Under the pieces are notes generated by a model. It made no database searches, was not told where the DNA came from, and saw only the letters and a program-made list of their open reading frames with translations. Positions 1 through 54,960 of a DNA stretch of 54,960 nucleotides are shown one piece after another (the first letter of the stretch is position 1; every line of letters begins with the position of its first letter). This stretch comes from Bacillota bacterium (GTDB lineage Bacteria > Sysuimicrobiota > Sysuimicrobiia > Sysuimicrobiales > Segetimicrobiaceae). A program made the translations under genes and the position numbers. The stretch covers positions 1-54,960 of the forward strand of contig JAJPJL010000024.1 of the NCBI GenBank assembly GCA_021324255.1, in the 5' to 3' direction.

Positions 1-82
1 GAACTTCGGCCGCAAGTCGCTGGACGAGGTCAAAGAGAAGCTCGCGGCCCTGGGGCTCGAGCTGCGCCGGCGGGGTGCGTGA
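1..82 (+). CDS. rpoA: RNA polymerase alpha subunit, C-terminal end (partial)
   Basis: Only the last 26 codons are present, read from base 2 to a TGA at 80-82. The peptide contains NFGRKSLDEVKEKLAALGL, the final helix of the alpha C-terminal domain (NFG-KSL-EV--KL in the family). This domain contacts UP-element DNA and activators. The stop codon overlaps the rplQ start (TGATG), so the two genes are translationally coupled, as in most bacteria. The short length is due only to the window edge. Confidence 0.93.
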   Translation, partial: NFGRKSLDEVKEKLAALGLELRRRGA

Positions 83-435
83 TGAGCCTGGGGCAAAAGG
101 GACGCCGGCTGGGCCGGGACACCGGGGCGCGCACCGCGCTGCTCCGCGGCCTCGTGTTGGCGCTGATCGAGCGCGAGCGCATCGTCACGACGGAGCACAA
201 GGCCAAGGAGACCAAGAAGATCGCGGATCGCATCATCGATCTTGCGCTGGCCAATGATCTCCACGCCCGCCGGCAGGTGGCGCGCGTCCTGCCGGACCGC
301 GCGGCGGTCAAGCGGCTGTTCGCCACGGTGGCGCCGCGCTATCAAAAGGGCCGCGGAGGCTACACGCGGATCACCAGGACGGCGCCCCGGCGCGGGGATG
401 CGGCGCCGATGGCGGTCCTCGAGCTCATCAAGTAG
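82..435 (+). CDS. rplQ: 50S ribosomal protein L17
   Basis: A 117-residue protein of normal L17 length. It begins MSLGQKGRRLGRDTGARTAL, close to the family N-terminus (KLGR---HR-ALLRNL). It carries the conserved TTEHKAKETKKIAD segment, and it ends with the GGYTRI and R-GDAAPMA-LEL features of L17. I chose the ATG at 82, which overlaps the rpoA stop; an in-frame GTG lies one codon upstream. L17 is a large-subunit protein near the peptide exit tunnel. Being last of the alpha operon and followed by ecfA is the Firmicutes-type order. Confidence 0.97.
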   Translation: MSLGQKGRRLGRDTGARTALLRGLVLALIERERIVTTEHKAKETKKIADRIIDLALANDLHARRQVARVLPDRAAVKRLFATVAPRYQKGRGGYTRITRTAPRRGDAAPMAVLELIK

Positions 436-474
436 CGCCCGCCGCCTGCCGCGCGGCCGGCGGCGCCCCGTCCC

Positions 475-1344
475 ATGAGTGACCGTGCCCCCGCGCTCAT
501 CAGGGTGCGGGGGCTTTCGCACACCTACGAGCCCGGCGCCGGCGAGCCCGTCCCCGCGCTTCGCGGCGTGGACCTCGACGTGCATCGCGGCGAGTGTATC
601 GCCCTCATCGGCGGCAACGGCTCGGGCAAGAGCACGCTCGCGAAGCACCTCAACGCGCTCCTGCTGCCGACCGCGGGGGAGGTCATCGTCGACGGCCTCG
701 ACACGCGCGACCGGGACGCCGTTTGGGCGGTCCGCCAGCGCGTCGGCATGATCTTCGAGCACCCCGATGACCAGCTCATCGCGGCCGTGGTGGAGGAGGA
801 CGTCGCGTTCGGCTGTGAAAACCTCGGTCTTCCGCCGACGGAGATACGATCGCGGGTGGACGAGGCCCTGCGCACCGTCGGGCTCGAGGCGCTGCGCCGC
901 CGCCCGCCGCACCTGCTGTCCGGCGGCCAGAAGCAGCGGGTCGCGATCGCGGGCGTGCTGGCGATGCGACCGCGCTGCCTCGTGCTGGACGAGGCGACCT
1001 CGATGCTCGATCCGGCGGGACAGCGGGAGGTCATGGAGACCGTCCTGCGCCTCCGCGACGAGGGGCTGGCCCTGGTGCTCATCACCCACTCCATGGAGGA
1101 GGCGGCGCTCGCCGACCGCGTCGTCGTGCTCGCGGGCGGCACGGTGGCCCTGTCCGGCACGCCGTCGGACGTGTTTGCGCGCGACGACGTGCTGCGACGC
1201 CTCCGCCTCGAAGCGCCGCCGATCGTGGCCCTCGCACGCGGGCTCGCCGCGGCCGGCGTGCCGCTGCCGCCGGGCCTGCTGACGGCGCCGCAGCTCGCGG
1301 ACGCGGTGGCGGCCGCCTACCGGCGCGGCCGGGGCGGGGCATGA
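475..1344 (+). CDS. ecfA1: ECF transporter ATPase EcfA1 (CbiO-type)
   Basis: This 289-residue ATP-binding subunit belongs to an energy-coupling-factor importer, which feeds vitamins or metals through interchangeable S-components. Visible motifs are Walker A GGNGSGKST, a Q-loop at FEHPDDQ, signature LSGGQKQR, Walker B CLVLDEATSMLD and the H-loop LITHSMEEA. The gene begins with ATG at 475, about 40 bases after rplQ. It overlaps ecfA2 by 4 bases (ATGA), which implies equal synthesis of the two ATPases. No S-component gene is seen here, as expected for a shared group II module. Confidence 0.93.
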   Translation: MSDRAPALIRVRGLSHTYEPGAGEPVPALRGVDLDVHRGECIALIGGNGSGKSTLAKHLNALLLPTAGEVIVDGLDTRDRDAVWAVRQRVGMIFEHPDDQLIAAVVEEDVAFGCENLGLPPTEIRSRVDEALRTVGLEALRRRPPHLLSGGQKQRVAIAGVLAMRPRCLVLDEATSMLDPAGQREVMETVLRLRDEGLALVLITHSMEEAALADRVVVLAGGTVALSGTPSDVFARDDVLRRLRLEAPPIVALARGLAAAGVPLPPGLLTAPQLADAVAAAYRRGRGGA

Positions 1345-2216
1345 TTCGCTGCGAGGGCGTGACGTACGTCTATCAACGCGGGACGCCGTTCGAGGCGACC
1401 GCGATCGAGGACGTGTCCTTGGAGATCGCGGCCGGGGACGCCGTCGGCATCATCGGCGCCACGGGCTCGGGCAAGTCCACCCTGGTGCAGCACCTGAACG
1501 GCCTGCTCCGTCCCACCGCGGGGCGTGTGTATCTCGACGACGTCGACATCAACGCCCGCGAGGTGGACCGGCGGCGCGTGCGGCAGCAGGTGGGCCTGTT
1601 GTTCCAGTACCCGGAGCACCAGCTGTTCGAGGAGACCGTCACCGCGGACGTGGGCTTCGGCCCGCGGAACCTCGGCCTCGGGCCGGACGAGGTTCGCCAC
1701 CGGACGGCGAGGGCGCTCGCGCACGTGGGCCTCGATCCCGCGGTGTTCGGCCCGCGCTCCCCGTTCACGCTCAGCAACGGGGAAATGCGCCGGGTCGCGA
1801 TCGCCGGGCTCCTGGCGATGGAGCCCCGCATGCTGATCCTGGACGAGCCGACGGCCGGCCTGGATCCCGCGAGCCGGCGCGAGATCCTGGACCACATCAT
1901 GCGGCTGCGCAGCGCGAGGGGCCTGACGATCGCGCTGGTTTCGCACAGCATGGACGCCGTAGCCCGCCTGTGCCGGCGCGTCATCGTGCTGGACCGCGGC
2001 CGGGTGGTCGCGGAGGGCGCGACGCGCGACGTGTTCGCGGACCCGGGCCGGCTCGCCGCGCTGGGGCTCGGGGTGCCGCAGGTGGCCGAGTGCGCGCGCC
2101 TTCTGCGGGAGCGGGGCGTGCCGGTGAGGCCGGACGTGCTGACGGTGGACGAGGCGCGCCGGGCGATCCTCGACGCCCTGGCCGGCCGGCGGCCGGCGCC
2201 GAAGAACGTCCCATGA
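1341..2216 (+). CDS. ecfA2: ECF transporter ATPase EcfA2
   Basis: Second ATPase of the ECF module, 291 residues. It has Walker A GATGSGKST, Q-loop FQYPEHQ, Walker B MLILDEPTAGLDP and H-loop VSHSMD. The signature reads LSNGEMRR rather than the canonical LSGGQ, so the Gly and Gln that contact ATP are changed while neighbouring residues are kept. Asymmetric ATPase pairs with one degenerate site are common among ABC dimers, so this one may be partly non-catalytic; that is inference. It lies between ecfA1 (4-base overlap) and ecfT (7-base gap). Confidence 0.92.
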   Translation: MIRCEGVTYVYQRGTPFEATAIEDVSLEIAAGDAVGIIGATGSGKSTLVQHLNGLLRPTAGRVYLDDVDINAREVDRRRVRQQVGLLFQYPEHQLFEETVTADVGFGPRNLGLGPDEVRHRTARALAHVGLDPAVFGPRSPFTLSNGEMRRVAIAGLLAMEPRMLILDEPTAGLDPASRREILDHIMRLRSARGLTIALVSHSMDAVARLCRRVIVLDRGRVVAEGATRDVFADPGRLAALGLGVPQVAECARLLRERGVPVRPDVLTVDEARRAILDALAGRRPAPKNVP

Positions 2217-2223
2217 GGCGGGC

Positions 2224-3057
2224 GTGATGGACTTCCTGCGCGGGCTGATGCTCGGGCAGTACGTGCCGGCGGAGTCGCCGGTGCACCGCCTCGATCCGCG
2301 CACAAAAATCCTGGGGACGATGTGGCTCGTCGGGGTGCTGTTTGCGACGCGGTCCCTCGCCGGGCTGGTCGTCCTGACCGCGTTCCTCGGGGGCGTCCTC
2401 GCGGCGGGGCGCATCGCGCCCGCGTACGCTGTGCGGGGCCTCCGCCCGGTGTTCTGGCTCGTCGGGATCGCCGTGGTGTTTCAGGTCCTGTTCGGCGACA
2501 GCGGCGGCCACGTGCTGTTCCGGCGCGGGCCGCTCGTCGTCACGCGCGAAAACCTGGCCGCGGGCGCGTTCTACGGGTACCGGCTCATCCTGCTCGTCGC
2601 CGCGACGACCGTGATGACGTTTACCACGTCGTCGGTGGAGCTCACCGACGGGCTGGAGCGCCTGCTTCGGCCGTTCCGCCGCGTGGGCGTCCCGGCGCAC
2701 GAGCTTGCCCTGATGATGACGATCGCGCTCAGGTTTATCCCGACGTTGTTCGAAGAGACCGAGACCATCATGAAGGCGCAGATGGCCCGCGGCGCGGAGT
2801 TTGCCCGCGGCAGCCTGGTCGCCCGAGCCCGCGCGTTGATCCCGTTGCTGGTGCCGCTGTTCGTGGGCGCGTTCCGCCGGGCGGACGCGCTGGCGCTGGC
2901 GATGGAAGCCCGCGGCTACCGGGGCGGCGAGCACCGCACGCGGATGAAGGAGCTGCGCGTCGCCGTGCGGGACTACGTCGCCGCCGGCATGCTCCTGGTC
3001 GTCGCTGCGATCGTGCTCCTGCCGCCGTCCGTATGGCGGGCCGTCGCGGGCCGCTGA
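2224..3057 (+). CDS. ecfT: ECF transporter transmembrane subunit EcfT
   Basis: The 277-residue membrane scaffold that links the EcfA1/EcfA2 dimer to a substrate-specific S-component. The N-terminus YVPAESPVHRLDPRTKI is the EcfT hallmark. Several hydrophobic segments follow (around residues 35-75, 100-125 and near the C-terminus). The cytoplasmic coupling part shows MARGAEFARG and MEARGYRGG, matching the two A-R-G coupling motifs that dock on the ATPases. Start is GTG 2224, or ATG one codon later. It closes the ecfA1-ecfA2-ecfT operon and is 9 bases from truA. Confidence 0.93.
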   Translation: MMDFLRGLMLGQYVPAESPVHRLDPRTKILGTMWLVGVLFATRSLAGLVVLTAFLGGVLAAGRIAPAYAVRGLRPVFWLVGIAVVFQVLFGDSGGHVLFRRGPLVVTRENLAAGAFYGYRLILLVAATTVMTFTTSSVELTDGLERLLRPFRRVGVPAHELALMMTIALRFIPTLFEETETIMKAQMARGAEFARGSLVARARALIPLLVPLFVGAFRRADALALAMEARGYRGGEHRTRMKELRVAVRDYVAAGMLLVVAAIVLLPPSVWRAVAGR

Positions 3058-3066
3058 TCGCCCGGG

Positions 3067-3834
3067 ATGCGCACGCTCAAGCTGCTGATCGAGTACGACG
3101 GCACCGGCTACTGCGGGTGGCAGCGGCAACGAGGGAGCGCGGCGGGGGGCGCGCCGTCGGTGCAGGCGACGCTCGAGGCCGCGGTCGCCGCGGTGACCGG
3201 CGAGGCGGCGGAAGTCGTGGGCGCGGGGCGCACGGATGCGGGCGTGCACGCGTGCGGGCAGGTGGCCAGCCTCGTGACGCGAAGCCGGATCGCGGCGGGC
3301 CGGATGCCCGCGGCGCTCAACGGCCATCTGCCCTACGACATCCGCGTGCTGGCGGCGGAGGATGCGCCGGACGGCTTCCACGCCCGGCACGACGCCGTGG
3401 CGCGGACCTACCGCTACGAGATCCTCAACCGGCGCGCGCCGTCGGCGTTGCGGCGGTATCGCGCCTACCATGTCCCCGAGCCGCTGGATGCCGAGGCCAT
3501 GCGCCGCGCGCTCGCCCCGCTCGTCGGCCGGCACGACTTCGCCGCCTACCGCGGGGCCGGAAGCCACGCCAAAACGACGGCGTGCGTCGTGCGGGAAGCG
3601 GTCTGGCGGCGCGACGGTGACCTGCTCGCGCTCACGATCACGGCGGACCGGTTTCTGCGCCACATGGTCCGGATGCTCGTCGGTACGCTGGTGCGGGTCG
3701 GGCGGGGCCGGCTGGAGCCGGAGTCGCCCGTCCGCTTCCTCGCCGATCCCGACAACCGGCGGACCGGGCCGACCGCGCCCGCGCACGCGCTGTATCTCGT
3801 GCGCGTGGACTACGGCGACGCGTCGGACGGTTGA
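3067..3834 (+). CDS. truA: tRNA pseudouridine(38-40) synthase TruA
   Basis: A 255-residue TruA that converts uridines 38-40 in the tRNA anticodon arm to pseudouridine. The N-terminus LLIEYDGTGYCGWQRQ is typical. The catalytic aspartate lies in GAGRTDAGVHA, and the C-terminal half has RFLRHMVRMLVGTLVRVG. Its place directly after ecfT matches Firmicutes. There rplM and rpsI usually follow, but here they are replaced by a dehydrogenase remnant and a cupin, so synteny breaks at 3834. Confidence 0.95.
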   Translation: MRTLKLLIEYDGTGYCGWQRQRGSAAGGAPSVQATLEAAVAAVTGEAAEVVGAGRTDAGVHACGQVASLVTRSRIAAGRMPAALNGHLPYDIRVLAAEDAPDGFHARHDAVARTYRYEILNRRAPSALRRYRAYHVPEPLDAEAMRRALAPLVGRHDFAAYRGAGSHAKTTACVVREAVWRRDGDLLALTITADRFLRHMVRMLVGTLVRVGRGRLEPESPVRFLADPDNRRTGPTAPAHALYLVRVDYGDASDG

Positions 3835-3859
3835 GCGGCCGCCCGGGCGCCGGCGCGGA

Positions 3860-4054
3860 CTCGTCAACATCTCGTCCGCGGCTGCCCGGCTCGGCGGTGC
3901 GGGCGATCGCGACCGTCTCGCACGGTTCACGCCCCTGGTGCCGGTCCAACGCGCGGGAACCCCGGACGAGGTCGCCGAAGCGATCCTGTGGCTGCTGTCG
4001 CCGGCCGCCTCCTACACGACCGGGGCCATCCTGGACGTGAGCGGCGTCCGCTGA
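3860..4054 (+). pseudogene. Short-chain dehydrogenase remnant (catalytic core deleted)
   Basis: In one frame the sequence reads LVNISSAAARLGG, the SDR beta-5 strand with its catalytic serine region. Shortly after comes PLVPVQRAGTPDEVAEAILW then LLSPAASYTTGAILDVSGVR, the SDR C-terminus to a normal stop. In an intact SDR about 60 residues lie between these blocks, including the YxxxK active site; here only about ten remain. There is no start codon or Rossmann GxxxGxG part. I read this as an in-frame internal deletion plus loss of the 5' half. Confidence 0.75.
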
Positions 4055-4079
4055 GCCGAGGCGCGCGGCGCGGGGCCGC

Positions 4080-4511
4080 GTGTCACGTCAACACCGCGGG
4101 ATCGGTGCGATGGGCGTCGTTCATCGACAGACCGGACGGGACGGGACCTTCGCGTGGGAGGGGGTCGAGGCCGAACCCTATCAGGGCGGCGGCGCAAGCG
4201 CGGGCGGTAGCCGCTCCGTTCTGATCGGCCCGCGCGAGGGTGCGGCTAACTTCGCCGTCAGGTATTTCGAGATCCCGCCCGACGGGCGGACGTCCTCCGA
4301 TCGCCACGCGCACGATCACGGCATCGTGGTGCTGCGCGGCCGGGCCCGCGCGCGGCTCGGCCAGGATATCCGCGAGGTGGGGGCCGGCGACGCGGTCTAT
4401 ATCCCTCCGGACGAGCCGCACCAGTTCGAGACGCTCGGGGCCGAGCCGTTCGGGTTCCTGTGCGTGATCCCGTCCAAGGAATGGCTCAAGACGCGGGGCG
4501 GCCGGCGGTAG
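4080..4511 (+). CDS. Cupin-domain protein
   Basis: A small single-domain cupin of up to 143 residues. Start is GTG 4080, or ATG 4110, which would give MGVVHRQTGRD. Cupin motif 1 is visible as DRHAHDHGIVVLRGRARARLG and motif 2 as GDAVYIPPDEPHQFET. The metal-binding His residues of motif 1 are present (HAHDH), but the usual Glu is replaced, so the third ligand may be the extra His. Substrate is unknown; free-standing cupins include isomerases, dioxygenases and sensors. It is convergent with the dehydrogenase gene that ends at 4581. Confidence 0.8.
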   Translation: MSRQHRGIGAMGVVHRQTGRDGTFAWEGVEAEPYQGGGASAGGSRSVLIGPREGAANFAVRYFEIPPDGRTSSDRHAHDHGIVVLRGRARARLGQDIREVGAGDAVYIPPDEPHQFETLGAEPFGFLCVIPSKEWLKTRGGRR

Positions 4512-4580
4512 CGCGGCGCCGAATGGCGACAACGGTGGGCGCGAGCCGGACGGGCCTACGCCCTCACGACGAGCTGCGAG

Positions 4581-5666
4581 TCACACGGACGGGTGAACGA
4601 TCACCTTGAGCGCATCCGCGCCGGCCCGGAGCAGGTCGTAGCCGCGCCGCACATCCCGCAGGCCCAGGCGGTGCGTGATCAACGGCTCGACGGCGAGGCC
4701 GCCGGCGAGCAGCCGGAGCGCCTCGCGCATATCCCCGGGCCCGGCGGAGTACGACGGCACGAGCGTCGTTTCGCGAAAAAACACCTCGCTCACTCCAAGC
4801 GGCCAGCGGACATCCGGCGGTGTCGGCGCGAACATCACGAGCGTGCCGCCGCGCGCGGTGGCGCGGAGTCCGGCCTCCAACGCCTCGACGCTGCCCGGGC
4901 ACACGATCACCACGTCGGCGCCGGCGCCGCCCGTGAGGGCCGCCGTGACCTCGTCGAGCGGGTCGCTGGAGGCGTCGATCGTGGCGTCTGCGAGCGGCGC
5001 GGCAAGCGCGAGGCGGGCCGCGACGCGGTCCGCCGCGAGCAACTGGCCCGGCCGTCCCGCCGCCCGCGCCGCCAGGAGGTGCAGCAGGCCCATGACGCCG
5101 GCGCCCACGACGAGCACGCGGTCGCCGTCCCGCAGGCGGGCGCGGCGCAGCGACTTGAGGACGCAGGCGAGCGGCTCCACGAACGTGGCCGCGTCGTCCG
5201 ACAGGTCGTCCGGGACGCGCATCGCCTCCGCCGGCGCCGGCGCCCGCACGACCGCGTACTCCGCCAGCCCGCCGGGAACGAGCCGCCGCGGTCCCCACGT
5301 GGCGCAGTGCACATAGTCGCCGCGCTCGCAGGAGCGGCACGCCAGGCACGGCGCGTGATGGTGGATGGCGACGCGTTCTCCGGCTCGAAAGGCCGCCCCG
5401 TCCGCCGCCTCCACGACCTCGCCCACGGGCTCGTGGCCCAGCGGCACGGGCGCTTTGCGGGACATATACCAATCCATGATCTCCCCCGGGCAGAGCCCGC
5501 ACGCGCGGATCCGCACCAGCATGTCGCCGGCGTCGAGCCGCGGCAACGGGACCTCCTCGAGCCGCAGGTCCGCCGCGGCGTGATAGACCGCGGCGAGCGT
5601 CGTCGCCGGCCTTGCCGGCCGGCTGCGCGGCTCGGAGGGCGGCCCCGGTACGGCGCTTAGACCCAC
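4581..5666 (-). CDS. Zinc-dependent alcohol dehydrogenase family protein (MDR), second of a pair
   Basis: A 361-residue medium-chain dehydrogenase. Catalytic zinc ligands sit in RACGLCPGEIMDWY and GHEPVGEV. The structural-zinc lobe is CLACRSCERGDYVHC. The nucleotide fold has VLVVGAGVMGLLHLLAARAAG, close to the GxGxxG pattern. The family N-terminus LAAVYHAAADLRLEEVPLPR fixes the start at or near GTG 5666. That overlaps the stop of the upstream paralogue by 10 bases, so both are co-translated. Polyol or amino alcohol substrates (sorbitol or threonine dehydrogenase type) are likely, but no specific substrate can be given. Confidence 0.85.
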   Translation of the reverse strand: MGLSAVPGPPSEPRSRPARPATTLAAVYHAAADLRLEEVPLPRLDAGDMLVRIRACGLCPGEIMDWYMSRKAPVPLGHEPVGEVVEAADGAAFRAGERVAIHHHAPCLACRSCERGDYVHCATWGPRRLVPGGLAEYAVVRAPAPAEAMRVPDDLSDDAATFVEPLACVLKSLRRARLRDGDRVLVVGAGVMGLLHLLAARAAGRPGQLLAADRVAARLALAAPLADATIDASSDPLDEVTAALTGGAGADVVIVCPGSVEALEAGLRATARGGTLVMFAPTPPDVRWPLGVSEVFFRETTLVPSYSAGPGDMREALRLLAGGLAVEPLITHRLGLRDVRRGYDLLRAGADALKVIVHPSV

Positions 5667-6697
5667 GCCGAGCCCTCCGGCAGCACGGCGTACCTGGCGC
5701 CGAGGCCGGCATCGAGGTCCCGGAAGGTCTCGACGATGGCGTCGAGCGGGCGTACCTCGGTGACGAGATCGCGAGGTCGGACGGCGCCCGACGAGAGGAG
5801 CGCGAGGGCGTCGTGCACGTCCTCGGTGCAATAGTGAAACGCGGCGATCAGATCGACCTCCCCGTAGTGGAGCCGCGTCGCATCGAACGCCGGCATCGTG
5901 CCTCCCGGCAGCCCGCCGAAGAGCAACACTCGGCCGCCGGAGGCCGCCCATGACGGGGCGGCACGCCACACCGCCTCCGACCCGGTGCACTCGATGACGA
6001 CGTCGGGACCACCCGGCCAGATGTGTCTCAGCGACGCGCCGACGTCGCCGGCGCCGGCGTCGATCACGCGGGACGCGCCGGCGCGAATCGCCTGATCCCG
6101 CCCCGCGGCCCGACGCCCGACGGCAACCACCTCGAGGTCCCGGCGGCGGGCCTCGCGAACGTGGAGCAACCCGATCGAGCCGGTCCCCACGACCGCGACG
6201 CGGGCGCCCGGCGCCGCGCCGAGCCGCCGCCATCCGTGCACGACGCACGCCAGCGGTTCCAGAAACGCGGCTTCGATGTACGACAGCGGCGCCGGCTTGG
6301 GCAGTAGATGCCGGCGCACGATGCGGGCGGGGAGGCGGATGGCGTCCGCGTACGCGCCGACGGCGATCTCATCGAACAGCGTTTCGCAGAGGTTTTCACG
6401 GCCCGCCCGGCAGCCGGCGCACTCGCCGCACGGCGCCGTCGGCGTGAACACCACGGCCTGCCCCGCGTGGAGCCCCTCGACGCCTTGTCCGGTGGCGAGG
6501 ACGTCCCCCGCGCCCTCGTGGCCGAAGGGGCCGAAGGGCACGCGGGGGTGCCCCCGGCGGTACGTCTTCAGGTCCGTGCCGCACGTGAGGGCGGCCCGGA
6601 TGCGGACGACGACTTCGCCGGGGCCCGGGTCGGGCTCGGGGACATCCCGCAGCGTGAGCTCGTACGGGGCCCGCAGGACCGCCTGCCGCACCATCAT
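5657..6697 (-). CDS. Zinc-dependent alcohol dehydrogenase family protein (MDR), first of a pair
   Basis: A 346-residue paralogue of the next gene. It begins MMVRQAVLRAPYELTLRDVP. The catalytic-zinc Cys is in ALTCGTDLKTYRRGHP, with GHEGAGDV following. Structural zinc cysteines are in CGECAGCRAGRENLC, and the Rossmann motif is VAVVGTGSIGLLHVREARRR. Two distinct MDR enzymes made from one message suggest sequential or alternative oxidation steps, or a heteromeric enzyme; this is inference. It starts 25 bases after the DinB-like gene, so the three minus-strand genes form one operon. Confidence 0.86.
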   Translation of the reverse strand: MMVRQAVLRAPYELTLRDVPEPDPGPGEVVVRIRAALTCGTDLKTYRRGHPRVPFGPFGHEGAGDVLATGQGVEGLHAGQAVVFTPTAPCGECAGCRAGRENLCETLFDEIAVGAYADAIRLPARIVRRHLLPKPAPLSYIEAAFLEPLACVVHGWRRLGAAPGARVAVVGTGSIGLLHVREARRRDLEVVAVGRRAAGRDQAIRAGASRVIDAGAGDVGASLRHIWPGGPDVVIECTGSEAVWRAAPSWAASGGRVLLFGGLPGGTMPAFDATRLHYGEVDLIAAFHYCTEDVHDALALLSSGAVRPRDLVTEVRPLDAIVETFRDLDAGLGARYAVLPEGSAWV

Positions 6698-6722
6698 GCG
6701 CCGGCGCCGGACCCCGGCGGAC

Positions 6723-7334
6723 TCACTCGTCGGTCCAGGCGCCGAGCGCCCGCCGGAGCACGAGCAGCTGCCCGAGATGGTACGCGTTGTGGTCGGCGGC
6801 GAGCAACGCTTCGTGCAGGATCGTGGGGCCCTTGGGATCGTGCGGAACCCGGGACAGCAGGTCCGTCGTGGGATCCGCGACGAGATCGATGAATGCCTGG
6901 CGGTCCGCCTCGAACGCGCGGACGGCGTCGGCCCATGCCTGCGGCGACGGCGGCGCCGCCTCCGGCCAGTAATCGTCGGGCCACGCCTTTTCGACGTAGT
7001 TGGGATCCCGGACATAATCCAGGATGTCGCGTTGCGCGCGGCGGAGATGCTCGAGTTGCTGCCACGGCGAATACGGCATGCCGGCCGGCTTCGCACCCTG
7101 AAGCTCGGCAGGCATCGTTTCCACCGCCCGTTCAAACGTCACGTGCGCGCCTCTGCCGCGCAGCAGATGGATGACATCATCCCGGAGCTTCTGGTCCAGC
7201 CGGCGGCTCTTCGCCGTCCGGGCTCGGCCCGGCGCCGCCCGTGCGCGCGCGGTACGCGCCGGCCGTGTGCGGGGAGCTTTGCGTGTGGTTGCGCGGCGCC
7301 GGCGCGATCCGCCGGCCATGCGCTTCGCACTCAT
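6723..7334 (-). CDS. DinB-superfamily protein with basic N-terminal tail
   Basis: 203 residues. The first 45 are rich in Arg, Ala, Thr and Lys (RRRRATTRKAPRTRPARTAR), like a disordered, possibly nucleic-acid-binding tail. The remainder is a four-helix DinB/DfsB-like domain: LDQKLRDDVIHLLRGRGAH, YSPWQQLEHLRRAQRDIL and a C-terminal ADHNAYHLGQLLVLRRALGAW. The histidines in LEHL and HNAYH fit the DinB metal triad. Members include thiol-dependent transferases (bacillithiol and mycothiol), but the role here is unknown. It heads the dehydrogenase operon. Confidence 0.78.
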   Translation of the reverse strand: MSAKRMAGGSRRRRATTRKAPRTRPARTARARAAPGRARTAKSRRLDQKLRDDVIHLLRGRGAHVTFERAVETMPAELQGAKPAGMPYSPWQQLEHLRRAQRDILDYVRDPNYVEKAWPDDYWPEAAPPSPQAWADAVRAFEADRQAFIDLVADPTTDLLSRVPHDPKGPTILHEALLAADHNAYHLGQLLVLRRALGAWTDE

Positions 7335-7524
7335 CGGCGTCCTCCCGCGTCACGTCAAGAGTACGTGCCGCGATGGAGTTTCGCGCGATGAAAACGCGGT
7401 TCCTGGCGGGCCCCGAGCATGCGCCGCGCCCGATCGCGGCGCCCGGTCCCGGACCCGTGCGGCAGGTATTGCGCCCCGTGCGGTGGAAGCCCCAACGCCA
7501 CTTGCGCCGCGCCGGAGGGGACGC

Positions 7525-8649
7525 ATGTATTTCAAACAGTTCCTGGACGAACGCTGCGGATGCGCGTCGTACCTCATCGCCTCGCGTCAGTCCCGCGAGG
7601 CCGCGGTCGTCGACGCCGCGCTCGACACCGGCCAATACGACGAACTGCTGCGCGAACGCGGGTTCCGGTTGAAGTACGTCATCGATACGCACGTGCACGC
7701 CGACCACGTCTCGGGGGCGCGCCGGCTGGCCGGGGAGCACGGCGCCGACCTCTGTCTCCACGAGTCGGCGGCCGTCGCCTATCCGTTCCGGGGCGTCCGC
7801 GACGGCGAAGAGTTGCCGTTGGGCCAGCTCCGCCTGCGGATCCTCCACACCCCCGGGCACCGCCCGGAGCTCATCTCGGTCCTCGTGATCAACCCGCCGC
7901 GCAGCCCGGAGCCGTCCATGGTGTTGACCGGCGATTCGCTGCTCGTCGGCGACGTCGGGCGCCCGGATTTCGGCGGCGGGGACGCCGCCGCGCAGTACGA
8001 GAGCGTCGCACGCCTGCTGGGCCTGCCTGACTGGGTCGCGGTGTTCCCCGGACACTTCGAGGGACCGTGCGGCAAGGGGATGTGCGGCCGCCCGAGCACG
8101 ACCATCGGATTCGAGCGTCTCTTCAATCCGGTCCTTCGCCTCGGCCGTCCCGAGTTCGTCTCGACGCTGTCCGGCAATGTTCCGGCCCGGCCGCTCAACA
8201 TGGTCGCGATCGAAGCCACGAACCGCGGCCGGGCGGACGCGGCATGGGCGATGCTGACCGGGCTGCCGCGGGTGGACGAGGCCGGCATCGACGCGCTGGA
8301 GGCGCTGCCCGGGGACGCGGTGCTGCTGGACGTGCGCGAGCCGGAGGAGTACGCGTACGGGCACGTGCCGCGGGCCGTCAATCTTCCGCAGGCCGAGCTG
8401 GCGACGCGCCTCGGCGACGTGCCCCGGGATCGGCCGGTGTACGTCATCTGCGAGAGCGGCATGCGGTCGCTTCGGGTCACCCAGTTCCTCCACCAAATGG
8501 GCTACCGGCGCGTCGTGAACGTCCGGGGCGGGACGGCCGCGTGGCGGCGGGCGGGACGGCAGGTGATCTGCGGGGACGCGCCTGGCAAACCGCGCATCGT
8601 GGAATCCGAATGGACGCACGCCGGCGGCACGTCCGCCCCGGCGGGATAG
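7525..8649 (+). CDS. Metallo-beta-lactamase/rhodanese fusion (persulfide dioxygenase-like)
   Basis: 374 residues in two domains. Residues 1-240 form a glyoxalase II/ETHE1-like metallo-beta-lactamase with THVHADHVSG (His56, His58, Asp60, His61), HTPGH (His112), TGDSLLVGDVGR (Asp137) and FPGHFEGPCG (His177). Residues 255-355 are a rhodanese domain: VLLDVREPEEYAYGHVPRAV and active-site loop CESGMR with Cys309. Such fusions oxidize glutathione or other thiol persulfides and move sulfane sulfur, giving sulfide detoxification. Start is ATG 7525 with GGAGGGG upstream. Transcribed divergently from the DinB-like gene. Confidence 0.9.
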   Translation: MYFKQFLDERCGCASYLIASRQSREAAVVDAALDTGQYDELLRERGFRLKYVIDTHVHADHVSGARRLAGEHGADLCLHESAAVAYPFRGVRDGEELPLGQLRLRILHTPGHRPELISVLVINPPRSPEPSMVLTGDSLLVGDVGRPDFGGGDAAAQYESVARLLGLPDWVAVFPGHFEGPCGKGMCGRPSTTIGFERLFNPVLRLGRPEFVSTLSGNVPARPLNMVAIEATNRGRADAAWAMLTGLPRVDEAGIDALEALPGDAVLLDVREPEEYAYGHVPRAVNLPQAELATRLGDVPRDRPVYVICESGMRSLRVTQFLHQMGYRRVVNVRGGTAAWRRAGRQVICGDAPGKPRIVESEWTHAGGTSAPAG

Positions 8650-8689
8650 CGGCGCCGCCGATCGACGGACTCCCGGGACCGGGCGGGGA

Positions 8690-9631
8690 GTGACCTCCGG
8701 ACCCTCCGGCGCCAAGATCTGCGTCGTCGGCTCGTCGAATATCGACCTGACCGCCCGCGTGCCTCGTCTCCCCAGGGTCGGGGAGACGATCGCCGGCGGC
8801 TCCTTTCACCTCGGCTACGGCGGCAAGGGGGCGAACCAGGCCGTCATGGCCGCGCGTCTCGGGGCGCAGGTCGCGCTGGTCAGCCGGGTCGGGCGCGATG
8901 TGTTCGGCGACGGCGCGCGGCGAAACTACACCGAGCACGGCATCGACACGACCCACGTCCTCGACGACGACCGATTCACCGGGGTCGCCTCGATCCTCGT
9001 GGATGACGCGGCGCAAAACACCATCGTCGTCATCCCCGGCGCCAACCAGGGTCTGTCGCCCGCTGACGTGCAGCGGGCCGCGTCCGTCATCGAGCAGGCC
9101 GATGTCCTGGTGTGCCAGCTCGAGGTGCCGGTCGAGACCACGTGCGAGGCGCTCCGCATCGCGACGCGCCGCGGCGTCCGCACGATTCTCAACCCGGCGC
9201 CCGCCGCGCCGATTCCCGACGAGATGCTGCGGCTCGCCGGCTGGTGCGTTCCGAACGAGACGGAGGCCGAGGCGATGACGGGGCAGCGCGTGACCACCCC
9301 CGCGGAGGCGGAGCGTGCGGCGCGATCGCTCCAGAGACGCGGCGCGGAAACCGTCATCGTCACCCTCGGGGCCCGGGGCGCGCTGCTCGTCCACGGGGAG
9401 GCGGGAGAGCTCATCCCCGCGGTACCGGTGTCCGCGGTGGACGCCACCGGCGCCGGTGACGCGTATATCGGCAGCTTGGCCGTGTTTCTGGCCGAAGGCC
9501 ACTCGATGCGTGAGGCGGCCGTCCGCGCCAATGCCGTGGCCGCGTTGTCGGTGACGCGGATCGGGGCGCAGGCCTCGTTTCCCGCGCGCGCGGCCGCCGA
9601 TGCCTTTATGCGCGAGCGCGGGATTCCCTAA
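8690..9631 (+). CDS. rbsK: Ribokinase (PfkB family)
   Basis: A 313-residue PfkB-family kinase. It has the N-terminal GSSNIDLTARVPRLPRVGE, signature 1 GYGGKGANQAVMAARLGA and signature 2 VDATGAGDAYIGSLAVFLAE, with the anion hole and catalytic Asp. NPAPA and NETEAE, typical of ribokinase, are also present. It phosphorylates D-ribose or a related sugar at the 5-OH. Start is GTG 8690 close behind the rhodanese gene. No ribose transporter genes adjoin it, so the in vivo sugar is open. Confidence 0.85.
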   Translation: MTSGPSGAKICVVGSSNIDLTARVPRLPRVGETIAGGSFHLGYGGKGANQAVMAARLGAQVALVSRVGRDVFGDGARRNYTEHGIDTTHVLDDDRFTGVASILVDDAAQNTIVVIPGANQGLSPADVQRAASVIEQADVLVCQLEVPVETTCEALRIATRRGVRTILNPAPAAPIPDEMLRLAGWCVPNETEAEAMTGQRVTTPAEAERAARSLQRRGAETVIVTLGARGALLVHGEAGELIPAVPVSAVDATGAGDAYIGSLAVFLAEGHSMREAAVRANAVAALSVTRIGAQASFPARAAADAFMRERGIP

Positions 9632-9684
9632 CGGGGCTCGTCCGGCCCCGGCGCGCCGCTGAGACCCCGCGCCGCGTCCCGCTC

Positions 9685-9714
9685 TTGACAGTGATCAAAC
9701 ACGTGATTTAATCT
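9685..9714 (+). promoter_or_regulatory. Sigma-70-like promoter with a dyad operator, apparently leaderless
   Basis: TTGACA lies at 9685-9690, with TAATCT at 9709-9714 (18-base spacer; TTAATC one base earlier gives 17). Transcription would start near 9720, at the start codon (TTG 9720 or ATG 9726), giving a leaderless mRNA. The spacer holds ATCA-6-TGAT (9694-9707) around a CACGTG core and two GTGAT repeats 12 bases apart. A repressor bound there would block polymerase; TetR-type control is usual for this transporter class. Confidence 0.55.
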
Positions 9715-9719
9715 TATGT

Positions 9720-11690
9720 TTGGACATGGCGGTGCCGGCGCAAAGCTCCCCCCGAGAGGCGATCCGCGTGAGCGGGCTCTGGAAGCGCTACGGCGCACTC
9801 GAGGCCGTGCGGGGGATCACGTTCGAGGTCCGGGAGGGCGAGATCTTTGGCTTGATCGGGCCGGACGGCGCCGGTAAGACGTCGACGTTCCAAATCCTGG
9901 CGGGCGTGATGCGGGCCACGGGCGGCACGGCGCACATCTTCGGGCGGCCGGCGCGCGAGGCCCGCGCCGAGACAGGCTATCTCACCCAGGCGTTCAGCCT
10001 CTACGCCGACTTGAGCGTGGACGAAAACATCCGCTACATCGGCGACCTGCGGCGGGTCCCTCCGGATGTCGTCGCCGAGCGGGGCCGCCGGTATCTCGCC
10101 ATGTTCGGCATGGATCGGTTCGCAGGACGCCTCGCCGGACGGCTGAGCGGCGGGATGAAGCAAAAGCTGGCGCTCACCTGCGCGCTCGTGCCGGAGCCCC
10201 GGGTACTCCTGCTGGACGAGCCCACGACCGGCGTGGATCCGGTATCGCGACGGGAGTTTTGGGACGCCCTGGCCCACCTCGCGGCCGGCGGGCTCACGAT
10301 CGTCGTCGCGACGCCCTACCTCGACGAGGCCGAGCGATGCCACCGGGTATCGCTCATGCACCTCGGAGAGATCCACGCCACCGGCACGCCGGCCGAGCTG
10401 CGCGCGGGGCTCGGGGCGCAGCGGCTCGAGGTTCGCTGCGCGCGCCTCGGCGAAGCCGAAGCGCTGGCGCTCAGCCTGCGCGGGCGCGGCGGCCCCGTCA
10501 TGGACGTGCAGCGCTTTGGTGACCGCCTCGACGTGCTGACACCGGACGCCGCGGAGGGCGAACGGGCGCTTCGTGACGCGGCCGCCCGGGCGCGCCTGCC
10601 CATCGCGGACATGCGTATGGATACGCCGACGCTCGAGAACGTGTTCGTGACGACGCTGCGGCGGTTGGGCCAGCAGCCGGCCCCGGCGCCGTTTCCGGCG
10701 CGTCACGACCACGGCGCGCTCTCGCGCCAGACCGCCATCGGCGCGACGAACCTGACCAAGCGGTTTGGGCCGTTCACGGCCGTCAACAACGTCCACCTCG
10801 AGATACGCTACGGCGAGGTCTACGGGCTCCTCGGCGCCAACGGGGCCGGCAAGACGACCACGATCAAGATGCTGTGCGGGCTGCTGGAGCCGACGCAGGG
10901 GCACGTCCAGCTCGCCGGCGAGCGCGGGCGCGTCCGATCGGAACGCGTGCGGCAGCGGATCGGGTACATGTCGCAGCGGTTCTCCCTGTACAACGACCTG
11001 ACCGTGGAGGAGAACCTCAACTTCTTCGCGGGCGTCTACGGCGTGCCGCCGGACGAACGCGACGCCAAGCGCCGGTGGGTGCTCGCGTTTTCGGGCCTCG
11101 AGGGCAAGGAGCGGGAGATCACGGGCAGCCTCCCGGGCGGCTGGAAGCAGCGCGTCGCCTTCGGCGCCGCGATCATGCACGAGCCCACGGTGCTCTTCCT
11201 CGACGAGCCCACGTCCGGCGTCGATCCGCTTGCGCGGCGCGCGTTCTGGGCCATGATCAACCGTCTCGCCGACGCCGGAACGGCGATTCTCGTCACGACC
11301 CACTACCTGGAAGAGGCAGAGCAGTGAAACCGCATCGGGCTCATGGTGGCGGGCGAACTGGTGGTGGAAGGATCGCCCGACGGCATCAAGCGCCGGGAGA
11401 TGGCCCACCGCCGTCTTCTCGAGGTGCGCGTCGATCAGCCGCAGCGGGCGGTCGACGCGCTCAGGCGCGACACCGACCCGTGGCGGATCGCGTTGTTCGG
11501 CGACCGCCTCCACGTGATCGCGGACGACGACGGCGATCGCGCCGGGGAGCTCCTGGCCGGCTCGTTGCGCAAACACGGGCTGGAGGTGCTCGAGATTCGC
11601 GACGGCCGGTTTTCACTGGAGGACGTCTTTATCAGCGTCGTCGAGCGCGCGCGGCAGGAGGGGCGCGTGGCGTTGGAGGAAGGCGCCTGA
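9720..11690 (+). pseudogene. Tandem ABC transporter ATPase (YbhF/RbbA-like) interrupted by in-frame TGA
   Basis: One frame of 657 codons encodes two ABC nucleotide-binding domains. NBD1 has Walker A GPDGAGKTS, signature LSGGMKQK and Walker B VLLLDEPTTGVDP. NBD2 has GANGAGKTT, signature SLPGGWKQR and VLFLDEPTSGVDP. Just after the NBD2 H-loop (TTHYLEEAEQ) a TGA stands at 11325-11327, and the same frame resumes NRIGLMVAGELVVEGSP to 11690. Relatives carry EEAEHCNRI here, so TGA replaces a Cys codon. The NBD1 part (9720-11327) could still be made. The usual permease partners are missing. Could be a nonsense mutation or sequencing error. Confidence 0.82.
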
Positions 11691-11891
11691 CCGGCGTCAC
11701 CGGTCGGCGTGGGGCCGCCGGCGCGTGGCTGCCACGGCCCCGGCGGATTGTGACCCCCGGGTTCGACGCGCTGCTCGGCAGCGCGTACGATGACATCCGC
11801 GTCGCACCACGGCGGTGGCGCCGGAGCCTTCGCTTGCGTATAGTGGGCCTGTGGCCGGCCGGCAGCGTTGGAGCCACAGGGGACCGGTGCC

Positions 11892-13325
11892 GTGACGCGC
11901 GGTGGACAGCACGCCGGACCGACGACCGTGATCATCACCTGGGCCGGGGACCCGGCGCATCAACAGACATGCACCGACCGGCTGGCCCGCGCGTTCGAGC
12001 AGACGATGCGCCGCGCGTCCGGACTTCTCTCCGCCCGCGTGCACACGAGCGTGGATGGCGCCCGCATCGTGGTCGACACGCAGTGGGAGCGCCGTGAGGC
12101 GTTCGACGCGTGGCGGGAAGCGCCTGAGGCACAGGCGCTCTTCGAGCAACCGGGCGCGGCGGCCGAGTGGGACACGCGCGTGTACGTGCGCCATTCCACC
12201 CACCGGCCCGTGCGCGCGCTGCACAACGAGATGGTGGACCGTCTCGTGAGCCAGGGCTTTCGCGGCACGCCGAGCATCGAATCGGCTCTGCGTACTGTGC
12301 CCCGCCACCTGTTCGTGCCCGGCGTGCCGCTGGACGTCGCCTACAGTCAGGACGTCATCGTGACGCGGCGCGGGCCGGACGATCTTCCCGTGAGCTCGTC
12401 CAGCATGCCGAGCATCATGGCCCTGATGCTGGAGCAGCTCGACGTGCGGCCGGGCCATCACGTGCTCGAGATCGGCGCCGGCACCGGGTACAATGCCGCG
12501 CTGCTCGCGGTGCTCGCCGGATCGGAAGGCGAGGTCACGACGATCGATCTGGACGACACGATCGTCCGGGACGCCAGGGATCACCTCGACGCCGCCGGGT
12601 ATGCCCGCGTCCGCGTGCTCGCGGGCGACGGCTGGCTCGGCGCGCCGCAGCACGCCCCGTACGACCGAATCGAAGTCACGGTCGGCGTGTCGGATCTGTC
12701 GCCGGCCTGGGTCGCGCAACTGCGGGACGGCGGGAGGCTGGTGGCGCCCCTGTGGCTTGCGCGGGGCTGCGAGCTGTCCGTCGGCTTCCAAAAGGACGGC
12801 GACCGCCTGCGGAGCGTGGCGGTCACGGAGTGCGGGTTCATGCGGCTCCGCGGCCCGCACGCCGGCGCCGAGACGTTCCTGAACGTGCGGGGATGGACGG
12901 TGCGCATGGACGCCCCGGATGCCGCCCGGGCCGCGGCCCTGGAAGCGCTGCTTGCGCTCGAGCCGCGGGTTGAGCCCGCGCCACCCGCCCCGCGCGGGTG
13001 GCACACGCGGCTCTTGCTCGAGGAGCCGCGGGCGCTCTTCCTGGGACGCACGCAGGGGAGCTGGTGGCATGCGGCGCACGGGATCCTGGACACGGCGGTG
13101 CCTCCGAGCCTGGCGTTTGTGACCTCGCGGGTGTGGGATCACCAGCTTTACACGTACGGGGGGACGGCCGCGCGGGACGCCCTGCTCGAGAGGCTGGCCA
13201 CGGCCCGATCGCTCCACGTGCAGGACCTCACGATCGAGGTGCTGCCGCGGACGGCGCCGGCGCCGCCGGACGCGATCGTGCTCGCCCGTCCCCACTACCT
13301 CTATGCGATCCGGGAACGGCCGTAA
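11892..13325 (+). CDS. ABM domain fused to protein-L-isoaspartate O-methyltransferase-like protein
   Basis: About 477 residues from GTG 11892 (AGGGGA upstream); a TTG at 11868 is also possible. The first ~100 residues resemble an antibiotic-biosynthesis-monooxygenase ferredoxin-like fold (VIITWAGDPAHQQ and WERREAFDAWREAPEAQALF). Then comes a PCMT domain: PRHLFVPGVPLDVAYSQD, a serine-rich SSSSMPSIMALMLEQL and SAM motif I VLEIGAGTGYNAALLA. A ~180-residue extension follows that I cannot assign. PCMTs methylate damaged isoaspartyl residues, but extended versions may modify other substrates. A TATAGT at 11839-11844 could be its -10 box. Confidence 0.8.
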   Translation: MTRGGQHAGPTTVIITWAGDPAHQQTCTDRLARAFEQTMRRASGLLSARVHTSVDGARIVVDTQWERREAFDAWREAPEAQALFEQPGAAAEWDTRVYVRHSTHRPVRALHNEMVDRLVSQGFRGTPSIESALRTVPRHLFVPGVPLDVAYSQDVIVTRRGPDDLPVSSSSMPSIMALMLEQLDVRPGHHVLEIGAGTGYNAALLAVLAGSEGEVTTIDLDDTIVRDARDHLDAAGYARVRVLAGDGWLGAPQHAPYDRIEVTVGVSDLSPAWVAQLRDGGRLVAPLWLARGCELSVGFQKDGDRLRSVAVTECGFMRLRGPHAGAETFLNVRGWTVRMDAPDAARAAALEALLALEPRVEPAPPAPRGWHTRLLLEEPRALFLGRTQGSWWHAAHGILDTAVPPSLAFVTSRVWDHQLYTYGGTAARDALLERLATARSLHVQDLTIEVLPRTAPAPPDAIVLARPHYLYAIRERP

Positions 13326-13578
13326 CACCCCTGCGGCCAGGGCGCCGGCGGCGCGGGCCGCCGTGTGTGACCCGCGAGATGCGCTCGGCGAGGGAGGTCG
13401 CCGGCCGCGTCCTGGATGTTCGACTACGGCGCATTGTCGAGAGGGGCCGCCGGAGCGCACCTTCTCCGCCCCCGCGAGCAGCGGACGCGACCGGTCCTCG
13501 AGGCGGTGATCACACGGGAGTAGGCCGCCGGCGCGCGGGCACGCGCCGCGCCCCGGCCGCACGCGGAGGGTAGACGGT

Positions 13579-14715
13579 ATGGCAAAGCACGACGTGATCG
13601 TGCTCGGGCTCGGAGCGATGGGCACGGCGGCCGCCTATCATCTGGCGCGCCGCGGCGCCCGTGTGCTCGGCCTCGAGCAGTTCACCCTGGCGCACGACCG
13701 CGGGTCGTCGCACGGCCGCACCCGCATCATCCGGCAGGCGTACCATGAGGCGCCGGAGTACGTTCCGCTGGTCCTTCGCGCCTACGAGCTGTGGCGGGCC
13801 CTGGAGCGCGACGCCGGCGTCCGCCTGCTCAGGACGACGGGGGCGCTGTACGTGGCGCCGCCGGAATCCGAGTTGATCCAGGGGGTCCTGCTCAGCGCGC
13901 GCACCCACGGGATCCCGTGCGAGACGCTGACCCCCGCGGATCTTGCCCGCCGGTACCCCCTGGTCCGCGCGCCCGAGGGCGCGGTCGCGCTGACCGAGCC
14001 GCATGCCGGGGTCCTCCGCCCGGAGGAGTGTCTCGCCGCCCACGCGCGCCTGGCGGAGCAGCACGGGGCGGAGCTGCACTTCAACGAGTCCGTCGCCGCC
14101 TGGGATGCGGCGGCGGATCGCGTCACCGTGCGCACGTCCGCGGGCGCCTACGAGGCGAGTCGGCTGGTCATCACGGCGGGCCCGTGGACGCCCGCATGGC
14201 TTCGGGGCGTGGCGCTGCCGCTCGTGGTCGAGCGCCAGGTGCTGTACTGGTTCGAGCCCGCGGCGAACCGGGAGCGGCTCGCGGAGATGCCCGTGTACAT
14301 CTGGGAAAACGAGGGGGCGTCCGTCTACGGCTTTCCGTACATCGACGGGCAGGGGGTGAAGTGCGCGTTCCACCACACGTTCGGCGAGATCACCACGCCC
14401 GAGACCATCCGCCGCGAGGTGAGCGAGATGGAGCGCGACCGGATGCGGCGGCACCTGGCGCTCTTCCTGCCCGACGCCGCGGGGGCGTTCCTGCGCGCCG
14501 CGGCGTGTATGTACACGAACACGCCGGACGGCCACTTCGTGATCGATCACCACCCGGCCCACGCGCACGTCGTGCTCGCGTGCGGGTTCTCGGGGCACGG
14601 GTTCAAGTTCGCCAGCGTCGTCGGCGAGATCCTCGCCGACCTCGCGCTCGACGGCGAGACGGCCCGTCCGATCCGGTTCCTGTCGATGCGGCGCTTCGGG
14701 ACGGCGGTATCGTGA
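13579..14715 (+). CDS. FAD-dependent N-methyl amino acid oxidase (monomeric sarcosine oxidase type)
   Basis: A 378-residue DAO-family flavoenzyme. The N-terminal FAD motif is VIVLGLGAMGTAAAYHLARRG, followed by SSHGRTRIIRQAYHE with the active-site His/Arg seen in monomeric sarcosine oxidase. A Lys equivalent to the oxygen-activating one is in GQGVKCAFHH. ACMYTNTPDGHFVIDHHP includes the cysteine that covalently holds FAD in MSOX/MTOX. It oxidizes N-methyl or secondary amino acids to an aldehyde, amino acid and H2O2. The next gene starts 11 bases later, with its SD over this stop, so the two form an operon. Confidence 0.85.
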   Translation: MAKHDVIVLGLGAMGTAAAYHLARRGARVLGLEQFTLAHDRGSSHGRTRIIRQAYHEAPEYVPLVLRAYELWRALERDAGVRLLRTTGALYVAPPESELIQGVLLSARTHGIPCETLTPADLARRYPLVRAPEGAVALTEPHAGVLRPEECLAAHARLAEQHGAELHFNESVAAWDAAADRVTVRTSAGAYEASRLVITAGPWTPAWLRGVALPLVVERQVLYWFEPAANRERLAEMPVYIWENEGASVYGFPYIDGQGVKCAFHHTFGEITTPETIRREVSEMERDRMRRHLALFLPDAAGAFLRAAACMYTNTPDGHFVIDHHPAHAHVVLACGFSGHGFKFASVVGEILADLALDGETARPIRFLSMRRFGTAVS

Positions 14716-14725
14716 GGAGAACCTC

Positions 14726-15787
14726 TTGAGCGGCGGCTCTTTGCGGCCTGACCGGCCCGCCCCGCCGCCCGAGCCCATGGAGCTCGGCGAGCCGGCGCTC
14801 CGGGCCGTCTGGAGCGCGAGACGCCGCATCGTCCCGTACGTCCGCGAGACGCCGCTGGAGCACTCGCCGCCGCTCTCGGACGCCGCCGGTGTCCCGGTGT
14901 GGCTCAAGCTCGAGTCGCTGCAGGCAACCGGCTCGTTCAAGGTGCGCGGCGCCGCGAGCGCGATCACGCGGCTCGCCCCCGATGCCCGCGCGCGGGGCGT
15001 GATCACGTTTTCCACCGGCAATCACGGCCTGGCCGTCGCCGCCGTGGCGCGCCGGATCGGCGTACGCGCGACCGTGTGCGTGGCACAGCACACCGACGCC
15101 GCGAAGACCGAGGCCATCCGTCGGCTGGGCGCGGCGCTCGTCGTGGGTGGCGAGGGACAGGACGAGGCGGAGCTGCGGTGTTATGAGCTGGCGAACGACA
15201 CCGGGGCGGCGGTGATCAAGCCGTTCGACGATCCGTTCGTCATCGCGGGACAGGGAACCATCGCGCTCGAGATCCTCGACCAGCACCCGCAGACCGGCAC
15301 CGTGGTGGTCCCGCTGTCCGGGGGCGGGCTCGCGGGCGGTCTTGCCCTAGCCCTCAAGCTCATCGACCCTCGGATCAGGATCATCGGCGTGTCGATGGAA
15401 GGCGGGGCGGCAATGTACCGGAGCGTGGCGGCGGGCGCGCCCGTCGCCGTCCCCGAAGCCGCCACGCTGGCCGACAGCCTGCAAGGCGGGATTGGGCAAG
15501 ATAATCGCTTCACGTTCGCGATCGTGCGGCGCTACGTGGACGACCTCGTCCTCGTTTCGGAGCGCGCGATCGGGGATGCGATGGCGCTCTTGTTTGCGGC
15601 CCATCGACTGGTCGCGGAGGGAGCAGGGGCGGTCGGAATCGCGGCGCTCCTCGAGGGCAAGATCAGGCCCGGGGACCGCGACCTGGCCGTGGTCGTGAGC
15701 GGACGGAATGTCGATCCCGCGCGGTACCTTCGCGTCGTGGACCTCCACCTGCCGCACGTGCTCGACCGATTGGCGAAGCGGCCGTAG
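14726..15787 (+). CDS. PLP-dependent threonine/serine dehydratase family protein (EutB-like)
   Basis: 353 residues, fold-type II PLP enzyme. The PLP lysine is in LQATGSFKVRGAAS, the substrate loop in STGNHGLAVAAVARR and the phosphate-binding glycines in PLSGGGLAGG. GGIGQDNRFTF resembles the hydroxyectoine-utilization dehydratase EutB as I recall it. It releases ammonia from a hydroxy amino acid to give a 2-keto acid. Start is TTG 14726, seven bases after AGGAG. No regulatory ACT domain is present, indicating a catabolic form. Co-expression with the upstream N-methyl amino acid oxidase suggests breakdown of a modified amino acid or compatible solute. Confidence 0.8.
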   Translation: MSGGSLRPDRPAPPPEPMELGEPALRAVWSARRRIVPYVRETPLEHSPPLSDAAGVPVWLKLESLQATGSFKVRGAASAITRLAPDARARGVITFSTGNHGLAVAAVARRIGVRATVCVAQHTDAAKTEAIRRLGAALVVGGEGQDEAELRCYELANDTGAAVIKPFDDPFVIAGQGTIALEILDQHPQTGTVVVPLSGGGLAGGLALALKLIDPRIRIIGVSMEGGAAMYRSVAAGAPVAVPEAATLADSLQGGIGQDNRFTFAIVRRYVDDLVLVSERAIGDAMALLFAAHRLVAEGAGAVGIAALLEGKIRPGDRDLAVVVSGRNVDPARYLRVVDLHLPHVLDRLAKRP

Positions 15788-15909
15788 CGCCGCCCGGCCC
15801 CGGCGCGCCGATCAAGTCACACCGCACCGGCCCGTGAGCGCAGGGCCGTGATCACGGCGCTGTCGCGCGGCTTCGCATGATCCCGGCCCTGCTCGTTCGG
15901 GATGGTCGA

Positions 15910-16467
15910 TTATCGCCAGTATCCGCCGACCCAGATCCAGCCGCCGCCCCTGGCCACCCAGCGGCCGGGGACCCAGGCAGCGCGGGGCCATGGACGCCGC
16001 ACCCAATAGCCCGGCACCCAGACCCAGCGCGCGCCCGCCCAGCGCCAGTACCCGGCGATCCACACCGCGCCGGCAAACGGGGGCGGACCGATGACCTCAA
16101 CCTGCGGCGGCGGAGGCGACACGGTGATGACGGCGTAGCCTGGTCCTCCACCCGTCCAGTATCCGCCCACCCATACCCAACCATACGCCCCACGCACCCA
16201 CCGGCCGGGCACCCAGCGGGCGCCGGCGTAGGGCGGGTACTCCCAACGCCCGGGGATCCACACCCATCGCCCGGCCCATTGCCAGTGGCCGGCCACCCAG
16301 ACGTAGGCCGGCCCGGGCACGACCGGGACAGCCTCATACTGCAGAGGCGGCGGGGGGCCCGGCGCTGTCCAGGGGCTGTTCTCATCCGCGCGCGCCGTCC
16401 CGTAGCCGGCGCCCACGGTCGCCGCGACCGCGCACAGCACGGCGAATGCAACGAGCGTCCTTGTCAT
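15910..16467 (-). CDS. Secreted WXXGXW-repeat protein
   Basis: 185 residues. The N-terminal signal peptide (RTLVAFAVLCAVAATVGAGYG, then ARADE) is followed by a Pro/Trp/Gly-rich mature protein. It has eight copies of W-x-x-G-x-W, such as WVAGHW, WIPGRW, WVPGRW and WVGGYW, at a spacing of about 15-20 residues. The family (PF12779-type YXWXXGHW repeats) is periplasmic or surface exposed and has no firm function. A proline-rich linker (SPPPPQVEVIGPPP) splits the repeats into two blocks of four. It stands alone, convergent with the dehydratase gene. Confidence 0.85.
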   Translation of the reverse strand: MTRTLVAFAVLCAVAATVGAGYGTARADENSPWTAPGPPPPLQYEAVPVVPGPAYVWVAGHWQWAGRWVWIPGRWEYPPYAGARWVPGRWVRGAYGWVWVGGYWTGGGPGYAVITVSPPPPQVEVIGPPPFAGAVWIAGYWRWAGARWVWVPGYWVRRPWPRAAWVPGRWVARGGGWIWVGGYWR

Positions 16468-16632
16468 CGTTCACCTCCGAACCAGAAGCGTCGCACGTTC
16501 TGGGCCGATGCCATCGCCGTTTGCCTGAAGCGATTAGAATGAGCGATGCCGGCGCCTCAGGAGTTCCCGGGATGGCCGGCATCCGCGGCGGGGACCGTCT
16601 GAGCTCCCGCCGCGTACGCCTGCGCTTGGGCC

Positions 16633-17865
16633 CTAGAGGGACAACCGCGTCGCCTCGGTCGTCTCGGCGACCACACGGCCGTGGCTGATCACATAGCGCG
16701 GCGGCGCGTGATTCCGAAGCGCCTCGTGGGCCGTCTCGGCGCGCAGCACGACCAGGTGCGCCGCCCGTCCGACCGCTACGCCGTAGTCGGGGAGGCGGAG
16801 GACACGGGCGCCGTGCGTCGTGATCATGTCATACAGCGTATCCATCTGGGCAAAGGATGGCGGCCCCGCGATGTGCGACGCCAGAAACGCGACCTCCAGC
16901 ATGTTGTGGCGCCCGTACGGATAATAGGCATCCGCGATATCGTCCTGCCCCAGCGCGACCGGGATATCCGCCGCCAGCAGGTCGGCGAATCGGAGGTGCA
17001 GCGAGCCGGTGTGCGGGTCCATGACAAAGGCCATGCCGGCCCGCCGGCAGAGTGCCACGAGCTCGCGGAAGTAGGGTTCCGGATACACGCGCATCGCCCG
17101 CGCGTGGCAGGCCGTGACCCGGCCGCCCCACCCCTCGCGGAGCGCGGTCCTCGCCAGCAGCTCGGTCGTGCGCAGCCGCGGATCGCCGGCGTCGTCGACC
17201 AGGAACGCAACGTCGCGGTCGAACTCCTTGGCCAGCCGGACCATCTGGTCGGTGTGCGCCCTCGCGTCTGCCTCCGTGCGCTCGATCCATGGAATGCCGC
17301 CGACGACGTCGGCGCCCATGGCGATTGCGTCCCGCACGTACGTGCCGGCCCCCGGATCCCGCAGCACGCCGTCCTGCGGGAACGCGACGACCCGGACGTC
17401 CACGACACCCCGCAGCTCCTCGCGCACGCGCAGCACGGCGCGGATCGCTTCGAGACGTGCACGCGTGTCGGTATCCACAAATGCCTGCACGTGCGTGACG
17501 CCGTGCCCGAGGCCCTCCAAGAGGGCCCGCCGCGCGTTGGCGTAGATCCATCCCTCGGCGTACCGGTCTTTGATCGCCGAGGCCAGCTCGATCGCGGCGC
17601 CGGCTTGTTCCATGGCGCCGGTCGCGTACCGCCGGACCGCCTCATCGCCGATCATCGGCAGCGTGTAGACCTTGCACAGATGCAGGTGCGCGTCGACGAA
17701 GGACGGGGTGAGGAGGCCTCCCTCGCCGTCCAGCTCCCGCCGGCCGCGCAGGCGGTCCGCCGTCATCGCCGCGATGCGCCCACCGCGGACGGCGACGTTG
17801 ACCCGATCGTCCGGCCGCCCCCGGAGCCGTACGTCGGCGACGACGAGATCGTACAGATCGGTCAC
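16633..17865 (-). CDS. Cytosine-deaminase-like amidohydrolase with degenerate metal site
   Basis: 410 residues of the COG0402 amidohydrolase family. It has the early metal motif DAHLHLCK, then GGIPWIERTEADARAHTDQM, which matches the CodA segment before the third metal ligand. CodA has HCDE next; this protein reads FLVDDAGDP, losing the His ligand and replacing the proton-shuttling Glu by Asp. Later ACHARAM and GQDDIADAYY keep the His and Asp. It may have another substrate or metal geometry, or be inactive. The start lies 6 bases behind the small copper chaperone, so it reads as the last gene of the copper operon. Confidence 0.8.
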   Translation of the reverse strand: MTDLYDLVVADVRLRGRPDDRVNVAVRGGRIAAMTADRLRGRRELDGEGGLLTPSFVDAHLHLCKVYTLPMIGDEAVRRYATGAMEQAGAAIELASAIKDRYAEGWIYANARRALLEGLGHGVTHVQAFVDTDTRARLEAIRAVLRVREELRGVVDVRVVAFPQDGVLRDPGAGTYVRDAIAMGADVVGGIPWIERTEADARAHTDQMVRLAKEFDRDVAFLVDDAGDPRLRTTELLARTALREGWGGRVTACHARAMRVYPEPYFRELVALCRRAGMAFVMDPHTGSLHLRFADLLAADIPVALGQDDIADAYYPYGRHNMLEVAFLASHIAGPPSFAQMDTLYDMITTHGARVLRLPDYGVAVGRAAHLVVLRAETAHEALRNHAPPRYVISHGRVVAETTEATRLSL

Positions 17866-17871
17866 GGTCGG

Positions 17872-18105
17872 TCAGCCGGACGCCGGCGTGTGGCGGACGG
17901 CGGCCACGGGGTAGTCCTCCGCTTCCAGGGCCGCCCGGAGGCGTTCCACGTCGACCGTTGTCTCGTCGTAGGAGACGCGAACCTCCTTGGCCGGAATGTC
18001 GACGTGCACCTCGCGCACGCCGCGGACGTTGCCCAGGGCCGTCTTGATGACGCGCTCGCAGTGGTCGCATGAGACATCGGGCACATGCAGGGTGGCGGTG
18101 ATCAC
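17872..18105 (-). CDS. copZ: Heavy-metal-associated domain protein (CopZ-like copper chaperone)
   Basis: 77 residues from GTG 18105, preceded by a strong GGGAGGAGGA ribosome site. The fold is a single ferredoxin-like HMA domain: TATLHVPDVSCDHCERVI with the metal-binding CxxC (Cys12, Cys15), then VREVHVDIPAKEVRVSYDE. Free-standing HMA proteins carry Cu(I) to the P-type ATPase. It lies 38 bases after copA in the csoR-copA-copZ order common in Gram-positive bacteria, so the copper assignment rests on motif plus context. Confidence 0.88.
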   Translation of the reverse strand: MITATLHVPDVSCDHCERVIKTALGNVRGVREVHVDIPAKEVRVSYDETTVDVERLRAALEAEDYPVAAVRHTPASG

Positions 18106-18143
18106 GGCAGTCCTCCTCCCTCGATGAACGTCACGGCGCGCCG

Positions 18144-20522
18144 CTAGCGATGGCCCGCCAGGGCGAGCGCGGCCGCGCCCGCCAGCACGGCGATGAACGC
18201 GATGCCGCCCAGGTACGCGTATTCTCCGAGGACGGACGGCAGCGGCGGGCGGACCAGATCGTCGACGCTGCTTGGACGGCGAAACCGCCGGAGCCGCAGG
18301 GCGTTCGTGACCACGCTCACGCTGCTGACGGCCATCGCCGCCGCGGCGAGCACCGGACTCAGCAGGACGTGCACGAACGGGTACAGGGCGCCCATGGCGA
18401 CCGGGATGAGAATGATGTTGTAGGCAAACGCCCAGAACAACCCCTGCTTGATCACGGCGACGGTCTTGCGCGCGAGCGCGATCGCGCTGACGAGATTCCG
18501 CAGGGTGCCGCCGATCAGGGTGATGTCGGAGGCGGCGATGGCGACGTCCGTCCCTGTCCCGATCGCGATCCCCAGGTCCGCCTGCGCAAGCGCCGGCGCA
18601 TCGTTGATCCCGTCCCCGACCATCGCGACCACGCGGCCGCCGGCTTGCAGGGCCCTGATCGTCTCGGCTTTCGCCCCGGGCGCGATCTCCGCCAGCACGT
18701 GCGCCGGGTCGATCCCGGCCTCCCGCGCGATCGTCTCCGCGCTCGCCCGGGCGTCTCCGGTCAGCATCCATACCTCCAAGCCGAGCGCGCGAAGCTCCGC
18801 GACGGTGTCGCGGGCGCCCGGCTTGAGCCGGTCCGCCACCGCGATCAGACCGGCGGGACGCCCGTCGATGGCCACGAACATCGCGGTCGCGCCGCGGCGC
18901 GCGGCCTCCGAGGCGTGCTTGTCCAGCGGATTCACGGAGACACCGGCCTGCTCCATCAACGCGCGGTTTCCGAGCGCGAGGCGGTGGCCGTCGACCGTGG
19001 CGGTGACCCCCTTGCCCGCGATCGACTCGAACCGCTCGGGGCTCGGGAGGTCGAGTCCGAGCATGCGGGCGCGTGCCACGATCGCCGCGCCCACCGGATG
19101 CTCGGAGCCGCGTTCGGCGCCGGCGGCGAGCCGGAGGAGTTCCGCCTCCGACCGCTCGCCGGCCGCCAGGAGCTGCACGACTTCGGGCGTTCCGGTCGTC
19201 AACGTGCCGGTCTTGTCCAGGACGATGCTGGTCACGCGCCGGGCCTGCTCGAGCGCTTCGCCGCTCCGGATCAGGATCCCGAGCTCCGCCGCCTTACCGC
19301 TTCCCACCATGATCGCCGTCGGCGTGGCCAGGCCCAGCGCGCACGGGCACGCGATAATGAGCACCGCGATCGCCGCGGTCAGTCCGAGGATGAGCCGCGG
19401 TTCCGGCCCGAACAGGAGCCAGCCGCCAAACGTGAGGAGGGCCAGGATCAAGACCACCGGAACGAAGACCCCCGCGATCGCATCGGCGAGGCGCTGGATC
19501 GGCGCCTTGGAGGCGTGCGCCTCCTCGACGAGCCGGACGATCTGCGCCAGCACCGTGTCGCGGCCGATCTGCGTCGCGCGGAACACGAACGAGCCGCTCG
19601 TATTGAGCGTGGCGCCGATCACAGGATCGCCCGGCTCCTTCTCGACCGGCAGGCTCTCGCCTGTCAGCATGCTTTCGTCGATCGCCGAGGCGCCTTCGAG
19701 GATCACGCCGTCCACCGGGACCTTCTCGCCCGGGCGCACCCTGATGTGGTCGCCGACGACCACCTCCTCGACCGGGATGTCGTGCTCCGCGCCGCCGCGG
19801 ATCGCCCGTGCCGTCTTGGCCTGGAGCCGGACCAGGGTCCTGATCGCGGCGCCGGTCTGCCGCATCGCGCGTTGCTCCATCCACCGGCCGAGCAGGACCA
19901 ACGCGATGATGATGACCGCCGACTCATAGTAGAGGTGGAATGGGAATCCCAAGCGACGGGCAAGCGCGGGCCACAGGGTCACGAACGCGCTGTAGCCGTA
20001 GGCCGCGCTCGTGCCCACGGCGATGAGCGTGTCCATCGTGGCGCCGCCGTGCCGGCCGGCGTTCCACGCGCCGGCGTAGAAGACGGCGCCGGGCCAAAAT
20101 TGGATGACCGATGCCCCGATGAGCAGGACCGGCGCCCACACCGCCATGTCGAGATGCCATGGCAGATCCATGAGCACCATCATCGCCGCGCCCAGTACCA
20201 GACTCACGAGCCACTTGCGCCGCAGCTCGTCGAGTTCGTGTTGCCGCGAGCGCTCCTGATCGCGGTCGGGCGCCGCCGCGCCCGGGGCGGCGCCCGAGGC
20301 CACGGGGCGGTTCCGGACCTTATAGCCGGCCCTCTCCACGGCGGCCCGGAGATGTTCCGGGGTGGCGACCTCGGGGTCCGCGACGACGCGGGCCTGTTCG
20401 GTTGCCAGGTTTACCGTCGCCTCGCTGACGCCGGGCACGCGCAACAGGGCCTTCTCCACGCGCCGCACGCACGAGGCGCAGGTCATGCCGTCGATCGGAA
20501 GCTCCGCGACCGTCTTGGCCAC
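18144..20522 (-). CDS. copA: Copper-translocating P-type ATPase CopA
   Basis: 792 residues, P1B-1 ATPase that exports Cu(I). Order of parts: one N-terminal HMA domain with GMTCASC (Cys15, Cys18), membrane helices, actuator motif TGES, the Cu-transport motif [15 protein letters not shown], the phosphorylated aspartate in DKTGTLTTG, the ATP-binding domain with SEHPVG, and the hinge [10 protein letters not shown]. Two final helices end with a hydrophobic tail. Length is normal. The start lies 24 bases behind csoR, so copper relief of CsoR should drive it. Confidence 0.96.
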
Positions 20523-20546
20523 TGCGGCTACCTCATGCTCCGGGGC

Positions 20547-20858
20547 TCATGAATGACCGTTCTCGAACACATCCAGTAGTTCCGAGATGACCCGCTCCCG
20601 TTCCCGGGGGGCCCCTGACCGGATCGCGGCGCTCACACAGTGGTTGAGGTGGCGGTCCAGCACGAGCGCGTTGACCCTATCGAGCGCGCGCTGGACCGCC
20701 TTGGTTTGCTTGAGGACATCCACGCAGTAGCGATCGTCCTCGACCATCCGTCGTATGCCGCGCAGGTGGCCCTCCACTGTCCTTAGACGCGCCAGGATCT
20801 GCGCCTTCGCGCGGGGGTCCAGCCCCGCGACGGTTTTCGGCTTCGCCAGCGTCGCCAC
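20547..20858 (-). CDS. csoR: Copper-sensing transcriptional repressor CsoR
   Basis: 103 residues from GTG 20858, seven bases after GGGAGGGAGG; a longer start at 20906 is possible. All-helical CsoR/RcnR (DUF156) family. The Cu(I) ligands are Cys45 (DDRYCVDVLKQ), His70 and Cys74 (RHLNHCVSAAI), whose spacing equals that of the M. tuberculosis CsoR triad (25 and 4). RLRTVEGHLRGI forms the DNA-binding first helix. Copper binding releases the operator. It leads the csoR-copA-copZ operon and is probably self-repressed. Confidence 0.93.
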   Translation of the reverse strand: MATLAKPKTVAGLDPRAKAQILARLRTVEGHLRGIRRMVEDDRYCVDVLKQTKAVQRALDRVNALVLDRHLNHCVSAAIRSGAPRERERVISELLDVFENGHS

Positions 20859-20873
20859 GACGGCAACCTCCCT

Positions 20874-20890
20874 CCCCCCTGGCCGGGGGC
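20874..20890. promoter_or_regulatory. Candidate CsoR operator
   Basis: A C-run, T, GGCC, G-run arrangement (CCCCCCTGGCCGGGGGC) forms a G/C-rich dyad of 4-5 base arms just upstream of the csoR ribosome site. CsoR boxes in other species are G/C tracts flanking a short centre, so this is a reasonable candidate, but the GC-rich background makes such dyads common. Confidence 0.35.
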
Positions 20891-21110
20891 CTCTACCCGT
20901 GCGCAACGTCGGGGGCCTCGGCGCGCATTCCCCGCACCGTTACGCGGACGGTCACCTCCTCGCCCGTGACCGGCGCGGAGATGGATTGCTCAGCCGGCGG
21001 ACCCGCGGATGGTCGAGGAGCGCGGCGGCGACCGGGACGCGCCGGGCGTGCTCCGTCGTTCAACCGAACAAGACGGCCTGAGAGGATCACGGAAAGGGGT
21101 GACGGGTGGC

Positions 21111-21494
21111 ATGGCGCGCGAGGAAGTAGCGGTGCGCGGGGTGCACAAGACGACCGGATACTCGCACGCGGCAAAGGCCGGTGATCTGATCTTCGTCGCG
21201 GGGCAAGTCGCCAACGACATCAACGGGAATCTCGTGGGCAAAGGCGACATCGAGGCGCAGGCGGCGCAGGTCTTCGACAACCTCAAGGCGGTGCTCGCCT
21301 CGGCCGGCGCCACGCTCAACGACGTCGTGAAGCTGACCACGTACACGACGAGCGTCGCCTATCGCGCCAAGATCGCCGAGGTACGCGCGCGGTATTTCAG
21401 CGGCTATTTCCCTCCCAACACGTTTCTCGTCGTCGCGAGCCTTGCGCAGCCGGAGTACCTGCTGGAGATCGAGGCGGTGGCCGTCCGCGGTTGA
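21111..21494 (+). CDS. RidA family protein
   Basis: 127 residues from ATG 21111. RidA/YjgF/UK114 fold: GYSHAAKAGDLIFVAGQVAND, NLKAVLASAGATLNDVVKLTTY and the C-terminal FLVVASLAQPEYLLEIEAVAV. Family members hydrolyse reactive enamine/imine intermediates released by PLP dehydratases. The residue normally Arg in the active site (about position 105, R in NHR-P--S-V) is not in the usual context here: LVVASLAQPE replaces SRTAVEVA-LP. It may therefore be a non-archetypal Rid subgroup. Divergent from csoR. Confidence 0.82.
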   Translation: MAREEVAVRGVHKTTGYSHAAKAGDLIFVAGQVANDINGNLVGKGDIEAQAAQVFDNLKAVLASAGATLNDVVKLTTYTTSVAYRAKIAEVRARYFSGYFPPNTFLVVASLAQPEYLLEIEAVAVRG

Positions 21495-21680
21495 CGCTGC
21501 GCGGTCGCGGACGGACGCCAAGGACGCGGTCGAGCCGGCGCACGCGATCCCGACGCCGCGATTGTGCGCCGCTCGCGTTCGAGGCGTCCGCACGCGGGCG
21601 GATCGAAAACCGCCGGGGGCCCGCGCGCCGTTGGCCCAGGGCGAAAGGAGCGAGCCGGGCCGGGCGCCAACGGGGTCCCG

Positions 21681-21827
21681 ATGGAGCTGCAACTTCGCCG
21701 GGCCACCGAGGCGGATTTGCCGGATGTTCACGAGATATGGCGAACCGCGGCGGGCGCGGCCTCCGACCGTCCGCCTCCGGCGGCCTATCTCGGATTGTCG
21801 GGGATGGAAGGCACATCCTTCTTTTGA
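21681..21827 (+). pseudogene. GNAT acetyltransferase N-terminal fragment
   Basis: ATG 21681 opens MELQLRRATEADLPDVHEIW, which matches the first strand and helix of GNAT N-acetyltransferases (R-AT-AD---V--I). After about 30 residues similarity is lost, and the frame stops at 21827 before the acetyl-CoA binding motif. It is most likely a truncated gene start; a stand-alone 48-residue product would not fold as a transferase. Confidence 0.5.
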
Positions 21828-22177
21828 GCGACACGGCAACCGAGTCTCGTCCTTGACCGAGGCTCGGGCCCGAGGTCCGGCGCAGAGGCCGCAGCGCCCG
21901 TTATTTACGCCCCGCGCCCTGCGACGGCTGGATCCCGATTGACCGCGACAGCGCGCTTGACGCCCGTGGGGCCGCCGTGCTAAATAGATGATAATGATTT
22001 TCATCTGTTATTATACCGCCGCAGTTAGTTCATCTCGTCGCGGCGGCCGGCGGTGTGGACCGCGCGAACTGCGCGTGGCCGGCGTGGAGCAGTGGCTGCT
22101 GTACCCGGCGCAGATCGACTCGACCGTCTAAATCAAGGGGCGCCGCGGCGCGCATCGCGTGCGGCGGAGGGACGGAG
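21828..22177. other. Intergenic region with metal-regulator box; no gene seen
   Basis: I see no convincing gene. Base composition drops sharply to A/T around 21980-22015, where a Fur-type box lies (see the separate entry). A short open stretch encoding VAGVEQWLLYPAQIDSTV ends at TAA 22129-22131. It has no recognizable start or family and may be the tail of a lost gene. Confidence 0.4.
21987..22005. promoter_or_regulatory. Fur/Zur-family operator
   Basis: GATGATAATGATTTTCATC is a 19-base dyad with 8 of 9 pairs matching around a central G. It strongly resembles the Fur box (GATAATGATAATCATTATC) and Zur/Mur boxes. It is 172 bases upstream of the metal-binding protein gene, inside the only A/T-rich patch nearby. 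Fur-family repressors with Fe, Zn or Mn would silence transport when metal is plentiful. Confidence 0.72.
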
Positions 22178-23095
22178 ATGACACGGGTCGGGTGGCATCG
22201 TGCGAGGACGCTGGTCGCGGCGGCGACCGTCGTGATCGCGATACTGGGGGAGTGGCCGGCGCGCGGCGCGGCTGCTCCGAGCGCGTCACGGCCGACCGTC
22301 GTCGCGGCGGAGAATTTTTATGGGGACATCGTGGGACAGCTTGCAGGCGACCGCGTCTCCATCACGAGCATCATCAGCGATCCGAATGTCGACCCGCACG
22401 AATACGAGAGCAGCGCGCGTGACGGCGCGGCCGTCGCCCGGGCCGCCCTCGTCGTGATGAACGGCCTCGGATACGACGACTTCACGTATCGCCTGATGAA
22501 GGCGGCGCCGAACCCCGCTCGGCAGGTGATCGTCGCGGGCGCGCTCGCCGGGCACAGGGGCGGCGATAACCCCCACGTGTGGTACGATCCCCGGACGATG
22601 CCGAAGGTGGCCGCGGCGGTGACCGGCGCGTTGAGCGAGATCGATCCCGCCGGTAGCCGCTCATTCCACGACCGGCTCGGATTGTTCCAAGGAGCGCTCC
22701 GTCGACTCCAGGACAAGATCGCGGAAATTCGCGACCGGTATCACGGCGCCCCGGTGGCGCTTACGGAGCCCGTCTTCGGCTACATGGCCGCGGCGCTCGA
22801 TCTGCGCGTCATCACGCCGGAGGCGTTCCAGCGGGCGATCGAGGAGGGCCAGGAACCGCCGGCATTGTCGATGGCGCAGATGGACGACCAGCTGCGCATG
22901 CATCAGGCGAAGGTCCTGCTCTACAACGTGCAAACGGTGACGCCGATCACGACCCGGGTCCAGCGGCGCGCCAGGGAGCTCGGCATTCCCGTGGTCGGCG
23001 TCTCCGAAACGGAGCCGCGCGGAACGACCTACCAGCAATGGATGCTCGCGCAACTGGACAATCTTGAAGCGGCGCTCGCCGGCACCGCGAAGTAG
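22178..23095 (+). CDS. Metal ABC transporter substrate-binding protein (ZnuA/TroA family)
   Basis: 305 residues from ATG 22178 (GGAGGGACGGAG upstream). An N-terminal signal peptide (TLVAAATVVIAILGEWPARG) is followed by VVAAENFYGDIVGQLAGDRVSI and ISDPNVDPHEYESSA with the first metal His. PHVWYDP holds the second ligand, and TEPVFGYMAAALDL and GVSETEPRG follow in the C-lobe. It captures Zn or Mn outside the membrane. The His-rich loop of many ZnuA proteins is absent. The Fur-type box upstream supports metal control. No permease or ATPase gene is adjacent. Confidence 0.88.
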   Translation: MTRVGWHRARTLVAAATVVIAILGEWPARGAAAPSASRPTVVAAENFYGDIVGQLAGDRVSITSIISDPNVDPHEYESSARDGAAVARAALVVMNGLGYDDFTYRLMKAAPNPARQVIVAGALAGHRGGDNPHVWYDPRTMPKVAAAVTGALSEIDPAGSRSFHDRLGLFQGALRRLQDKIAEIRDRYHGAPVALTEPVFGYMAAALDLRVITPEAFQRAIEEGQEPPALSMAQMDDQLRMHQAKVLLYNVQTVTPITTRVQRRARELGIPVVGVSETEPRGTTYQQWMLAQLDNLEAALAGTAK

Positions 23096-23129
23096 GGCGG
23101 CGGTCGCTGCGGGTCTCGTCCGGACGGAG

Positions 23130-23161
23130 GGCGATCACCGCGCCGCCGCGCGGTGATCGCC
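23130..23161. terminator. Bidirectional hairpin between convergent genes
   Basis: A perfect 13-base stem (GGCGATCACCGCG with CGCGGTGATCGCC) and a 6-base loop lies between the convergent metal-binding protein and AhpD-like genes. There is no U-tract on either side, as is common in high-GC genomes. Its position supports a shared terminator. Confidence 0.7.
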
Positions 23162-23174
23162 CCGGAGGCGTCTA

Positions 23175-23678
23175 TCAGCGAGCGGCCGAGCGGCTTTCCA
23201 CGGCCCGGCGGGCCTCCGCCGACTTCCTCCATTCACCCGCGACCTGCCCAGTGGCCACGTTGAGCCGATTCCAGACGTTGATCAGCGCGATGGAGAGGAG
23301 CAGGGACGCCAGGGCGGGCTCGTCGTAGTGCCGGGCGGCCTCGTTCCAGATTTCGTCCGGGACCGGGTCCGCCCGGTCGCTGAGCCGGGTGACGGCCTCG
23401 GTGAGCGCCAGCGCGGCGCGCTCCGCATCGGTGAACCAGGGGGCGTCGCGCCACGCCGCCACGGCGAAGAGCCGTTCGTCGGTCTCACCCGCGTTCTTGA
23501 GGTCGCGGGCGTGCATGTCGACGCAGACGCTGCAGCCGTTGATCTGGCTCGCGCGCAACGTGATCAGGTCTCGTGTCCGCGCCGGGACGCCGCCCTTCTC
23601 CGCGGCCTTGGCGAACGCCAGCAGCGCCTGCATGGCCTCGGGGACGATCATCACGGGGCTGTTCATCCGTGCGTGCAT
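23175..23678 (-). CDS. Carboxymuconolactone decarboxylase/AhpD-family protein
   Basis: 167 residues from ATG 23678 (GGAGG 7 bases upstream). The AhpD-like core is TRDLITLRASQINGCSVCVDMHARDL, with the redox-active CxxC followed by the His proton relay. FTDAERAALALTEAVTRLSD and a C-terminal helix typical of the alkylhydroperoxidase family come next. These proteins reduce peroxides using CxxC cysteines, or act as peroxidases with unknown partners. No AhpC is adjacent. Confidence 0.86.
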   Translation of the reverse strand: MHARMNSPVMIVPEAMQALLAFAKAAEKGGVPARTRDLITLRASQINGCSVCVDMHARDLKNAGETDERLFAVAAWRDAPWFTDAERAALALTEAVTRLSDRADPVPDEIWNEAARHYDEPALASLLLSIALINVWNRLNVATGQVAGEWRKSAEARRAVESRSAAR

Positions 23679-23966
23679 GACCACACCTCCTTCGAGCGAT
23701 CACCGTGTTGCGGGATCGGGCCTCCCGGTCACACCGGAGAGTTTGCCCGTCACTCCGATGACGAAACGGGACGAGGGAATGTGACGCCGGTCCCCGCCGG
23801 CATCACGACGCAGGGACTTGGCCGGTTGTGATGTAAGACGAGACGCGACCTAGGTCGCCGTCCTCTCCGTTCGCACCACCCGAGGGGTGCTCGCCTGGCA
23901 CAGCAGCAACGTCCCGCGTCAACGCCACCGCGAATCGGGCCGGGGTGGTGGATTCTCGCCGCGCTG

Positions 23967-25853
23967 TTGCTGATCTGGAACTTGGTCACCCTGCTGCCGA
24001 AAGGCCAGCCGGCGGTCACGATTCCCTACACCACGTTTCTCGAGCAGGTGCGGGCGCACAACGTCACCGGCATCCGCGTGGACGGGACGCAGATTGCCGG
24101 CCGGTTTGCTCGCTCGATCCCATGGCCGCCCGCCCAACACGCGACATCGGTTCCCAAGCGCGGCGCAGCCGGCACGCCCGCGCCGCCGACCTACGCGTCC
24201 TTTGTCACGCAGTTTCCCCAGGCGATCGGCGATCCGAGCCTCATGCCGCTCCTGCAGGCGAGTAACGTGCCGGTGACCGTGGCGCCGCCGCCCAATCCGC
24301 TGCTCGGCCTCTTCCTGACGAGCGCGCTCCCGGCATTGCTGTTCATCGGATTGCTCGTGTTCATCGGCCGGCAGGCCGCCCGCTCCCAGGGAGGGGTGTT
24401 GAATTTTGGACGGATCATGCCGCGCCGGTACACGGTTGACCAGGCCCGCGTCACCTTCGCCGACGTTGCCGGCGAGGACGAGGCCAAAGCCGCCCTCGTG
24501 GAAGTCGTGGACTTCCTCCAGCACCCTAAGAAGTACCTCGAGCTCGGCGCCCGGATCCCGCGCGGCGTCCTGCTGGTGGGGCCTCCCGGAACCGGGAAGA
24601 CGCTGCTGGCCCGGGCCGTGGCGGGCGAAGCCGGGGTGCCCTTCCTCAGCCTGAGCGCGTCGGAGTTCGTGCAGATGTTCGTCGGCGTCGGCGCGAGCCG
24701 GGTGCGTGACTTGTTCGCCCAGGCCAAAAAGGTGGCGCCCGCGATCGTATTCATCGACGAGATGGACGCGGTTGGGCGCCGGCGCGGGGCCGGCGTGGGC
24801 ACGGTGAACGATGAACGGGAGCAGACGCTCAACCAGTTTCTCGTGGAGATGGACGGGTTTGACGAGCGCCACGAGATTATCGTGCTCGCCGCGACCAACC
24901 GGCCGGACGTGCTGGACCCGGCGCTCCTGCGTCCGGGCCGATTTGACCGGCAGGTCACGGTTGGGCTTCCCGATCGGCGGGGTCGCGAAGAAATCCTGCG
25001 CATTCATACGAAGCACCTTCCGCTCGCGGCGGACGTGGATCTGGACGTGCTGTCGCGGGAGACACCGGGGTTCAGCGGAGCCGATCTCGCCAACCTGGCC
25101 AATGAGGCCGCGCTGGCCGCCGCGCACCACGCGCACCATCAGGTGACGCGGGCCGACTTCGCGGAAGCCCTGCACAAGATCGTGCTGGGGGGCGTCCGCT
25201 CGGTCCTGCTGAGCCCCCAGGACCGGCGCGTCGTGGCCTATCACGAGGGCGGCCACGTCGTGGTCGCCTGGCTGCTGCCGGCCGCCGATCCTGTCCGGCG
25301 GGTCACGATCATTCCGCACGGGCGCGCACTTGGCGTCACCGAGCAACTGCCCGGCGAGGACCGCTACAATTACAGCCGGGAGTACCTGCTCACCCGTCTC
25401 GCCGTGATGCTCGGAGGCCGAATCGCGGAAGAACTGGCCGTGGGCGACATCACGACCGGCGCGGAAAACGACCTCATCGAGGCCACGCGGCTCGCCAGAC
25501 GGATGGTCACACGCTGGGGCATGGGGAGCCAGGGGCCGCTGGCGTTCGATGCCGACGAACAGCAGCCGTTTCTTGGTTACAGCCTCTCCCACGGACGCGA
25601 CTACAGCGAGGACACCGCCGCCCGCATCGACCGTGACGTTCGCGCGATCATCGAAGAACGCCAGGAGTTTGTCAGACGGCTGTTGACAGGCGCCCGCGAC
25701 CGGTTGGACCGGCTCGCGGAGCTCTTGCTCCGGGAGGAAACGATCGGCGAGGACGCCCTGCTCCGCGTGCTCGGCCCCCGTCCGAGCCGCGCGAACGTCC
25801 CGCCCCATGAGGGTCCGCCGCCCATGAGCGTGAAGCCGCAGCGGCTGACATAG
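23967..25853 (+). CDS. ftsH: ATP-dependent zinc metalloprotease FtsH
   Basis: At least 628 residues. An N-terminal membrane helix and a long external segment rich in Pro/Ala lead to a second helix ([20 protein letters not shown]). The AAA domain has [22 protein letters not shown] and [22 protein letters not shown]. The M41 zinc site is HEGGH (usually HEAGH), with AENDL further on. It degrades unassembled membrane proteins. The first helix is encoded upstream of the TTG at 23967 ([14 protein letters not shown]), with no ATG/GTG before the in-frame stop at 23829. The true start is therefore unusual, or a base error lies upstream. Confidence 0.93.
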
Positions 25854-26007
25854 AAGTGCCGCGTTCATAACGGCTGCACGTATCCTGCACATGACCTCCG
25901 CGCACCGGGTTTAGCTGCGCTTGTAGAGTTTAGTGTTAGTATTCACCAACGTCTACGCGAATCGAGTTTCGGGCACATAACTACCGCGTTCGATCCACGG
26001 CCCAGTT

Positions 26008-28662
26008 GTGCTGCGGGTGGTGGCGATGGGGAGCCGTCAAATCGAGCCGCGGCCGGGTTCAAGCTGCGATGGCGCCGGCGCCGTCGCGGGTACGCCCTCC
26101 TGCTCCGATGGCGGGACGCGCCTCGCGCCCGTTGCGGCCTCTCAGCACGCGGCGGAAACTCACTATCGCAGTCTCGTGGAGAGCATGCCCGTGGGCCTTT
26201 GCCGTGCCACTCGGGACGGCAGGTTTTTGCACGCGAACCCGGCGTTTTTGCGAATCACGGGGTATCCGAGCCTCGAGGCACTCCAGAGGATAGGCGCGCC
26301 CGATCTGTACGTGAACCCCGCCGACCGCGACCGGTGGACGACCCAGCTGAGGGAAGACGGCCAGTTCACGGATTTCGAAGCGCAGGTGCGCCGCGGCGAT
26401 GGGGCGATCATCTGGGTGTGGGTGAGCCTGCGTGCCGTGCTGGACCCCGTGATGCAGGCGCTCTGTTATGAGAGCGTGGTGGTCGACATCACGCCTCGTA
26501 AGCGGGCGGAGGCCGAGACGCGGAATCGTGCGCTGCAGTTGGAGATGTTTGCCGACGTGAGCCGGCGACTTCGCCAGGCCGACCGCCTCGAGCAGATGTA
26601 TCCGATCCTCGTCGATGCCGCCATGGGTCTGCTCCAGGCCCAACATGGGGCCTTGAACCTCGTCGACGCGGACCGGGAGCGGCTCACGACGGTTTACCAG
26701 GCGGGGGCCATGCCGGGCGCGACGGGACAAACCTTCCCGATCGCGGGGAGCTTCTCCGGGCGCGTGATCGCCACCGGAACGCCCTATGTGATCGACGATA
26801 TCGCCCGGGAGGAACGCTTCCCCTGGCTGCGCCCGGCGTACTACGACATCTTGGGACCGGTCGTGATCGTGCCCGTGCAGTCGGAACACGGCGCGATCGG
26901 AACGCTCTCGCTGGGCCGCGTCAGGAACGGCGGGCTGCGTCCATTCGTCGACTCCGAGGTGCGCCTGGTGCGCGCCCTGGCGGAAATCGGGGGCACGGCG
27001 ATTCGCCGGGCCCAGCTCCACAACAATCTCGAGCAGGCGTACCTCCAGATGGTCCTGGCCCTCGCTCGTACCGTCGACGCGCGGGACTCATACACCGGGA
27101 GCCACAGTGAACACCTCGCCGTGTGGACGGAGGCGGTGGCGCGGGAACTCGGCTGCGGGGAGGACGAGCGGCGTGCGATCCGGTGGGGCGCATTGCTGCA
27201 CGACATCGGCAAGATCGGCGTCCCGGACGAGGTCTTGCGAAAGCCCAGCCCGCTCACGGAGGATGAGTGGGCGATCATGCGGAGGCACCCTTCGATCGGC
27301 GAAGAGATCCTGCGGCCGGTCGAACGCATGGTCTCCGTGGCGGCGCTGGTGCGCCATCACCAGGAACGCTGGGACGGCACAGGCTATCCGGACGGCCTTC
27401 GCGGTGAGATGATCCCGCTCGGCGCCCGAATCATCGCGGTGGCCGACGCCTACAGTGCGATGATGGACGATCGGGCCTACCGGAAAGGCCGGAGAAAGGA
27501 GGAGGCGCTCCAGGTCCTGCGCCGCGGGGCGGGCACGCAGTTCGATCCTCGGGTAGTAGAGGTCTTTTGCCGTATCCTCGAAGAGGGCGCGGTGACCGCG
27601 ACGTCACCGCAGGCCGAGGAGGACACGGCTGCGCGGCCCGCGGTGCAGGCGATTGCCAGATCGCTGACGCAGGTGCGGCAGGCCGGCCGGCTCATGCCCG
27701 CCATGGCCGATGTGGCGAAACGCTTGCTCCGGCCGCTGGACCTGGCCATGGTGCTGGAGGAGATTCTGAGCCAGATCCAGGACGTCTTCGCGTATCCCAT
27801 GTGCGCGATCTGCCTGCTGGACGAGCACCGGCACGAACTCCGGGTCGTGGCCCAGCGGGGTCACGCCCCCGCGGCGACCGCCGGGCTCCCAGGTCGCGTG
27901 GAGGAGCACGGCGTGCTGCGCTGGGTCGCCCGCCACGGCCGTCCATACTACGCGGCCAACGCGATGCGCGATCCCCTGTGCGCGGCCGAGGTGGCCGGGG
28001 CGGCCTCCCAGGTCGCTTACCCGCTGATCGTCGACGGGCGGGTGATCGGGGTGCTCCACGTCGCCAGCCCCGTGCCGGACGCGTTCCCGCCGGACGTGCG
28101 GGACGCCCTCGAGACCTTTGCGACGCTGGCGGGCTTGGCCATCCTCCGCGCGCGACGGGACGACGAGCTGCAGCGGCTGGCGCTCACGGACGGCCTCACG
28201 GGACTGGCCAACCATCGGGCGCTGTGGGACACGCTGGAACGCGAGGTCGCGAGGGCTCGGCGGGACGCTCGGCCGCTGTCGGTCGTCATCGTGGAAATCG
28301 ACCAGTTCAAAATCACGAACGATCGCCTCGGGCACCTCGAAGGTGACACGATACTCCGCGCGGTGGCGCAGGAGCTTACCCAACATACGCGCGCCGGAGA
28401 CCTCGCCGCGCGGCTTGGTGGCGATGAGTTCGTGCTCGTTCTCCCCGGCGCGTCCAAGGCCGAGGCCGTGCAGATCGCGGAGCGAATCCGCGGCCGTATC
28501 ACGGACATCCCCCGCGGGATGGAAGGAAAACGCCTCACGGTCAGCGTCGGCGTGGCCGGCCTGCCGGACGATGGGGGCGAGGCGAGGGCGCTCGTCGACG
28601 CCGCCGATCACGCGATGTACCAGGCCAAGTATATCGGCGGCAACCGGGTCAACGTGGCCTGA
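26008..28662 (+). CDS. PAS-GAF-HD-GYP-GAF-GGDEF cyclic-di-GMP signalling protein
   Basis: 884 residues, soluble. Order: PAS (~50-170; PVGLCRATRDGRFLHANPAF), GAF (~190-340), HD-GYP phosphodiesterase (~345-530) with HSEHLAVWTEAVA, LLHDIGKIGVPDEVL and HHQERWDGTGYPDGL, a second GAF (~565-715) and a C-terminal GGDEF cyclase. The GGDEF signature (residues 804-808) is intact, and RAGD ahead of it fits the RxxD inhibitory site. One protein therefore carries both synthesis and hydrolysis domains for c-di-GMP, with three sensory inputs. Start is GTG 26008, or ATG 26026. No transmembrane segment is seen. Confidence 0.93.
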   Translation: MLRVVAMGSRQIEPRPGSSCDGAGAVAGTPSCSDGGTRLAPVAASQHAAETHYRSLVESMPVGLCRATRDGRFLHANPAFLRITGYPSLEALQRIGAPDLYVNPADRDRWTTQLREDGQFTDFEAQVRRGDGAIIWVWVSLRAVLDPVMQALCYESVVVDITPRKRAEAETRNRALQLEMFADVSRRLRQADRLEQMYPILVDAAMGLLQAQHGALNLVDADRERLTTVYQAGAMPGATGQTFPIAGSFSGRVIATGTPYVIDDIAREERFPWLRPAYYDILGPVVIVPVQSEHGAIGTLSLGRVRNGGLRPFVDSEVRLVRALAEIGGTAIRRAQLHNNLEQAYLQMVLALARTVDARDSYTGSHSEHLAVWTEAVARELGCGEDERRAIRWGALLHDIGKIGVPDEVLRKPSPLTEDEWAIMRRHPSIGEEILRPVERMVSVAALVRHHQERWDGTGYPDGLRGEMIPLGARIIAVADAYSAMMDDRAYRKGRRKEEALQVLRRGAGTQFDPRVVEVFCRILEEGAVTATSPQAEEDTAARPAVQAIARSLTQVRQAGRLMPAMADVAKRLLRPLDLAMVLEEILSQIQDVFAYPMCAICLLDEHRHELRVVAQRGHAPAATAGLPGRVEEHGVLRWVARHGRPYYAANAMRDPLCAAEVAGAASQVAYPLIVDGRVIGVLHVASPVPDAFPPDVRDALETFATLAGLAILRARRDDELQRLALTDGLTGLANHRALWDTLEREVARARRDARPLSVVIVEIDQFKITNDRLGHLEGDTILRAVAQELTQHTRAGDLAARLGGDEFVLVLPGASKAEAVQIAERIRGRITDIPRGMEGKRLTVSVGVAGLPDDGGEARALVDAADHAMYQAKYIGGNRVNVA

Positions 28663-28674
28663 CGGCCGGCCCGG

Positions 28675-29562
28675 CTACTTGATCGTGCCGCGGAGCGCGC
28701 CCGGGACGGCTTCGGGATCACCCACCGCTTTTGGCGGCAGCAGCGCGACGCCGGCGTCTTTGAGAATCCGCGACCCATCGGGACCCAGGAGGAACCGGAC
28801 AAACGCGACCGCGCCGTCCGGGTTGGGCGCGCGCTGCACGACGGCCACGGTGTACTCGGCGCCGAGCGCGATCGCGGCAGGCGGCGTGACGTACGGGATG
28901 TGCGCTGCGGTGGCTTCGATGGAGTAGAAGAAGCCGGCATCGAGTTGCCCGGTCTCCAGCCGGCCGATGAGCGTCTCTTCCGGAAAGATCTGCGACGGAT
29001 TCTCGTCCGGTCCCAGCACATCGGCCGCGAGGGTGGGACGATGGTAGTACCGGGCGGCTCGGTGCATGAACTGGACCGTCAAGGCGCCCTTGGGATCGAG
29101 TTGGGGGTCCGTCCGCCCGAGGCGGAATCCCGGACGCACCATGACGCCGTACCAGGCGCTCGACCTGAGGTCTGCCGCGAACCGGCTCCGAGGATTGTAC
29201 CCGATCACGAGCGGTGAGGTCGCGAAGCTCGTGTACCAGCGGACCCAGTCGCCGTTCTTCGGCCCCATGAGGCGGAAGTTCACCGCCGCCACGGCGCTGA
29301 TGAAGACGTCAGCCTGCCGGAGCCTGTCCTTGATCTGGTTGGCGAGCGCGACCGATCCCGCCGCGAACCCGCGAAACTGTTCCCCGGTCGCCTGGTCGAA
29401 CGCCGGGCCAATGCGATTCTCCATGACGTTCACAAGCGACCCGGCGTAGAGAACCGCGACCACGCTCCGGCTCGCGCCATCCGCGGCGGTTCGTGGCCCG
29501 CCAGCCGCGGCAGCGATCGCGATCAGGGCGGCGGCCAGCCGCCACCACTGTACCCGACGCAC
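28675..29562 (-). CDS. Extracellular solute-binding protein (WtpA/ModA tungstate-molybdate type)
   Basis: 295 residues from GTG 29562 with GGAGGTGA upstream and a hydrophobic signal segment (WWRLAAALIAIAAAAGG). The core VLYAGSLVNVMENRIGPAFDQ is the N-terminus of WtpA-like oxyanion-binding proteins. LGRTDPQLDPKGALTVQFM and GQLDAGFFYSIEA complete the cleft. It would deliver molybdate or tungstate, but no permease or ATPase is adjacent, so it is an orphan binding subunit. It converges on the c-di-GMP gene with a 12-base gap. Confidence 0.85.
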   Translation of the reverse strand: MRRVQWWRLAAALIAIAAAAGGPRTAADGASRSVVAVLYAGSLVNVMENRIGPAFDQATGEQFRGFAAGSVALANQIKDRLRQADVFISAVAAVNFRLMGPKNGDWVRWYTSFATSPLVIGYNPRSRFAADLRSSAWYGVMVRPGFRLGRTDPQLDPKGALTVQFMHRAARYYHRPTLAADVLGPDENPSQIFPEETLIGRLETGQLDAGFFYSIEATAAHIPYVTPPAAIALGAEYTVAVVQRAPNPDGAVAFVRFLLGPDGSRILKDAGVALLPPKAVGDPEAVPGALRGTIK

Positions 29563-29778
29563 GATGTCACCTCCAAGCGCTTTGGCGGGAGGGGCGGCCT
29601 ACGCGAAGATGTATCGTGAACACATTACTTATGACGCGGATGCTTGACTTCCTCTAGCATCGCGAGATCCATCTGGGAGACGGAGCGCCGTCAGGCGGAG
29701 GCCGTCCAGGCCGGGAAACTCCTGCGCTACCAACTCCGGTGTGACGAGTACCTGGTCGCGCGCGCACGACCGCGGCGG

Positions 29779-31422
29779 CTACGCCGTCTGCACGCGGGCC
29801 GCCGCGGCCAGCCCCAGTTCGGCTATCGCGATCTCGCGCATGCGAAACTTCTGGATCTTGCCGGTGACCGTCAGCGGGAATCCGTCCACGAATTTCCAGT
29901 ACCGGGGGATCTTGAACGTGGCGATCTTGCCGCGGCAGAACGCGGCGAGCTCGTTCTCGGTTACGGTTGCGCCCGGCCTGAGCTTGACCCAGGCCATGAC
30001 CTCTTCGCCGTAGCGCTCGCTCGGCACGCCGATGACCTGAACGTCGGCCACGGCTGGGTGGGTGTAGAGAAACTCTTCGATCTCGCGCGGCGAGATATTC
30101 TCGCCGCCGCGGATGATCATGTCCTTGATGCGGCCCACGATGTTGACGTACCCGTCGTCGTCCATCGTCGCGAGATCGCCGGTGTGCATCCAGCGCGCCG
30201 CGTCGATCGCCGCGCGCGTGGCCGCGTCGTTGTTCCAGTAGCCGAGCATCACCAGGTATCCGCGCGCGCACAATTCCCCCGGCGCACCCCGCGGCACCAC
30301 GGCGCCGGTCGCGGGGTCGACGATCTTGATCTCGACGTGCGCGTGGACCCGCCCGACCGTCGAGACGCGCTTGTCGAGCGGATCGTCGAGCGCGCTCTGG
30401 GTCGACACCGGCGAGGTCTCGGTCATGCCGTAACAGATCGTCACCTCCCGCATGCCGAGCTGCGTCTGCACCTTCTTCATGACCTCCACGGGGCACGGCG
30501 AGCCTGCCATGATGCCCGTGCGCAGCGTGGAGGTATCGAAGTCCGAAAACCGGGGGTGCTCGAGCTCCGCGATGAACATCGTGGGCACGCCGTACAGCGA
30601 CGTACAGCGCTCCGCCTGCACGGTCTCGAGCACGGCGAGCGGATCGAAGGCCTCGCCCGGCACGACCATGCACGCGCCGTGGGTCGTGCACGCCAGGTTC
30701 CCCAGCACCATCCCGAAGCAGTGGTAGAACGGCACGGGAATGCAGACCCGGTCGCGCTCCGTGTAGCCGAGGGCTTCGCCGATGAAGAACCCGTTGTTGA
30801 GGAGGTTGTGATGGGAAAGCGTGGCGCCCTTTGGCGAACCGGTGGTGCCGGAGGTGTACTGGATGTTGATGGGATCGTCGAACTGGAGCGCCGTCTCGAC
30901 CTCTTGCACGCGCTCGGGCGGCGTCGTGCCGCCGTCGCGGAGGAGCGCGTCCCATCCCTCGTCGAGCACCACAACCTCGCGCAGATCCGGGCAGCGTCCC
31001 CGCACCTCCCCGAGCATGGCCACGTAGTCGGACTGGCGAAACCCCCGCGACAGCGCGAGCACCGCGACGCCCGATTGCGTGAGCGCATACTCGAGCTCGG
31101 TCGTCTTGTAGCCGGGATTGATCGTCACGAGGATGGCGCCGATGCGCGCGGTCGCGTACTGGAGGACGACCCACTCGAATCGGTTGGGTGCCCAGATGCC
31201 GACGCGGTCGCCGCGTTTGACGCCGTGCGCGAGGAGGCCGCGGGCGGCGCTCGTGGTCTGCTCCCACAGCTCCCGGTATGTCGCGCGGTACCCTTGGTGG
31301 CGGACGATGAGGGCATCGCGGTCGGGGACGCGCTCGACGGTGCGCCGCAGGTTGGCGCCGATCGTCTCCGCGAGGAGCGGCGTCGCGCTCGCACCGTGCG
31401 CGTAGGACAATCTTGGCATCAC
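29779..31422 (-). CDS. AMP-dependent acyl-CoA synthetase (FadD/ACSF2-like)
   Basis: 547 residues of the ANL superfamily. The P-loop [18 protein letters not shown], the adenylate motif [12 protein letters not shown], the hinge [21 protein letters not shown] and the catalytic lysine in [14 protein letters not shown] are all present. It activates a fatty or short/medium-chain carboxylic acid to acyl-CoA through an acyl-AMP. Sequence spacing fits medium-chain acyl-CoA ligases (ACSF2 group). Start GTG 31422, with an ATG next. It is not in an operon with other beta-oxidation genes. Confidence 0.92.
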
Positions 31423-31920
31423 GGCACCCCCGCTCGAAACCGCCCCGACGTGCCCATCCGGCGGGGCGACGTTCGGCGAACGCGTCTCTCGATCCTCCGG
31501 CCGTGGCGTTCGCCGCGAGCCGGCGCGGCGCCGACGCCGCGGGTAAGGCGGATGGTGCGTTCCTCGCCGGAGTGAATCAAAAGGATCGGACGCTTGGGGC
31601 GCGCACCAGGTACTACTGCCGGCGTCTCCCTGACGTCGCCCGGCTCAGCCGGGACGACCGGCTTGCCGTGCTTCGACGGACGGCCATGCGATGCCGCACC
31701 GTGCTCGCCAGTCTGGTGTGGAAGCGACGGGAAGTGGACGTCCCTGCGCCGGGCTCTGTCGGCGTCGATGGCCGCGACCGGGTTGACGAGAGCTTGGGAA
31801 ATGGGATCACCCGGTCGACCCCAAGTGAGTAAGTCCACACTGTGGTTCAGCGCTACTTGACACGAGCATCTGTACGCCTAGACTCGCTGGCCCCCCTGAT
31901 GGGCGAAATACCCTGAATTG
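31423..31920. other. Gene-poor stretch beside an IS21 end
   Basis: I see no gene with a recognizable family on either strand; the open frames have the composition of high-GC noise. The right part lies inside the outermost bases of an IS21-type end, and an istA gene would be expected here on the minus strand. None is found, so the body of the element appears lost. Confidence 0.5.
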
Positions 31921-31992
31921 CTAGACGATTCCCCGTGGAGTCAGTGGACGAATTGGCACGGATTCAGTGGACGATTTTCGCTGGAATACGCA
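31921..31992 (-). mobile_element. Solo IS21-family terminal repeat cluster
   Basis: Read on the minus strand from 31992, three tandem repeats of about 23-26 bases occur: 31992-31967, 31966-31944 and 31943-31921. Each starts TG-ATTCCA/TG-ATCC-like and ends with a TCGTCCAC-like block (the third TCGTCTAG). The outer end begins TGCGTATTCCAGCG. Multiple terminal repeats of this form are the transposase-binding sites of IS21-family elements. No istA or istB follows, so this is a remnant end. Confidence 0.7.
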
Positions 31993-32141
31993 CGCCGGCG
32001 CGCCAGAGCCCGTTCTGTTTCCTCGGGGCGCCACCCGGTCTGCCGACCAGCGACCGGCCTCAGCCGCTCGAGGAACGCTTCTGGAACGCCTGGTGTGGTA
32101 CCCGCTAACACGGACACTGATCTCGGAGGAGGGAACGGGGG

Positions 32142-32684
32142 ATGAGATATGGGCAGCTCTGGATCCTGAGCATGGTGCTTGCCGCCGTGACCGTGCCGTC
32201 CGTCGCGCGTGCCGATATGGGCGGCACGATCGTGCAAAAGATCGCGACGCCGCACTACCGGTTGGAGCTCGACATCGGCCGCCCCGAGCAGATGTTCACA
32301 GCGGCAGACGCGGCCAAGATGCACCCGAGCTCGGGCGAGATCATGGTCAGCGGGACCATGACCGGGCCGATGCCCGGGATGGCCGGCATGGCCGCCGGCC
32401 CGGGCTCAGCGAGCGGCATGGGCGCGTGGCGCCATCTTGAGCTCCACGTCACCGATAAGACGACCGGGACCGCCGTTGAGTACGCGGCCGTGCGCATTAC
32501 GGTGACGAACACCGCGACCGGCAAGCGGACGGACATCCCGATCGCGCAGATGTACGGCGTAAAGGAGGGCTTCGAGGACTGGCACTACGGCAACAACGCC
32601 CTGATGCCCCCGGGCAGCTACATCATCACGTGCGAGGTGAACGGCGACCACGCCACTTTCCAGGCGACCATTCCGAACATGTGA
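32142..32684 (+). CDS. Secreted protein with Met/Gly-rich loop, unknown function
   Basis: 180 residues. The signal peptide (LWILSMVLAAVTVPSVARA, cleavage near ADM) is followed by a beta-rich mature domain. A Met/Gly-rich stretch GTMTGPMPGMAGMAAGPG lies at ~73-90. The C-terminal YGVKEGFEDWHYGNNALMPPGSY resembles periplasmic metal-binding immunoglobulin-like folds. Methionine clusters often bind Cu(I), so a copper or iron handling role is a reasonable inference. A 4-TM membrane protein follows 138 bases downstream. I cannot name a family with certainty. Confidence 0.65.
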   Translation: MRYGQLWILSMVLAAVTVPSVARADMGGTIVQKIATPHYRLELDIGRPEQMFTAADAAKMHPSSGEIMVSGTMTGPMPGMAGMAAGPGSASGMGAWRHLELHVTDKTTGTAVEYAAVRITVTNTATGKRTDIPIAQMYGVKEGFEDWHYGNNALMPPGSYIITCEVNGDHATFQATIPNM

Positions 32685-32822
32685 GGGGTGAGGTACGTGG
32701 CCCGGATCAAGGCACTCTCCTGAACCCGGGAGGACGGCCGTGGCAACACCCGGGGATGGGCGCCCACCGGCGGATCGCTGTCCCTGGGGGCGCGCTCACC
32801 GCGCGCAACGAGGAGGGTGATG

Positions 32823-33416
32823 ATGAGTGAGGTCGCAACGGAGCTGAGCCTGCCGGTCGCGCCCGACCTTCCGAGCCTGGCCCTGCGCGACAACTGGTGG
32901 GTGCTGATCCCGGTTGCGGCGCTGGTCGCCGCGATTCAGAGCCATGTGTTGTGGGCGCTCAACTACGTGCACGTCTTCTCAGCCATCTTGTGGACCGGCA
33001 CGGACATGTTCATGGGATTCATCCTCGGCCCGATCCTCCGGCGCGCGGACTTACAGACGCGGCGGGCCATCATCGTGCGGTTGATGCCGCGCATGCTCTA
33101 TTTCATGACCACGATCACGACGGTGACGACAACGGCGGGCTGGTACCTCGCGTCGTGGCTGGGGTTGTTCCGGCTGCCGGCGCCGCAGATCTGGTGGCTG
33201 TACGCGGCGCTGGCGATCGTGGCCGTGATGGCCGTACAGGGCTTGGGCATCTTGCTGCCGACCAACCTCCGCGTCTACTTCGAGATGCGCCGGCCCGCGC
33301 CGGACGGTGCGCGGATCGGCCGGCTGATGCGGCGGTACATTGCGGTCGTGGCGAGCCAGACCGTGCTGCAGTTTGCGATCATCTTGATCATGGCCCGATT
33401 CGCCACAGGAATTTGA
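32823..33416 (+). CDS. Four-helix integral membrane protein, unknown function
   Basis: 197 residues from ATG 32823, six bases after AGGAGG. Four hydrophobic helices: ~25-60 (includes SHVLWALNYVHVFSAILWTG), ~80-105, ~112-135 and ~165-190. Histidines in the first helix (SHVLW, NYVHVF) and the NYVHV--ILWTG pattern recall CopD and the membrane domain of DUF2269-like proteins, which bind heme or copper in the membrane. It pairs with the secreted Met-rich protein upstream. The name remains uncertain. Confidence 0.6.
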   Translation: MSEVATELSLPVAPDLPSLALRDNWWVLIPVAALVAAIQSHVLWALNYVHVFSAILWTGTDMFMGFILGPILRRADLQTRRAIIVRLMPRMLYFMTTITTVTTTAGWYLASWLGLFRLPAPQIWWLYAALAIVAVMAVQGLGILLPTNLRVYFEMRRPAPDGARIGRLMRRYIAVVASQTVLQFAIILIMARFATGI

Positions 33417-33740
33417 TCCTCTGGATTCACAGCAGTGTGCAGGAAGCCGGGGAAGTTCAGCCATACCGGCGCATGGATGGAGCCGGGATTTCAGCGCCGG
33501 ACGGTGCGTCGCGTCGAGCGCCCGGGACATGGCGAGGTTGGGGAGCGTCATCGGCGGATCTGTGCCGCGGTGTAGGCGCGGCGCGGATGCTCAGGCTGGA
33601 ACCTGCGGAGCGCTTCTGGCCATGGCGAGCAGCGCAAATCGCGGCCCGACAGAGCCGCGCAAAAAGGTAGACGATGACGACCACTGGAAACGCAGGCAAT
33701 AAGGTCTTTCGGTCGGTCATGACTTATGCGGGGGACGATC
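33417..33740. other. Intergenic stretch, no gene seen
   Basis: Open frames here are short and without family resemblance. No repeats or terminator-like stems stand out apart from the ribosome site GGGGGAC just before the RidA start. Confidence 0.4.
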
Positions 33741-34199
33741 ATGGGTCGCGTCGACGATCGACTGCGCGAGTTGGGCATCACGCTGCCGACGCCGCCGAAG
33801 CCGGTGGCCAATTACGTGCCCGCCAAACGCACCGGGGCGCTCGTGTACGTCGCCGGGCAGGTCTCCAGTTTTGGAGGCCGGGACTACAAAGGGGTGCTCA
33901 CGGCTGAAGCGGACGTGGCGCGAGGGCGCGAGGCGGCGAGGGCGAGCGCCATCAACTGTCTGGCCGCGCTACTTGCAGTCATTGACTCCCTGGACCGGGT
34001 GCGTCAGCTGGTGCACGTCGGCGGGTTCGTGGCAAGCGCGCCGGGATTTCAAGGTCAGGCCGCCGTCGTCAACGGTGCCTCGGACTTCTTCGTCGACGTG
34101 TTCGACGAGGCGGGCAAGCACACCCGGATCGCCCTCGGCGTCAGCGGTTTGCCCCTCGACTACACGACCTCGGTGTACCTGATCGCCGAGGTCGAATAA
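33741..34199 (+). CDS. RidA family protein (YjgH/AtxA-like subgroup)
   Basis: 152 residues from ATG 33741 with GGGGGAC upstream. It carries the longer N-terminus of one RidA subgroup: VDDRLRELGITLPTPPKPVANYVP and TGALVYVAGQVSSFGG. Then come INCLAALLAVIDSLDRVRQLVHVGGFV and RIALGVSGLPLDYTTSVYLIAEVE. This subgroup is common in actinobacteria and other Terrabacteria. It differs from the RidA at 21111, so the window carries two Rid paralogues. The substrate is likely an imine or related intermediate. Confidence 0.87.
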   Translation: MGRVDDRLRELGITLPTPPKPVANYVPAKRTGALVYVAGQVSSFGGRDYKGVLTAEADVARGREAARASAINCLAALLAVIDSLDRVRQLVHVGGFVASAPGFQGQAAVVNGASDFFVDVFDEAGKHTRIALGVSGLPLDYTTSVYLIAEVE

Positions 34200-34405
34200 G
34201 TCGATCTCGTAGGTTTCAGCTTATTCATGAGCGATTCCGGCAGGCGGATCCACGCGTCGAACACGTGTCCTTCAAGGCTGAGGATGCGGGCTCCCATCCC
34301 CGGTTTTGGATTTGCGGCTGGTGGATCGGTCAGCATGAGTTCAGCGACGACCACCTCGGAGGAACAACAGGTCCGACAGGGCCTGGCTCGAAGAGGGCAC
34401 GGATA

Positions 34406-34495
34406 GAGGAATGCTTCACGCCCCCGAGAAGCGTAGCGTCCGATGCGTTCGATCGCTTCGAGCATGTCGAGCAGGCGCTCTCGATCGTCCCTCAC
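34406..34495 (-). pseudogene. Truncated HepT-type toxin gene
   Basis: GTG 34495 starts MRDDRERLLDMLEAIERIGR then YASRGREAFL, which matches the N-terminus of HepT (DUF86) HEPN ribonucleases. After 30 residues the frame turns into unrelated, Cys/Arg-rich sequence. The helix with the RxxxxxH catalytic motif is absent. The start overlaps the stop of the MNT antitoxin (GTGA), the normal operon geometry. The toxin has thus been lost by truncation. A stretch beyond (SLEGHVFDAWIRLPESL, about 34220-34270) belongs to another, unidentified gene piece. Confidence 0.7.
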
Positions 34496-34788
34496 AGTGG
34501 GACGGCGTGACGGAGGATGGCGTCTCTAACGCGAGGGCGCAGTCCGCGCTCCGGTACGACGTCAACGCGACAACCGAGCAATCGTTCCGATTCGACGATC
34601 ATCGCGGCGTGATCCATGAGGCTGCGCCCCGGTTCCAGGTCCACCAGGAGATCGATATCGCTGGTCTCCGTAGCTTCCCTGCGGGCCGTTGAGCCGAACA
34701 GGCGCACGTGCCGGGCACCGTGCGCGGCGGCGATGCGAAGAATCTCCTCTCGCTTCGTCTTCGCAAGGGTTTCAAGCGTCATGGCCAT
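34492..34788 (-). CDS. mntA: MNT-type nucleotidyltransferase antitoxin (MntA)
   Basis: 98 residues. Minimal nucleotidyltransferase fold: RHVRLFGSTARREATETSDI continues DLLVDLEPG, giving the GSX10DXD active-site motif. The later DVVPERGLRPRVRDAILRHAV matches the family C-terminus. MntA antitoxins add AMP groups to a tyrosine near the HepT active site and silence it. Here the toxin partner downstream is truncated, so this is a surviving antitoxin. Its stop and the HepT start overlap. Confidence 0.86.
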   Translation of the reverse strand: MAMTLETLAKTKREEILRIAAAHGARHVRLFGSTARREATETSDIDLLVDLEPGRSLMDHAAMIVESERLLGCRVDVVPERGLRPRVRDAILRHAVPL

Positions 34789-35280
34789 CCCCCGTCAGGA
34801 TATACGGTTCAGGTCTCGGTCGCAAGATCGGCACGTCGCTCGATATCGATGCTACGGAGCGGGCGAGAAATGCGCGCACGTGGAGTCTTCATCGAGCGTG
34901 GTGCCGCGAGTGATGTGCGCGCGTCCGCGGCGTCGCAGAAACAGCCAGCGGTGGCCGGCGACAGGCGCAACCGGCTTCCCCGACGCCGTGTAGCGGAGCT
35001 CCGGCTCGCCGGCGGCGCCCTCCGTTGCCCGGCGAGCGCCGCTGCCGCCCCTGCGGCCCGCTGGAGTCCGCTACGAGTTCACGGTATCGGCCTGGTAATC
35101 CGCGTGGGGACCGGGCACAACCGAGACCGCTTCAAGCTCGTGGCGTGCACCACGGCTTCCGCCACTGCACGTTACCTGGAGCTTCTGCGGCGTGGCCGTG
35201 GTGTGGGCGGCGCAGCGCGGTGGATCTGTCACCCGGACCCGAGGAGCCAGGATTCGAGGCCACACGTAACCTGGGAGGAG
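34789..35280. other. Long stretch without recognizable gene
   Basis: Several open frames cross this stretch but none has a family motif, a plausible ribosome site and normal composition together. It lies between the MNT/HepT remnant and the LysR 3' end and may be decayed sequence. Confidence 0.4.
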
Positions 35281-36252
35281 TTACCGCCGCGACGGCAGTC
35301 GTCTGGCGAGCCTCGCGACGGTCAGGCGCCGGCGTGTCACCGGTGGTGGGCCGGCGGATGCCGTGATCGCGCTGCCGGTCCAGTTTATGCTGTCGAGCGC
35401 CTGTAGCAGGTATGCGAGCGGCCGCTGCGGCTTCTTGCGACGACGATACACGACGGCGATGTCCCAGGTCCACGATGGTAAATCGCGCACCGGTAGTGCG
35501 ACCAAGGTGCCTGCCTGGAGGTCGGGCTGGACCGTCAAACGCGGGAGGAACGAGACGTACCCATGCTTCAGTACGAGGGCGTGCGCGACTGCAGCCGGCG
35601 ACACCTCGCGCCGGCCCATGCCCTGGGCACCGTTCCGTTGGAACATCTCCAGGGCCTCCAAATATCCGGGCCCCCATGTAAAGAACACGATGGGATGCGC
35701 GCAGAGATCCTGTACGCGCAGGCTCTCACGCACGGTCAGCAGATGACCCCGGGCCGCGACGGCAAGCACCGGGTCCCGATGGAGCGTACGGAGCCTCAGG
35801 CCGCTTGATGCCGGACCGGCCAGGACGAACCCGGCGTCGGCGGCGCCGTCGAGTACCATCTGCTTGACCTCGGACGTGTGCGCGGTGCGACAGGCCACGT
35901 CCATCGGCGCCCCGCGTAACGCTGCTGCTACGACTGTTGGAAACACGTGCGGGGCGATCGACGCCGGAGCCGCGAGCGAGAGGCTCCATACGTCGTGCGC
36001 CGCACGGGCTCGCTCCCGGCCTTCCTCCACGAGGCGGAGGCTGCGTATGGCATACGGCAGCAGCGTCTTGCCTGCATTAGTCAGCGTAAGCCGCCGTCCG
36101 CCCCGCACGCACAGCGGCGCGCCCAGTTCGGCCTCTAGGAGCGCGATGCGCCGGCTGACAGCCGCTTGGGCGAGGTACAGCGCCGCGGCCGCGCGGCTGA
36201 AACTCCCGTCCGCGGCAACCTGCGCGAACACACGCAGGTCCGTCAGATCCAC
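35281..36252 (-). CDS. LysR-family transcriptional regulator
   Basis: 323 residues from GTG 36252. N-terminal winged helix-turn-helix: MDLTDLRVFAQVAADGSFSR then AAAALYLAQAAVSRRIALLE and LTLTNAGKTLLPYA. The C-terminal part is the periplasmic-binding-like effector domain, with basic residues at the end (TRRRLTVARLARRLPSRR) beyond the usual limit. It is transcribed divergently from the MFS transporter, the standard layout for a LysR regulator and its target. Confidence 0.93.
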   Translation of the reverse strand: MDLTDLRVFAQVAADGSFSRAAAALYLAQAAVSRRIALLEAELGAPLCVRGGRRLTLTNAGKTLLPYAIRSLRLVEEGRERARAAHDVWSLSLAAPASIAPHVFPTVVAAALRGAPMDVACRTAHTSEVKQMVLDGAADAGFVLAGPASSGLRLRTLHRDPVLAVAARGHLLTVRESLRVQDLCAHPIVFFTWGPGYLEALEMFQRNGAQGMGRREVSPAAVAHALVLKHGYVSFLPRLTVQPDLQAGTLVALPVRDLPSWTWDIAVVYRRRKKPQRPLAYLLQALDSINWTGSAITASAGPPPVTRRRLTVARLARRLPSRR

Positions 36253-36257
36253 CGGCC

Positions 36258-36285
36258 ATCACGGTTTGCGATCACGGCGATCACG
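36258..36285. promoter_or_regulatory. ATCACG repeats in the LysR/MFS divergent promoter
   Basis: ATCACG occurs three times (36258, 36271 and 36280) in the gap between the divergent lysR and MFS genes, followed by TGTGA at 36290. Repeats in this place are candidates for LysR binding, though the T-N11-A form is not clear. Confidence 0.35.
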
Positions 36286-36360
36286 ATTCTGTGACTTCTC
36301 GGCTGCGCGAGGTCATGCCACAGTGAAGCTGCTTCGATCTCCCTCTTGGAGGGCCCTGTC

Positions 36361-37599
36361 GTGCAGATCGGTGCCGTGCGCCGCGCATGTCCCCTGCCGG
36401 CGCTACGCCACACCGCCTTCCGGTGGTTCCTGGTCGGTCAGTCCGTCTCGCTCGTTGGCACCTGGATGCACCGGGTCGCGTTGCCGTGGCTCGTGCTGGA
36501 ACTCACGCGCTCCGCGCTGCTGCTTGGCGCCGTAACCGCTCTGCAGGCGGTCCCGGTGATCCTGCTCTCCCTGGCCGGCGGGGTCCTCGCCGACCGCGTG
36601 CCCAAGCGCCGCATTCTTATCTGCACCCAAGCGGCTCAGATGACGATCGCCCTCGCAATCGGCGTGCTCGTCGTCACCGGCACGGTGCGGGTGTGGCAGC
36701 TCGCGGTCCTCATCGCGTGCTTCGGGCTATCCACCGCGCTCGACGATCCCGCGCGGCACGCCTTCGTCGCAGAACTCGTGGGCCGGGAGGACGTGCTGAA
36801 CGCGGTCGGGCTCACCTCCACGATCTTCAACGTCGCCCGCCTGATCGGCCCCGCGTTCGGCGCGGCGGTGATGACGAGGTTGGGGATCGGCTGGACGTTC
36901 CTGGTGAACGCCGCGAGTTTCGTCCCCGTCCTCGCCGCTCTGCTCCTGATGCGCCCGCCGGCGCCGTCGCTGGCAAGGTCCGCCGCGTCGAACCTCCGAG
37001 ATCAACTCCGGGAAGGTTTGACCTATGTTTGGGGGACGCCCACCGTCCGCCGCACGCTCCTCCTGGTAGGAGCCAGCGCGCTCCTTCTCATGAACTTTTC
37101 TGTGCTTGTGCCGGTCTTTGCCCGGACCGTGCTGCGGGTCCCTGCCGGGGCGTTCAGCATGCTGATGGCCGCCCAGGGGGCCGGGGCGTTCGCAGGCGCC
37201 TTGGGAGTCGTGCTCGCCGGTCCACGGCGCCCACGCGGGTCTGTCGTGACCGCGTGCGCGGCGGTGCTCGCCGCTACCGAACTCGCAATGGCTGTGATGC
37301 GCGGATACCCGATGGTCGCCGCAGGCCTGGCTGTAGGTGGTGCTGCGCTCGTCGTCCTCCAGGCCATGGCAAATACGACCCTCCAGGTCTCGAGTCCCGA
37401 TTACGTACGCGCACGCGTCATGGCGGTCTATTCGCTGGTGCTCGCCGGTGCTCCGCCGATCGGGGCGATGCTGGCCGGCGCCCTCGCTCAAACCTGGGGT
37501 GCGCCTGTCGCCTTCCTGGCATGTGGGACGGTGGCTTTGCTCGTCGTGTGGGTCCTGACATCACCGCGGGTGACGCTGGTCTTGCTGACCCGAACCTAA
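36361..37599 (+). CDS. MFS transporter (EntS/MFS_3 family)
   Basis: 412 residues from GTG 36361, with GGAGGG upstream; a TTG at 36346 overlaps that SD and is less likely. Twelve helices. The N-terminus FRWFLVGQSVSLVGTWMHRV then ALPWLVLELT and the motif-A segment GGVLADRVPKRRIL match the MFS_3/enterobactin-exporter-like family. The loop SLARSAASNLRDQLREGLTY separates the two halves. Likely a drug or metabolite exporter controlled by the divergent LysR gene. Confidence 0.88.
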   Translation: MQIGAVRRACPLPALRHTAFRWFLVGQSVSLVGTWMHRVALPWLVLELTRSALLLGAVTALQAVPVILLSLAGGVLADRVPKRRILICTQAAQMTIALAIGVLVVTGTVRVWQLAVLIACFGLSTALDDPARHAFVAELVGREDVLNAVGLTSTIFNVARLIGPAFGAAVMTRLGIGWTFLVNAASFVPVLAALLLMRPPAPSLARSAASNLRDQLREGLTYVWGTPTVRRTLLLVGASALLLMNFSVLVPVFARTVLRVPAGAFSMLMAAQGAGAFAGALGVVLAGPRRPRGSVVTACAAVLAATELAMAVMRGYPMVAAGLAVGGAALVVLQAMANTTLQVSSPDYVRARVMAVYSLVLAGAPPIGAMLAGALAQTWGAPVAFLACGTVALLVVWVLTSPRVTLVLLTRT

Positions 37600-37613
37600 A
37601 CCGATCCCCATCG

Positions 37614-37639
37614 GGTACCGCGTCCGTCAGGGCGGTACC
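37614..37639 (+). terminator. Hairpin after the MFS gene
   Basis: GGTACCGC (37614-37621) pairs with GCGGTACC (37632-37639) across a 10-base loop, 14 bases after the MFS stop. No clear U-run follows. Position supports a transcription terminator. Confidence 0.5.
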
Positions 37640-37660
37640 TTCTAGGAGCATTTTAGCGCG

Positions 37661-37720
37661 TCAGGGTGTCCCCATCTGTCCGGTGGCTGCGTCGCGGGCG
37701 ACGATCGAGTAGGTCGCGAT
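37661..37720 (-). pseudogene. DUF1028-type gene start fragment
   Basis: On the minus strand the frame reads LIATYSIVARDAATGQMG and then stops. The pattern T-SIVARD-ATG--G is the N-terminus of DUF1028 proteins, an Ntn-hydrolase-like family. Only about 18 residues remain. It is probably the left rest of a gene cut by an insertion or deletion; the right part is not present in the window. Confidence 0.5.
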
Positions 37721-38028
37721 GAGTCGGTCGCGCACCCGCGAGCCTTGGCCGCTCGCGGAGCCGGCTGTTCCGTGTCTCGGGACGCGCCTCATCTCCTCCC
37801 CGTCAGACCGCACCGCGTCTCGCCGACGGGACCGGGCGTTTGGAGGATCGCCGGATGGCGGGCGCCCGCCCCCGGGTGGACTCGGCGGCAAGCGGTCTTG
37901 ATCCCGGAGTTCCTCGTCGGCCCCGCAGGACTCCTGTCGCTAAATAAAATGCCCGAAGTCTTGCGAGAATGACTTGGCTATGGTAAGCATGGTAGAAAAT
38001 CACCTGCCTTTCGGGGTGGAGGGACGAC

Positions 38029-38553
38029 ATGCGGCCACCGCTGTTCGTCCGTCCGCTCTCGTCCGGGCAGGTCGCGGCGCTGGAGGCGCGCTATCGACGG
38101 ACTCCTGTTCCGGCCGAGCGGACGCGCTGCCACATCGTCCTGTTGTCGCACCAGAGGCTGAGGCCTCCGGCGATTGCCGCGATTGTCCGGGTGCACCCGG
38201 ACACGGTTCGTCGGACGATCCGACGCTACAATACCGCTGGCCTGGCGGGGTTGCCCGACCGAGCCCGCTCGGGTCGCCCACCTACCATCACTCCCGCCTG
38301 GATCCGGCTGTTGCTGAACCTCGTCGAACAAGATCCGCAACGCGTCGGTGTCCATCGTACTGCCTGGACCGCCCCCGCTCTGGCCGCCTACTTGAGCGAG
38401 CAGACAGGCATCAAGGTCGGTCCGCAAGTGGTCCGCCGGCAGTTGCGCAAACATGGCTACACGCCGCGCCGCCCGACGTGGACGGTCCGCCATTTGGCTC
38501 GGCGCGATCCGGAGTATGCGTCAAAAAACGCCGCGCCGAGGCGCTGTTCCTGA
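38029..38553 (+). CDS. IS630 transposase, frame A (DNA-binding part)
   Basis: 174 residues in frame A. ATG 38029 follows GGAGGGACGAC. Helix-turn-helix segments: RLRPPAIAAIVRVHPDTVRR then TIRRYNTAGLAGL, and a winged domain with GRPPTITPAWIRLLLNLVEQ. This frame ends shortly after DPEYASKNAAPRRCS. The product may act alone as a DNA-binding inhibitor, or be continued into frame B by -1 frameshifting. Confidence 0.88.
   Translation: MRPPLFVRPLSSGQVAALEARYRRTPVPAERTRCHIVLLSHQRLRPPAIAAIVRVHPDTVRRTIRRYNTAGLAGLPDRARSGRPPTITPAWIRLLLNLVEQDPQRVGVHRTAWTAPALAAYLSEQTGIKVGPQVVRRQLRKHGYTPRRPTWTVRHLARRDPEYASKNAAPRRCS
38523..38529 (+). promoter_or_regulatory. -1 ribosomal frameshift site A AAA AAC
   Basis: The zero-frame codons TCA AAA AAC hold the canonical slippery heptamer A AAA AAC (38523-38529). 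Slipping one base back gives AAA AAA CGC and joins frame A at YASK to frame B at RRAEAL. Relatives of the family read DPEY--KK-R-EAL continuously, which supports fusion at this point. Confidence 0.75.
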
Positions 38554-39134
38554 GCCCGCCACCTCGGACGGATCTGTACGTGGAAGACGAAAGCGAACTG
38601 GCGTTGTTGCCGGCCTTGACGCGATGCTGGACCTTGCGTGGACGCCAGCGCAAGATCCCCGCCCCGGGGAAGAACCGCAAGCGCCATCTCTTTGCCGCCG
38701 TTGATTGGCGCGACGGCACGGCCTTCCGCCGCTACGCGGATCGCCGGGATGCTCGGACCTTCTGTGCCTTGGCCGAGACGTTGGTGTGGCGCACCCGCCG
38801 CCGGGGCCGCCGTGCGATGATCGTGCTCGACAATGCGGGCGTCCATCGCGCCGAGAAATCGCGCCTGGTGGCGGCCCTGCTTGACCGGCACGGCTCTTGG
38901 TTGACGTTGGTCTTCCCGCCGGCCTACTCGCCGGAACTTCAACCGTTGGACCACCTGTTCCGCGCGTGGCGCCGCGAGGTGACCCACAATCATCACCGGA
39001 CGAGCCTCGACGTGCTGCAGACCGACTCTGAGGCATTCTTCCATCGTCGCGCCAGGCGTCCGCAGCTCATCTTGCGCATGATTGGAAGCCCGTTTTTCCA
39101 TCGCATGATCAGGAGACGCACTCATGTTGCATGA
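38529..39134 (+). CDS. IS630 transposase, frame B (DDE catalytic part)
   Basis: Read in the -1 frame to the stop at 39134, about 201 residues after the slip; the whole fusion is about 368 residues. Catalytic residues: Asp in LYVEDESELALL, Asp in MIVLDNAGVHRAEKS and a third acid in SPELQPLDHLFRAWRRE. Most IS630 enzymes have Glu at that place (PELNPIE); here it is Asp, like Tc1/mariner DDD enzymes. It cuts and inserts at TA sites. It has no start codon of its own at the junction. Confidence 0.85.
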   Translation, partial: RRAEALFLSPPPRTDLYVEDESELALLPALTRCWTLRGRQRKIPAPGKNRKRHLFAAVDWRDGTAFRRYADRRDARTFCALAETLVWRTRRRGRRAMIVLDNAGVHRAEKSRLVAALLDRHGSWLTLVFPPAYSPELQPLDHLFRAWRREVTHNHHRTSLDVLQTDSEAFFHRRARRPQLILRMIGSPFFHRMIRRRTHVA

Positions 39135-39149
39135 GTTTTGTCACTTTAT

Positions 39150-39401
39150 TTAGGCGGCCTGGTTCGCGATGGTGCGCTCGTAGAGCGTTTCGGGCGCGAT
39201 GTCGGCCCCGTTCGGCCAGGCGACCGTGCCACCGTCCAGAAAGAAGCGCTGGAAGTACTGCGGGTCTGTGAGTGGCTCGAAGACGGGGCCCTCAAGCCAC
39301 GGTGAGAAGTCCACCGCGCCTTCCACGCCATCGGTGAACGCGAGGTGGATCGTGTAGCCACCGCGGTGCTCCGCGCGAACGACGGTCGGCAGCGACGGCA
39401 T
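39150..39401 (-). CDS. DUF2442 domain protein
   Basis: 83 residues from ATG 39401 with GGAGG upstream. DUF2442 core: VVRAEHRGGYTIHLAFTDGV then EGAVDFSPWLEGPVFEPLTD and the tail GADIAPETLYERTI. Function unknown; it commonly sits beside DUF4160 genes, as here. Its TAA stop (39150-39152) is formed partly by the TA duplication and partly by the last base of the IS630 element, so insertion occurred at the stop codon. Confidence 0.85.
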   Translation of the reverse strand: MPSLPTVVRAEHRGGYTIHLAFTDGVEGAVDFSPWLEGPVFEPLTDPQYFQRFFLDGGTVAWPNGADIAPETLYERTIANQAA

Positions 39402-39412
39402 CGAACACCTCC

Positions 39413-39673
39413 TCAGTCCAGCGGCGGGATCCGCTCCAGGGGTTCGCCGGCCTGCAAGCGGTTCCAGTTTGTCTCCAGCTATTGCCGGGATACGACCGCC
39501 CATTCTTTGAGCAGGCGCAACGCGGTCTTCGAGTGGAGAGCGCCGGCCAGGAGTTCGCCATCGAACGTGAACGTGGCCTGCTGCCCCTGGTACTCCGCGT
39601 GAAAGTGCGGGACGCCGTGCTCCCGGTAGAACATCCGGATCACGATGCCGAAGAAGACCGAAACGACCGGCAC
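39413..39673 (-). pseudogene. DUF4160 gene interrupted by an in-frame TAG
   Basis: The frame begins MPVVSVFFGIVIRMFYREHG then VPHFHAEYQGQQATFTFDGE, the DUF4160 hallmark (I-I-M--D---PHFHA-Y). It runs to WAVVSRQ, where TAG stands at 39479-39481. It then continues in the same frame LETNWNRLQAGEPLERIPPL to a TGA at 39413, the normal DUF4160 tail. The TAG occupies the place of a Gln-like codon (CAG to TAG). The truncated 64-residue product lacks the tail. It lies 11 bases before DUF2442, forming the usual pair. Confidence 0.82.
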
Positions 39674-40126
39674 GGATCAATTCTACCAGGATGGATGCGC
39701 CCGCGGCGGGCGCCGGCGTCGCGCCGCGTGCCGGTTCCGACATTGTAGGAGCGTCTGGTCCGGCAGGGCGCCTACCTGGGCGATCACGTCGCGCGGAGTC
39801 TGGGCGTGACGGTAGAGGCGGGCACACCGCGCCCGTAACGGGACCTGCGACCGTCGTGGTGCACGGTTACCCTCGGGAGCACCTGAGCCGCACCGTCCAT
39901 GAGCACGCCAATGAGGTCGCGGAGAGGCAGAACGGCGAGTCTGCGGTTCCAGGAGGGCTCTGGTCCGGCGGTGAGGGGCTCTGAAACAGGACGTGGAGTC
40001 CGGCTCCGCAGGAGGCTCTCGCCGGGTGACCCGAGCTGAATTGGGTCCGGTCGGCGGCTCGCCGCGCGGCGTCCGCGCGAGATGACGGGGGACAACAGGG
40101 CGATGGGTTCTTGAGCCGCATAGAAA
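39674..40126. other. Stretch without recognizable gene
   Basis: No gene family could be matched on either strand. Short frames have no ribosome sites of note. It separates the DUF4160/DUF2442 pair from the tRNA. Confidence 0.4.
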
Positions 40127-40197
40127 TGGGCCCGCCAGGTCTCGAACCTGGATCCGCCGGTTATGAGCCGGATGCTCTACCCTTGAGCTACGGGCCC
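40127..40197 (-). tRNA. tRNA with CAT anticodon (probably tRNA-Ile2)
   Basis: The minus strand folds into a cloverleaf: acceptor GGGCCCG/CGGGCCC, D-arm GCTC-AAGGGTA-GAGC, anticodon arm with loop CTCATAA (anticodon CAT), T-arm CCAGG-TTCGAGA-CCTGG, discriminator A. No CCA is encoded. One T-C mismatch closes the anticodon stem. The CTCATAA loop equals that of E. coli tRNA-Ile2, whose C34 is modified to lysidine to read AUA. Elongator Met is the alternative. Confidence 0.9.
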
Positions 40198-40236
40198 AGA
40201 TGAGATTATACCAGTGTCCCGACGGGGGCGGAGCAT

Positions 40237-41076
40237 CTACCCCTTGAGCCCGGAATACATAAAGCTCTCGACGAAGCGCCGCTGGAACAGGATGAACAAC
40301 ACGAGGAGCGGCAGGACGACGATCACCGTGCCCGCGGCGACGAGGTTCCATTGGGCCCCCGATTCGGCCGATTGGGTGAACGACGCGAGCCCGACCGTGA
40401 CCGTGCGCGCCCGATCCGTGTCCGTGATGATCAGCGGCCACAGGAACTCATTGTAGTGGTACACGATGCTCACGATGGAAAACGCGACGAACGTCGGCTT
40501 GGCGAGCGGCACGAAGACGTGCCAGATCGTTTGCAGCGGTGAGCAGCCGTCGATGGCGGCCGCGTCCTCGAGATCGCGGGGCACGCCTCGGAAGGCCTGC
40601 CGGAGCAGAAACGTGCCGAACGCCGAGGCGAAGTACGGGATCATGATGCCGAGACGCGTGTTGAGGAGCCCGAGCGTCTTGAGCGTCACGAAGTTCGGCA
40701 GGATCAACGACGACGGCGCCACCATGAGCTGGAGGAGAAACAGCCGGAACAGCCATTCCCGCCCGGCAAACTCCAGGCGGGCGAACGCGTAGGCGGCGAG
40801 CGTGATGGTGACCAATTGCACCGCCAGAATTCCGAAGACGACCACCGCCGTGTTGTAGTAGAGGCGCAGAAACGGCGCGTCCCCCCAGGCGTCGCGGAAA
40901 TTGGCCAGGCTCGCATGATGCACCCACAGCGATGCGATCTCGCTGCCAAGCTGTCCCGGCGGACGCAGGGAGGTGGCGAGCGCCCACAGCAGCGGGAAGA
41001 CCCAGATGAAGGCGAGCGCTCCGACCCCCAGGGCCCAGCATGTCGTCGCGACTCGGCGGGCCACGACGGGTGTCAT
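40237..41076 (-). CDS. Carbohydrate ABC transporter permease (UgpE/MalG type)
   Basis: 279 residues from ATG 41076. About six membrane helices. The EAA-type coupling loop is seen as PRDLEDAAAIDGCSPLQTIW then HVFVPLAKP. The typical C-terminus FQRRFVESFMYSGLKG is present. Together with the upstream UgpA-type permease and binding protein it forms a CUT1 sugar or glycerol-phosphate importer. The start lies one base from the preceding stop. No ATPase gene is present; such systems often use a shared MsmK/UgpC-type ATPase. Confidence 0.9.
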   Translation of the reverse strand: MTPVVARRVATTCWALGVGALAFIWVFPLLWALATSLRPPGQLGSEIASLWVHHASLANFRDAWGDAPFLRLYYNTAVVVFGILAVQLVTITLAAYAFARLEFAGREWLFRLFLLQLMVAPSSLILPNFVTLKTLGLLNTRLGIMIPYFASAFGTFLLRQAFRGVPRDLEDAAAIDGCSPLQTIWHVFVPLAKPTFVAFSIVSIVYHYNEFLWPLIITDTDRARTVTVGLASFTQSAESGAQWNLVAAGTVIVVLPLLVLFILFQRRFVESFMYSGLKG

Positions 41077-41077
41077 G

Positions 41078-42022
41078 TCACACTTCGTAGTGGACGCGCC
41101 GCTCGAGCAGGCCAAAGCTCAGCATCGCGATCGCCATGAGCACCGCGAGCAGGAACACGGTCAGCGTCGCCGCCTTGCTCAGGTCGAAGAACATGAACGC
41201 GGCTTGGTAGACGTAGAACAGGAGGAGATTCGTGGCGTTGTCGGGTCCACCGCCCGTCATGACCCAGATCTGATCGACGGACTGAAACGCGTTGATGCTC
41301 GCGATCAAGAGCACGAACAACGTCGTCGGCGCCAGCAGGGGAAACGTGATCGTGCGGAACTGCTGCCACGCCGATGCGCCCTCGAGGCGCCCCGCCTCGT
41401 AGAGCTCGACCGGGACCGACTGCAGCCCCGCGAGATAAAAGAGCATGTAGTAGCCGGCGTTCTTCCAGATCGTGAGCGCGATGACGGCCGCCAGCGCGTA
41501 CCTGGGGTCGCCCAGGTAGTTCACGCTCGCCGGCACGAGGCCGTGCAGGTAGACATCGATCAGCCCGTATCCGGGCGTGTACACAAACAGCCAGATCGCG
41601 GCGGCGCCGACGAGCGGCAGCAGGGTCGGGTAGAAGAAGGCCGTGCGAAACGCGGCGCTGAGCGCGTGCGTGCGGACGAGCAGGAGGGCCAGCACGAGCG
41701 CCAGCGCCACCGTGATGGGTACCGATCCCAGCAGGAACACGGCGCTGTTCTTGAGGACACGCCCAAACACGGGATCGGCGGCGAGCGCGGTGTAGTTGGC
41801 GAACCCGACGAACTGGCGCTGGTGCGTGATCGGGCTCAGCCGGTACAGGCTCATCTCCAGGGACGAGAGCACCGGGTAGTACGTGAACGTGCCGAGGAAC
41901 ACGAGCGAGGGGAGCAGGAAGAGGTACGGCTGGATCCGCCACCGCCGGCGCGCGGCTTTGGCCGCCGCCCGGGGCACGTCCGTAGGCCGCGCCGCGTTCA
42001 GCACGCCGGTGCGCGGACGCAA
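41078..42022 (-). CDS. Carbohydrate ABC transporter permease (UgpA/MalF type)
   Basis: 314 residues from TTG 42022. A basic N-terminus (AAKAARRRWRIQPYLFLLPS) precedes six helices. The coupling loop is SVPVELYEAGRLEGASAWQQ then FRTITFPLLAPT, and the segment QIWVMTGGGPDNATNLL is characteristic of the family. It pairs with the 40237 permease. A hairpin separates it from the binding-protein gene, which fits higher expression of the latter. Confidence 0.9.
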   Translation of the reverse strand: MRPRTGVLNAARPTDVPRAAAKAARRRWRIQPYLFLLPSLVFLGTFTYYPVLSSLEMSLYRLSPITHQRQFVGFANYTALAADPVFGRVLKNSAVFLLGSVPITVALALVLALLLVRTHALSAAFRTAFFYPTLLPLVGAAAIWLFVYTPGYGLIDVYLHGLVPASVNYLGDPRYALAAVIALTIWKNAGYYMLFYLAGLQSVPVELYEAGRLEGASAWQQFRTITFPLLAPTTLFVLLIASINAFQSVDQIWVMTGGGPDNATNLLLFYVYQAAFMFFDLSKAATLTVFLLAVLMAIAMLSFGLLERRVHYEV

Positions 42023-42031
42023 CGATCGGGA

Positions 42032-42059
42032 AGGGCCGTGCCGGTCACGGCACGGCCCT
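42032..42059 (-). promoter_or_regulatory. Hairpin between binding protein and permease genes
   Basis: AGGGCCGTGCC and GGCACGGCCCT form a perfect 11-base stem with a 6-base loop in the 91-base gap of the operon. No U-run follows on the minus strand. Such stems commonly protect the upstream binding-protein message or attenuate the downstream permeases. Confidence 0.7.
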
Positions 42060-42113
42060 CCGAGATCGTGCCCGGGGCGCGATCGTCACAGCCGGCACGC
42101 GGAGCGTATGGTG

Positions 42114-43418
42114 TCAGTACTTGGCGAGCAGCTGCGTTGCATCGCGCTGCGCCTGATCGAGCGCCGCCTGGGCGCTCATCCGGCCGGACTGCGCGGCTTG
42201 CACGGCGTTGAGGAGCACCATGCCCACGCGGTCCACATCGTGAATCGTCATCTGCTCGCCCGCCACCCGCAGTTGTAGCGTTGCGGTCAACGCCTGCGGC
42301 ACTTGATTGAGGTATGCCGCGAACGCGGGCGTCGAGAGCTCGGTCTTCCGAATGGGCACATAGCCCGTCCCGATGCTCCAGCGGGCCGCCTGCGGGGGCT
42401 CCGTCATCCACTTGATAAACGTCCACGCCGCCTGCACGTGGTCCGGCGGGATCTTGTTGAAGATGTAGAAGCTCCCGCCGCCGGTGGGGGAGCCCCACTG
42501 TTTGCCTGCCGGCATGAACGCGGCGTTCCAGGCGAACTTCGCGTTCGTGCGGATGAACGTCATGTTGCCGGTGGTCGTGTAGATCATGGCGACCTTTTGC
42601 TGGATGAAGTCCTGGGGCACTTGGGCCCAGAACGCGGCGCTGGACGGCCCCGGCGGATGGACCTTGTACTTGTTCTGCAGGTCCAGGATGAACTGCACCG
42701 CCGAGGTCGTCTCCGGCGAGTTGAACTTGACCCACTTGCCGCTGACCGTGTCGAAGTATTTCGCCTTTTGCTCGATGAAGAAGCCTTGGATCACCCAGGG
42801 CGACGTGTCGACGACCGGCGCCTCCACGCCCCATCGCGTGACGTTGCCGCTCGCGTCCCGGACCGTCAGCTTCTGGGCATCGGCCACGAGTTCTTGCCAG
42901 GTCTTGGGAGGCGCGTTCGGATCGAGCCCGGCCTCCCGGAACAGGTCCTTATTATAGAAGAAGATCACCGTGCTGCGCTGCCACGGGATGCTATACGTGT
43001 GGCCGTTGGACCGTGCGTTGAGCAGCAGGGCGCCGTAGAAGTCGTCGAGCCAACCCTTGGGTTCCTTGGCGATGAGGTCGTCGAGCGGTATCACCGCGTT
43101 TTGATCCAGCAGCGAGTACAACTCGGGAGTGTCGAGCACCGCGAGGTCGGGCGGATTGCCGCCCATGACGCCCGTCATGGCTTTGGCCATGGCTTCAACG
43201 TAGTTGCCCGCAAACACAGGCTCCACGCTGATGCCGGGATGCGAGCGGTTGAAGTCGTTGACCATGCTCGTCATGAGCTGGTTGAGCGGGCCTGAGACCC
43301 CTACCGGGTAGTAGTACTTGAGCGAGATTGTGGCCTGGGCGCCCGCGCCGCCCGGAAGTACCGCGATGGCGACGATCAGGGCGAGGGCCAGCGCCGCCCA
43401 TCCCCGCAGGACTGCCAT
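42114..43418 (-). CDS. Carbohydrate ABC transporter substrate-binding protein (UgpB type)
   Basis: 434 residues from ATG 43418. Signal peptide WAALALALIVAIAVLPGGAGA. Family-1 extracellular binding fold: YYPVGVSGPLNQLMTSMVND, FNRSHPGISVEPVFAGNYVE, NPPDLAVLDTPELYSLLDQN and the hinge VIFFYNKDLFREAGLDPNAP. The C-terminal part has IKWMTEPPQAARWSIGTGYVP then IRKTE, close to UgpB proteins that bind glycerol-3-phosphate or related phosphodiesters. First gene of the minus-strand importer operon. Confidence 0.9.
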   Translation of the reverse strand: MAVLRGWAALALALIVAIAVLPGGAGAQATISLKYYYPVGVSGPLNQLMTSMVNDFNRSHPGISVEPVFAGNYVEAMAKAMTGVMGGNPPDLAVLDTPELYSLLDQNAVIPLDDLIAKEPKGWLDDFYGALLLNARSNGHTYSIPWQRSTVIFFYNKDLFREAGLDPNAPPKTWQELVADAQKLTVRDASGNVTRWGVEAPVVDTSPWVIQGFFIEQKAKYFDTVSGKWVKFNSPETTSAVQFILDLQNKYKVHPPGPSSAAFWAQVPQDFIQQKVAMIYTTTGNMTFIRTNAKFAWNAAFMPAGKQWGSPTGGGSFYIFNKIPPDHVQAAWTFIKWMTEPPQAARWSIGTGYVPIRKTELSTPAFAAYLNQVPQALTATLQLRVAGEQMTIHDVDRVGMVLLNAVQAAQSGRMSAQAALDQAQRDATQLLAKY

Positions 43419-43780
43419 ACAGGATCACCCCCCCTTGCCGTGCGTGACGATCAACCTGATGCCACCTCGGTCGTGCGCCGCCGTCGCTGCTCCGGGATAT
43501 GCCCGGCCATTTCCGTAGTATCCTGTCCGACGATGAGTTCCCCGCGGTGACGCGATGAACGGTCCGCCAAGGTTGTGTTAAGGATGACGCATACGCTCGC
43601 GCCGCGACCCCCGGCGCAGCGCCGCGAGAGGAAAGCTTCGCCTCCTCACGAACAGTACCTGCGTCTGTTCCGGCGTGACGAGTGCGCGGCGACGATCGGT
43701 GTGGTCCCGGCAGGTGTATTCTCGCGGGGTTGGCTGAACTGCGGCCACGCGCGCATGTCACGCGGGAGCAGGGGGGCGCG
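43419..43780. other. Divergent intergenic region, no gene seen
   Basis: Separates the importer operon (minus) from the ireB-murA genes (plus). I find no clear promoter, repeat or small gene. Sequence near 43565-43600 has an ATG and ribosome-like purines, but the frame leads to nothing recognizable. Confidence 0.4.
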
Positions 43781-44062
43781 GTGGCCGAACACGAGAAAAC
43801 CGGGATTTTCCAGGTCGGAAGCCGCCAGCTCCGCGACGTGGGCGAGGCGTTGCGCTACGTCTACGACGCGCTTTTGGAGCGTGGATATAACCCCATCGAC
43901 CAAATCGTCGGCTACTTGGTGTCCGGGGATCCCACGTACATCACCAGTCACAAGGACGCCCGCACGCTGATCCGGCAGATCGAGCGGGACCGGCTCCTGG
44001 AAGAGCTCGTCCGTTCCTACGTGCAGACGGCGATGAAAGGACCGTCCGCTGGCCCGCGCTGA
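43781..44062 (+). CDS. IreB family regulatory phosphoprotein (UPF0297)
   Basis: 93 residues from GTG 43781 with a GGAG-rich SD. IreB core: [40 protein letters not shown] and [20 protein letters not shown] then [15 protein letters not shown]. In Firmicutes IreB is phosphorylated on a Thr pair by the IreK Ser/Thr kinase and tunes cell-wall antibiotic resistance. Location directly before murA, a cell-wall enzyme gene, is meaningful. The early Thr in EKTGIFQV marks the region of the phosphorylated residues in relatives. Confidence 0.9.
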
Positions 44063-45338
44063 GATCATCGAGGACACACGCACGGAACGTCTGCTCATTA
44101 GCGGCGGGGCGCGCCTTCGCGGGCGATTGCGGGTGGCGGGCGCCAAGAACAGCTCGCTCGCGATTATCGTCGCCGCCGCGCTGGCCGAGGATCGCTCGGT
44201 CATCGAAAACGTCCCCCATTGCCGCGACGTCCAGACGCTGCTCGAGATTCTCCGAACCCTCGGCGTCGGCGCGGAATGGACGGGGCCGGACCGTCTCGAG
44301 GTCGACGCGAGGCGCCTCACCGGGCACACCGCGCCCCACGATTTGTCGAGGCAGATGCGCGCGTCATTCTACGTGGCGGGCATGCTCCTCGCCCGCCTGG
44401 GCCGCGCGGAGGTGCCGTTGCCCGGCGGGTGTGTCATCGGGAGCCGGCCCGTCGATTTTCATATTCGCGGGTTCGAAGCGCTCGGAACGAGGGTTGCGAC
44501 GGAACACGGGTACTTCAAGGGACAGGCGGATCAGCTGCGCCCCGCCACCTACTATGTTCCGCGCAGCAGCATGGGCACGACGATCAACCTCATGCTCGCG
44601 GCGTCGCGCACGGCGGACGTCACGGTCCTCCAAAATGCCGCGCGGGAGCCCGAGGTCGTGGACACCGCCGTCTTTCTCTCGCTCATGGGGGCCAGGGTCC
44701 GCGGGGCGGGGACGAGTACCGTGACGGTGGAGGGGACCCAGGCGCTCCGCGGCGTGACCTACACCGTGATCCCGGACCGGATCGAGGCCGGTACCTACTT
44801 GATCGCCGCCGCCGCGACCCGAGGAGACGTCCTGGTGGAGGACCTGATCTCGGAGCACGTCACCGCGCTCCTGACCAAGCTCGGCGACGCCGGCGTCACG
44901 GTGGAGTCGGGGCCGTCCGGCGTCCGCGTCAAGGTCGACGGGGAGCTCCGGCCCGTGGACGTGGATACGGCGCCGTACCCGGGCTTCGCCACGGACCTGC
45001 ATCCGCAGTTCGCGGCGATGCTCGCGGCCGTCCCGGGGCGCAGCGCGATTCGGGAGACGATCTTTGAACGGCGCTTCGGGTATGTGGACGAGCTCCGGCG
45101 GATGGGCGCCGACATTCGAGTCGATGGCGATACGGCGATCATCACCGGGGTCCAGCGCCTCTCCGGCGCTCCCGTCGAGGCCGTGGACATCCGGGCCGGG
45201 GCCGCCATGGTGATCGCCGGTTTGGCGGCGCAGGGCGAGACACAGATCTCCAACGTCGAGAACCTGGATCGCGGCTACGACCGTCTCGAAGAGAAACTGA
45301 CCGGGCTCGGCGCCACCGTGCGGCGGGTGCGGGGTTAG
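44049..45338 (+). CDS. murA: UDP-N-acetylglucosamine 1-carboxyvinyltransferase MurA
   Basis: About 420-430 residues. First committed step of peptidoglycan synthesis: transfer of enolpyruvate from PEP to UDP-GlcNAc. [18 protein letters not shown] holds the essential Lys, and [16 protein letters not shown] the PEP-binding, fosfomycin-target Cys. The C-terminus [20 protein letters not shown] matches. The family N-terminus ([20 protein letters not shown]) lies upstream of the first TTG at 44127, yet no ATG/GTG is available; CTG 44049 within the ireB end is my pick. Translation by coupling from ireB is plausible. Confidence 0.92.
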
Positions 45339-45400
45339 CGGTTTGTCGGCTCGGCTCGGTCCCCAGGCCGCCAGAGATCGTCTGATATACTGAGGGCCGG

Positions 45401-45475
45401 GGGCGAGTAGCTCAGCGGTAGAGCGCCTCGCTTACACCGAGGAGGTCGCGGGTTCGACCCCTGCCTCGCCCACCA
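45401..45475 (+). tRNA. tRNA-Val(TAC)
   Basis: Cloverleaf GGGCGAG/CTCGCCC, D-arm GCTC-AGCGGTA-GAGC, anticodon arm CTCGC-TTACACC-GAG region with anticodon TAC, T-arm GCGGG-TTCGACC-CCTGC, discriminator A and encoded CCA (45473-45475). A TATACT at 45386-45391 is a good -10 box. An integrase remnant begins close downstream, so this tRNA is a likely attachment site. Confidence 0.93.
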
Positions 45476-45550
45476 TATTTTTCAACGTTTCTGAACGGCT
45501 GCTCACCGCGAACATGGGGTCATTGTCGTTAGTAAATCGTAAGTACGCCA

Positions 45551-45790
45551 TCACCGCGCGAACTGCCCCCGCGCGGCGAGCAACTCGCCGGCCACGATAG
45601 CCGCGTGCTCATGGGCCCGGGTAACGGGGTGCGCGTAGGTCCTGAGCGTGAATGACGCGCTTGAGTGCCCGATGCGGTCGGCGACTGTGCGGCCGTCCAC
45701 ACCTCGGCGCTGAGGTACGTTACGTGGAGATGCGCAGATCGTGGAGCCGGATACGCGGCAGCCCAAGCCGCTTGAGGCCCGGGTAGTGAT
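45551..45790 (-). pseudogene. Tyrosine recombinase (integrase) C-terminal remnant
   Basis: Two minus-strand frames carry integrase pieces. One reads [12 protein letters not shown] (the HxLR motif) and stops. The other reads RGVDGRTVADRIGHSSASFT then LRTYAHP, the IGHSS---T--TY-H motif with the nucleophile Tyr, to a stop at 45551. A frameshift and a short deletion separate them, and the catalytic N-terminal part is missing. It lies 75 bases from the tRNA-Val 3' end, the usual place of an integrase gene. Confidence 0.75.
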
Positions 45791-45802
45791 CACGGAGACC
45801 AA

Positions 45803-46140
45803 TCGGTGTCGACCCGCTCGGCGTCACCCACTTCGCCGAAATCCTGACGCTGTTCGAGTCCGATCCGTCGACGGACGCCGTGGTAGTCATCGGCGAGATA
45901 GGCGGCACGGACGAACTCGCCGCCGCGGACGCCGCCCTCCGGATGGCTAAGCCGGTCGTGGCATACGTCGCCGGGAAGTCTGCGCCCCAGGGGAAGCGTA
46001 TGGGCCACGCTGGCGCGATCGTGGCGGGGGGTCAGGATACCGCCGCGGCCAAGATCAACACTTTTCGGAGGGTCGGAGTTCGAGTGGCCGATCTTATCAC
46101 TGACGTCGCGCCGCTGATCGCGCATGTGCTACACGGGTGA
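45803..46140 (+). pseudogene. Succinyl-CoA ligase alpha subunit, C-terminal fragment
   Basis: In one plus frame from about 45803: [60 protein letters not shown] then AGAIVAGG and a normal end. This is the second half of SucD-type acyl-CoA synthetase alpha subunits; the histidine near GHAGA is the phosphorylation site neighbourhood. An in-frame TGA lies at 45787 and the CoA-binding N-terminal domain is absent. Probably a truncated copy left by recombination next to the integrase remnant. Confidence 0.8.
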
Positions 46141-46684
46141 CACGCTAGCTCCGCCCGCCGGGCGTCGTCCAGGGACCAAGCCGGGCGCGCGCTGACACTG
46201 CTGGCATCGCTACCCGACCTGCCGCGGGTCGACGAATTCGCCGCGTCGCTCGTCCCTTAATTGGCTATCCGCGTATAGCGCATCATTCTCGAACCATCCG
46301 AATCATCCGCACTCGCCGCCAGGTCGAGTACGCAGGATTACGTCATGCGACTCGTCCTCTGCTTCCCGTCGGGAGCGGCACTGTCGGAGATACGCTCTGC
46401 AGCGGGCCCCCCGATTTGTACCTCGTACACGCGGTGCCTAGCATCCGTCCATGGTCAATAAGGTCCAGGCGACCCAAGTCCCCAGAGGGTCACTGCGGCA
46501 AATACGAAGTCCCTCCCGGATTTGGACCACCCTTCGATGACGAAGTTGCCAACGCCCGACGTCGATCGCAGAAATCAGTCCACCGCGGTCCCCTGTTGCT
46601 CATGCGATCCGTGTCCGGAATGGCAGGAATTTCGATGACAATGCTGTATTACTGTCGACAGCCTACTGTCAGTGGAGGAACACG
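46141..46684. other. Stretch without recognizable gene; upstream region of the GntR operon
   Basis: No gene or repeat seen in the first 450 bases. GC falls toward the right. The last 40 bases hold the operator-like dyads noted separately and the ribosome site GGAGG before TTG 46685. Confidence 0.45.
46652..46673. promoter_or_regulatory. Adjacent dyads upstream of the gntR gene
   Basis: CTGTCGACAG (46652-46661) is a perfect 10-base palindrome. ACTGTCAGT (46665-46673) is a second dyad (ACTG-T-CAGT), starting 13 bases after the first one. They lie 12-33 bases upstream of the start codon, overlapping the expected promoter/SD region. Such sites would suit autorepression by the FadR-type regulator. 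Confidence 0.5.
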
Positions 46685-47377
46685 TTGGCAGCATCCGTGA
46701 CCGATTTTCGGATTCTTGAGCAAAAATCAGTCAGCCAGCAAGTGTTTGACGAGCTGCGGAGGCGCATCGTTCAGGGGCGTTTGCAACCGGGCGAGCGCCT
46801 CAATGAGGCCCGAATCGCCCAGGGCATGGGGATCAGCCGTGCGCCCGTCCGGGAGGCGGTCCAGCGGCTTCGGCAGGAAGGCCTCGTCATCCTCAAACCG
46901 CGGCACGGGCCGGTCGTCGCAGAGATCACCGGTACTGACGCGACTCACCTGTACCGCCTCCGCTGTGCTCTGGAAGAACTCGCCGTGGCGCTATTTATCG
47001 AGCACAGATCGCCAGAAGCCCTCGAAGCACTGGATGCTGCGGTCACCGCGATGACCCAAGCGAGTCAAGTCGATGATATGGCTCAAGTTGTCGAGCAGGA
47101 CGTGCGGTTCCACGAAGCACTGTGTGAGCACTCGGGGAACCCGCTGCTCAGCCGCATCTATCAGACCATTAGCGCGCAGTTTCGTATCGCCGCGATCCAG
47201 GACGATTCCCGCGAAGCTAGGCTTACAGAGATTGCGGTCGCGCATGCCGAGCTCCTCGACGTTATCCGGCAGGGCGTCGTCTCTGCCGCGGTATCCAAGC
47301 TTCGCGAACATATTCTCCATTCGCTGCCGGGCCTGGTCGCTCATCTCAATAGGCACGCGGCGAAGCGATCGCAGTGA
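46685..47377 (+). CDS. GntR-family (FadR/FCD) transcriptional regulator
   Basis: 230 residues from TTG 46685 (GGAGG upstream). N-terminal winged helix: SVSQQVFDELRRRIVQGRLQ, PGERLNEARIAQGMGISRAP and VREAVQRLRQEGLVILKPRH. The C-terminal all-helical FCD domain has RLRCALEELAVALFIEHRSP and VRFHEALCEHSGNPLL, with conserved Asp/His that can bind metal or ligand. FadR-type proteins sense metabolites of the genes beside them, here the transporter and catabolic genes that follow. Confidence 0.9.
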   Translation: MAASVTDFRILEQKSVSQQVFDELRRRIVQGRLQPGERLNEARIAQGMGISRAPVREAVQRLRQEGLVILKPRHGPVVAEITGTDATHLYRLRCALEELAVALFIEHRSPEALEALDAAVTAMTQASQVDDMAQVVEQDVRFHEALCEHSGNPLLSRIYQTISAQFRIAAIQDDSREARLTEIAVAHAELLDVIRQGVVSAAVSKLREHILHSLPGLVAHLNRHAAKRSQ

Positions 47378-47598
47378 CGCGGCACGCACCCATAATGACC
47401 GACCGAAGCGCATTGGCGGAACGCCGCGTCTCGCTCGAGGGTCCGCTCTCTCGAATCGCAGGCTGTCAATTTGGGTCGCCGGAGGAGCGCGGTGACGGGT
47501 GTTTGCGATGGCGGTGCCGGAGCCTATAAGGCGATTCCCACCAGTGGGGATTTTCAATTTCTCGTGGTCGATGCCTAACCAGAAGCGGGGGGTGACCT

Positions 47599-48549
47599 AT
47601 GACTTCGGGCAGGTTAGACAGAAGGCGTCTCCTCGGTACGGCTGCTAGGTTCAGCGTCGCCATATTGGCGGCGGGTTCCGTGCCCAAGGTGTTCGAGCGA
47701 CGCAGCGACGCGGCTACGGCCGATGATTCGCTCGCACGCGCCAGACGGCAAGGGTATCTCCGGGCCGCCTTCATCAACCTGAAGCCCCTGTCGTATGTTG
47801 ACGACAAGACCGGGAACTTTACGGGCAGCGGCCCGGCGGTGGCAGGCGCCATCCTGAAGAAGCTCGGCATCAAGAACCTCGACCCGGTCCTGATTGAATT
47901 CGATGCGATCATCCCTGGTCTGCTGGATCGGCGTTGGGATATGTCGGCCTTTCCGTTCTACATCACGCCGAAGCGATGCGCGCAGGTGGCGTTCACGAAC
48001 CCGATGGCGCAATATCGCGAAGGGGCGCTCGTGAAAGCCGGAAACCCGAAGAACCTCCATAGCTACACCGATCTCGCGAAGGACCCGGCGGTCAAGGTCG
48101 GGATCGGGACGGGGAACGCCGAGATCGATTGGGCCAAGCAGGCTGGGGTGAAGCAGGAGCAGATCGTCCTGTTCCCTGAGGAGGCCCTGGGGGTTGAGGC
48201 TCTCAAGGAAGGCCGGATCGATGCGTTTTTGAACGGCGATCTGAGCCTCGTGCTCGATGTCAAGGAGTACGGTGGCGCCGGTCAGCTCGAGCTGGCGAAA
48301 CCGTTCACGGGGCCGATGGAACACGGGAAGGAGATCATTGCATACGGTGGCTGGGCGATGCGTCACGACGATGTCAGTCTGCTGAACGCCTTCAACCAGC
48401 AGCTGGAGATGATGGTGAAGAGCGGTGAATTGCAGAAACTGCAAGGCCCATTTGGGTACACACCGGATATGCTGCCGCCCCCCGGCGTCACGGCCAAGGA
48501 TCTCTGCCCGGCGGCACCCTGGAAGCCGGGGTATAAGGTGTTCAAGTGA
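47599..48549 (+). CDS. Tat-exported polar amino acid/ectoine-type binding protein (EhuB-like)
   Basis: 316 residues. N-terminus TSGRLDRRRLLGTAARFSVA carries a twin-arginine motif, so export in folded form via Tat is likely. The family-3 binding fold has FIEFDAIIPGLLDRRW-like features, YITPKRCAQVAFTNPMAQYR and VKAGNPKNLHSYTDLAKDP, wordings close to ectoine/hydroxyectoine EhuB proteins. PFGYTPDMLPP and KDLC near the end also fit. Substrate by homology is ectoine or a similar polar amino compound; the neighbouring enzymes make another compound possible. Confidence 0.83.
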   Translation: MTSGRLDRRRLLGTAARFSVAILAAGSVPKVFERRSDAATADDSLARARRQGYLRAAFINLKPLSYVDDKTGNFTGSGPAVAGAILKKLGIKNLDPVLIEFDAIIPGLLDRRWDMSAFPFYITPKRCAQVAFTNPMAQYREGALVKAGNPKNLHSYTDLAKDPAVKVGIGTGNAEIDWAKQAGVKQEQIVLFPEEALGVEALKEGRIDAFLNGDLSLVLDVKEYGGAGQLELAKPFTGPMEHGKEIIAYGGWAMRHDDVSLLNAFNQQLEMMVKSGELQKLQGPFGYTPDMLPPPGVTAKDLCPAAPWKPGYKVFK

Positions 48550-48585
48550 CGTAGCCCGTCGCTGACGGCGCGTCGGTCTCGCACC

Positions 48586-49260
48586 ATGACGTTACCGGGC
48601 GTTAATCCAATCGTGCTGCGCTTGTTGCTCCAGGGCGTGGGGGTGACGATCCTCTCGGCGACCTTGAGCATGATGCTCGCTTTCGCGATGGCCTTCATTG
48701 CCGGACTCGCCCAGCTGTCCCGATTTCGGACCGTACGGACGGCGGCCACGGTATACGTCGAGTTCTTCCGGGGTACGTCGGCGTTAGTCCAACTCTACTG
48801 GGCATTCTTCGTACTGCCGTACGTTGGGATCCTTCTTTCGCCGCTGCAGGTCGGGATCGGCGTGCTCGGCTGCAATGCGGGCGCCTATGGGGCGGAGGTC
48901 GTTCGCGGTGCCATCCTCGGGGTCGCCCGCGGGCAATGGGAAGCCGCTGCCGCACTGAGCTTGCCTCCGCGGTTGACGATGTCGAAGGTCATTCTCCCCC
49001 AGGCCTTGCCGACGATGATCCCATCGTTTGGGAACCTCGCGATCGACGTCCTGAAAGCGACCGCACTGCTCTCCTTGATCACGGTGACGGATCTCACCCG
49101 CGTCGTCAGCCGACTCGCCGTGATCGGAAGTTGGACGTTCTCGTGGGGGTACACGGTCATCCTGGTCGTGTACTTTTGCCTGTCGCTGCCCCTGATCTTC
49201 GCCGCGCGAAGCGTCGAGCGCCGCATACGGAAACATATGCCGCAGGTCGCGAGGCCCTAG
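48586..49260 (+). CDS. Amino acid ABC transporter permease (EhuC-like)
   Basis: 224 residues from ATG 48586. HisM/GlnP-type permease with about five helices: LLLQGVGVTILSATLSMMLA, FRGTSALVQLYWAFFVLPYV and the coupling loop GVARGQWEAAAALSLPPRLT then MSKVILPQALPTMIPSF. It pairs with the 49262 permease to form the channel. It starts 37 bases after the binding-protein gene. Confidence 0.88.
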   Translation: MTLPGVNPIVLRLLLQGVGVTILSATLSMMLAFAMAFIAGLAQLSRFRTVRTAATVYVEFFRGTSALVQLYWAFFVLPYVGILLSPLQVGIGVLGCNAGAYGAEVVRGAILGVARGQWEAAAALSLPPRLTMSKVILPQALPTMIPSFGNLAIDVLKATALLSLITVTDLTRVVSRLAVIGSWTFSWGYTVILVVYFCLSLPLIFAARSVERRIRKHMPQVARP

Positions 49261-49261
49261 A

Positions 49262-49909
49262 ATGGATTTTCGCTATCTCCTTTCGGCGTTACCGCTTCTG
49301 TTGCAGGGCCTCGTGGTCACTGTCGAAGCCACGGTATTGGGCATGGTCCTCGCAGGCGCGCTCGGGCTGCTGATTGCAGTCATCCGGCTCTTGAGGCTGC
49401 CGATCGTGAGCCGGATCATGGACTTCTACATCCTGTTTGTCCGCAGTACCCCGCTCCTCGTGCAGCTCTTCTTCCTCTTCTATGTGCTGCCGTGGTACGG
49501 GCTCACGCTGAGCGCGTTTGGCGTCGGCGTGTGGGGGCTGGGGCTCCATTTTGCCGCGTACACGGCCGAAGTGTATCGCGCCGGATTCGAGCACGTTCCG
49601 AAGGGCCAGTGGGAGGCCGCGCGCGCTCTAAGCTTGAGCACGGTCGACACGTTAACGTTGGTGGTGTTCCCGCAGGCGCTTCGGCCCGTCCTGCCGGCGC
49701 TGGGGAACTACTTGATTTCCATGTTCAAAGATTCAAGCCTGCTCGCAACGATCACAGTGTATGAGCTGCTGGGAGTGACTCGTCAACTCGCCAGCGCAAC
49801 ATTTCAATACACAACGCTCTTCACCGCCCTCGGTGCGTTGTATTTTCTCCTTGCCTATCCATCGTCACTCGCGGTTCGATACGCTGAGGCGCGTCTTGGC
49901 CGCAGGTAA
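49262..49909 (+). CDS. Amino acid ABC transporter permease (EhuD-like)
   Basis: 215 residues from ATG 49262, one base after the previous stop. Same family: LLQGLVVTVEATVLGMVLAG, FVRSTPLLVQLFFLFYVLPW and the loop HVPKGQWEAARALSLSTVDT then LTLVVFPQALRPVLPALG. A second membrane subunit makes a heterodimer with the upstream permease. The ATPase gene starts 5 bases after its stop. Confidence 0.88.
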   Translation: MDFRYLLSALPLLLQGLVVTVEATVLGMVLAGALGLLIAVIRLLRLPIVSRIMDFYILFVRSTPLLVQLFFLFYVLPWYGLTLSAFGVGVWGLGLHFAAYTAEVYRAGFEHVPKGQWEAARALSLSTVDTLTLVVFPQALRPVLPALGNYLISMFKDSSLLATITVYELLGVTRQLASATFQYTTLFTALGALYFLLAYPSSLAVRYAEARLGRR

Positions 49910-49913
49910 GCTA

Positions 49914-50723
49914 ATGAGTGCTGCTGCGTCGTCTCCGGGAACGCGGCCGTCAACGCAGATTCTGGTGCGCCTTCTCGAGGCGGACAAATCGTACGGATCG
50001 TTGCATGTCTTGAATCGGCTTAGCCTCGAGGTGCGCCGCGGAGAGCATGTCGTGCTCATTGGCCCAAGTGGGTCCGGCAAAACCACAGTCCTGCGCTGCC
50101 TGATGACGCTCGAGCACCTCGATGCGGGAACGATCGAGATCGACGGCGATACGCTCGAATATCACCCTCGCCGGCCATCTACAGATCCCCAGTTCGCACG
50201 CCAGCAACGTTTGATCCGCCAGAAAGTGGGGATGGTCTTCCAACAATTCAACCTCTTCCCCCATATGACCGCGCTTGCGAATGTGACGCTTGCACCGTGC
50301 CGCGTTCTTCGGCTGTCTCGAAGCGACGCCGAGGCGCAGGCGAGCGAACTTCTGGGGCTGGTCGGACTCGGTGACAAGCTCCATGCGTATCCTTACCAGC
50401 TGTCGGGGGGCCAGCAACAGCGGGTCGCGATTGCCCGCGCCCTGGCGATGCGCCCCAAAGTTATGCTGTTCGACGAAGTCACGTCGGCACTCGATCCGGA
50501 GCTCGTCGGCGAGGTCCTGAAGGTTATTCGGCGCCTCGCGCACGACACCGGCATGACCATGTTGATCGTCACCCATGAAATGGAGTTTGCTGCGGAGATC
50601 GGCGATCGCGTCGTCTTTATGGAACATGGGCAGGTTATCGAGGACAGCCCACCAGGGGTGATCTTCAAAGCTCCTGTCAACGAGCGGACACGCCAGTTCC
50701 TGCGCGCACTGCGAGACCGGTAG
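49914..50723 (+). CDS. Amino acid ABC transporter ATP-binding protein (EhuA-like)
   Basis: 269 residues from ATG 49914. Walker A GPSGSGKTT, Q-loop MVFQQFNLFPHMT, signature LSGGQQQRVAIARAL, Walker B VMLFDEVTSALDPE and H-loop VTHEMEFA. The Glu of Walker B is present (DEVTS). It follows the GlnQ/HisP pattern for polar amino acid importers and powers the two permeases upstream. A longer frame to 49833 overlaps the permease and is less likely. Confidence 0.92.
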   Translation: MSAAASSPGTRPSTQILVRLLEADKSYGSLHVLNRLSLEVRRGEHVVLIGPSGSGKTTVLRCLMTLEHLDAGTIEIDGDTLEYHPRRPSTDPQFARQQRLIRQKVGMVFQQFNLFPHMTALANVTLAPCRVLRLSRSDAEAQASELLGLVGLGDKLHAYPYQLSGGQQQRVAIARALAMRPKVMLFDEVTSALDPELVGEVLKVIRRLAHDTGMTMLIVTHEMEFAAEIGDRVVFMEHGQVIEDSPPGVIFKAPVNERTRQFLRALRDR

Positions 50724-50748
50724 GGCCAACGCCGCAGGTGGTGCGTCG

Positions 50749-51723
50749 ATGCGAGGGGGAATGGTCGCTGTGTCCAACACCGGGAACAAGGCTCTCAGGA
50801 TCGTCACTGTTAACGGCCCCATCCGCCCGGAAGAGCTTGGGGTAACGCTGAGTCATGATCACATCTTGGTCGACGCCTGGGGCATGACACCCGGGTATGA
50901 GGACTATGGAACCATCCTCGATAACGAGGACCTGGCGATCGAAGAGCTCAAGGGCTACCGTCAGGCTGGCGGACGTGCGTTGTGCGATCCGACCACGGTG
51001 GGGATCGGGCGCAATCCGGAGGCGCTCAAACGAATTAGCCAGGCGGTGGGGATCCACATCGTAATGGGCTGCGGATGGTATCGAGAGCGCGTGTATCCGC
51101 CCTATGTGTTTCAAGAGCATCCGGACCGCCTCGCCGACCGCCTCGTTCAGGAACTTACCGAGGGTGTCGACGGAACGGGCATTCGCCCCGGCTTCATCGG
51201 CGAGATCGGGACCGAACGTTTCTACATCACGCCGGCGCAAGAGCGTGTCTTTCGAGCCGCCGCGCGTGCACAGCGCCTGGTCGGGTGCGCGATCATGACG
51301 CACACGACGCACTGGGGTGAACTGGCTCTTGAGCAGTTGGATCTTCTCGCGGAAGAAGGCGTCCCGGCCGATCGCGTCATCGTATCCCACCTCGGTGACA
51401 GGCCCGGCGCGCACGGGTTGCTGCCCATCGCCGAGCGGGGTGCATGGATCGACGTCGATAACCTGGCGTTTGCCGACTACGCGCCGCTGGAGGTTCGCGC
51501 TGATAACGTCGTCGCCCTGTGGAAGGCGGGTTTCGGCGGACAGATCATGCTGAGCAACGACATTTCCAAGATCAATCAGCTGACCTTCTACGGTGGCTGC
51601 GGCTATCAGAATGTGATCACGAATTTCTACCCTCTCCTCAAAGCTCGCGGCCTTACGGACGACCAGATCACCACGATGACCGTCAGGAATCCGAGCAAAG
51701 CCTTCGCGTACGCAGCGGGTTGA
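50749..51723 (+). CDS. Phosphotriesterase-family metal hydrolase
   Basis: 324 residues, COG1735 (PTE/Php) TIM barrel. First metal ligands in GVTLSHDHILVDAWG (HxH), bridging acid in GFIGEIGTERFY where classic PTE has carbamylated Lys, then MTHTTHWG, VSHLGDRPGAHG and the Asp in MLSNDISKIN. Having Glu at the bridge is like E. coli Php and lactonase-type members. Such enzymes open lactones or cleave phosphoesters. It lies 26 bases after the transporter ATPase, so it should act on the imported compound or an early product. Confidence 0.88.
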   Translation: MRGGMVAVSNTGNKALRIVTVNGPIRPEELGVTLSHDHILVDAWGMTPGYEDYGTILDNEDLAIEELKGYRQAGGRALCDPTTVGIGRNPEALKRISQAVGIHIVMGCGWYRERVYPPYVFQEHPDRLADRLVQELTEGVDGTGIRPGFIGEIGTERFYITPAQERVFRAAARAQRLVGCAIMTHTTHWGELALEQLDLLAEEGVPADRVIVSHLGDRPGAHGLLPIAERGAWIDVDNLAFADYAPLEVRADNVVALWKAGFGGQIMLSNDISKINQLTFYGGCGYQNVITNFYPLLKARGLTDDQITTMTVRNPSKAFAYAAG

Positions 51724-51771
51724 CCCGGTCCATTGGCGTACGTCGATCATATGGAAGGAGGCTATGGCGAG

Positions 51772-52971
51772 GTGTCGGTGTACGACCGGCTCGGTGTGAA
51801 GACGATCATCAACGCTGCGGGACCAGCGACGCGGTTGGGCGGTACTCTGATGGACTCCGAAGTTCTCAGAGCCATGACCGAAGCCGCGGGCGCGTATGTG
51901 AAGATGGATGAGTTACAGGAGGCGGCTGGGCGGGTGATTGCCCAAATCACGGGCGCAGAAGCGGGGTACGTCACTTCCGGGGCGGCCGCGGCTATGGCGC
52001 TCGCTACGGCCGCCTGCATGACGGGGGTGGACCCGGTCAAGATCAACCGCTTGCCGGATAGCCGCGGTATGAAAGACCAGGTGATCATCCAGCGCGCGCA
52101 CCGATACGACTATGATCACGCGATTCGGTCGGTAGGGGCGACTCTCGTCGAAGTCGGCTTCCCAGACTTGACCTTTGCCTACGACATCGAAGCCGCGATT
52201 ACGTGTGAAACAGCAGCAATAGCCTACTATCCTGTCAGGTCTCGCCCTTCTGTGCCACTTCACACCGTTGCGGATATCGCGCACCGTCACGGTATCCCAG
52301 TGATTGTCGACGCGGCGCTGGAAGTGCCGCCCACCGAAAATCTCCGGCGGTACATCCAGGAAGGTGCAGACCTCGTCGCGTTCAGCGGTGGCAAGGCTAT
52401 CCGCGGACCGCAAGCAAGCGGCATTCTCTGCGGGCGCGCAGACTTGATCAGGGCCGTTGCGTTGCACAATCTCGACATGGACGTGCGGCCAGAAACGTGG
52501 ACGTACCAGCGCATGATCGACGAAGGTCGCATCCCGGGGCCGCCGTACCATGGTATCGGCCGCTCCATGAAAGTCGGTAAGGAGGAGATCGTGGGCTTGC
52601 TCGTCGCCTTGGAGCGGTACGTCCGCCAGGATCATGCGACGATCCGCGCGGAGTGGCTGAATAAGCTCGCGTCCATCCGGAACGCGTTGAGCGAAATCGA
52701 TGGCCTCACGGTGACAATAGTTGAGGAGCCGCTGGGCGGACTCGCTGTCCCGTATGCCCTGGTGCAGTTGGACGAGCACAAGCTTGGGATCACCGCGTAT
52801 CAACTGCTCAACGGTCTTCAGGAATGCGATCCCCCGATCTACCTAATCGAAGAACCGGCTTGGCGTGGAGCCGTGGCGGTCAGTCCGATGACACTGCAGG
52901 ACGGTGATGAACTCGCAATTGTCCACGCGATCCCCCAGGTTCTCAAGCACGTGGCACGTGGACGAACGTGA
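51772..52971 (+). CDS. SelA-like PLP-dependent enzyme (DgaE/selenocysteine synthase family)
   Basis: 399 residues from GTG 51772 (AAGGAGG upstream); TTG 51733 gives a longer form. Fold-type I PLP enzyme of the SelA/DgaE group: YDRLGVKTIINAAGPATRLG, ITGAEAGYVTSGAAAAMALA, VDAALEVPPTENLRRYI and the PLP lysine in LVAFSGGKAIRGPQASGI. Relatives are selenocysteine synthase and D-glucosaminate-6-phosphate ammonia-lyase. No selD/selB is near, so ammonia elimination from a 2-amino sugar acid or other amino acid is more likely. Last gene of the operon. Confidence 0.87.
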   Translation: MSVYDRLGVKTIINAAGPATRLGGTLMDSEVLRAMTEAAGAYVKMDELQEAAGRVIAQITGAEAGYVTSGAAAAMALATAACMTGVDPVKINRLPDSRGMKDQVIIQRAHRYDYDHAIRSVGATLVEVGFPDLTFAYDIEAAITCETAAIAYYPVRSRPSVPLHTVADIAHRHGIPVIVDAALEVPPTENLRRYIQEGADLVAFSGGKAIRGPQASGILCGRADLIRAVALHNLDMDVRPETWTYQRMIDEGRIPGPPYHGIGRSMKVGKEEIVGLLVALERYVRQDHATIRAEWLNKLASIRNALSEIDGLTVTIVEEPLGGLAVPYALVQLDEHKLGITAYQLLNGLQECDPPIYLIEEPAWRGAVAVSPMTLQDGDELAIVHAIPQVLKHVARGRT

Positions 52972-53154
52972 GCACGTCTTGATCGCACGATTCCGCACGC
53001 TGATCGGCCTGCCAGTGCCGGTCTCGTAGATCGCGGGAGGCTGATGCGTCTCAACGTTATTGGAGGACAGGAGCTCACGCCACGGCGAGCGCGAGGCGCT
53101 GGTGTGCCTTGAGGGGCTTGAAGCAGGAGCTATCCCTGAGCGCGGGAAGGGTGC

Positions 53155-53817
53155 CTAAAGTCTTAGCCTCGTAGTGTGGACGTCGCTTACCCCGGGCGTC
53201 GTGTAGACGATATTATCCATGGCGAGCAGTTCTTCGTATGATTTCGTCTCTAGCTCCCGGGTAATCACATCGGCAAGCGCGTCGAACTGCGCCACTACCC
53301 ATGTACGCGCTTGAGTCGCAAGCAGATGCAGGTTCTGGTAGTTCTCCTGGCCCAAGACGCTGGCGACGATTGGGGAGGCGATGACCTTAGCAATCTTGGG
53401 GCTCACCTCCCTTTTGTTGAGTATGGTGCCGACCAGACATTGCGTATATGAATTGTCGTCGTGGACGATGTGTTTGTTCCGCAGACTTTCGAAATATTTA
53501 AATGCTTGAAGCGCTCCGGCGTCCCGCTTGTAAGCTTGCGCCGTATTCAGACTGAAGCGGGATTCGCTGTCGCTGAAGCATTTGATGAGATGCACGATCG
53601 CTGATTCCCACAGGATCTCGCGCAGTCGGTGGTCTTGGTCAGGCACGTGGTTTATCGCGTCGAGGTAGTAAAGCGTGGCATCGAGGTCCTCTTGGTGTAG
53701 CATCAGATCAGCGAGCCTCTGGGCCTTTGGGCCGGTGAGGCGAACGATCTTGACAGCATCCGGGAATCCCTCAAGGTGGAATTGTCGGTCGGTAACGGTG
53801 AACGTAAGATGCTCCAT
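53155..53817 (-). CDS. HEPN-like protein of unknown function
   Basis: 220 residues from ATG 53817. All-helical prediction by eye, with SLRNKHIVHDDNSYTQCLVG near residue 111. The R-N-K-H-I-V-H stretch (Arg113, His119) fits the R-x4-6-H motif of HEPN ribonuclease domains such as AbiU2-type proteins, which act in toxin or phage-defence systems. Otherwise no family was recognized. Sequence is visibly less GC-rich than the left part of the window, suggesting transfer. It overlaps the end of a HAD-like ORF on the same strand. Confidence 0.55.
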   Translation of the reverse strand: MEHLTFTVTDRQFHLEGFPDAVKIVRLTGPKAQRLADLMLHQEDLDATLYYLDAINHVPDQDHRLREILWESAIVHLIKCFSDSESRFSLNTAQAYKRDAGALQAFKYFESLRNKHIVHDDNSYTQCLVGTILNKREVSPKIAKVIASPIVASVLGQENYQNLHLLATQARTWVVAQFDALADVITRELETKSYEELLAMDNIVYTTPGVSDVHTTRLRL

Positions 53818-54448
53818 GATATCTTCTGTCGAGCCACCTTGTCGTTTCGGACCCGATGTAATCCCACTCGCACCGATTATGACACACACGTGAGTGAGAC
53901 GGGGCGGCAGAAACTGTAACCATCCTTCTAACCCGGCGTTGACATGGGCGACGCCAGACCAACACTGCTGGTAGCTCAGATAAGCTGGTGATCGTGTGAG
54001 TCGGCATCCCTGTGTCATCGGTGGGCAGCTCGTCGGCAAACTTGCCTCTTCGAACCCAGACCGTAGTCGCGCCGCAGCGATTGCCCCACCGGATCCCACG
54101 CACCGCCCGGTCATCGACGATCGCGACCGCTTGCGGCGGACAGTGCAATCTGGCAAGCGCCTCGTCGCATAAGCGATCCTTTCGGTCCGGCGCGAACAGC
54201 ACGACCGCAAACAATCGCTCGAGTCCCGTCGCACGGACCAGCGCGTACCTCCGTCCCACCTCCCCATCTGATGCAAGTCCGACTAAGGTGAGCGCATACG
54301 CCTGGGACAGCAACCGCACGGTCGCCGTGGCGTCAGAGAAGAGGCACCCTTTCTCGCTGTCCCATAGCGTCCTTCCCCAGTCGAAAATCACGGCGCAGAT
54401 GTTAACCCTCGTCACAACACTCTCCGCCAACGGTTTTCGACTGACCAC
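53771..54448 (-). CDS. HAD-superfamily hydrolase-like protein
   Basis: 225 residues. The N-terminal signature is ICAVIFDWGRTLWDSEKGCL: the nucleophile Asp is present, while the second Asp of DxD is Gly, a variant seen in some HAD groups. Motif II/III-like parts are LVGLASDGEVGRRYALVRAT and VAIVDDRAVRGIRWGNRCGA. The HAD portion appears complete by about residue 160; the rest is Arg/Ser-rich tail overlapping the HEPN-like start by 47 bases and may be read-through past a lost stop. Confidence 0.6.
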   Translation of the reverse strand: MVSRKPLAESVVTRVNICAVIFDWGRTLWDSEKGCLFSDATATVRLLSQAYALTLVGLASDGEVGRRYALVRATGLERLFAVVLFAPDRKDRLCDEALARLHCPPQAVAIVDDRAVRGIRWGNRCGATTVWVRRGKFADELPTDDTGMPTHTITSLSELPAVLVWRRPCQRRVRRMVTVSAAPSHSRVCHNRCEWDYIGSETTRWLDRRYHGASYVHRYRPTIPP

Positions 54449-54742
54449 TCCGGCTAACCTATAACCTAACCTACGGCGCCGACGTCATGAGCGATGTTCA
54501 TTCCCAAACCAACGGGCTACCAAACCCACGTTCGACCTAGAGTCCGCGGATCCCCGGTTCGCCTGGCGTGCTTCGCGGCACTTCCCCTGTCGCCTGACGG
54601 TGGCAAGTCCCCGCGCCCTCATTCTTATGGTATGCGCTCAGGCGGCCCCGGCTATCTAGTGCCGATCCAACTTGATTGACAGGGTGCGATATGATGGGGG
54701 CGACTGGTCATGGCAGCATTCATCGTCACAGCGGAGGCACCC

Positions 54743-54960
54743 ATGCATCCTCTCATTCTTCGACGCATACGACCCCACGAACGGCAGCTGCTGCATGCCA
54801 AGCTCCGCACGTCGACCCTGCCCGTTCGTTTCCATCAACGGTATCGGATTGTAGCGGAAGCCGCCCGCGGCCGCTCGGCCTCGGTGATTGCCGATCGCGT
54901 GGCGTGCGACGTCGATACCGTGTACCTGTGGATCCATCGGTTCAACACCTCGGGGTTCGA
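54743..54960 (+). CDS. IS630-type transposase, N-terminal part (cut by window end)
   Basis: From ATG 54743: RRIRPHERQLLHAKLRTSTL, RYRIVAEAARGRSASVIADR, VACDVDTVYLWIHRFNTSGF. The helix-turn-helix (A-S-IAD-V---DTVY-WI-RFN--GF) is that of IS630-family transposases. It differs clearly from the one at 38029, so it belongs to a second element whose 3' part lies beyond the window. Confidence 0.72.
   Translation, partial: MHPLILRRIRPHERQLLHAKLRTSTLPVRFHQRYRIVAEAARGRSASVIADRVACDVDTVYLWIHRFNTSGF

Follow-up and report, generated by a model that had tools for sequence, protein, structure and literature searches.

A complete IS630-family insertion sequence with a candidate programmed -1 frameshift site and aspartate as third catalytic acid

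We describe a complete IS630-family insertion sequence whose transposase is split over two overlapping frames, orfA and orfB, that meet at the slippery heptamer A_AAA_AAC. Taken as a whole, the evidence is best explained by a ribosomal -1 slip that would give the transposase from orfA and orfB, a reading to which we assign a probability of about 0.6. That the fusion is programmed, with ribosomal and transcriptional slippage taken together, we hold with considerable confidence. Since frameshifting has already been published for IS630 elements (PMC5009743; PMC3711429), the element is one more member of a known group; it adds to the recoding mode described for this family a deep-branching element with a clean A_AAA_AAC site.

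The element and its two reading frames

The element occupies positions 37941-39152 of the window, by which we mean the whole 54,960-nt stretch of DNA analysed (68% GC), and measures about 1.21 kb including the TA at each end (Table 1). It belongs to the cut-and-paste insertion sequences of the IS630/Tc1/mariner group. A first-pass annotation of this DNA had correctly placed the two-frame content at 38029-39134, and the element proper is slightly larger. The terminal inverted repeats are imperfect and span about 25 bp; the ends of its relatives start with CTAAGTAC and follow the same pattern. Both ends of the window element read C-TA-A... and the joined flanks restore the tetranucleotide CTAG, the insertion target, so the TA was duplicated on insertion. 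Terminal inverted repeats, TA duplication and a CTAG target, all traits of the IS630 family, are thus present together, and a preference of IS630 for CTAG is stated in the title of Tenzen and Ohtsubo (1991), as cited in PMC2170065. Among 12 genomes of the host's family, no empty insertion site was found.

Insertion hit a minus-strand DUF2442 gene exactly at its stop codon, which reads TAG with the flanks joined and TAA with the element present, so that the DUF2442 protein is unchanged. A DUF4160 frame (39479-39673), overlapped by a 225-aa open reading frame call, lies just upstream of this gene, and the two likely form a two-gene pair. The window also holds tRNA genes at 45401-45472 (+) and 40127-40197 (-), the latter about 1 kb from the element.

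Table 1. Features of the window element and slip sites of its relatives
Feature	Position in window	Strand	Remarks
IS630-family insertion sequence	37941..39152	+	C-TA at both ends, inverted repeats, CTAG flanks
Left terminal inverted repeat, CTAAATAAAATGCCCGAAGTCTTGC	37940..37964	+	25 nt, 76% complementary to right arm
orfA (frame A), DNA-binding part	38029..38553	+	HTH_32, HTH_29, HTH_23; ATG to TGA, 174 aa without slip
GGAG, Shine-Dalgarno-like, candidate stimulator	38511..38514	+	8 nt upstream of heptamer; distance rule from PMC4066793
Slippery heptamer A_AAA_AAC, putative -1 recoding site	38523..38529	+	Same position as A5-A7 run and -1 split of relatives
orfB (-1 frame), DDE_3 catalytic domain	38529..39134	+	D187, D268, D308 (fusion numbering)
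Third catalytic acid codon GAC, Asp308 of fusion	38949..38951	+	Glu in relatives
Right terminal inverted repeat	39129..39153	+	Reverse complement starts CTAAATAAAGTGACAAAACTCATGC
DUF2442 gene region	39150-39827	-	Stop codon is insertion site
Rubrobacter slip site			CTC AAA AAA AGG; in L092 CTTC AAAAAAA GG
Microvirga slip site			CTC AAA AAA AGA
Roseomonas slip site			CTC AAA AAG GGG
Bipolaricaulota slip site			CTT AAA AAA AGC

The assignment to IS630 made in the first-pass annotation is borne out by the NCBIfam IS630 model NF033545, which scores the fusion at 191.6 bits and the separate halves at 93.7 and 90.2 bits, so that its cut-off of 100 bits is passed by the fusion and by neither half. 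Pfam finds HTH domains in frame A only and DDE_3 in frame B only (62.6 bits); the N-terminal HTH domains are therefore followed by an RNase H-like catalytic domain, in the order of the family. The GC content at codon position 3 stands at 0.77 for frame A ahead of the A-run and at 0.78 for frame B beyond the run; in the sliding profile the change of frame falls at 38449-38628. For the window copy itself a frame-aware alignment is a circular argument, whereas the GC3, domain and model evidence is independent of it. Phase, GC3 switch and domain split thus agree with the earlier observation that frame B resumes the family sequence in the -1 frame at the heptamer.

Frame A reads TCA AAA AAC at 38521-38529 (A38523-A38528, C38529), which sets A_AAA_AAC in the X_XXY_YYZ phase for a tandem -1 slip. 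A heptamer in zero-frame phase and an open downstream frame are both present: a -1 slip at this point leads to a 368-aa fusion ending at the frame B stop at 39134, with neither a stop codon nor a second shift across its 368 codons. In the whole 55-kb window there are two A6/T6 runs, one in phase at the homology-defined HTH/DDE junction and the other (4776) antisense within an unrelated dehydrogenase-like gene. Judged from the sequence, an in-phase A-run exactly at this junction is not expected by chance.

Conservation of the split and the route to the fusion

The element is single-copy in its own genome and has no close relative in its own phylum (43 genomes). Nothing above about 42% identity was found among 386 broad relatives, 298 genomes of the Microvirga family, 318 genomes of Alphaproteobacteria (the Microvirga class), 39 genomes of the Rubrobacter class, viral contigs, phages and plasmids. 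The best plasmid matches are Roseomonas elements, each annotated as two genes; a scan of the genome collection added elements from Microvirga, three Rubrobacter copies and one Bipolaricaulota element, and the search of the Rubrobacter class yielded further Rubrobacteria copies. In the frame-aware alignment all better-preserved relatives (Rubrobacter, Microvirga, Roseomonas, Bipolaricaulota) carry the -1 split at the same residue, and they do so on A-runs in Rubrobacter (four copies), Microvirga, Roseomonas and the more distant Bipolaricaulota element.

A comparison of the four Rubrobacter copies gives dN/dS of 0.10-0.19 for orfA and 0.09-0.14 for orfB at dS of 0.36-0.86, and both halves are under purifying selection. 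Because the split persists through this divergence in both halves, it has been maintained and is not a recent indel. Away from the slip, 38 of 48 lysine codons in the relatives are AAG; at the slip, AAA AAA is kept by all but one of the six relatives counted, and the exception, L092, aligns CAA AAA there yet has an A7 run. The programmed -1 recoding proposed in the first-pass annotation is therefore well supported, by the same split on A5-A7 runs in relatives and by purifying selection. Single-frame copies without an A-run, which would have pointed to an indel in this copy, did not appear among the relatives of the frameshift clade, all of which are split on A5-A7. In contrast, the exact heptamer is not supported as the conserved unit in place of an A-run: relatives have C_AAA_AAA_AGR or C_AAA_AAG_GGG instead.

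These data bear on two other explanations of the frame change. The draft assembly consists of 142 contigs and homopolymer runs are error-prone, so a sequencing or assembly error has to be weighed; the same split nevertheless occurs in independent complete plasmid records and in other assemblies, the slip requires just a 6-base run, and we regard such an error as highly improbable. It also seems quite improbable that the copy is decayed and dead, its frame change being an indel or its Asp a missense change. Conserved relatives have their split at the same place, in the window copy it lies in slippery phase, neither half has lost its codon-position bias and the 368 codons are uninterrupted. Such decay would fit a single-copy element in which usually conserved residues deviate (N305Q, E308D, W311F), and it does occur in the group; the three substitutions are, however, conservative. 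Among the decayed copies, some Rubrobacter elements are broken and the Microvirga copy L038 has its second catalytic Asp replaced by Gly (VAWGNAS, at about 2274-2290), which probably makes it inactive.

If the fusion is programmed, it could be made by the ribosome or by RNA polymerase slipping on the A-run, with an extra A in the mRNA. For the window copy the ribosome is favoured, on sequence grounds, because the heptamer is in phase and the run is short. A_AAA_AAC is of low efficiency in E. coli, yet it is used by IS elements (PMC4066793). Slippage by the polymerase, which we consider rather unlikely here, is used by a Roseiflexus IS630 element (PMC5009743) and was inferred for HTH_Tnp_IS630 from the occurrence of both shift directions (PMC3711429); it would also account for a distant Spirosoma element whose split on A7 leads into the opposite frame, and for the fact that the relatives have in common the A5-A7 run and not the heptamer phase, which equally counts against the ribosome. 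Six A residues, on the other hand, fall short of the 8-9 reported as productive (PMC1088944), and the window run lies in the exact X_XXY_YYZ phase. A ribosomal origin is further weakened in that the window copy is single and without a close relative, the selection data coming from relatives only. A search for a downstream RNA stimulator among pseudoknot-free folds found no stable structure above shuffles (z-scores of 0.28 to 1.24 in the window, mixed in relatives). The GGAG upstream of the window heptamer stems from codons for a conserved Pro-Glu pair, and most relatives lack it.

In the ribosomal reading, which we prefer, most translation would end at 38553 and yield the HTH protein (orfA) only. 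A minority of ribosomes at TCA AAA AAC would shift by -1 on A_AAA_AAC and proceed in frame B, and the slipped product would be a 368-aa transposase with both DNA-binding and catalytic domains. A tandem slip at AAA AAC predicts the junction peptide ...DPEYASKNRRAEA... in this product. A low yield of the fusion would keep transposition in check, and orfA by itself may be a repressor. The transposase would then cut the CTAA-type ends, insert into CTAG and duplicate the TA. In this scheme we infer the slip itself, its ribosomal nature, the yield, repression by orfA and activity with Asp as the third acid.

The third catalytic acid

The third acid had rightly been read as Asp: it is D308 in the motif SPELQPLD, and the triad is spaced D187-80-D268-39-D308. 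Glu is the usual third acid of the IS630 family and is found in every frameshifting relative; the 39 residues between second and third acids compare with 36 in the Rubrobacter relative, which ends in Glu. Glu is a usual and not a defining trait, because another IS630-type protein has Asp and because the related mariners have Asp as a rule (PMC4054914). A degenerate motif run over 386 broad genomes gave Asp in one genome versus Glu in 18, which is a rough ratio only as the motif misses the window's own variant. The only other Asp element found (loci L101/L103) belongs to a different IS630 branch and has no A-run. It encodes an IS630-type transposase with LNPVDHLW (G021:C11, about 1500-3000) in another genome from the same order, and it is doubtful that the transposase frame is continuous near residue 157. 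The suggestion that frameshifting and a DDD triad together mark a subgroup is accordingly not supported, as the frameshifting relatives all have Glu and the other Asp element stands apart; among the relatives retrieved, in a search far from exhaustive, none besides the window element combined the two features.

As Asp is the normal third acid of the related mariners (PMC4054914; PMC2170065), an active enzyme with Asp308 is possible by analogy, and an active Asp copy would mean that the IS630 active site tolerates a mariner-type triad. Asp308 may also be a private missense change, or the copy may be dying. We give little credence to a distinct active IS630 lineage that has both -1 frameshifting and an Asp triad like that of mariners, in which the change from Glu to Asp would be independent of eukaryotic mariners. 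The predicted model of orfB (mean pLDDT 78, from six sequences only) is RNase H-like and matches Sleeping Beauty, Mos1 and Metnase, the first two being nearest, and a PDB sequence search with the fusion found no real relative. An origin from eukaryotic mariners, considered on account of the 39-residue spacing, was rejected because the extra residues sit in a local insertion within the IS630 alignment.

Place among IS630 and mariner elements

In the tree, the window protein, the frameshift clade and single-frame IS630 groups part from one another at an unresolved node; more distant IS630 elements have a single frame. A single frameshift clade uniting the window copy with the Roseomonas/Rubrobacter clade was considered and is not resolved by this tree, which requires at least three label changes over all frameshifted elements. 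Splitting at the HTH/DDE linker therefore probably arose, or was lost, several times, as far as sequences can tell. That different IS630 branches are repeatedly split at the same linker suggests that expression control favours the HTH/DDE junction.

Two distant IS630 elements were noted in passing. One, on a Spirosoma rhododendri plasmid (L035, about 1050-1070), has the opposite (+1) frame split on its A7 run at the same linker and lies apparently within a cation:proton antiporter gene annotated as two pieces. The other (L099, G080:C102) is in two frames, with A8 at the HTH/DDE linker, and is a probable further recoded member.

The frameshifted IS630 elements reported previously (the HTH_Tnp_IS630 clusters of PMC3711429, and PMC5009743) likewise have their HTH and DDE halves in two frames with an A-rich joint, and -1, the direction of the window copy, is the commoner one among them; the window copy differs in its A6C in canonical ribosomal phase and its Asp third acid. 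The elements of Roseomonas plasmids, Rubrobacter MAGs and Microvirga sp. BSC39 (L032, L033, L038-L041, L092) have in common with it the same-residue -1 split (DPEYA..K), CTA ends, a length of about 1.1-1.2 kb and a CTAG-type target, but they are only 33-42% identical to it, carry A5G4 or A7 in place of A6C, and have Glu as third acid. ISY100 and IS630 proper resemble the window element in their two N-terminal HTH motifs, DDE domain and TA duplication, and unlike it have a single open frame and a Glu third acid. Mariners (Mos1, DD34D; plant elements, DD39D), finally, have an RNase H-like fold and an Asp third acid as the window element does, but theirs is a eukaryotic lineage whereas its Asp is set in an IS630 background, and the likeness is most simply taken as convergent.

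Follow-up and report, generated by a model that had tools for sequence, protein, structure and literature searches.

Operon organization and conservation

The window (the whole stretch of DNA analyzed here, 54,960 nt) contains a genuine seven-gene operon encoding a GntR/FCD regulator, a PAAT-type importer, a PTE-family hydrolase, and a SelA-like PLP enzyme, and the entire gene set is under purifying selection (dN/dS about 0.1 where computable). From the predicted proteins we infer the substrate class, the order of the steps, and the chemistry: chances seem about even that the operon imports a carboxylate with an acylated or ring-bound amino group, unblocks it, and then cleaves the resulting amino acid with the PLP enzyme.

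All seven genes are on the + strand, with intergenic gaps of 221, 36, 1, 4, 25, and 27 nt in order from the GntR gene to the SelA-like gene. Pfam and NCBIfam profiles assigned them to FCD+GntR, SBP_bac_3, two BPD_transp_1, ABC_tran, PTE, and SelA, in agreement with the families, gene order, and positions that an earlier note on this DNA had described for a closely spaced seven-gene set. The operon occupies the low-GC end of the window, beside mobile-element-like remnants.

A congener locus (L127) carries the seven genes in identical order and without stops, with protein identities of 71–81%. The dN/dS between L127 and the window was 0.08–0.11 in five genes, and synonymous sites were saturated in the other two. 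Since L127 keeps the seven genes collinear, free of stops, and with low dN/dS, the gene set is not a product of chance, and the conserved uptake-and-catabolism unit proposed earlier was borne out.

The first gene (46685..47377, TTG start) encodes a FadR-type GntR/FCD regulator (PF00392 and PF07729) that is 71% identical to its congener counterpart. A candidate operator, ACTGTCGACAG, with a perfect 10-bp palindrome, CTGTCGACAG, is located at 46651..46661, 23 nt before the GntR start, and TACTGTCGACAG is also present upstream of the GntR gene in the congener. The palindrome occurs once in the 3.7-Mb genome against approximately two copies expected from composition; its copy number alone is not significant, and its weight comes only from position and conservation. 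The GntR/FCD protein probably represses from this palindrome ahead of its own gene, and the operon would then be a scavenging unit induced by its substrate.

The earlier note had raised the possibility that homologous loci rarely keep the hydrolase and PLP genes beside the importer, and the opposite was found. The SelA-like gene lay within the unit of the hydrolase gene at 5/5 testable loci with a hydrolase identity of at least about 53% (the window itself, L127, L029, L171, and L004), compared with 0/7 loci whose PTE was 45–50% identical (Fisher p 0.0013), and an importer was present at four of the five paired loci. Two changes account for the PTE label on the SelA tree. The importer type differs among the paired loci (Ehu-like, LAO-like, and Dpp/Opp), which indicates that the PTE and SelA-like pair is the constant part.

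PTE-family hydrolase

The hydrolase (50749..51723) scored 216 bits against PF02126 (gathering cut-off, 22.4). Its metal ligands H36/H38/E152/H185/H214/D271 were invariant in a 14-sequence alignment, and Glu152 occupies the bridging-ligand position, as the earlier note had read from the sequence. The AlphaFold model (pLDDT 89) was closest to 3k2g (Z 41.8), Lmo2620 (Z 41.1), and PTER (Z 40.7), which are an uncharacterized PTE-like protein, a lactonase, and an N-acetyltaurine amidohydrolase, respectively. The enzyme is 33% identical to Php of E. coli, and its 181.7 bits did not reach the Php equivalog cut-off (PRK09875, 486 bits). It shares the PTE fold, the full metal-ligand set, and the bridging Glu with both E. 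coli Php and PTER (PDB 9efa; N-acetyltaurine/N-acetyl-β-alanine amidohydrolase). PTER cleaves N-acetyl amides and contacts its substrate through Arg204 and Arg233 (PMC13311154), whereas His and Asp are found at the aligned positions of the window enzyme. Without these substrate arginines, the window enzyme is unlikely to hydrolyze N-acetyltaurine and may instead be a lactonase. With both a lactonase and an amide hydrolase among its closest solved structures, the structural comparison makes de-N-acylation as likely as ring opening. The lactone or lactam opening suggested earlier is consistent with the lactonase among these structures, but an amide hydrolase is similarly near. Judging from its family, the enzyme would act in the cytoplasm as a binuclear-metal hydrolase of an amide, lactam, or lactone.

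SelA-like PLP enzyme

The last gene (51751..52971) encodes a protein that scored 54.7 bits against Pfam SelA (cut-off, 22.8); its real start may be GTG at 51772 rather than 51751, after AAGGAGG at 51755–51761. The protein fell below the curated cut-offs for DgaE (TIGR01437, 242.8/385.3 bits; NF047797, 242.3/600 bits) and for SelA selenium transferase (TIGR00474, 67.7/267.9 bits). Its nearest structures were Cap15 (8t7j, Z 41.8, 35% identity) and DgaE (7lc0, Z 40.2, 34% identity), compared with Z 25–28 for SelA. K215, K274, K277, and D187 are conserved, and the three lysines correspond to K230, K262, and K265 of Cap15. By its fold and its PLP/catalytic lysines, the enzyme thus belongs to the DgaE/Cap15 branch.

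Cap15 from capuramycin antibiotic biosynthesis (PDB 8t7j) is an O2-dependent PLP monooxygenase-decarboxylase that converts the 6′R isomer of a β-hydroxy-α-amino acid to a carboxamide. DgaE reportedly uses a D-amino acid, and it catalyzes an ammonia-releasing α,β-elimination. Ammonia release is only one of two chemistries known in this branch. The hydrolysis followed by PLP deamination proposed in the earlier note retains a probable two-step order, but the nearest relative of the PLP enzyme among solved structures is a monooxygenase-decarboxylase. In the window operon, the amino acid released by the hydrolase would be the substrate of the SelA-like enzyme and most likely carries a β-hydroxyl group and an R (D) α-carbon. 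The reaction would be either a DgaE-type α,β-elimination, yielding a keto acid and ammonia, or a Cap15-type decarboxylation that depends on O2. Unlike the biosynthetic setting of Cap15, no nucleoside genes are found at the window operon, where the activity is only predicted; unlike DgaE, the enzyme is accompanied by neither a DgaF-type aldolase nor a PTS.

Possible but rather unlikely is an amino-sugar lactone pathway, in which a lactonase would open an aminoaldonolactone and the SelA-like enzyme would act as a glucosaminate-type ammonia-lyase to give a 2-keto-3-deoxy acid. The lactonase Lmo2620 is tied as the nearest structure of the hydrolase, the hydrolase has an HLGD motif known from PTE-like lactonases, DgaE is closely related to the PLP enzyme, and KDPG-aldolase genes were located near 8 SelA-like loci. 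However, a sugar kinase and an aldolase are missing from the window operon and L127, the close relatives mostly have importers of the kinds used for amino acids or peptides rather than sugars, and the PLP enzyme did not reach the DgaE cut-offs.

Among 89 loci of the wider SelA-like family, 46 had a metal-dependent amide/peptide hydrolase no more than 5 kb away and none was found beyond 6 kb in 428 kb, a count that includes several near-copies and hydrolase families picked for recurring near SelA-like genes. This pattern favors a hydrolytic unblocking step paired with the PLP enzyme. The hydrolases counted included D-aminoacylase-type amidohydrolases, M19, and M55; M81 and Dpp transporters were also among the neighbors across the family, and at L171 the PTE and SelA-like pair occurs beside a Dpp-type importer and a gene resembling D-aminoacylase. 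Such neighbors would suit an operon that broadly scavenges N-acyl-D-amino acids or peptides of D-amino acids, in which the hydrolase frees a D-amino acid and the PLP enzyme deaminates or racemises it. Yet the D-aminoacylase-type, M19, M55, and M81 hydrolases are not in the window operon and we know of no peptidases among PTE-family members, and this explanation, too, appears doubtful. The survey links the poorly characterized SelA-like branch of DgaE and Cap15 to a metal hydrolase as its recurring, interchangeable partner and suggests a rule for finding its substrates: seek N-acylated or cyclised β-hydroxy, probably D-, amino acids.

Importer and the question of ectoine

The solute-binding protein (family 3, 47599..48549; TIGR02995, 221.9 bits, cut-off 190.9), the EhuC-like permease (48586..49260; TIGR03004, 212.9 bits, cut-off 196.95), the EhuD-like permease (49262..49909; TIGR03003, 225.7 bits, cut-off 205.2), and the EhuA-like ATPase (49914..50723; TIGR03005, 352.2 bits, cut-off 345.4) all exceed the NCBIfam EhuABCD equivalog cut-offs. 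The twin-arginine motif of the binding protein, judged by eye only, is DRRRLLG in the window and NRRGLL in the congener. The EhuB-like importer of the earlier note was in this respect more strongly supported than stated, but a ligand residue is lost. Compared with EhuB, the nearest solved structure (2q88), the binding protein has Glu21, Phe24, and Thr133 replaced by Leu, Leu, and Ala, respectively, and retains Arg85. Glu21 reportedly contacts ectoine in the 2007 structure, whose numbering fits 2q88; this position is Glu in 2q88 and in the doeA-linked EhuBs used for comparison (L154 and L155), and Leu in the window and the congener. With Arg85 kept, Glu21 lost, and no α-amino-binding Asp at the usual position, the ligand would be a small carboxylate whose α-nitrogen is blocked or within a ring. 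The L029 binding protein, which falls in a different PAAT branch, appears to keep the α-amino-binding Asp and its ligand could thus be a free amino acid, which counts against the blocked-nitrogen model.

In the genome (95% complete), the best matches to EutD/doeA and EutE/doeB were 103/613 bits and 111/403 bits, none over the cut-off, in line with the earlier statement that plain ectoine use is unsupported. The residue and genome evidence argues against ordinary ectoine use despite the four equivalog passes, and automatic pathway calls based on these annotation thresholds would mislead. The window operon resembles the EhuABCD system (S. meliloti type; PMC5924519) in the SBP-permease-permease-ATPase order, the attached catabolic genes, and Arg85, in addition to these passes. 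In contrast, that system has a MocR/AsnC regulator and eut/doe genes, where the window operon has an FCD-GntR regulator, PTE and SelA-like enzymes, and Leu at position 21, in a genome without EutD/EutE over the cut-off.

A non-standard use of ectoine or hydroxyectoine, in which a true Ehu importer is joined by a PTE-family ring hydrolase/deacetylase replacing EutD/EutE and the SelA-like enzyme takes hydroxyectoine-derived 3-hydroxy-diaminobutyrate, would accord with the four profile passes and with the Cap15 substrate class, as hydroxyectoine would give a β-hydroxy-α-amino acid. It is nevertheless improbable: in addition to the substitution at position 21 and the EutD/EutE result, importers with the Ehu label are also found apart from eut genes, other importers accompany the PTE and SelA-like pair elsewhere, and the Cα of the hydroxyectoine-derived product would be S, whereas Cap15 takes the R isomer. 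Very improbable is a route bypassing EutD and EutE, in which hydroxyectoine or a similar cyclic amidine would be opened or deacetylated by a PTE-family enzyme and the resulting β-hydroxy-amino acid cleaved by a Cap15-like PLP enzyme using O2; if true, this would extend O2-dependent PLP chemistry to the catabolism of nutrients. Most improbable is that the operon serves not nutrition but the detoxification or salvage of a xenobiotic or an antibiotic (e.g. one of the nucleoside or cyclic amino-acid kind), since a high-affinity importer with a GntR regulator is the customary nutrient-scavenging layout and no resistance gene was seen near the operon, although Cap15 is from antibiotic biosynthesis, PTE-family enzymes include xenobiotic hydrolases, and mobile-element-like remnants are near this low-GC end of the window.

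Comparison with other operons

Our literature search on yhfS and on operons combining PTE and PLP enzymes found nothing direct. The E. coli yhf operon (yhfS-php-yhfT) was rejected as a homologue: YhfS is at best remote (E 2e-4) and has a C-terminal domain from a separate family, and YhfZ does not belong to the FCD-GntR proteins, leaving a parallel layout only, despite the 33% identity of Php. In the plasmid collection searched, no record spans most of the operon, and the matches to the SelA-like enzyme (≤45% identity) and the PTE-family hydrolase (≤38% identity) were all in other contexts. In the N-acetylglucosaminic acid pathway (PMC9537276), OngB belongs to the D-aminoacylase-type amidohydrolases and OngC is annotated as a D-amino acid deaminase, unlike the window enzymes, and an SSS symporter, a kinase, and RidA are present, all three of which the window operon lacks. 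However, its logic of N-acyl sugar acid import, a metal amidohydrolase, and PLP deamination is similar to the pathway preferred here, import of a nitrogen-blocked carboxylate followed by unblocking and PLP cleavage.

Organization of the operon and its conservation in a congener

All seven genes of the operon were found where the earlier note had placed them, on the plus strand (ca. 46685–52971), and Pfam and NCBIfam backed their families, which are, in operon order, GntR with FCD, SBP_bac_3, BPD_transp_1 (two genes), ABC_tran, PTE, and SelA. The intergenic gaps in the same order are 221, 36, 1, 4, 25, and 27 nt, so that packing is tight from the binding-protein gene through to the end of the operon. 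Two candidate starts, ATG 51751 and GTG 51772, exist for the SelA-like gene, and the choice between them is uncertain; GTG 51772 is preceded by a good ribosome site (AAGGAGG, 51755–51761) and agrees with the start position of the homologues.

The corresponding locus of a second species of the genus (L127, genome G002) has 7/7 genes collinear, with protein identities of 71–81%. Between the two loci, dN/dS was 0.08–0.11 for five genes, and synonymous sites were saturated in the hydrolase and SelA-like genes (pN 0.14–0.18). In both species, a 12-nt string with the palindrome CTGTCGACAG lies directly upstream of the GntR gene. The 11-nt core of this string has a single copy in the genome (3.7 Mb), about the number expected from composition, so it is only position and conservation that point to a candidate operator.

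Over the length of the window (1–54960), GC content declines from 0.74 to 0.60; it is 0.61 in the operon, which is possibly an island. Upstream of the operon, 45540–46150 contains a frame resembling a tyrosine recombinase C-terminus by eye (no Pfam match) and part of a succinyl-CoA ligase (PF00549, 42 bits). The last stretch of the window (54700–54960) has an HTH_23 frame that looks like the start of an IS630-type transposase.

Conservation of the hydrolase–PLP gene pair

Relatives of the hydrolase at other loci showed identities of 79% (L127), 67% (L029), 64–66% (L171), 59% (L172), and 52–53% (L004), and seven loci (L173–L179) formed a lower tier of 45–50%. The earlier note had made its pathway depend on the hydrolase and SelA-like genes being kept together near an importer; the two share a unit in L127, L029, L171, and L004, as in the window (L172, which begins at a contig edge, was left out of this count). 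In the lower tier, 0/7 loci have a SelA-like gene in the unit of the hydrolase, and M81, MR_MLE, or class-III-PLP-like genes stand in its place (pair presence versus identity tier, Fisher p = 0.0013, relatedness ignored). PTE-family genes of four of these loci (L174, L176, L178, and L179; 45–50%) adjoin genes for M81 peptidases and for what look like class-III PLP enzymes (GSA-aminomutase-like, by eye), a possible further hydrolase–PLP pairing.

The importer accompanying the pair varies, being Ehu-like in the window and L127, LAO-like in L029, and Dpp/Opp-like in L171, while L004 has a lone binding protein on the opposite strand. In L029, the SelA-like gene, whose frame has one in-frame TAG, is separated from the hydrolase gene by the genes for the binding protein and permease. 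The L029 record is titled Proteobacteria and a genome search groups it with the phylum of the Thermomicrobiales genome carrying L004; its label is probably mismatched. In the SelA tree, four of the hydrolase-linked genes group in a single clade (SH-aLRT 100) with L171 outside, and therefore the hydrolase link needs two changes on the tree. This suggests two separate pairings of the genes but falls short of proof, as the tree has one weakly placed long branch.

Importer type and ectoine

All four importer subunits scored above the NCBIfam equivalog cut-offs (EhuB, EhuC, EhuD, and EhuA), and the closest solved structure to the binding protein was EhuB (2q88). The earlier note reported no ectoine-ring hydrolase genes in this unit; profile searches of the whole genome (95% complete) gave zero matches to EutD or EutE at cut-off. 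We compared the binding protein with EhuBs adjoining doeA/doeB (L154 and L155) and others at the EhuB ligand contacts (Glu21, Phe24, Tyr60, Phe80, Arg85, and Thr133; the 2q88 sequence fits these numbers). The binding proteins of the window and the congener retain Arg85 and aromatics at 60 and 80 and have Leu, Leu, and Ala at Glu21, Phe24, and Thr133, respectively; Glu21 is present in 2/2 doeA-linked EhuBs. Elsewhere, Ehu-labelled importers are found without eut genes. The importer is thus Ehu-like in architecture, but ectoine specificity is not supported, given the lack of EutD/EutE matches at cut-off, the lost contact residues, and the Ehu-labelled importers lacking eut genes. On Bradyrhizobium and Mesorhizobium plasmids (L156 and L158), ehuB-annotated genes are distant from eut/doe, one being an orphan.

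Predicted functions of the hydrolase and the PLP enzyme

The metal ligands of the hydrolase (H36, H38, E152, H185, H214, and D271) were invariant in an alignment of 14 sequences. Its AlphaFold model (pLDDT 89) was closest to 3k2g, the Lmo2620 lactonase, and PTER, which were nearly tied (Z 40.7–41.8). Of these, PTER is a hydrolase of N-acetyltaurine and N-acetyl-beta-alanine (PMC11374699, PMC13311154). However, the window enzyme has His and Asp where PTER has the substrate arginines 204 and 233, and therefore it probably acts on a different substrate.

The SelA-like enzyme scored far under the DgaE and SelA cut-offs, and it retains D187 together with three lysines, K215 of the Schiff base and K274 and K277 of MKVGKE. 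Its predicted model (pLDDT 81) was closest to Cap15 (Z 41.8) and DgaE (Z 40.2), SelA reaching only 25–28. Cap15 converts (5'S,6'R)-glycyluridine, a beta-hydroxy-alpha-amino acid, with O2 to a carboxamide, is inactive on the 6'S isomer, and requires K262 and K265 (PMC7497351, PMC6384614, PMC6411801). DgaE is described as active on a D-amino acid in a title cited by PMC12343721. In our alignment, Cap15 K262 and K265 correspond to K274 and K277. The DgaE substrate, D-glucosaminate-6-phosphate, carries a beta-hydroxyl too. By analogy with the Cap15 isomer preference and these DgaE substrate features, we infer that the substrate class would be beta-hydroxy-alpha-amino acids with an R alpha-carbon. 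A SelA-like stretch also occurs in Sinorhizobium (L187, 5935–7530), within a 'hypothetical protein' encoded in a phosphonate cluster that includes phosphoenolpyruvate mutase.

Our preferred reading of the unit is a scavenging operon. It would take up a carboxylate with an acylated or ring-bound amino group, the hydrolase is predicted to unblock that group, and the PLP enzyme would then cleave the unblocked product. The published OngB/OngC pathway for N-acetylglucosaminic acid (PMC9537276, PMC12017989) shares this logic but is made of different families.

Metal hydrolases near genes of the SelA-like family

Of 89 SelA-like loci, 46 had a member of one or more of seven metal hydrolase families within 5 kb (COG3964-like amidohydrolase, 16; M81, 13; D-aminoacylase-like, 12; creatininase, 10; PTE, 3; M19, 3; M55, 1); these counts are descriptive because the families were chosen for recurrence and some loci are near-copies. 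Across 428 kb of these contigs, none of the seven occurred more than 6 kb from the SelA-like gene. The M81, M19, creatininase, and amidohydrolase families were confirmed by Pfam, and the M55 and COG3964 labels were assigned by eye. A second SelA-like gene (52%) in the same genome (L128, C85, 4535–10862) is accompanied by an M19 dipeptidase as well as a PAAT importer and an MR_MLE enzyme. Plasmids of Rhizobium, Pannonibacter, and Agrobacterium (L185, L186, and L188) have a common cluster of a LacI regulator, a sugar-type ABC importer, phosphotriesterase, glutamine amidotransferase, BtpA/SgcQ, and ribokinase.
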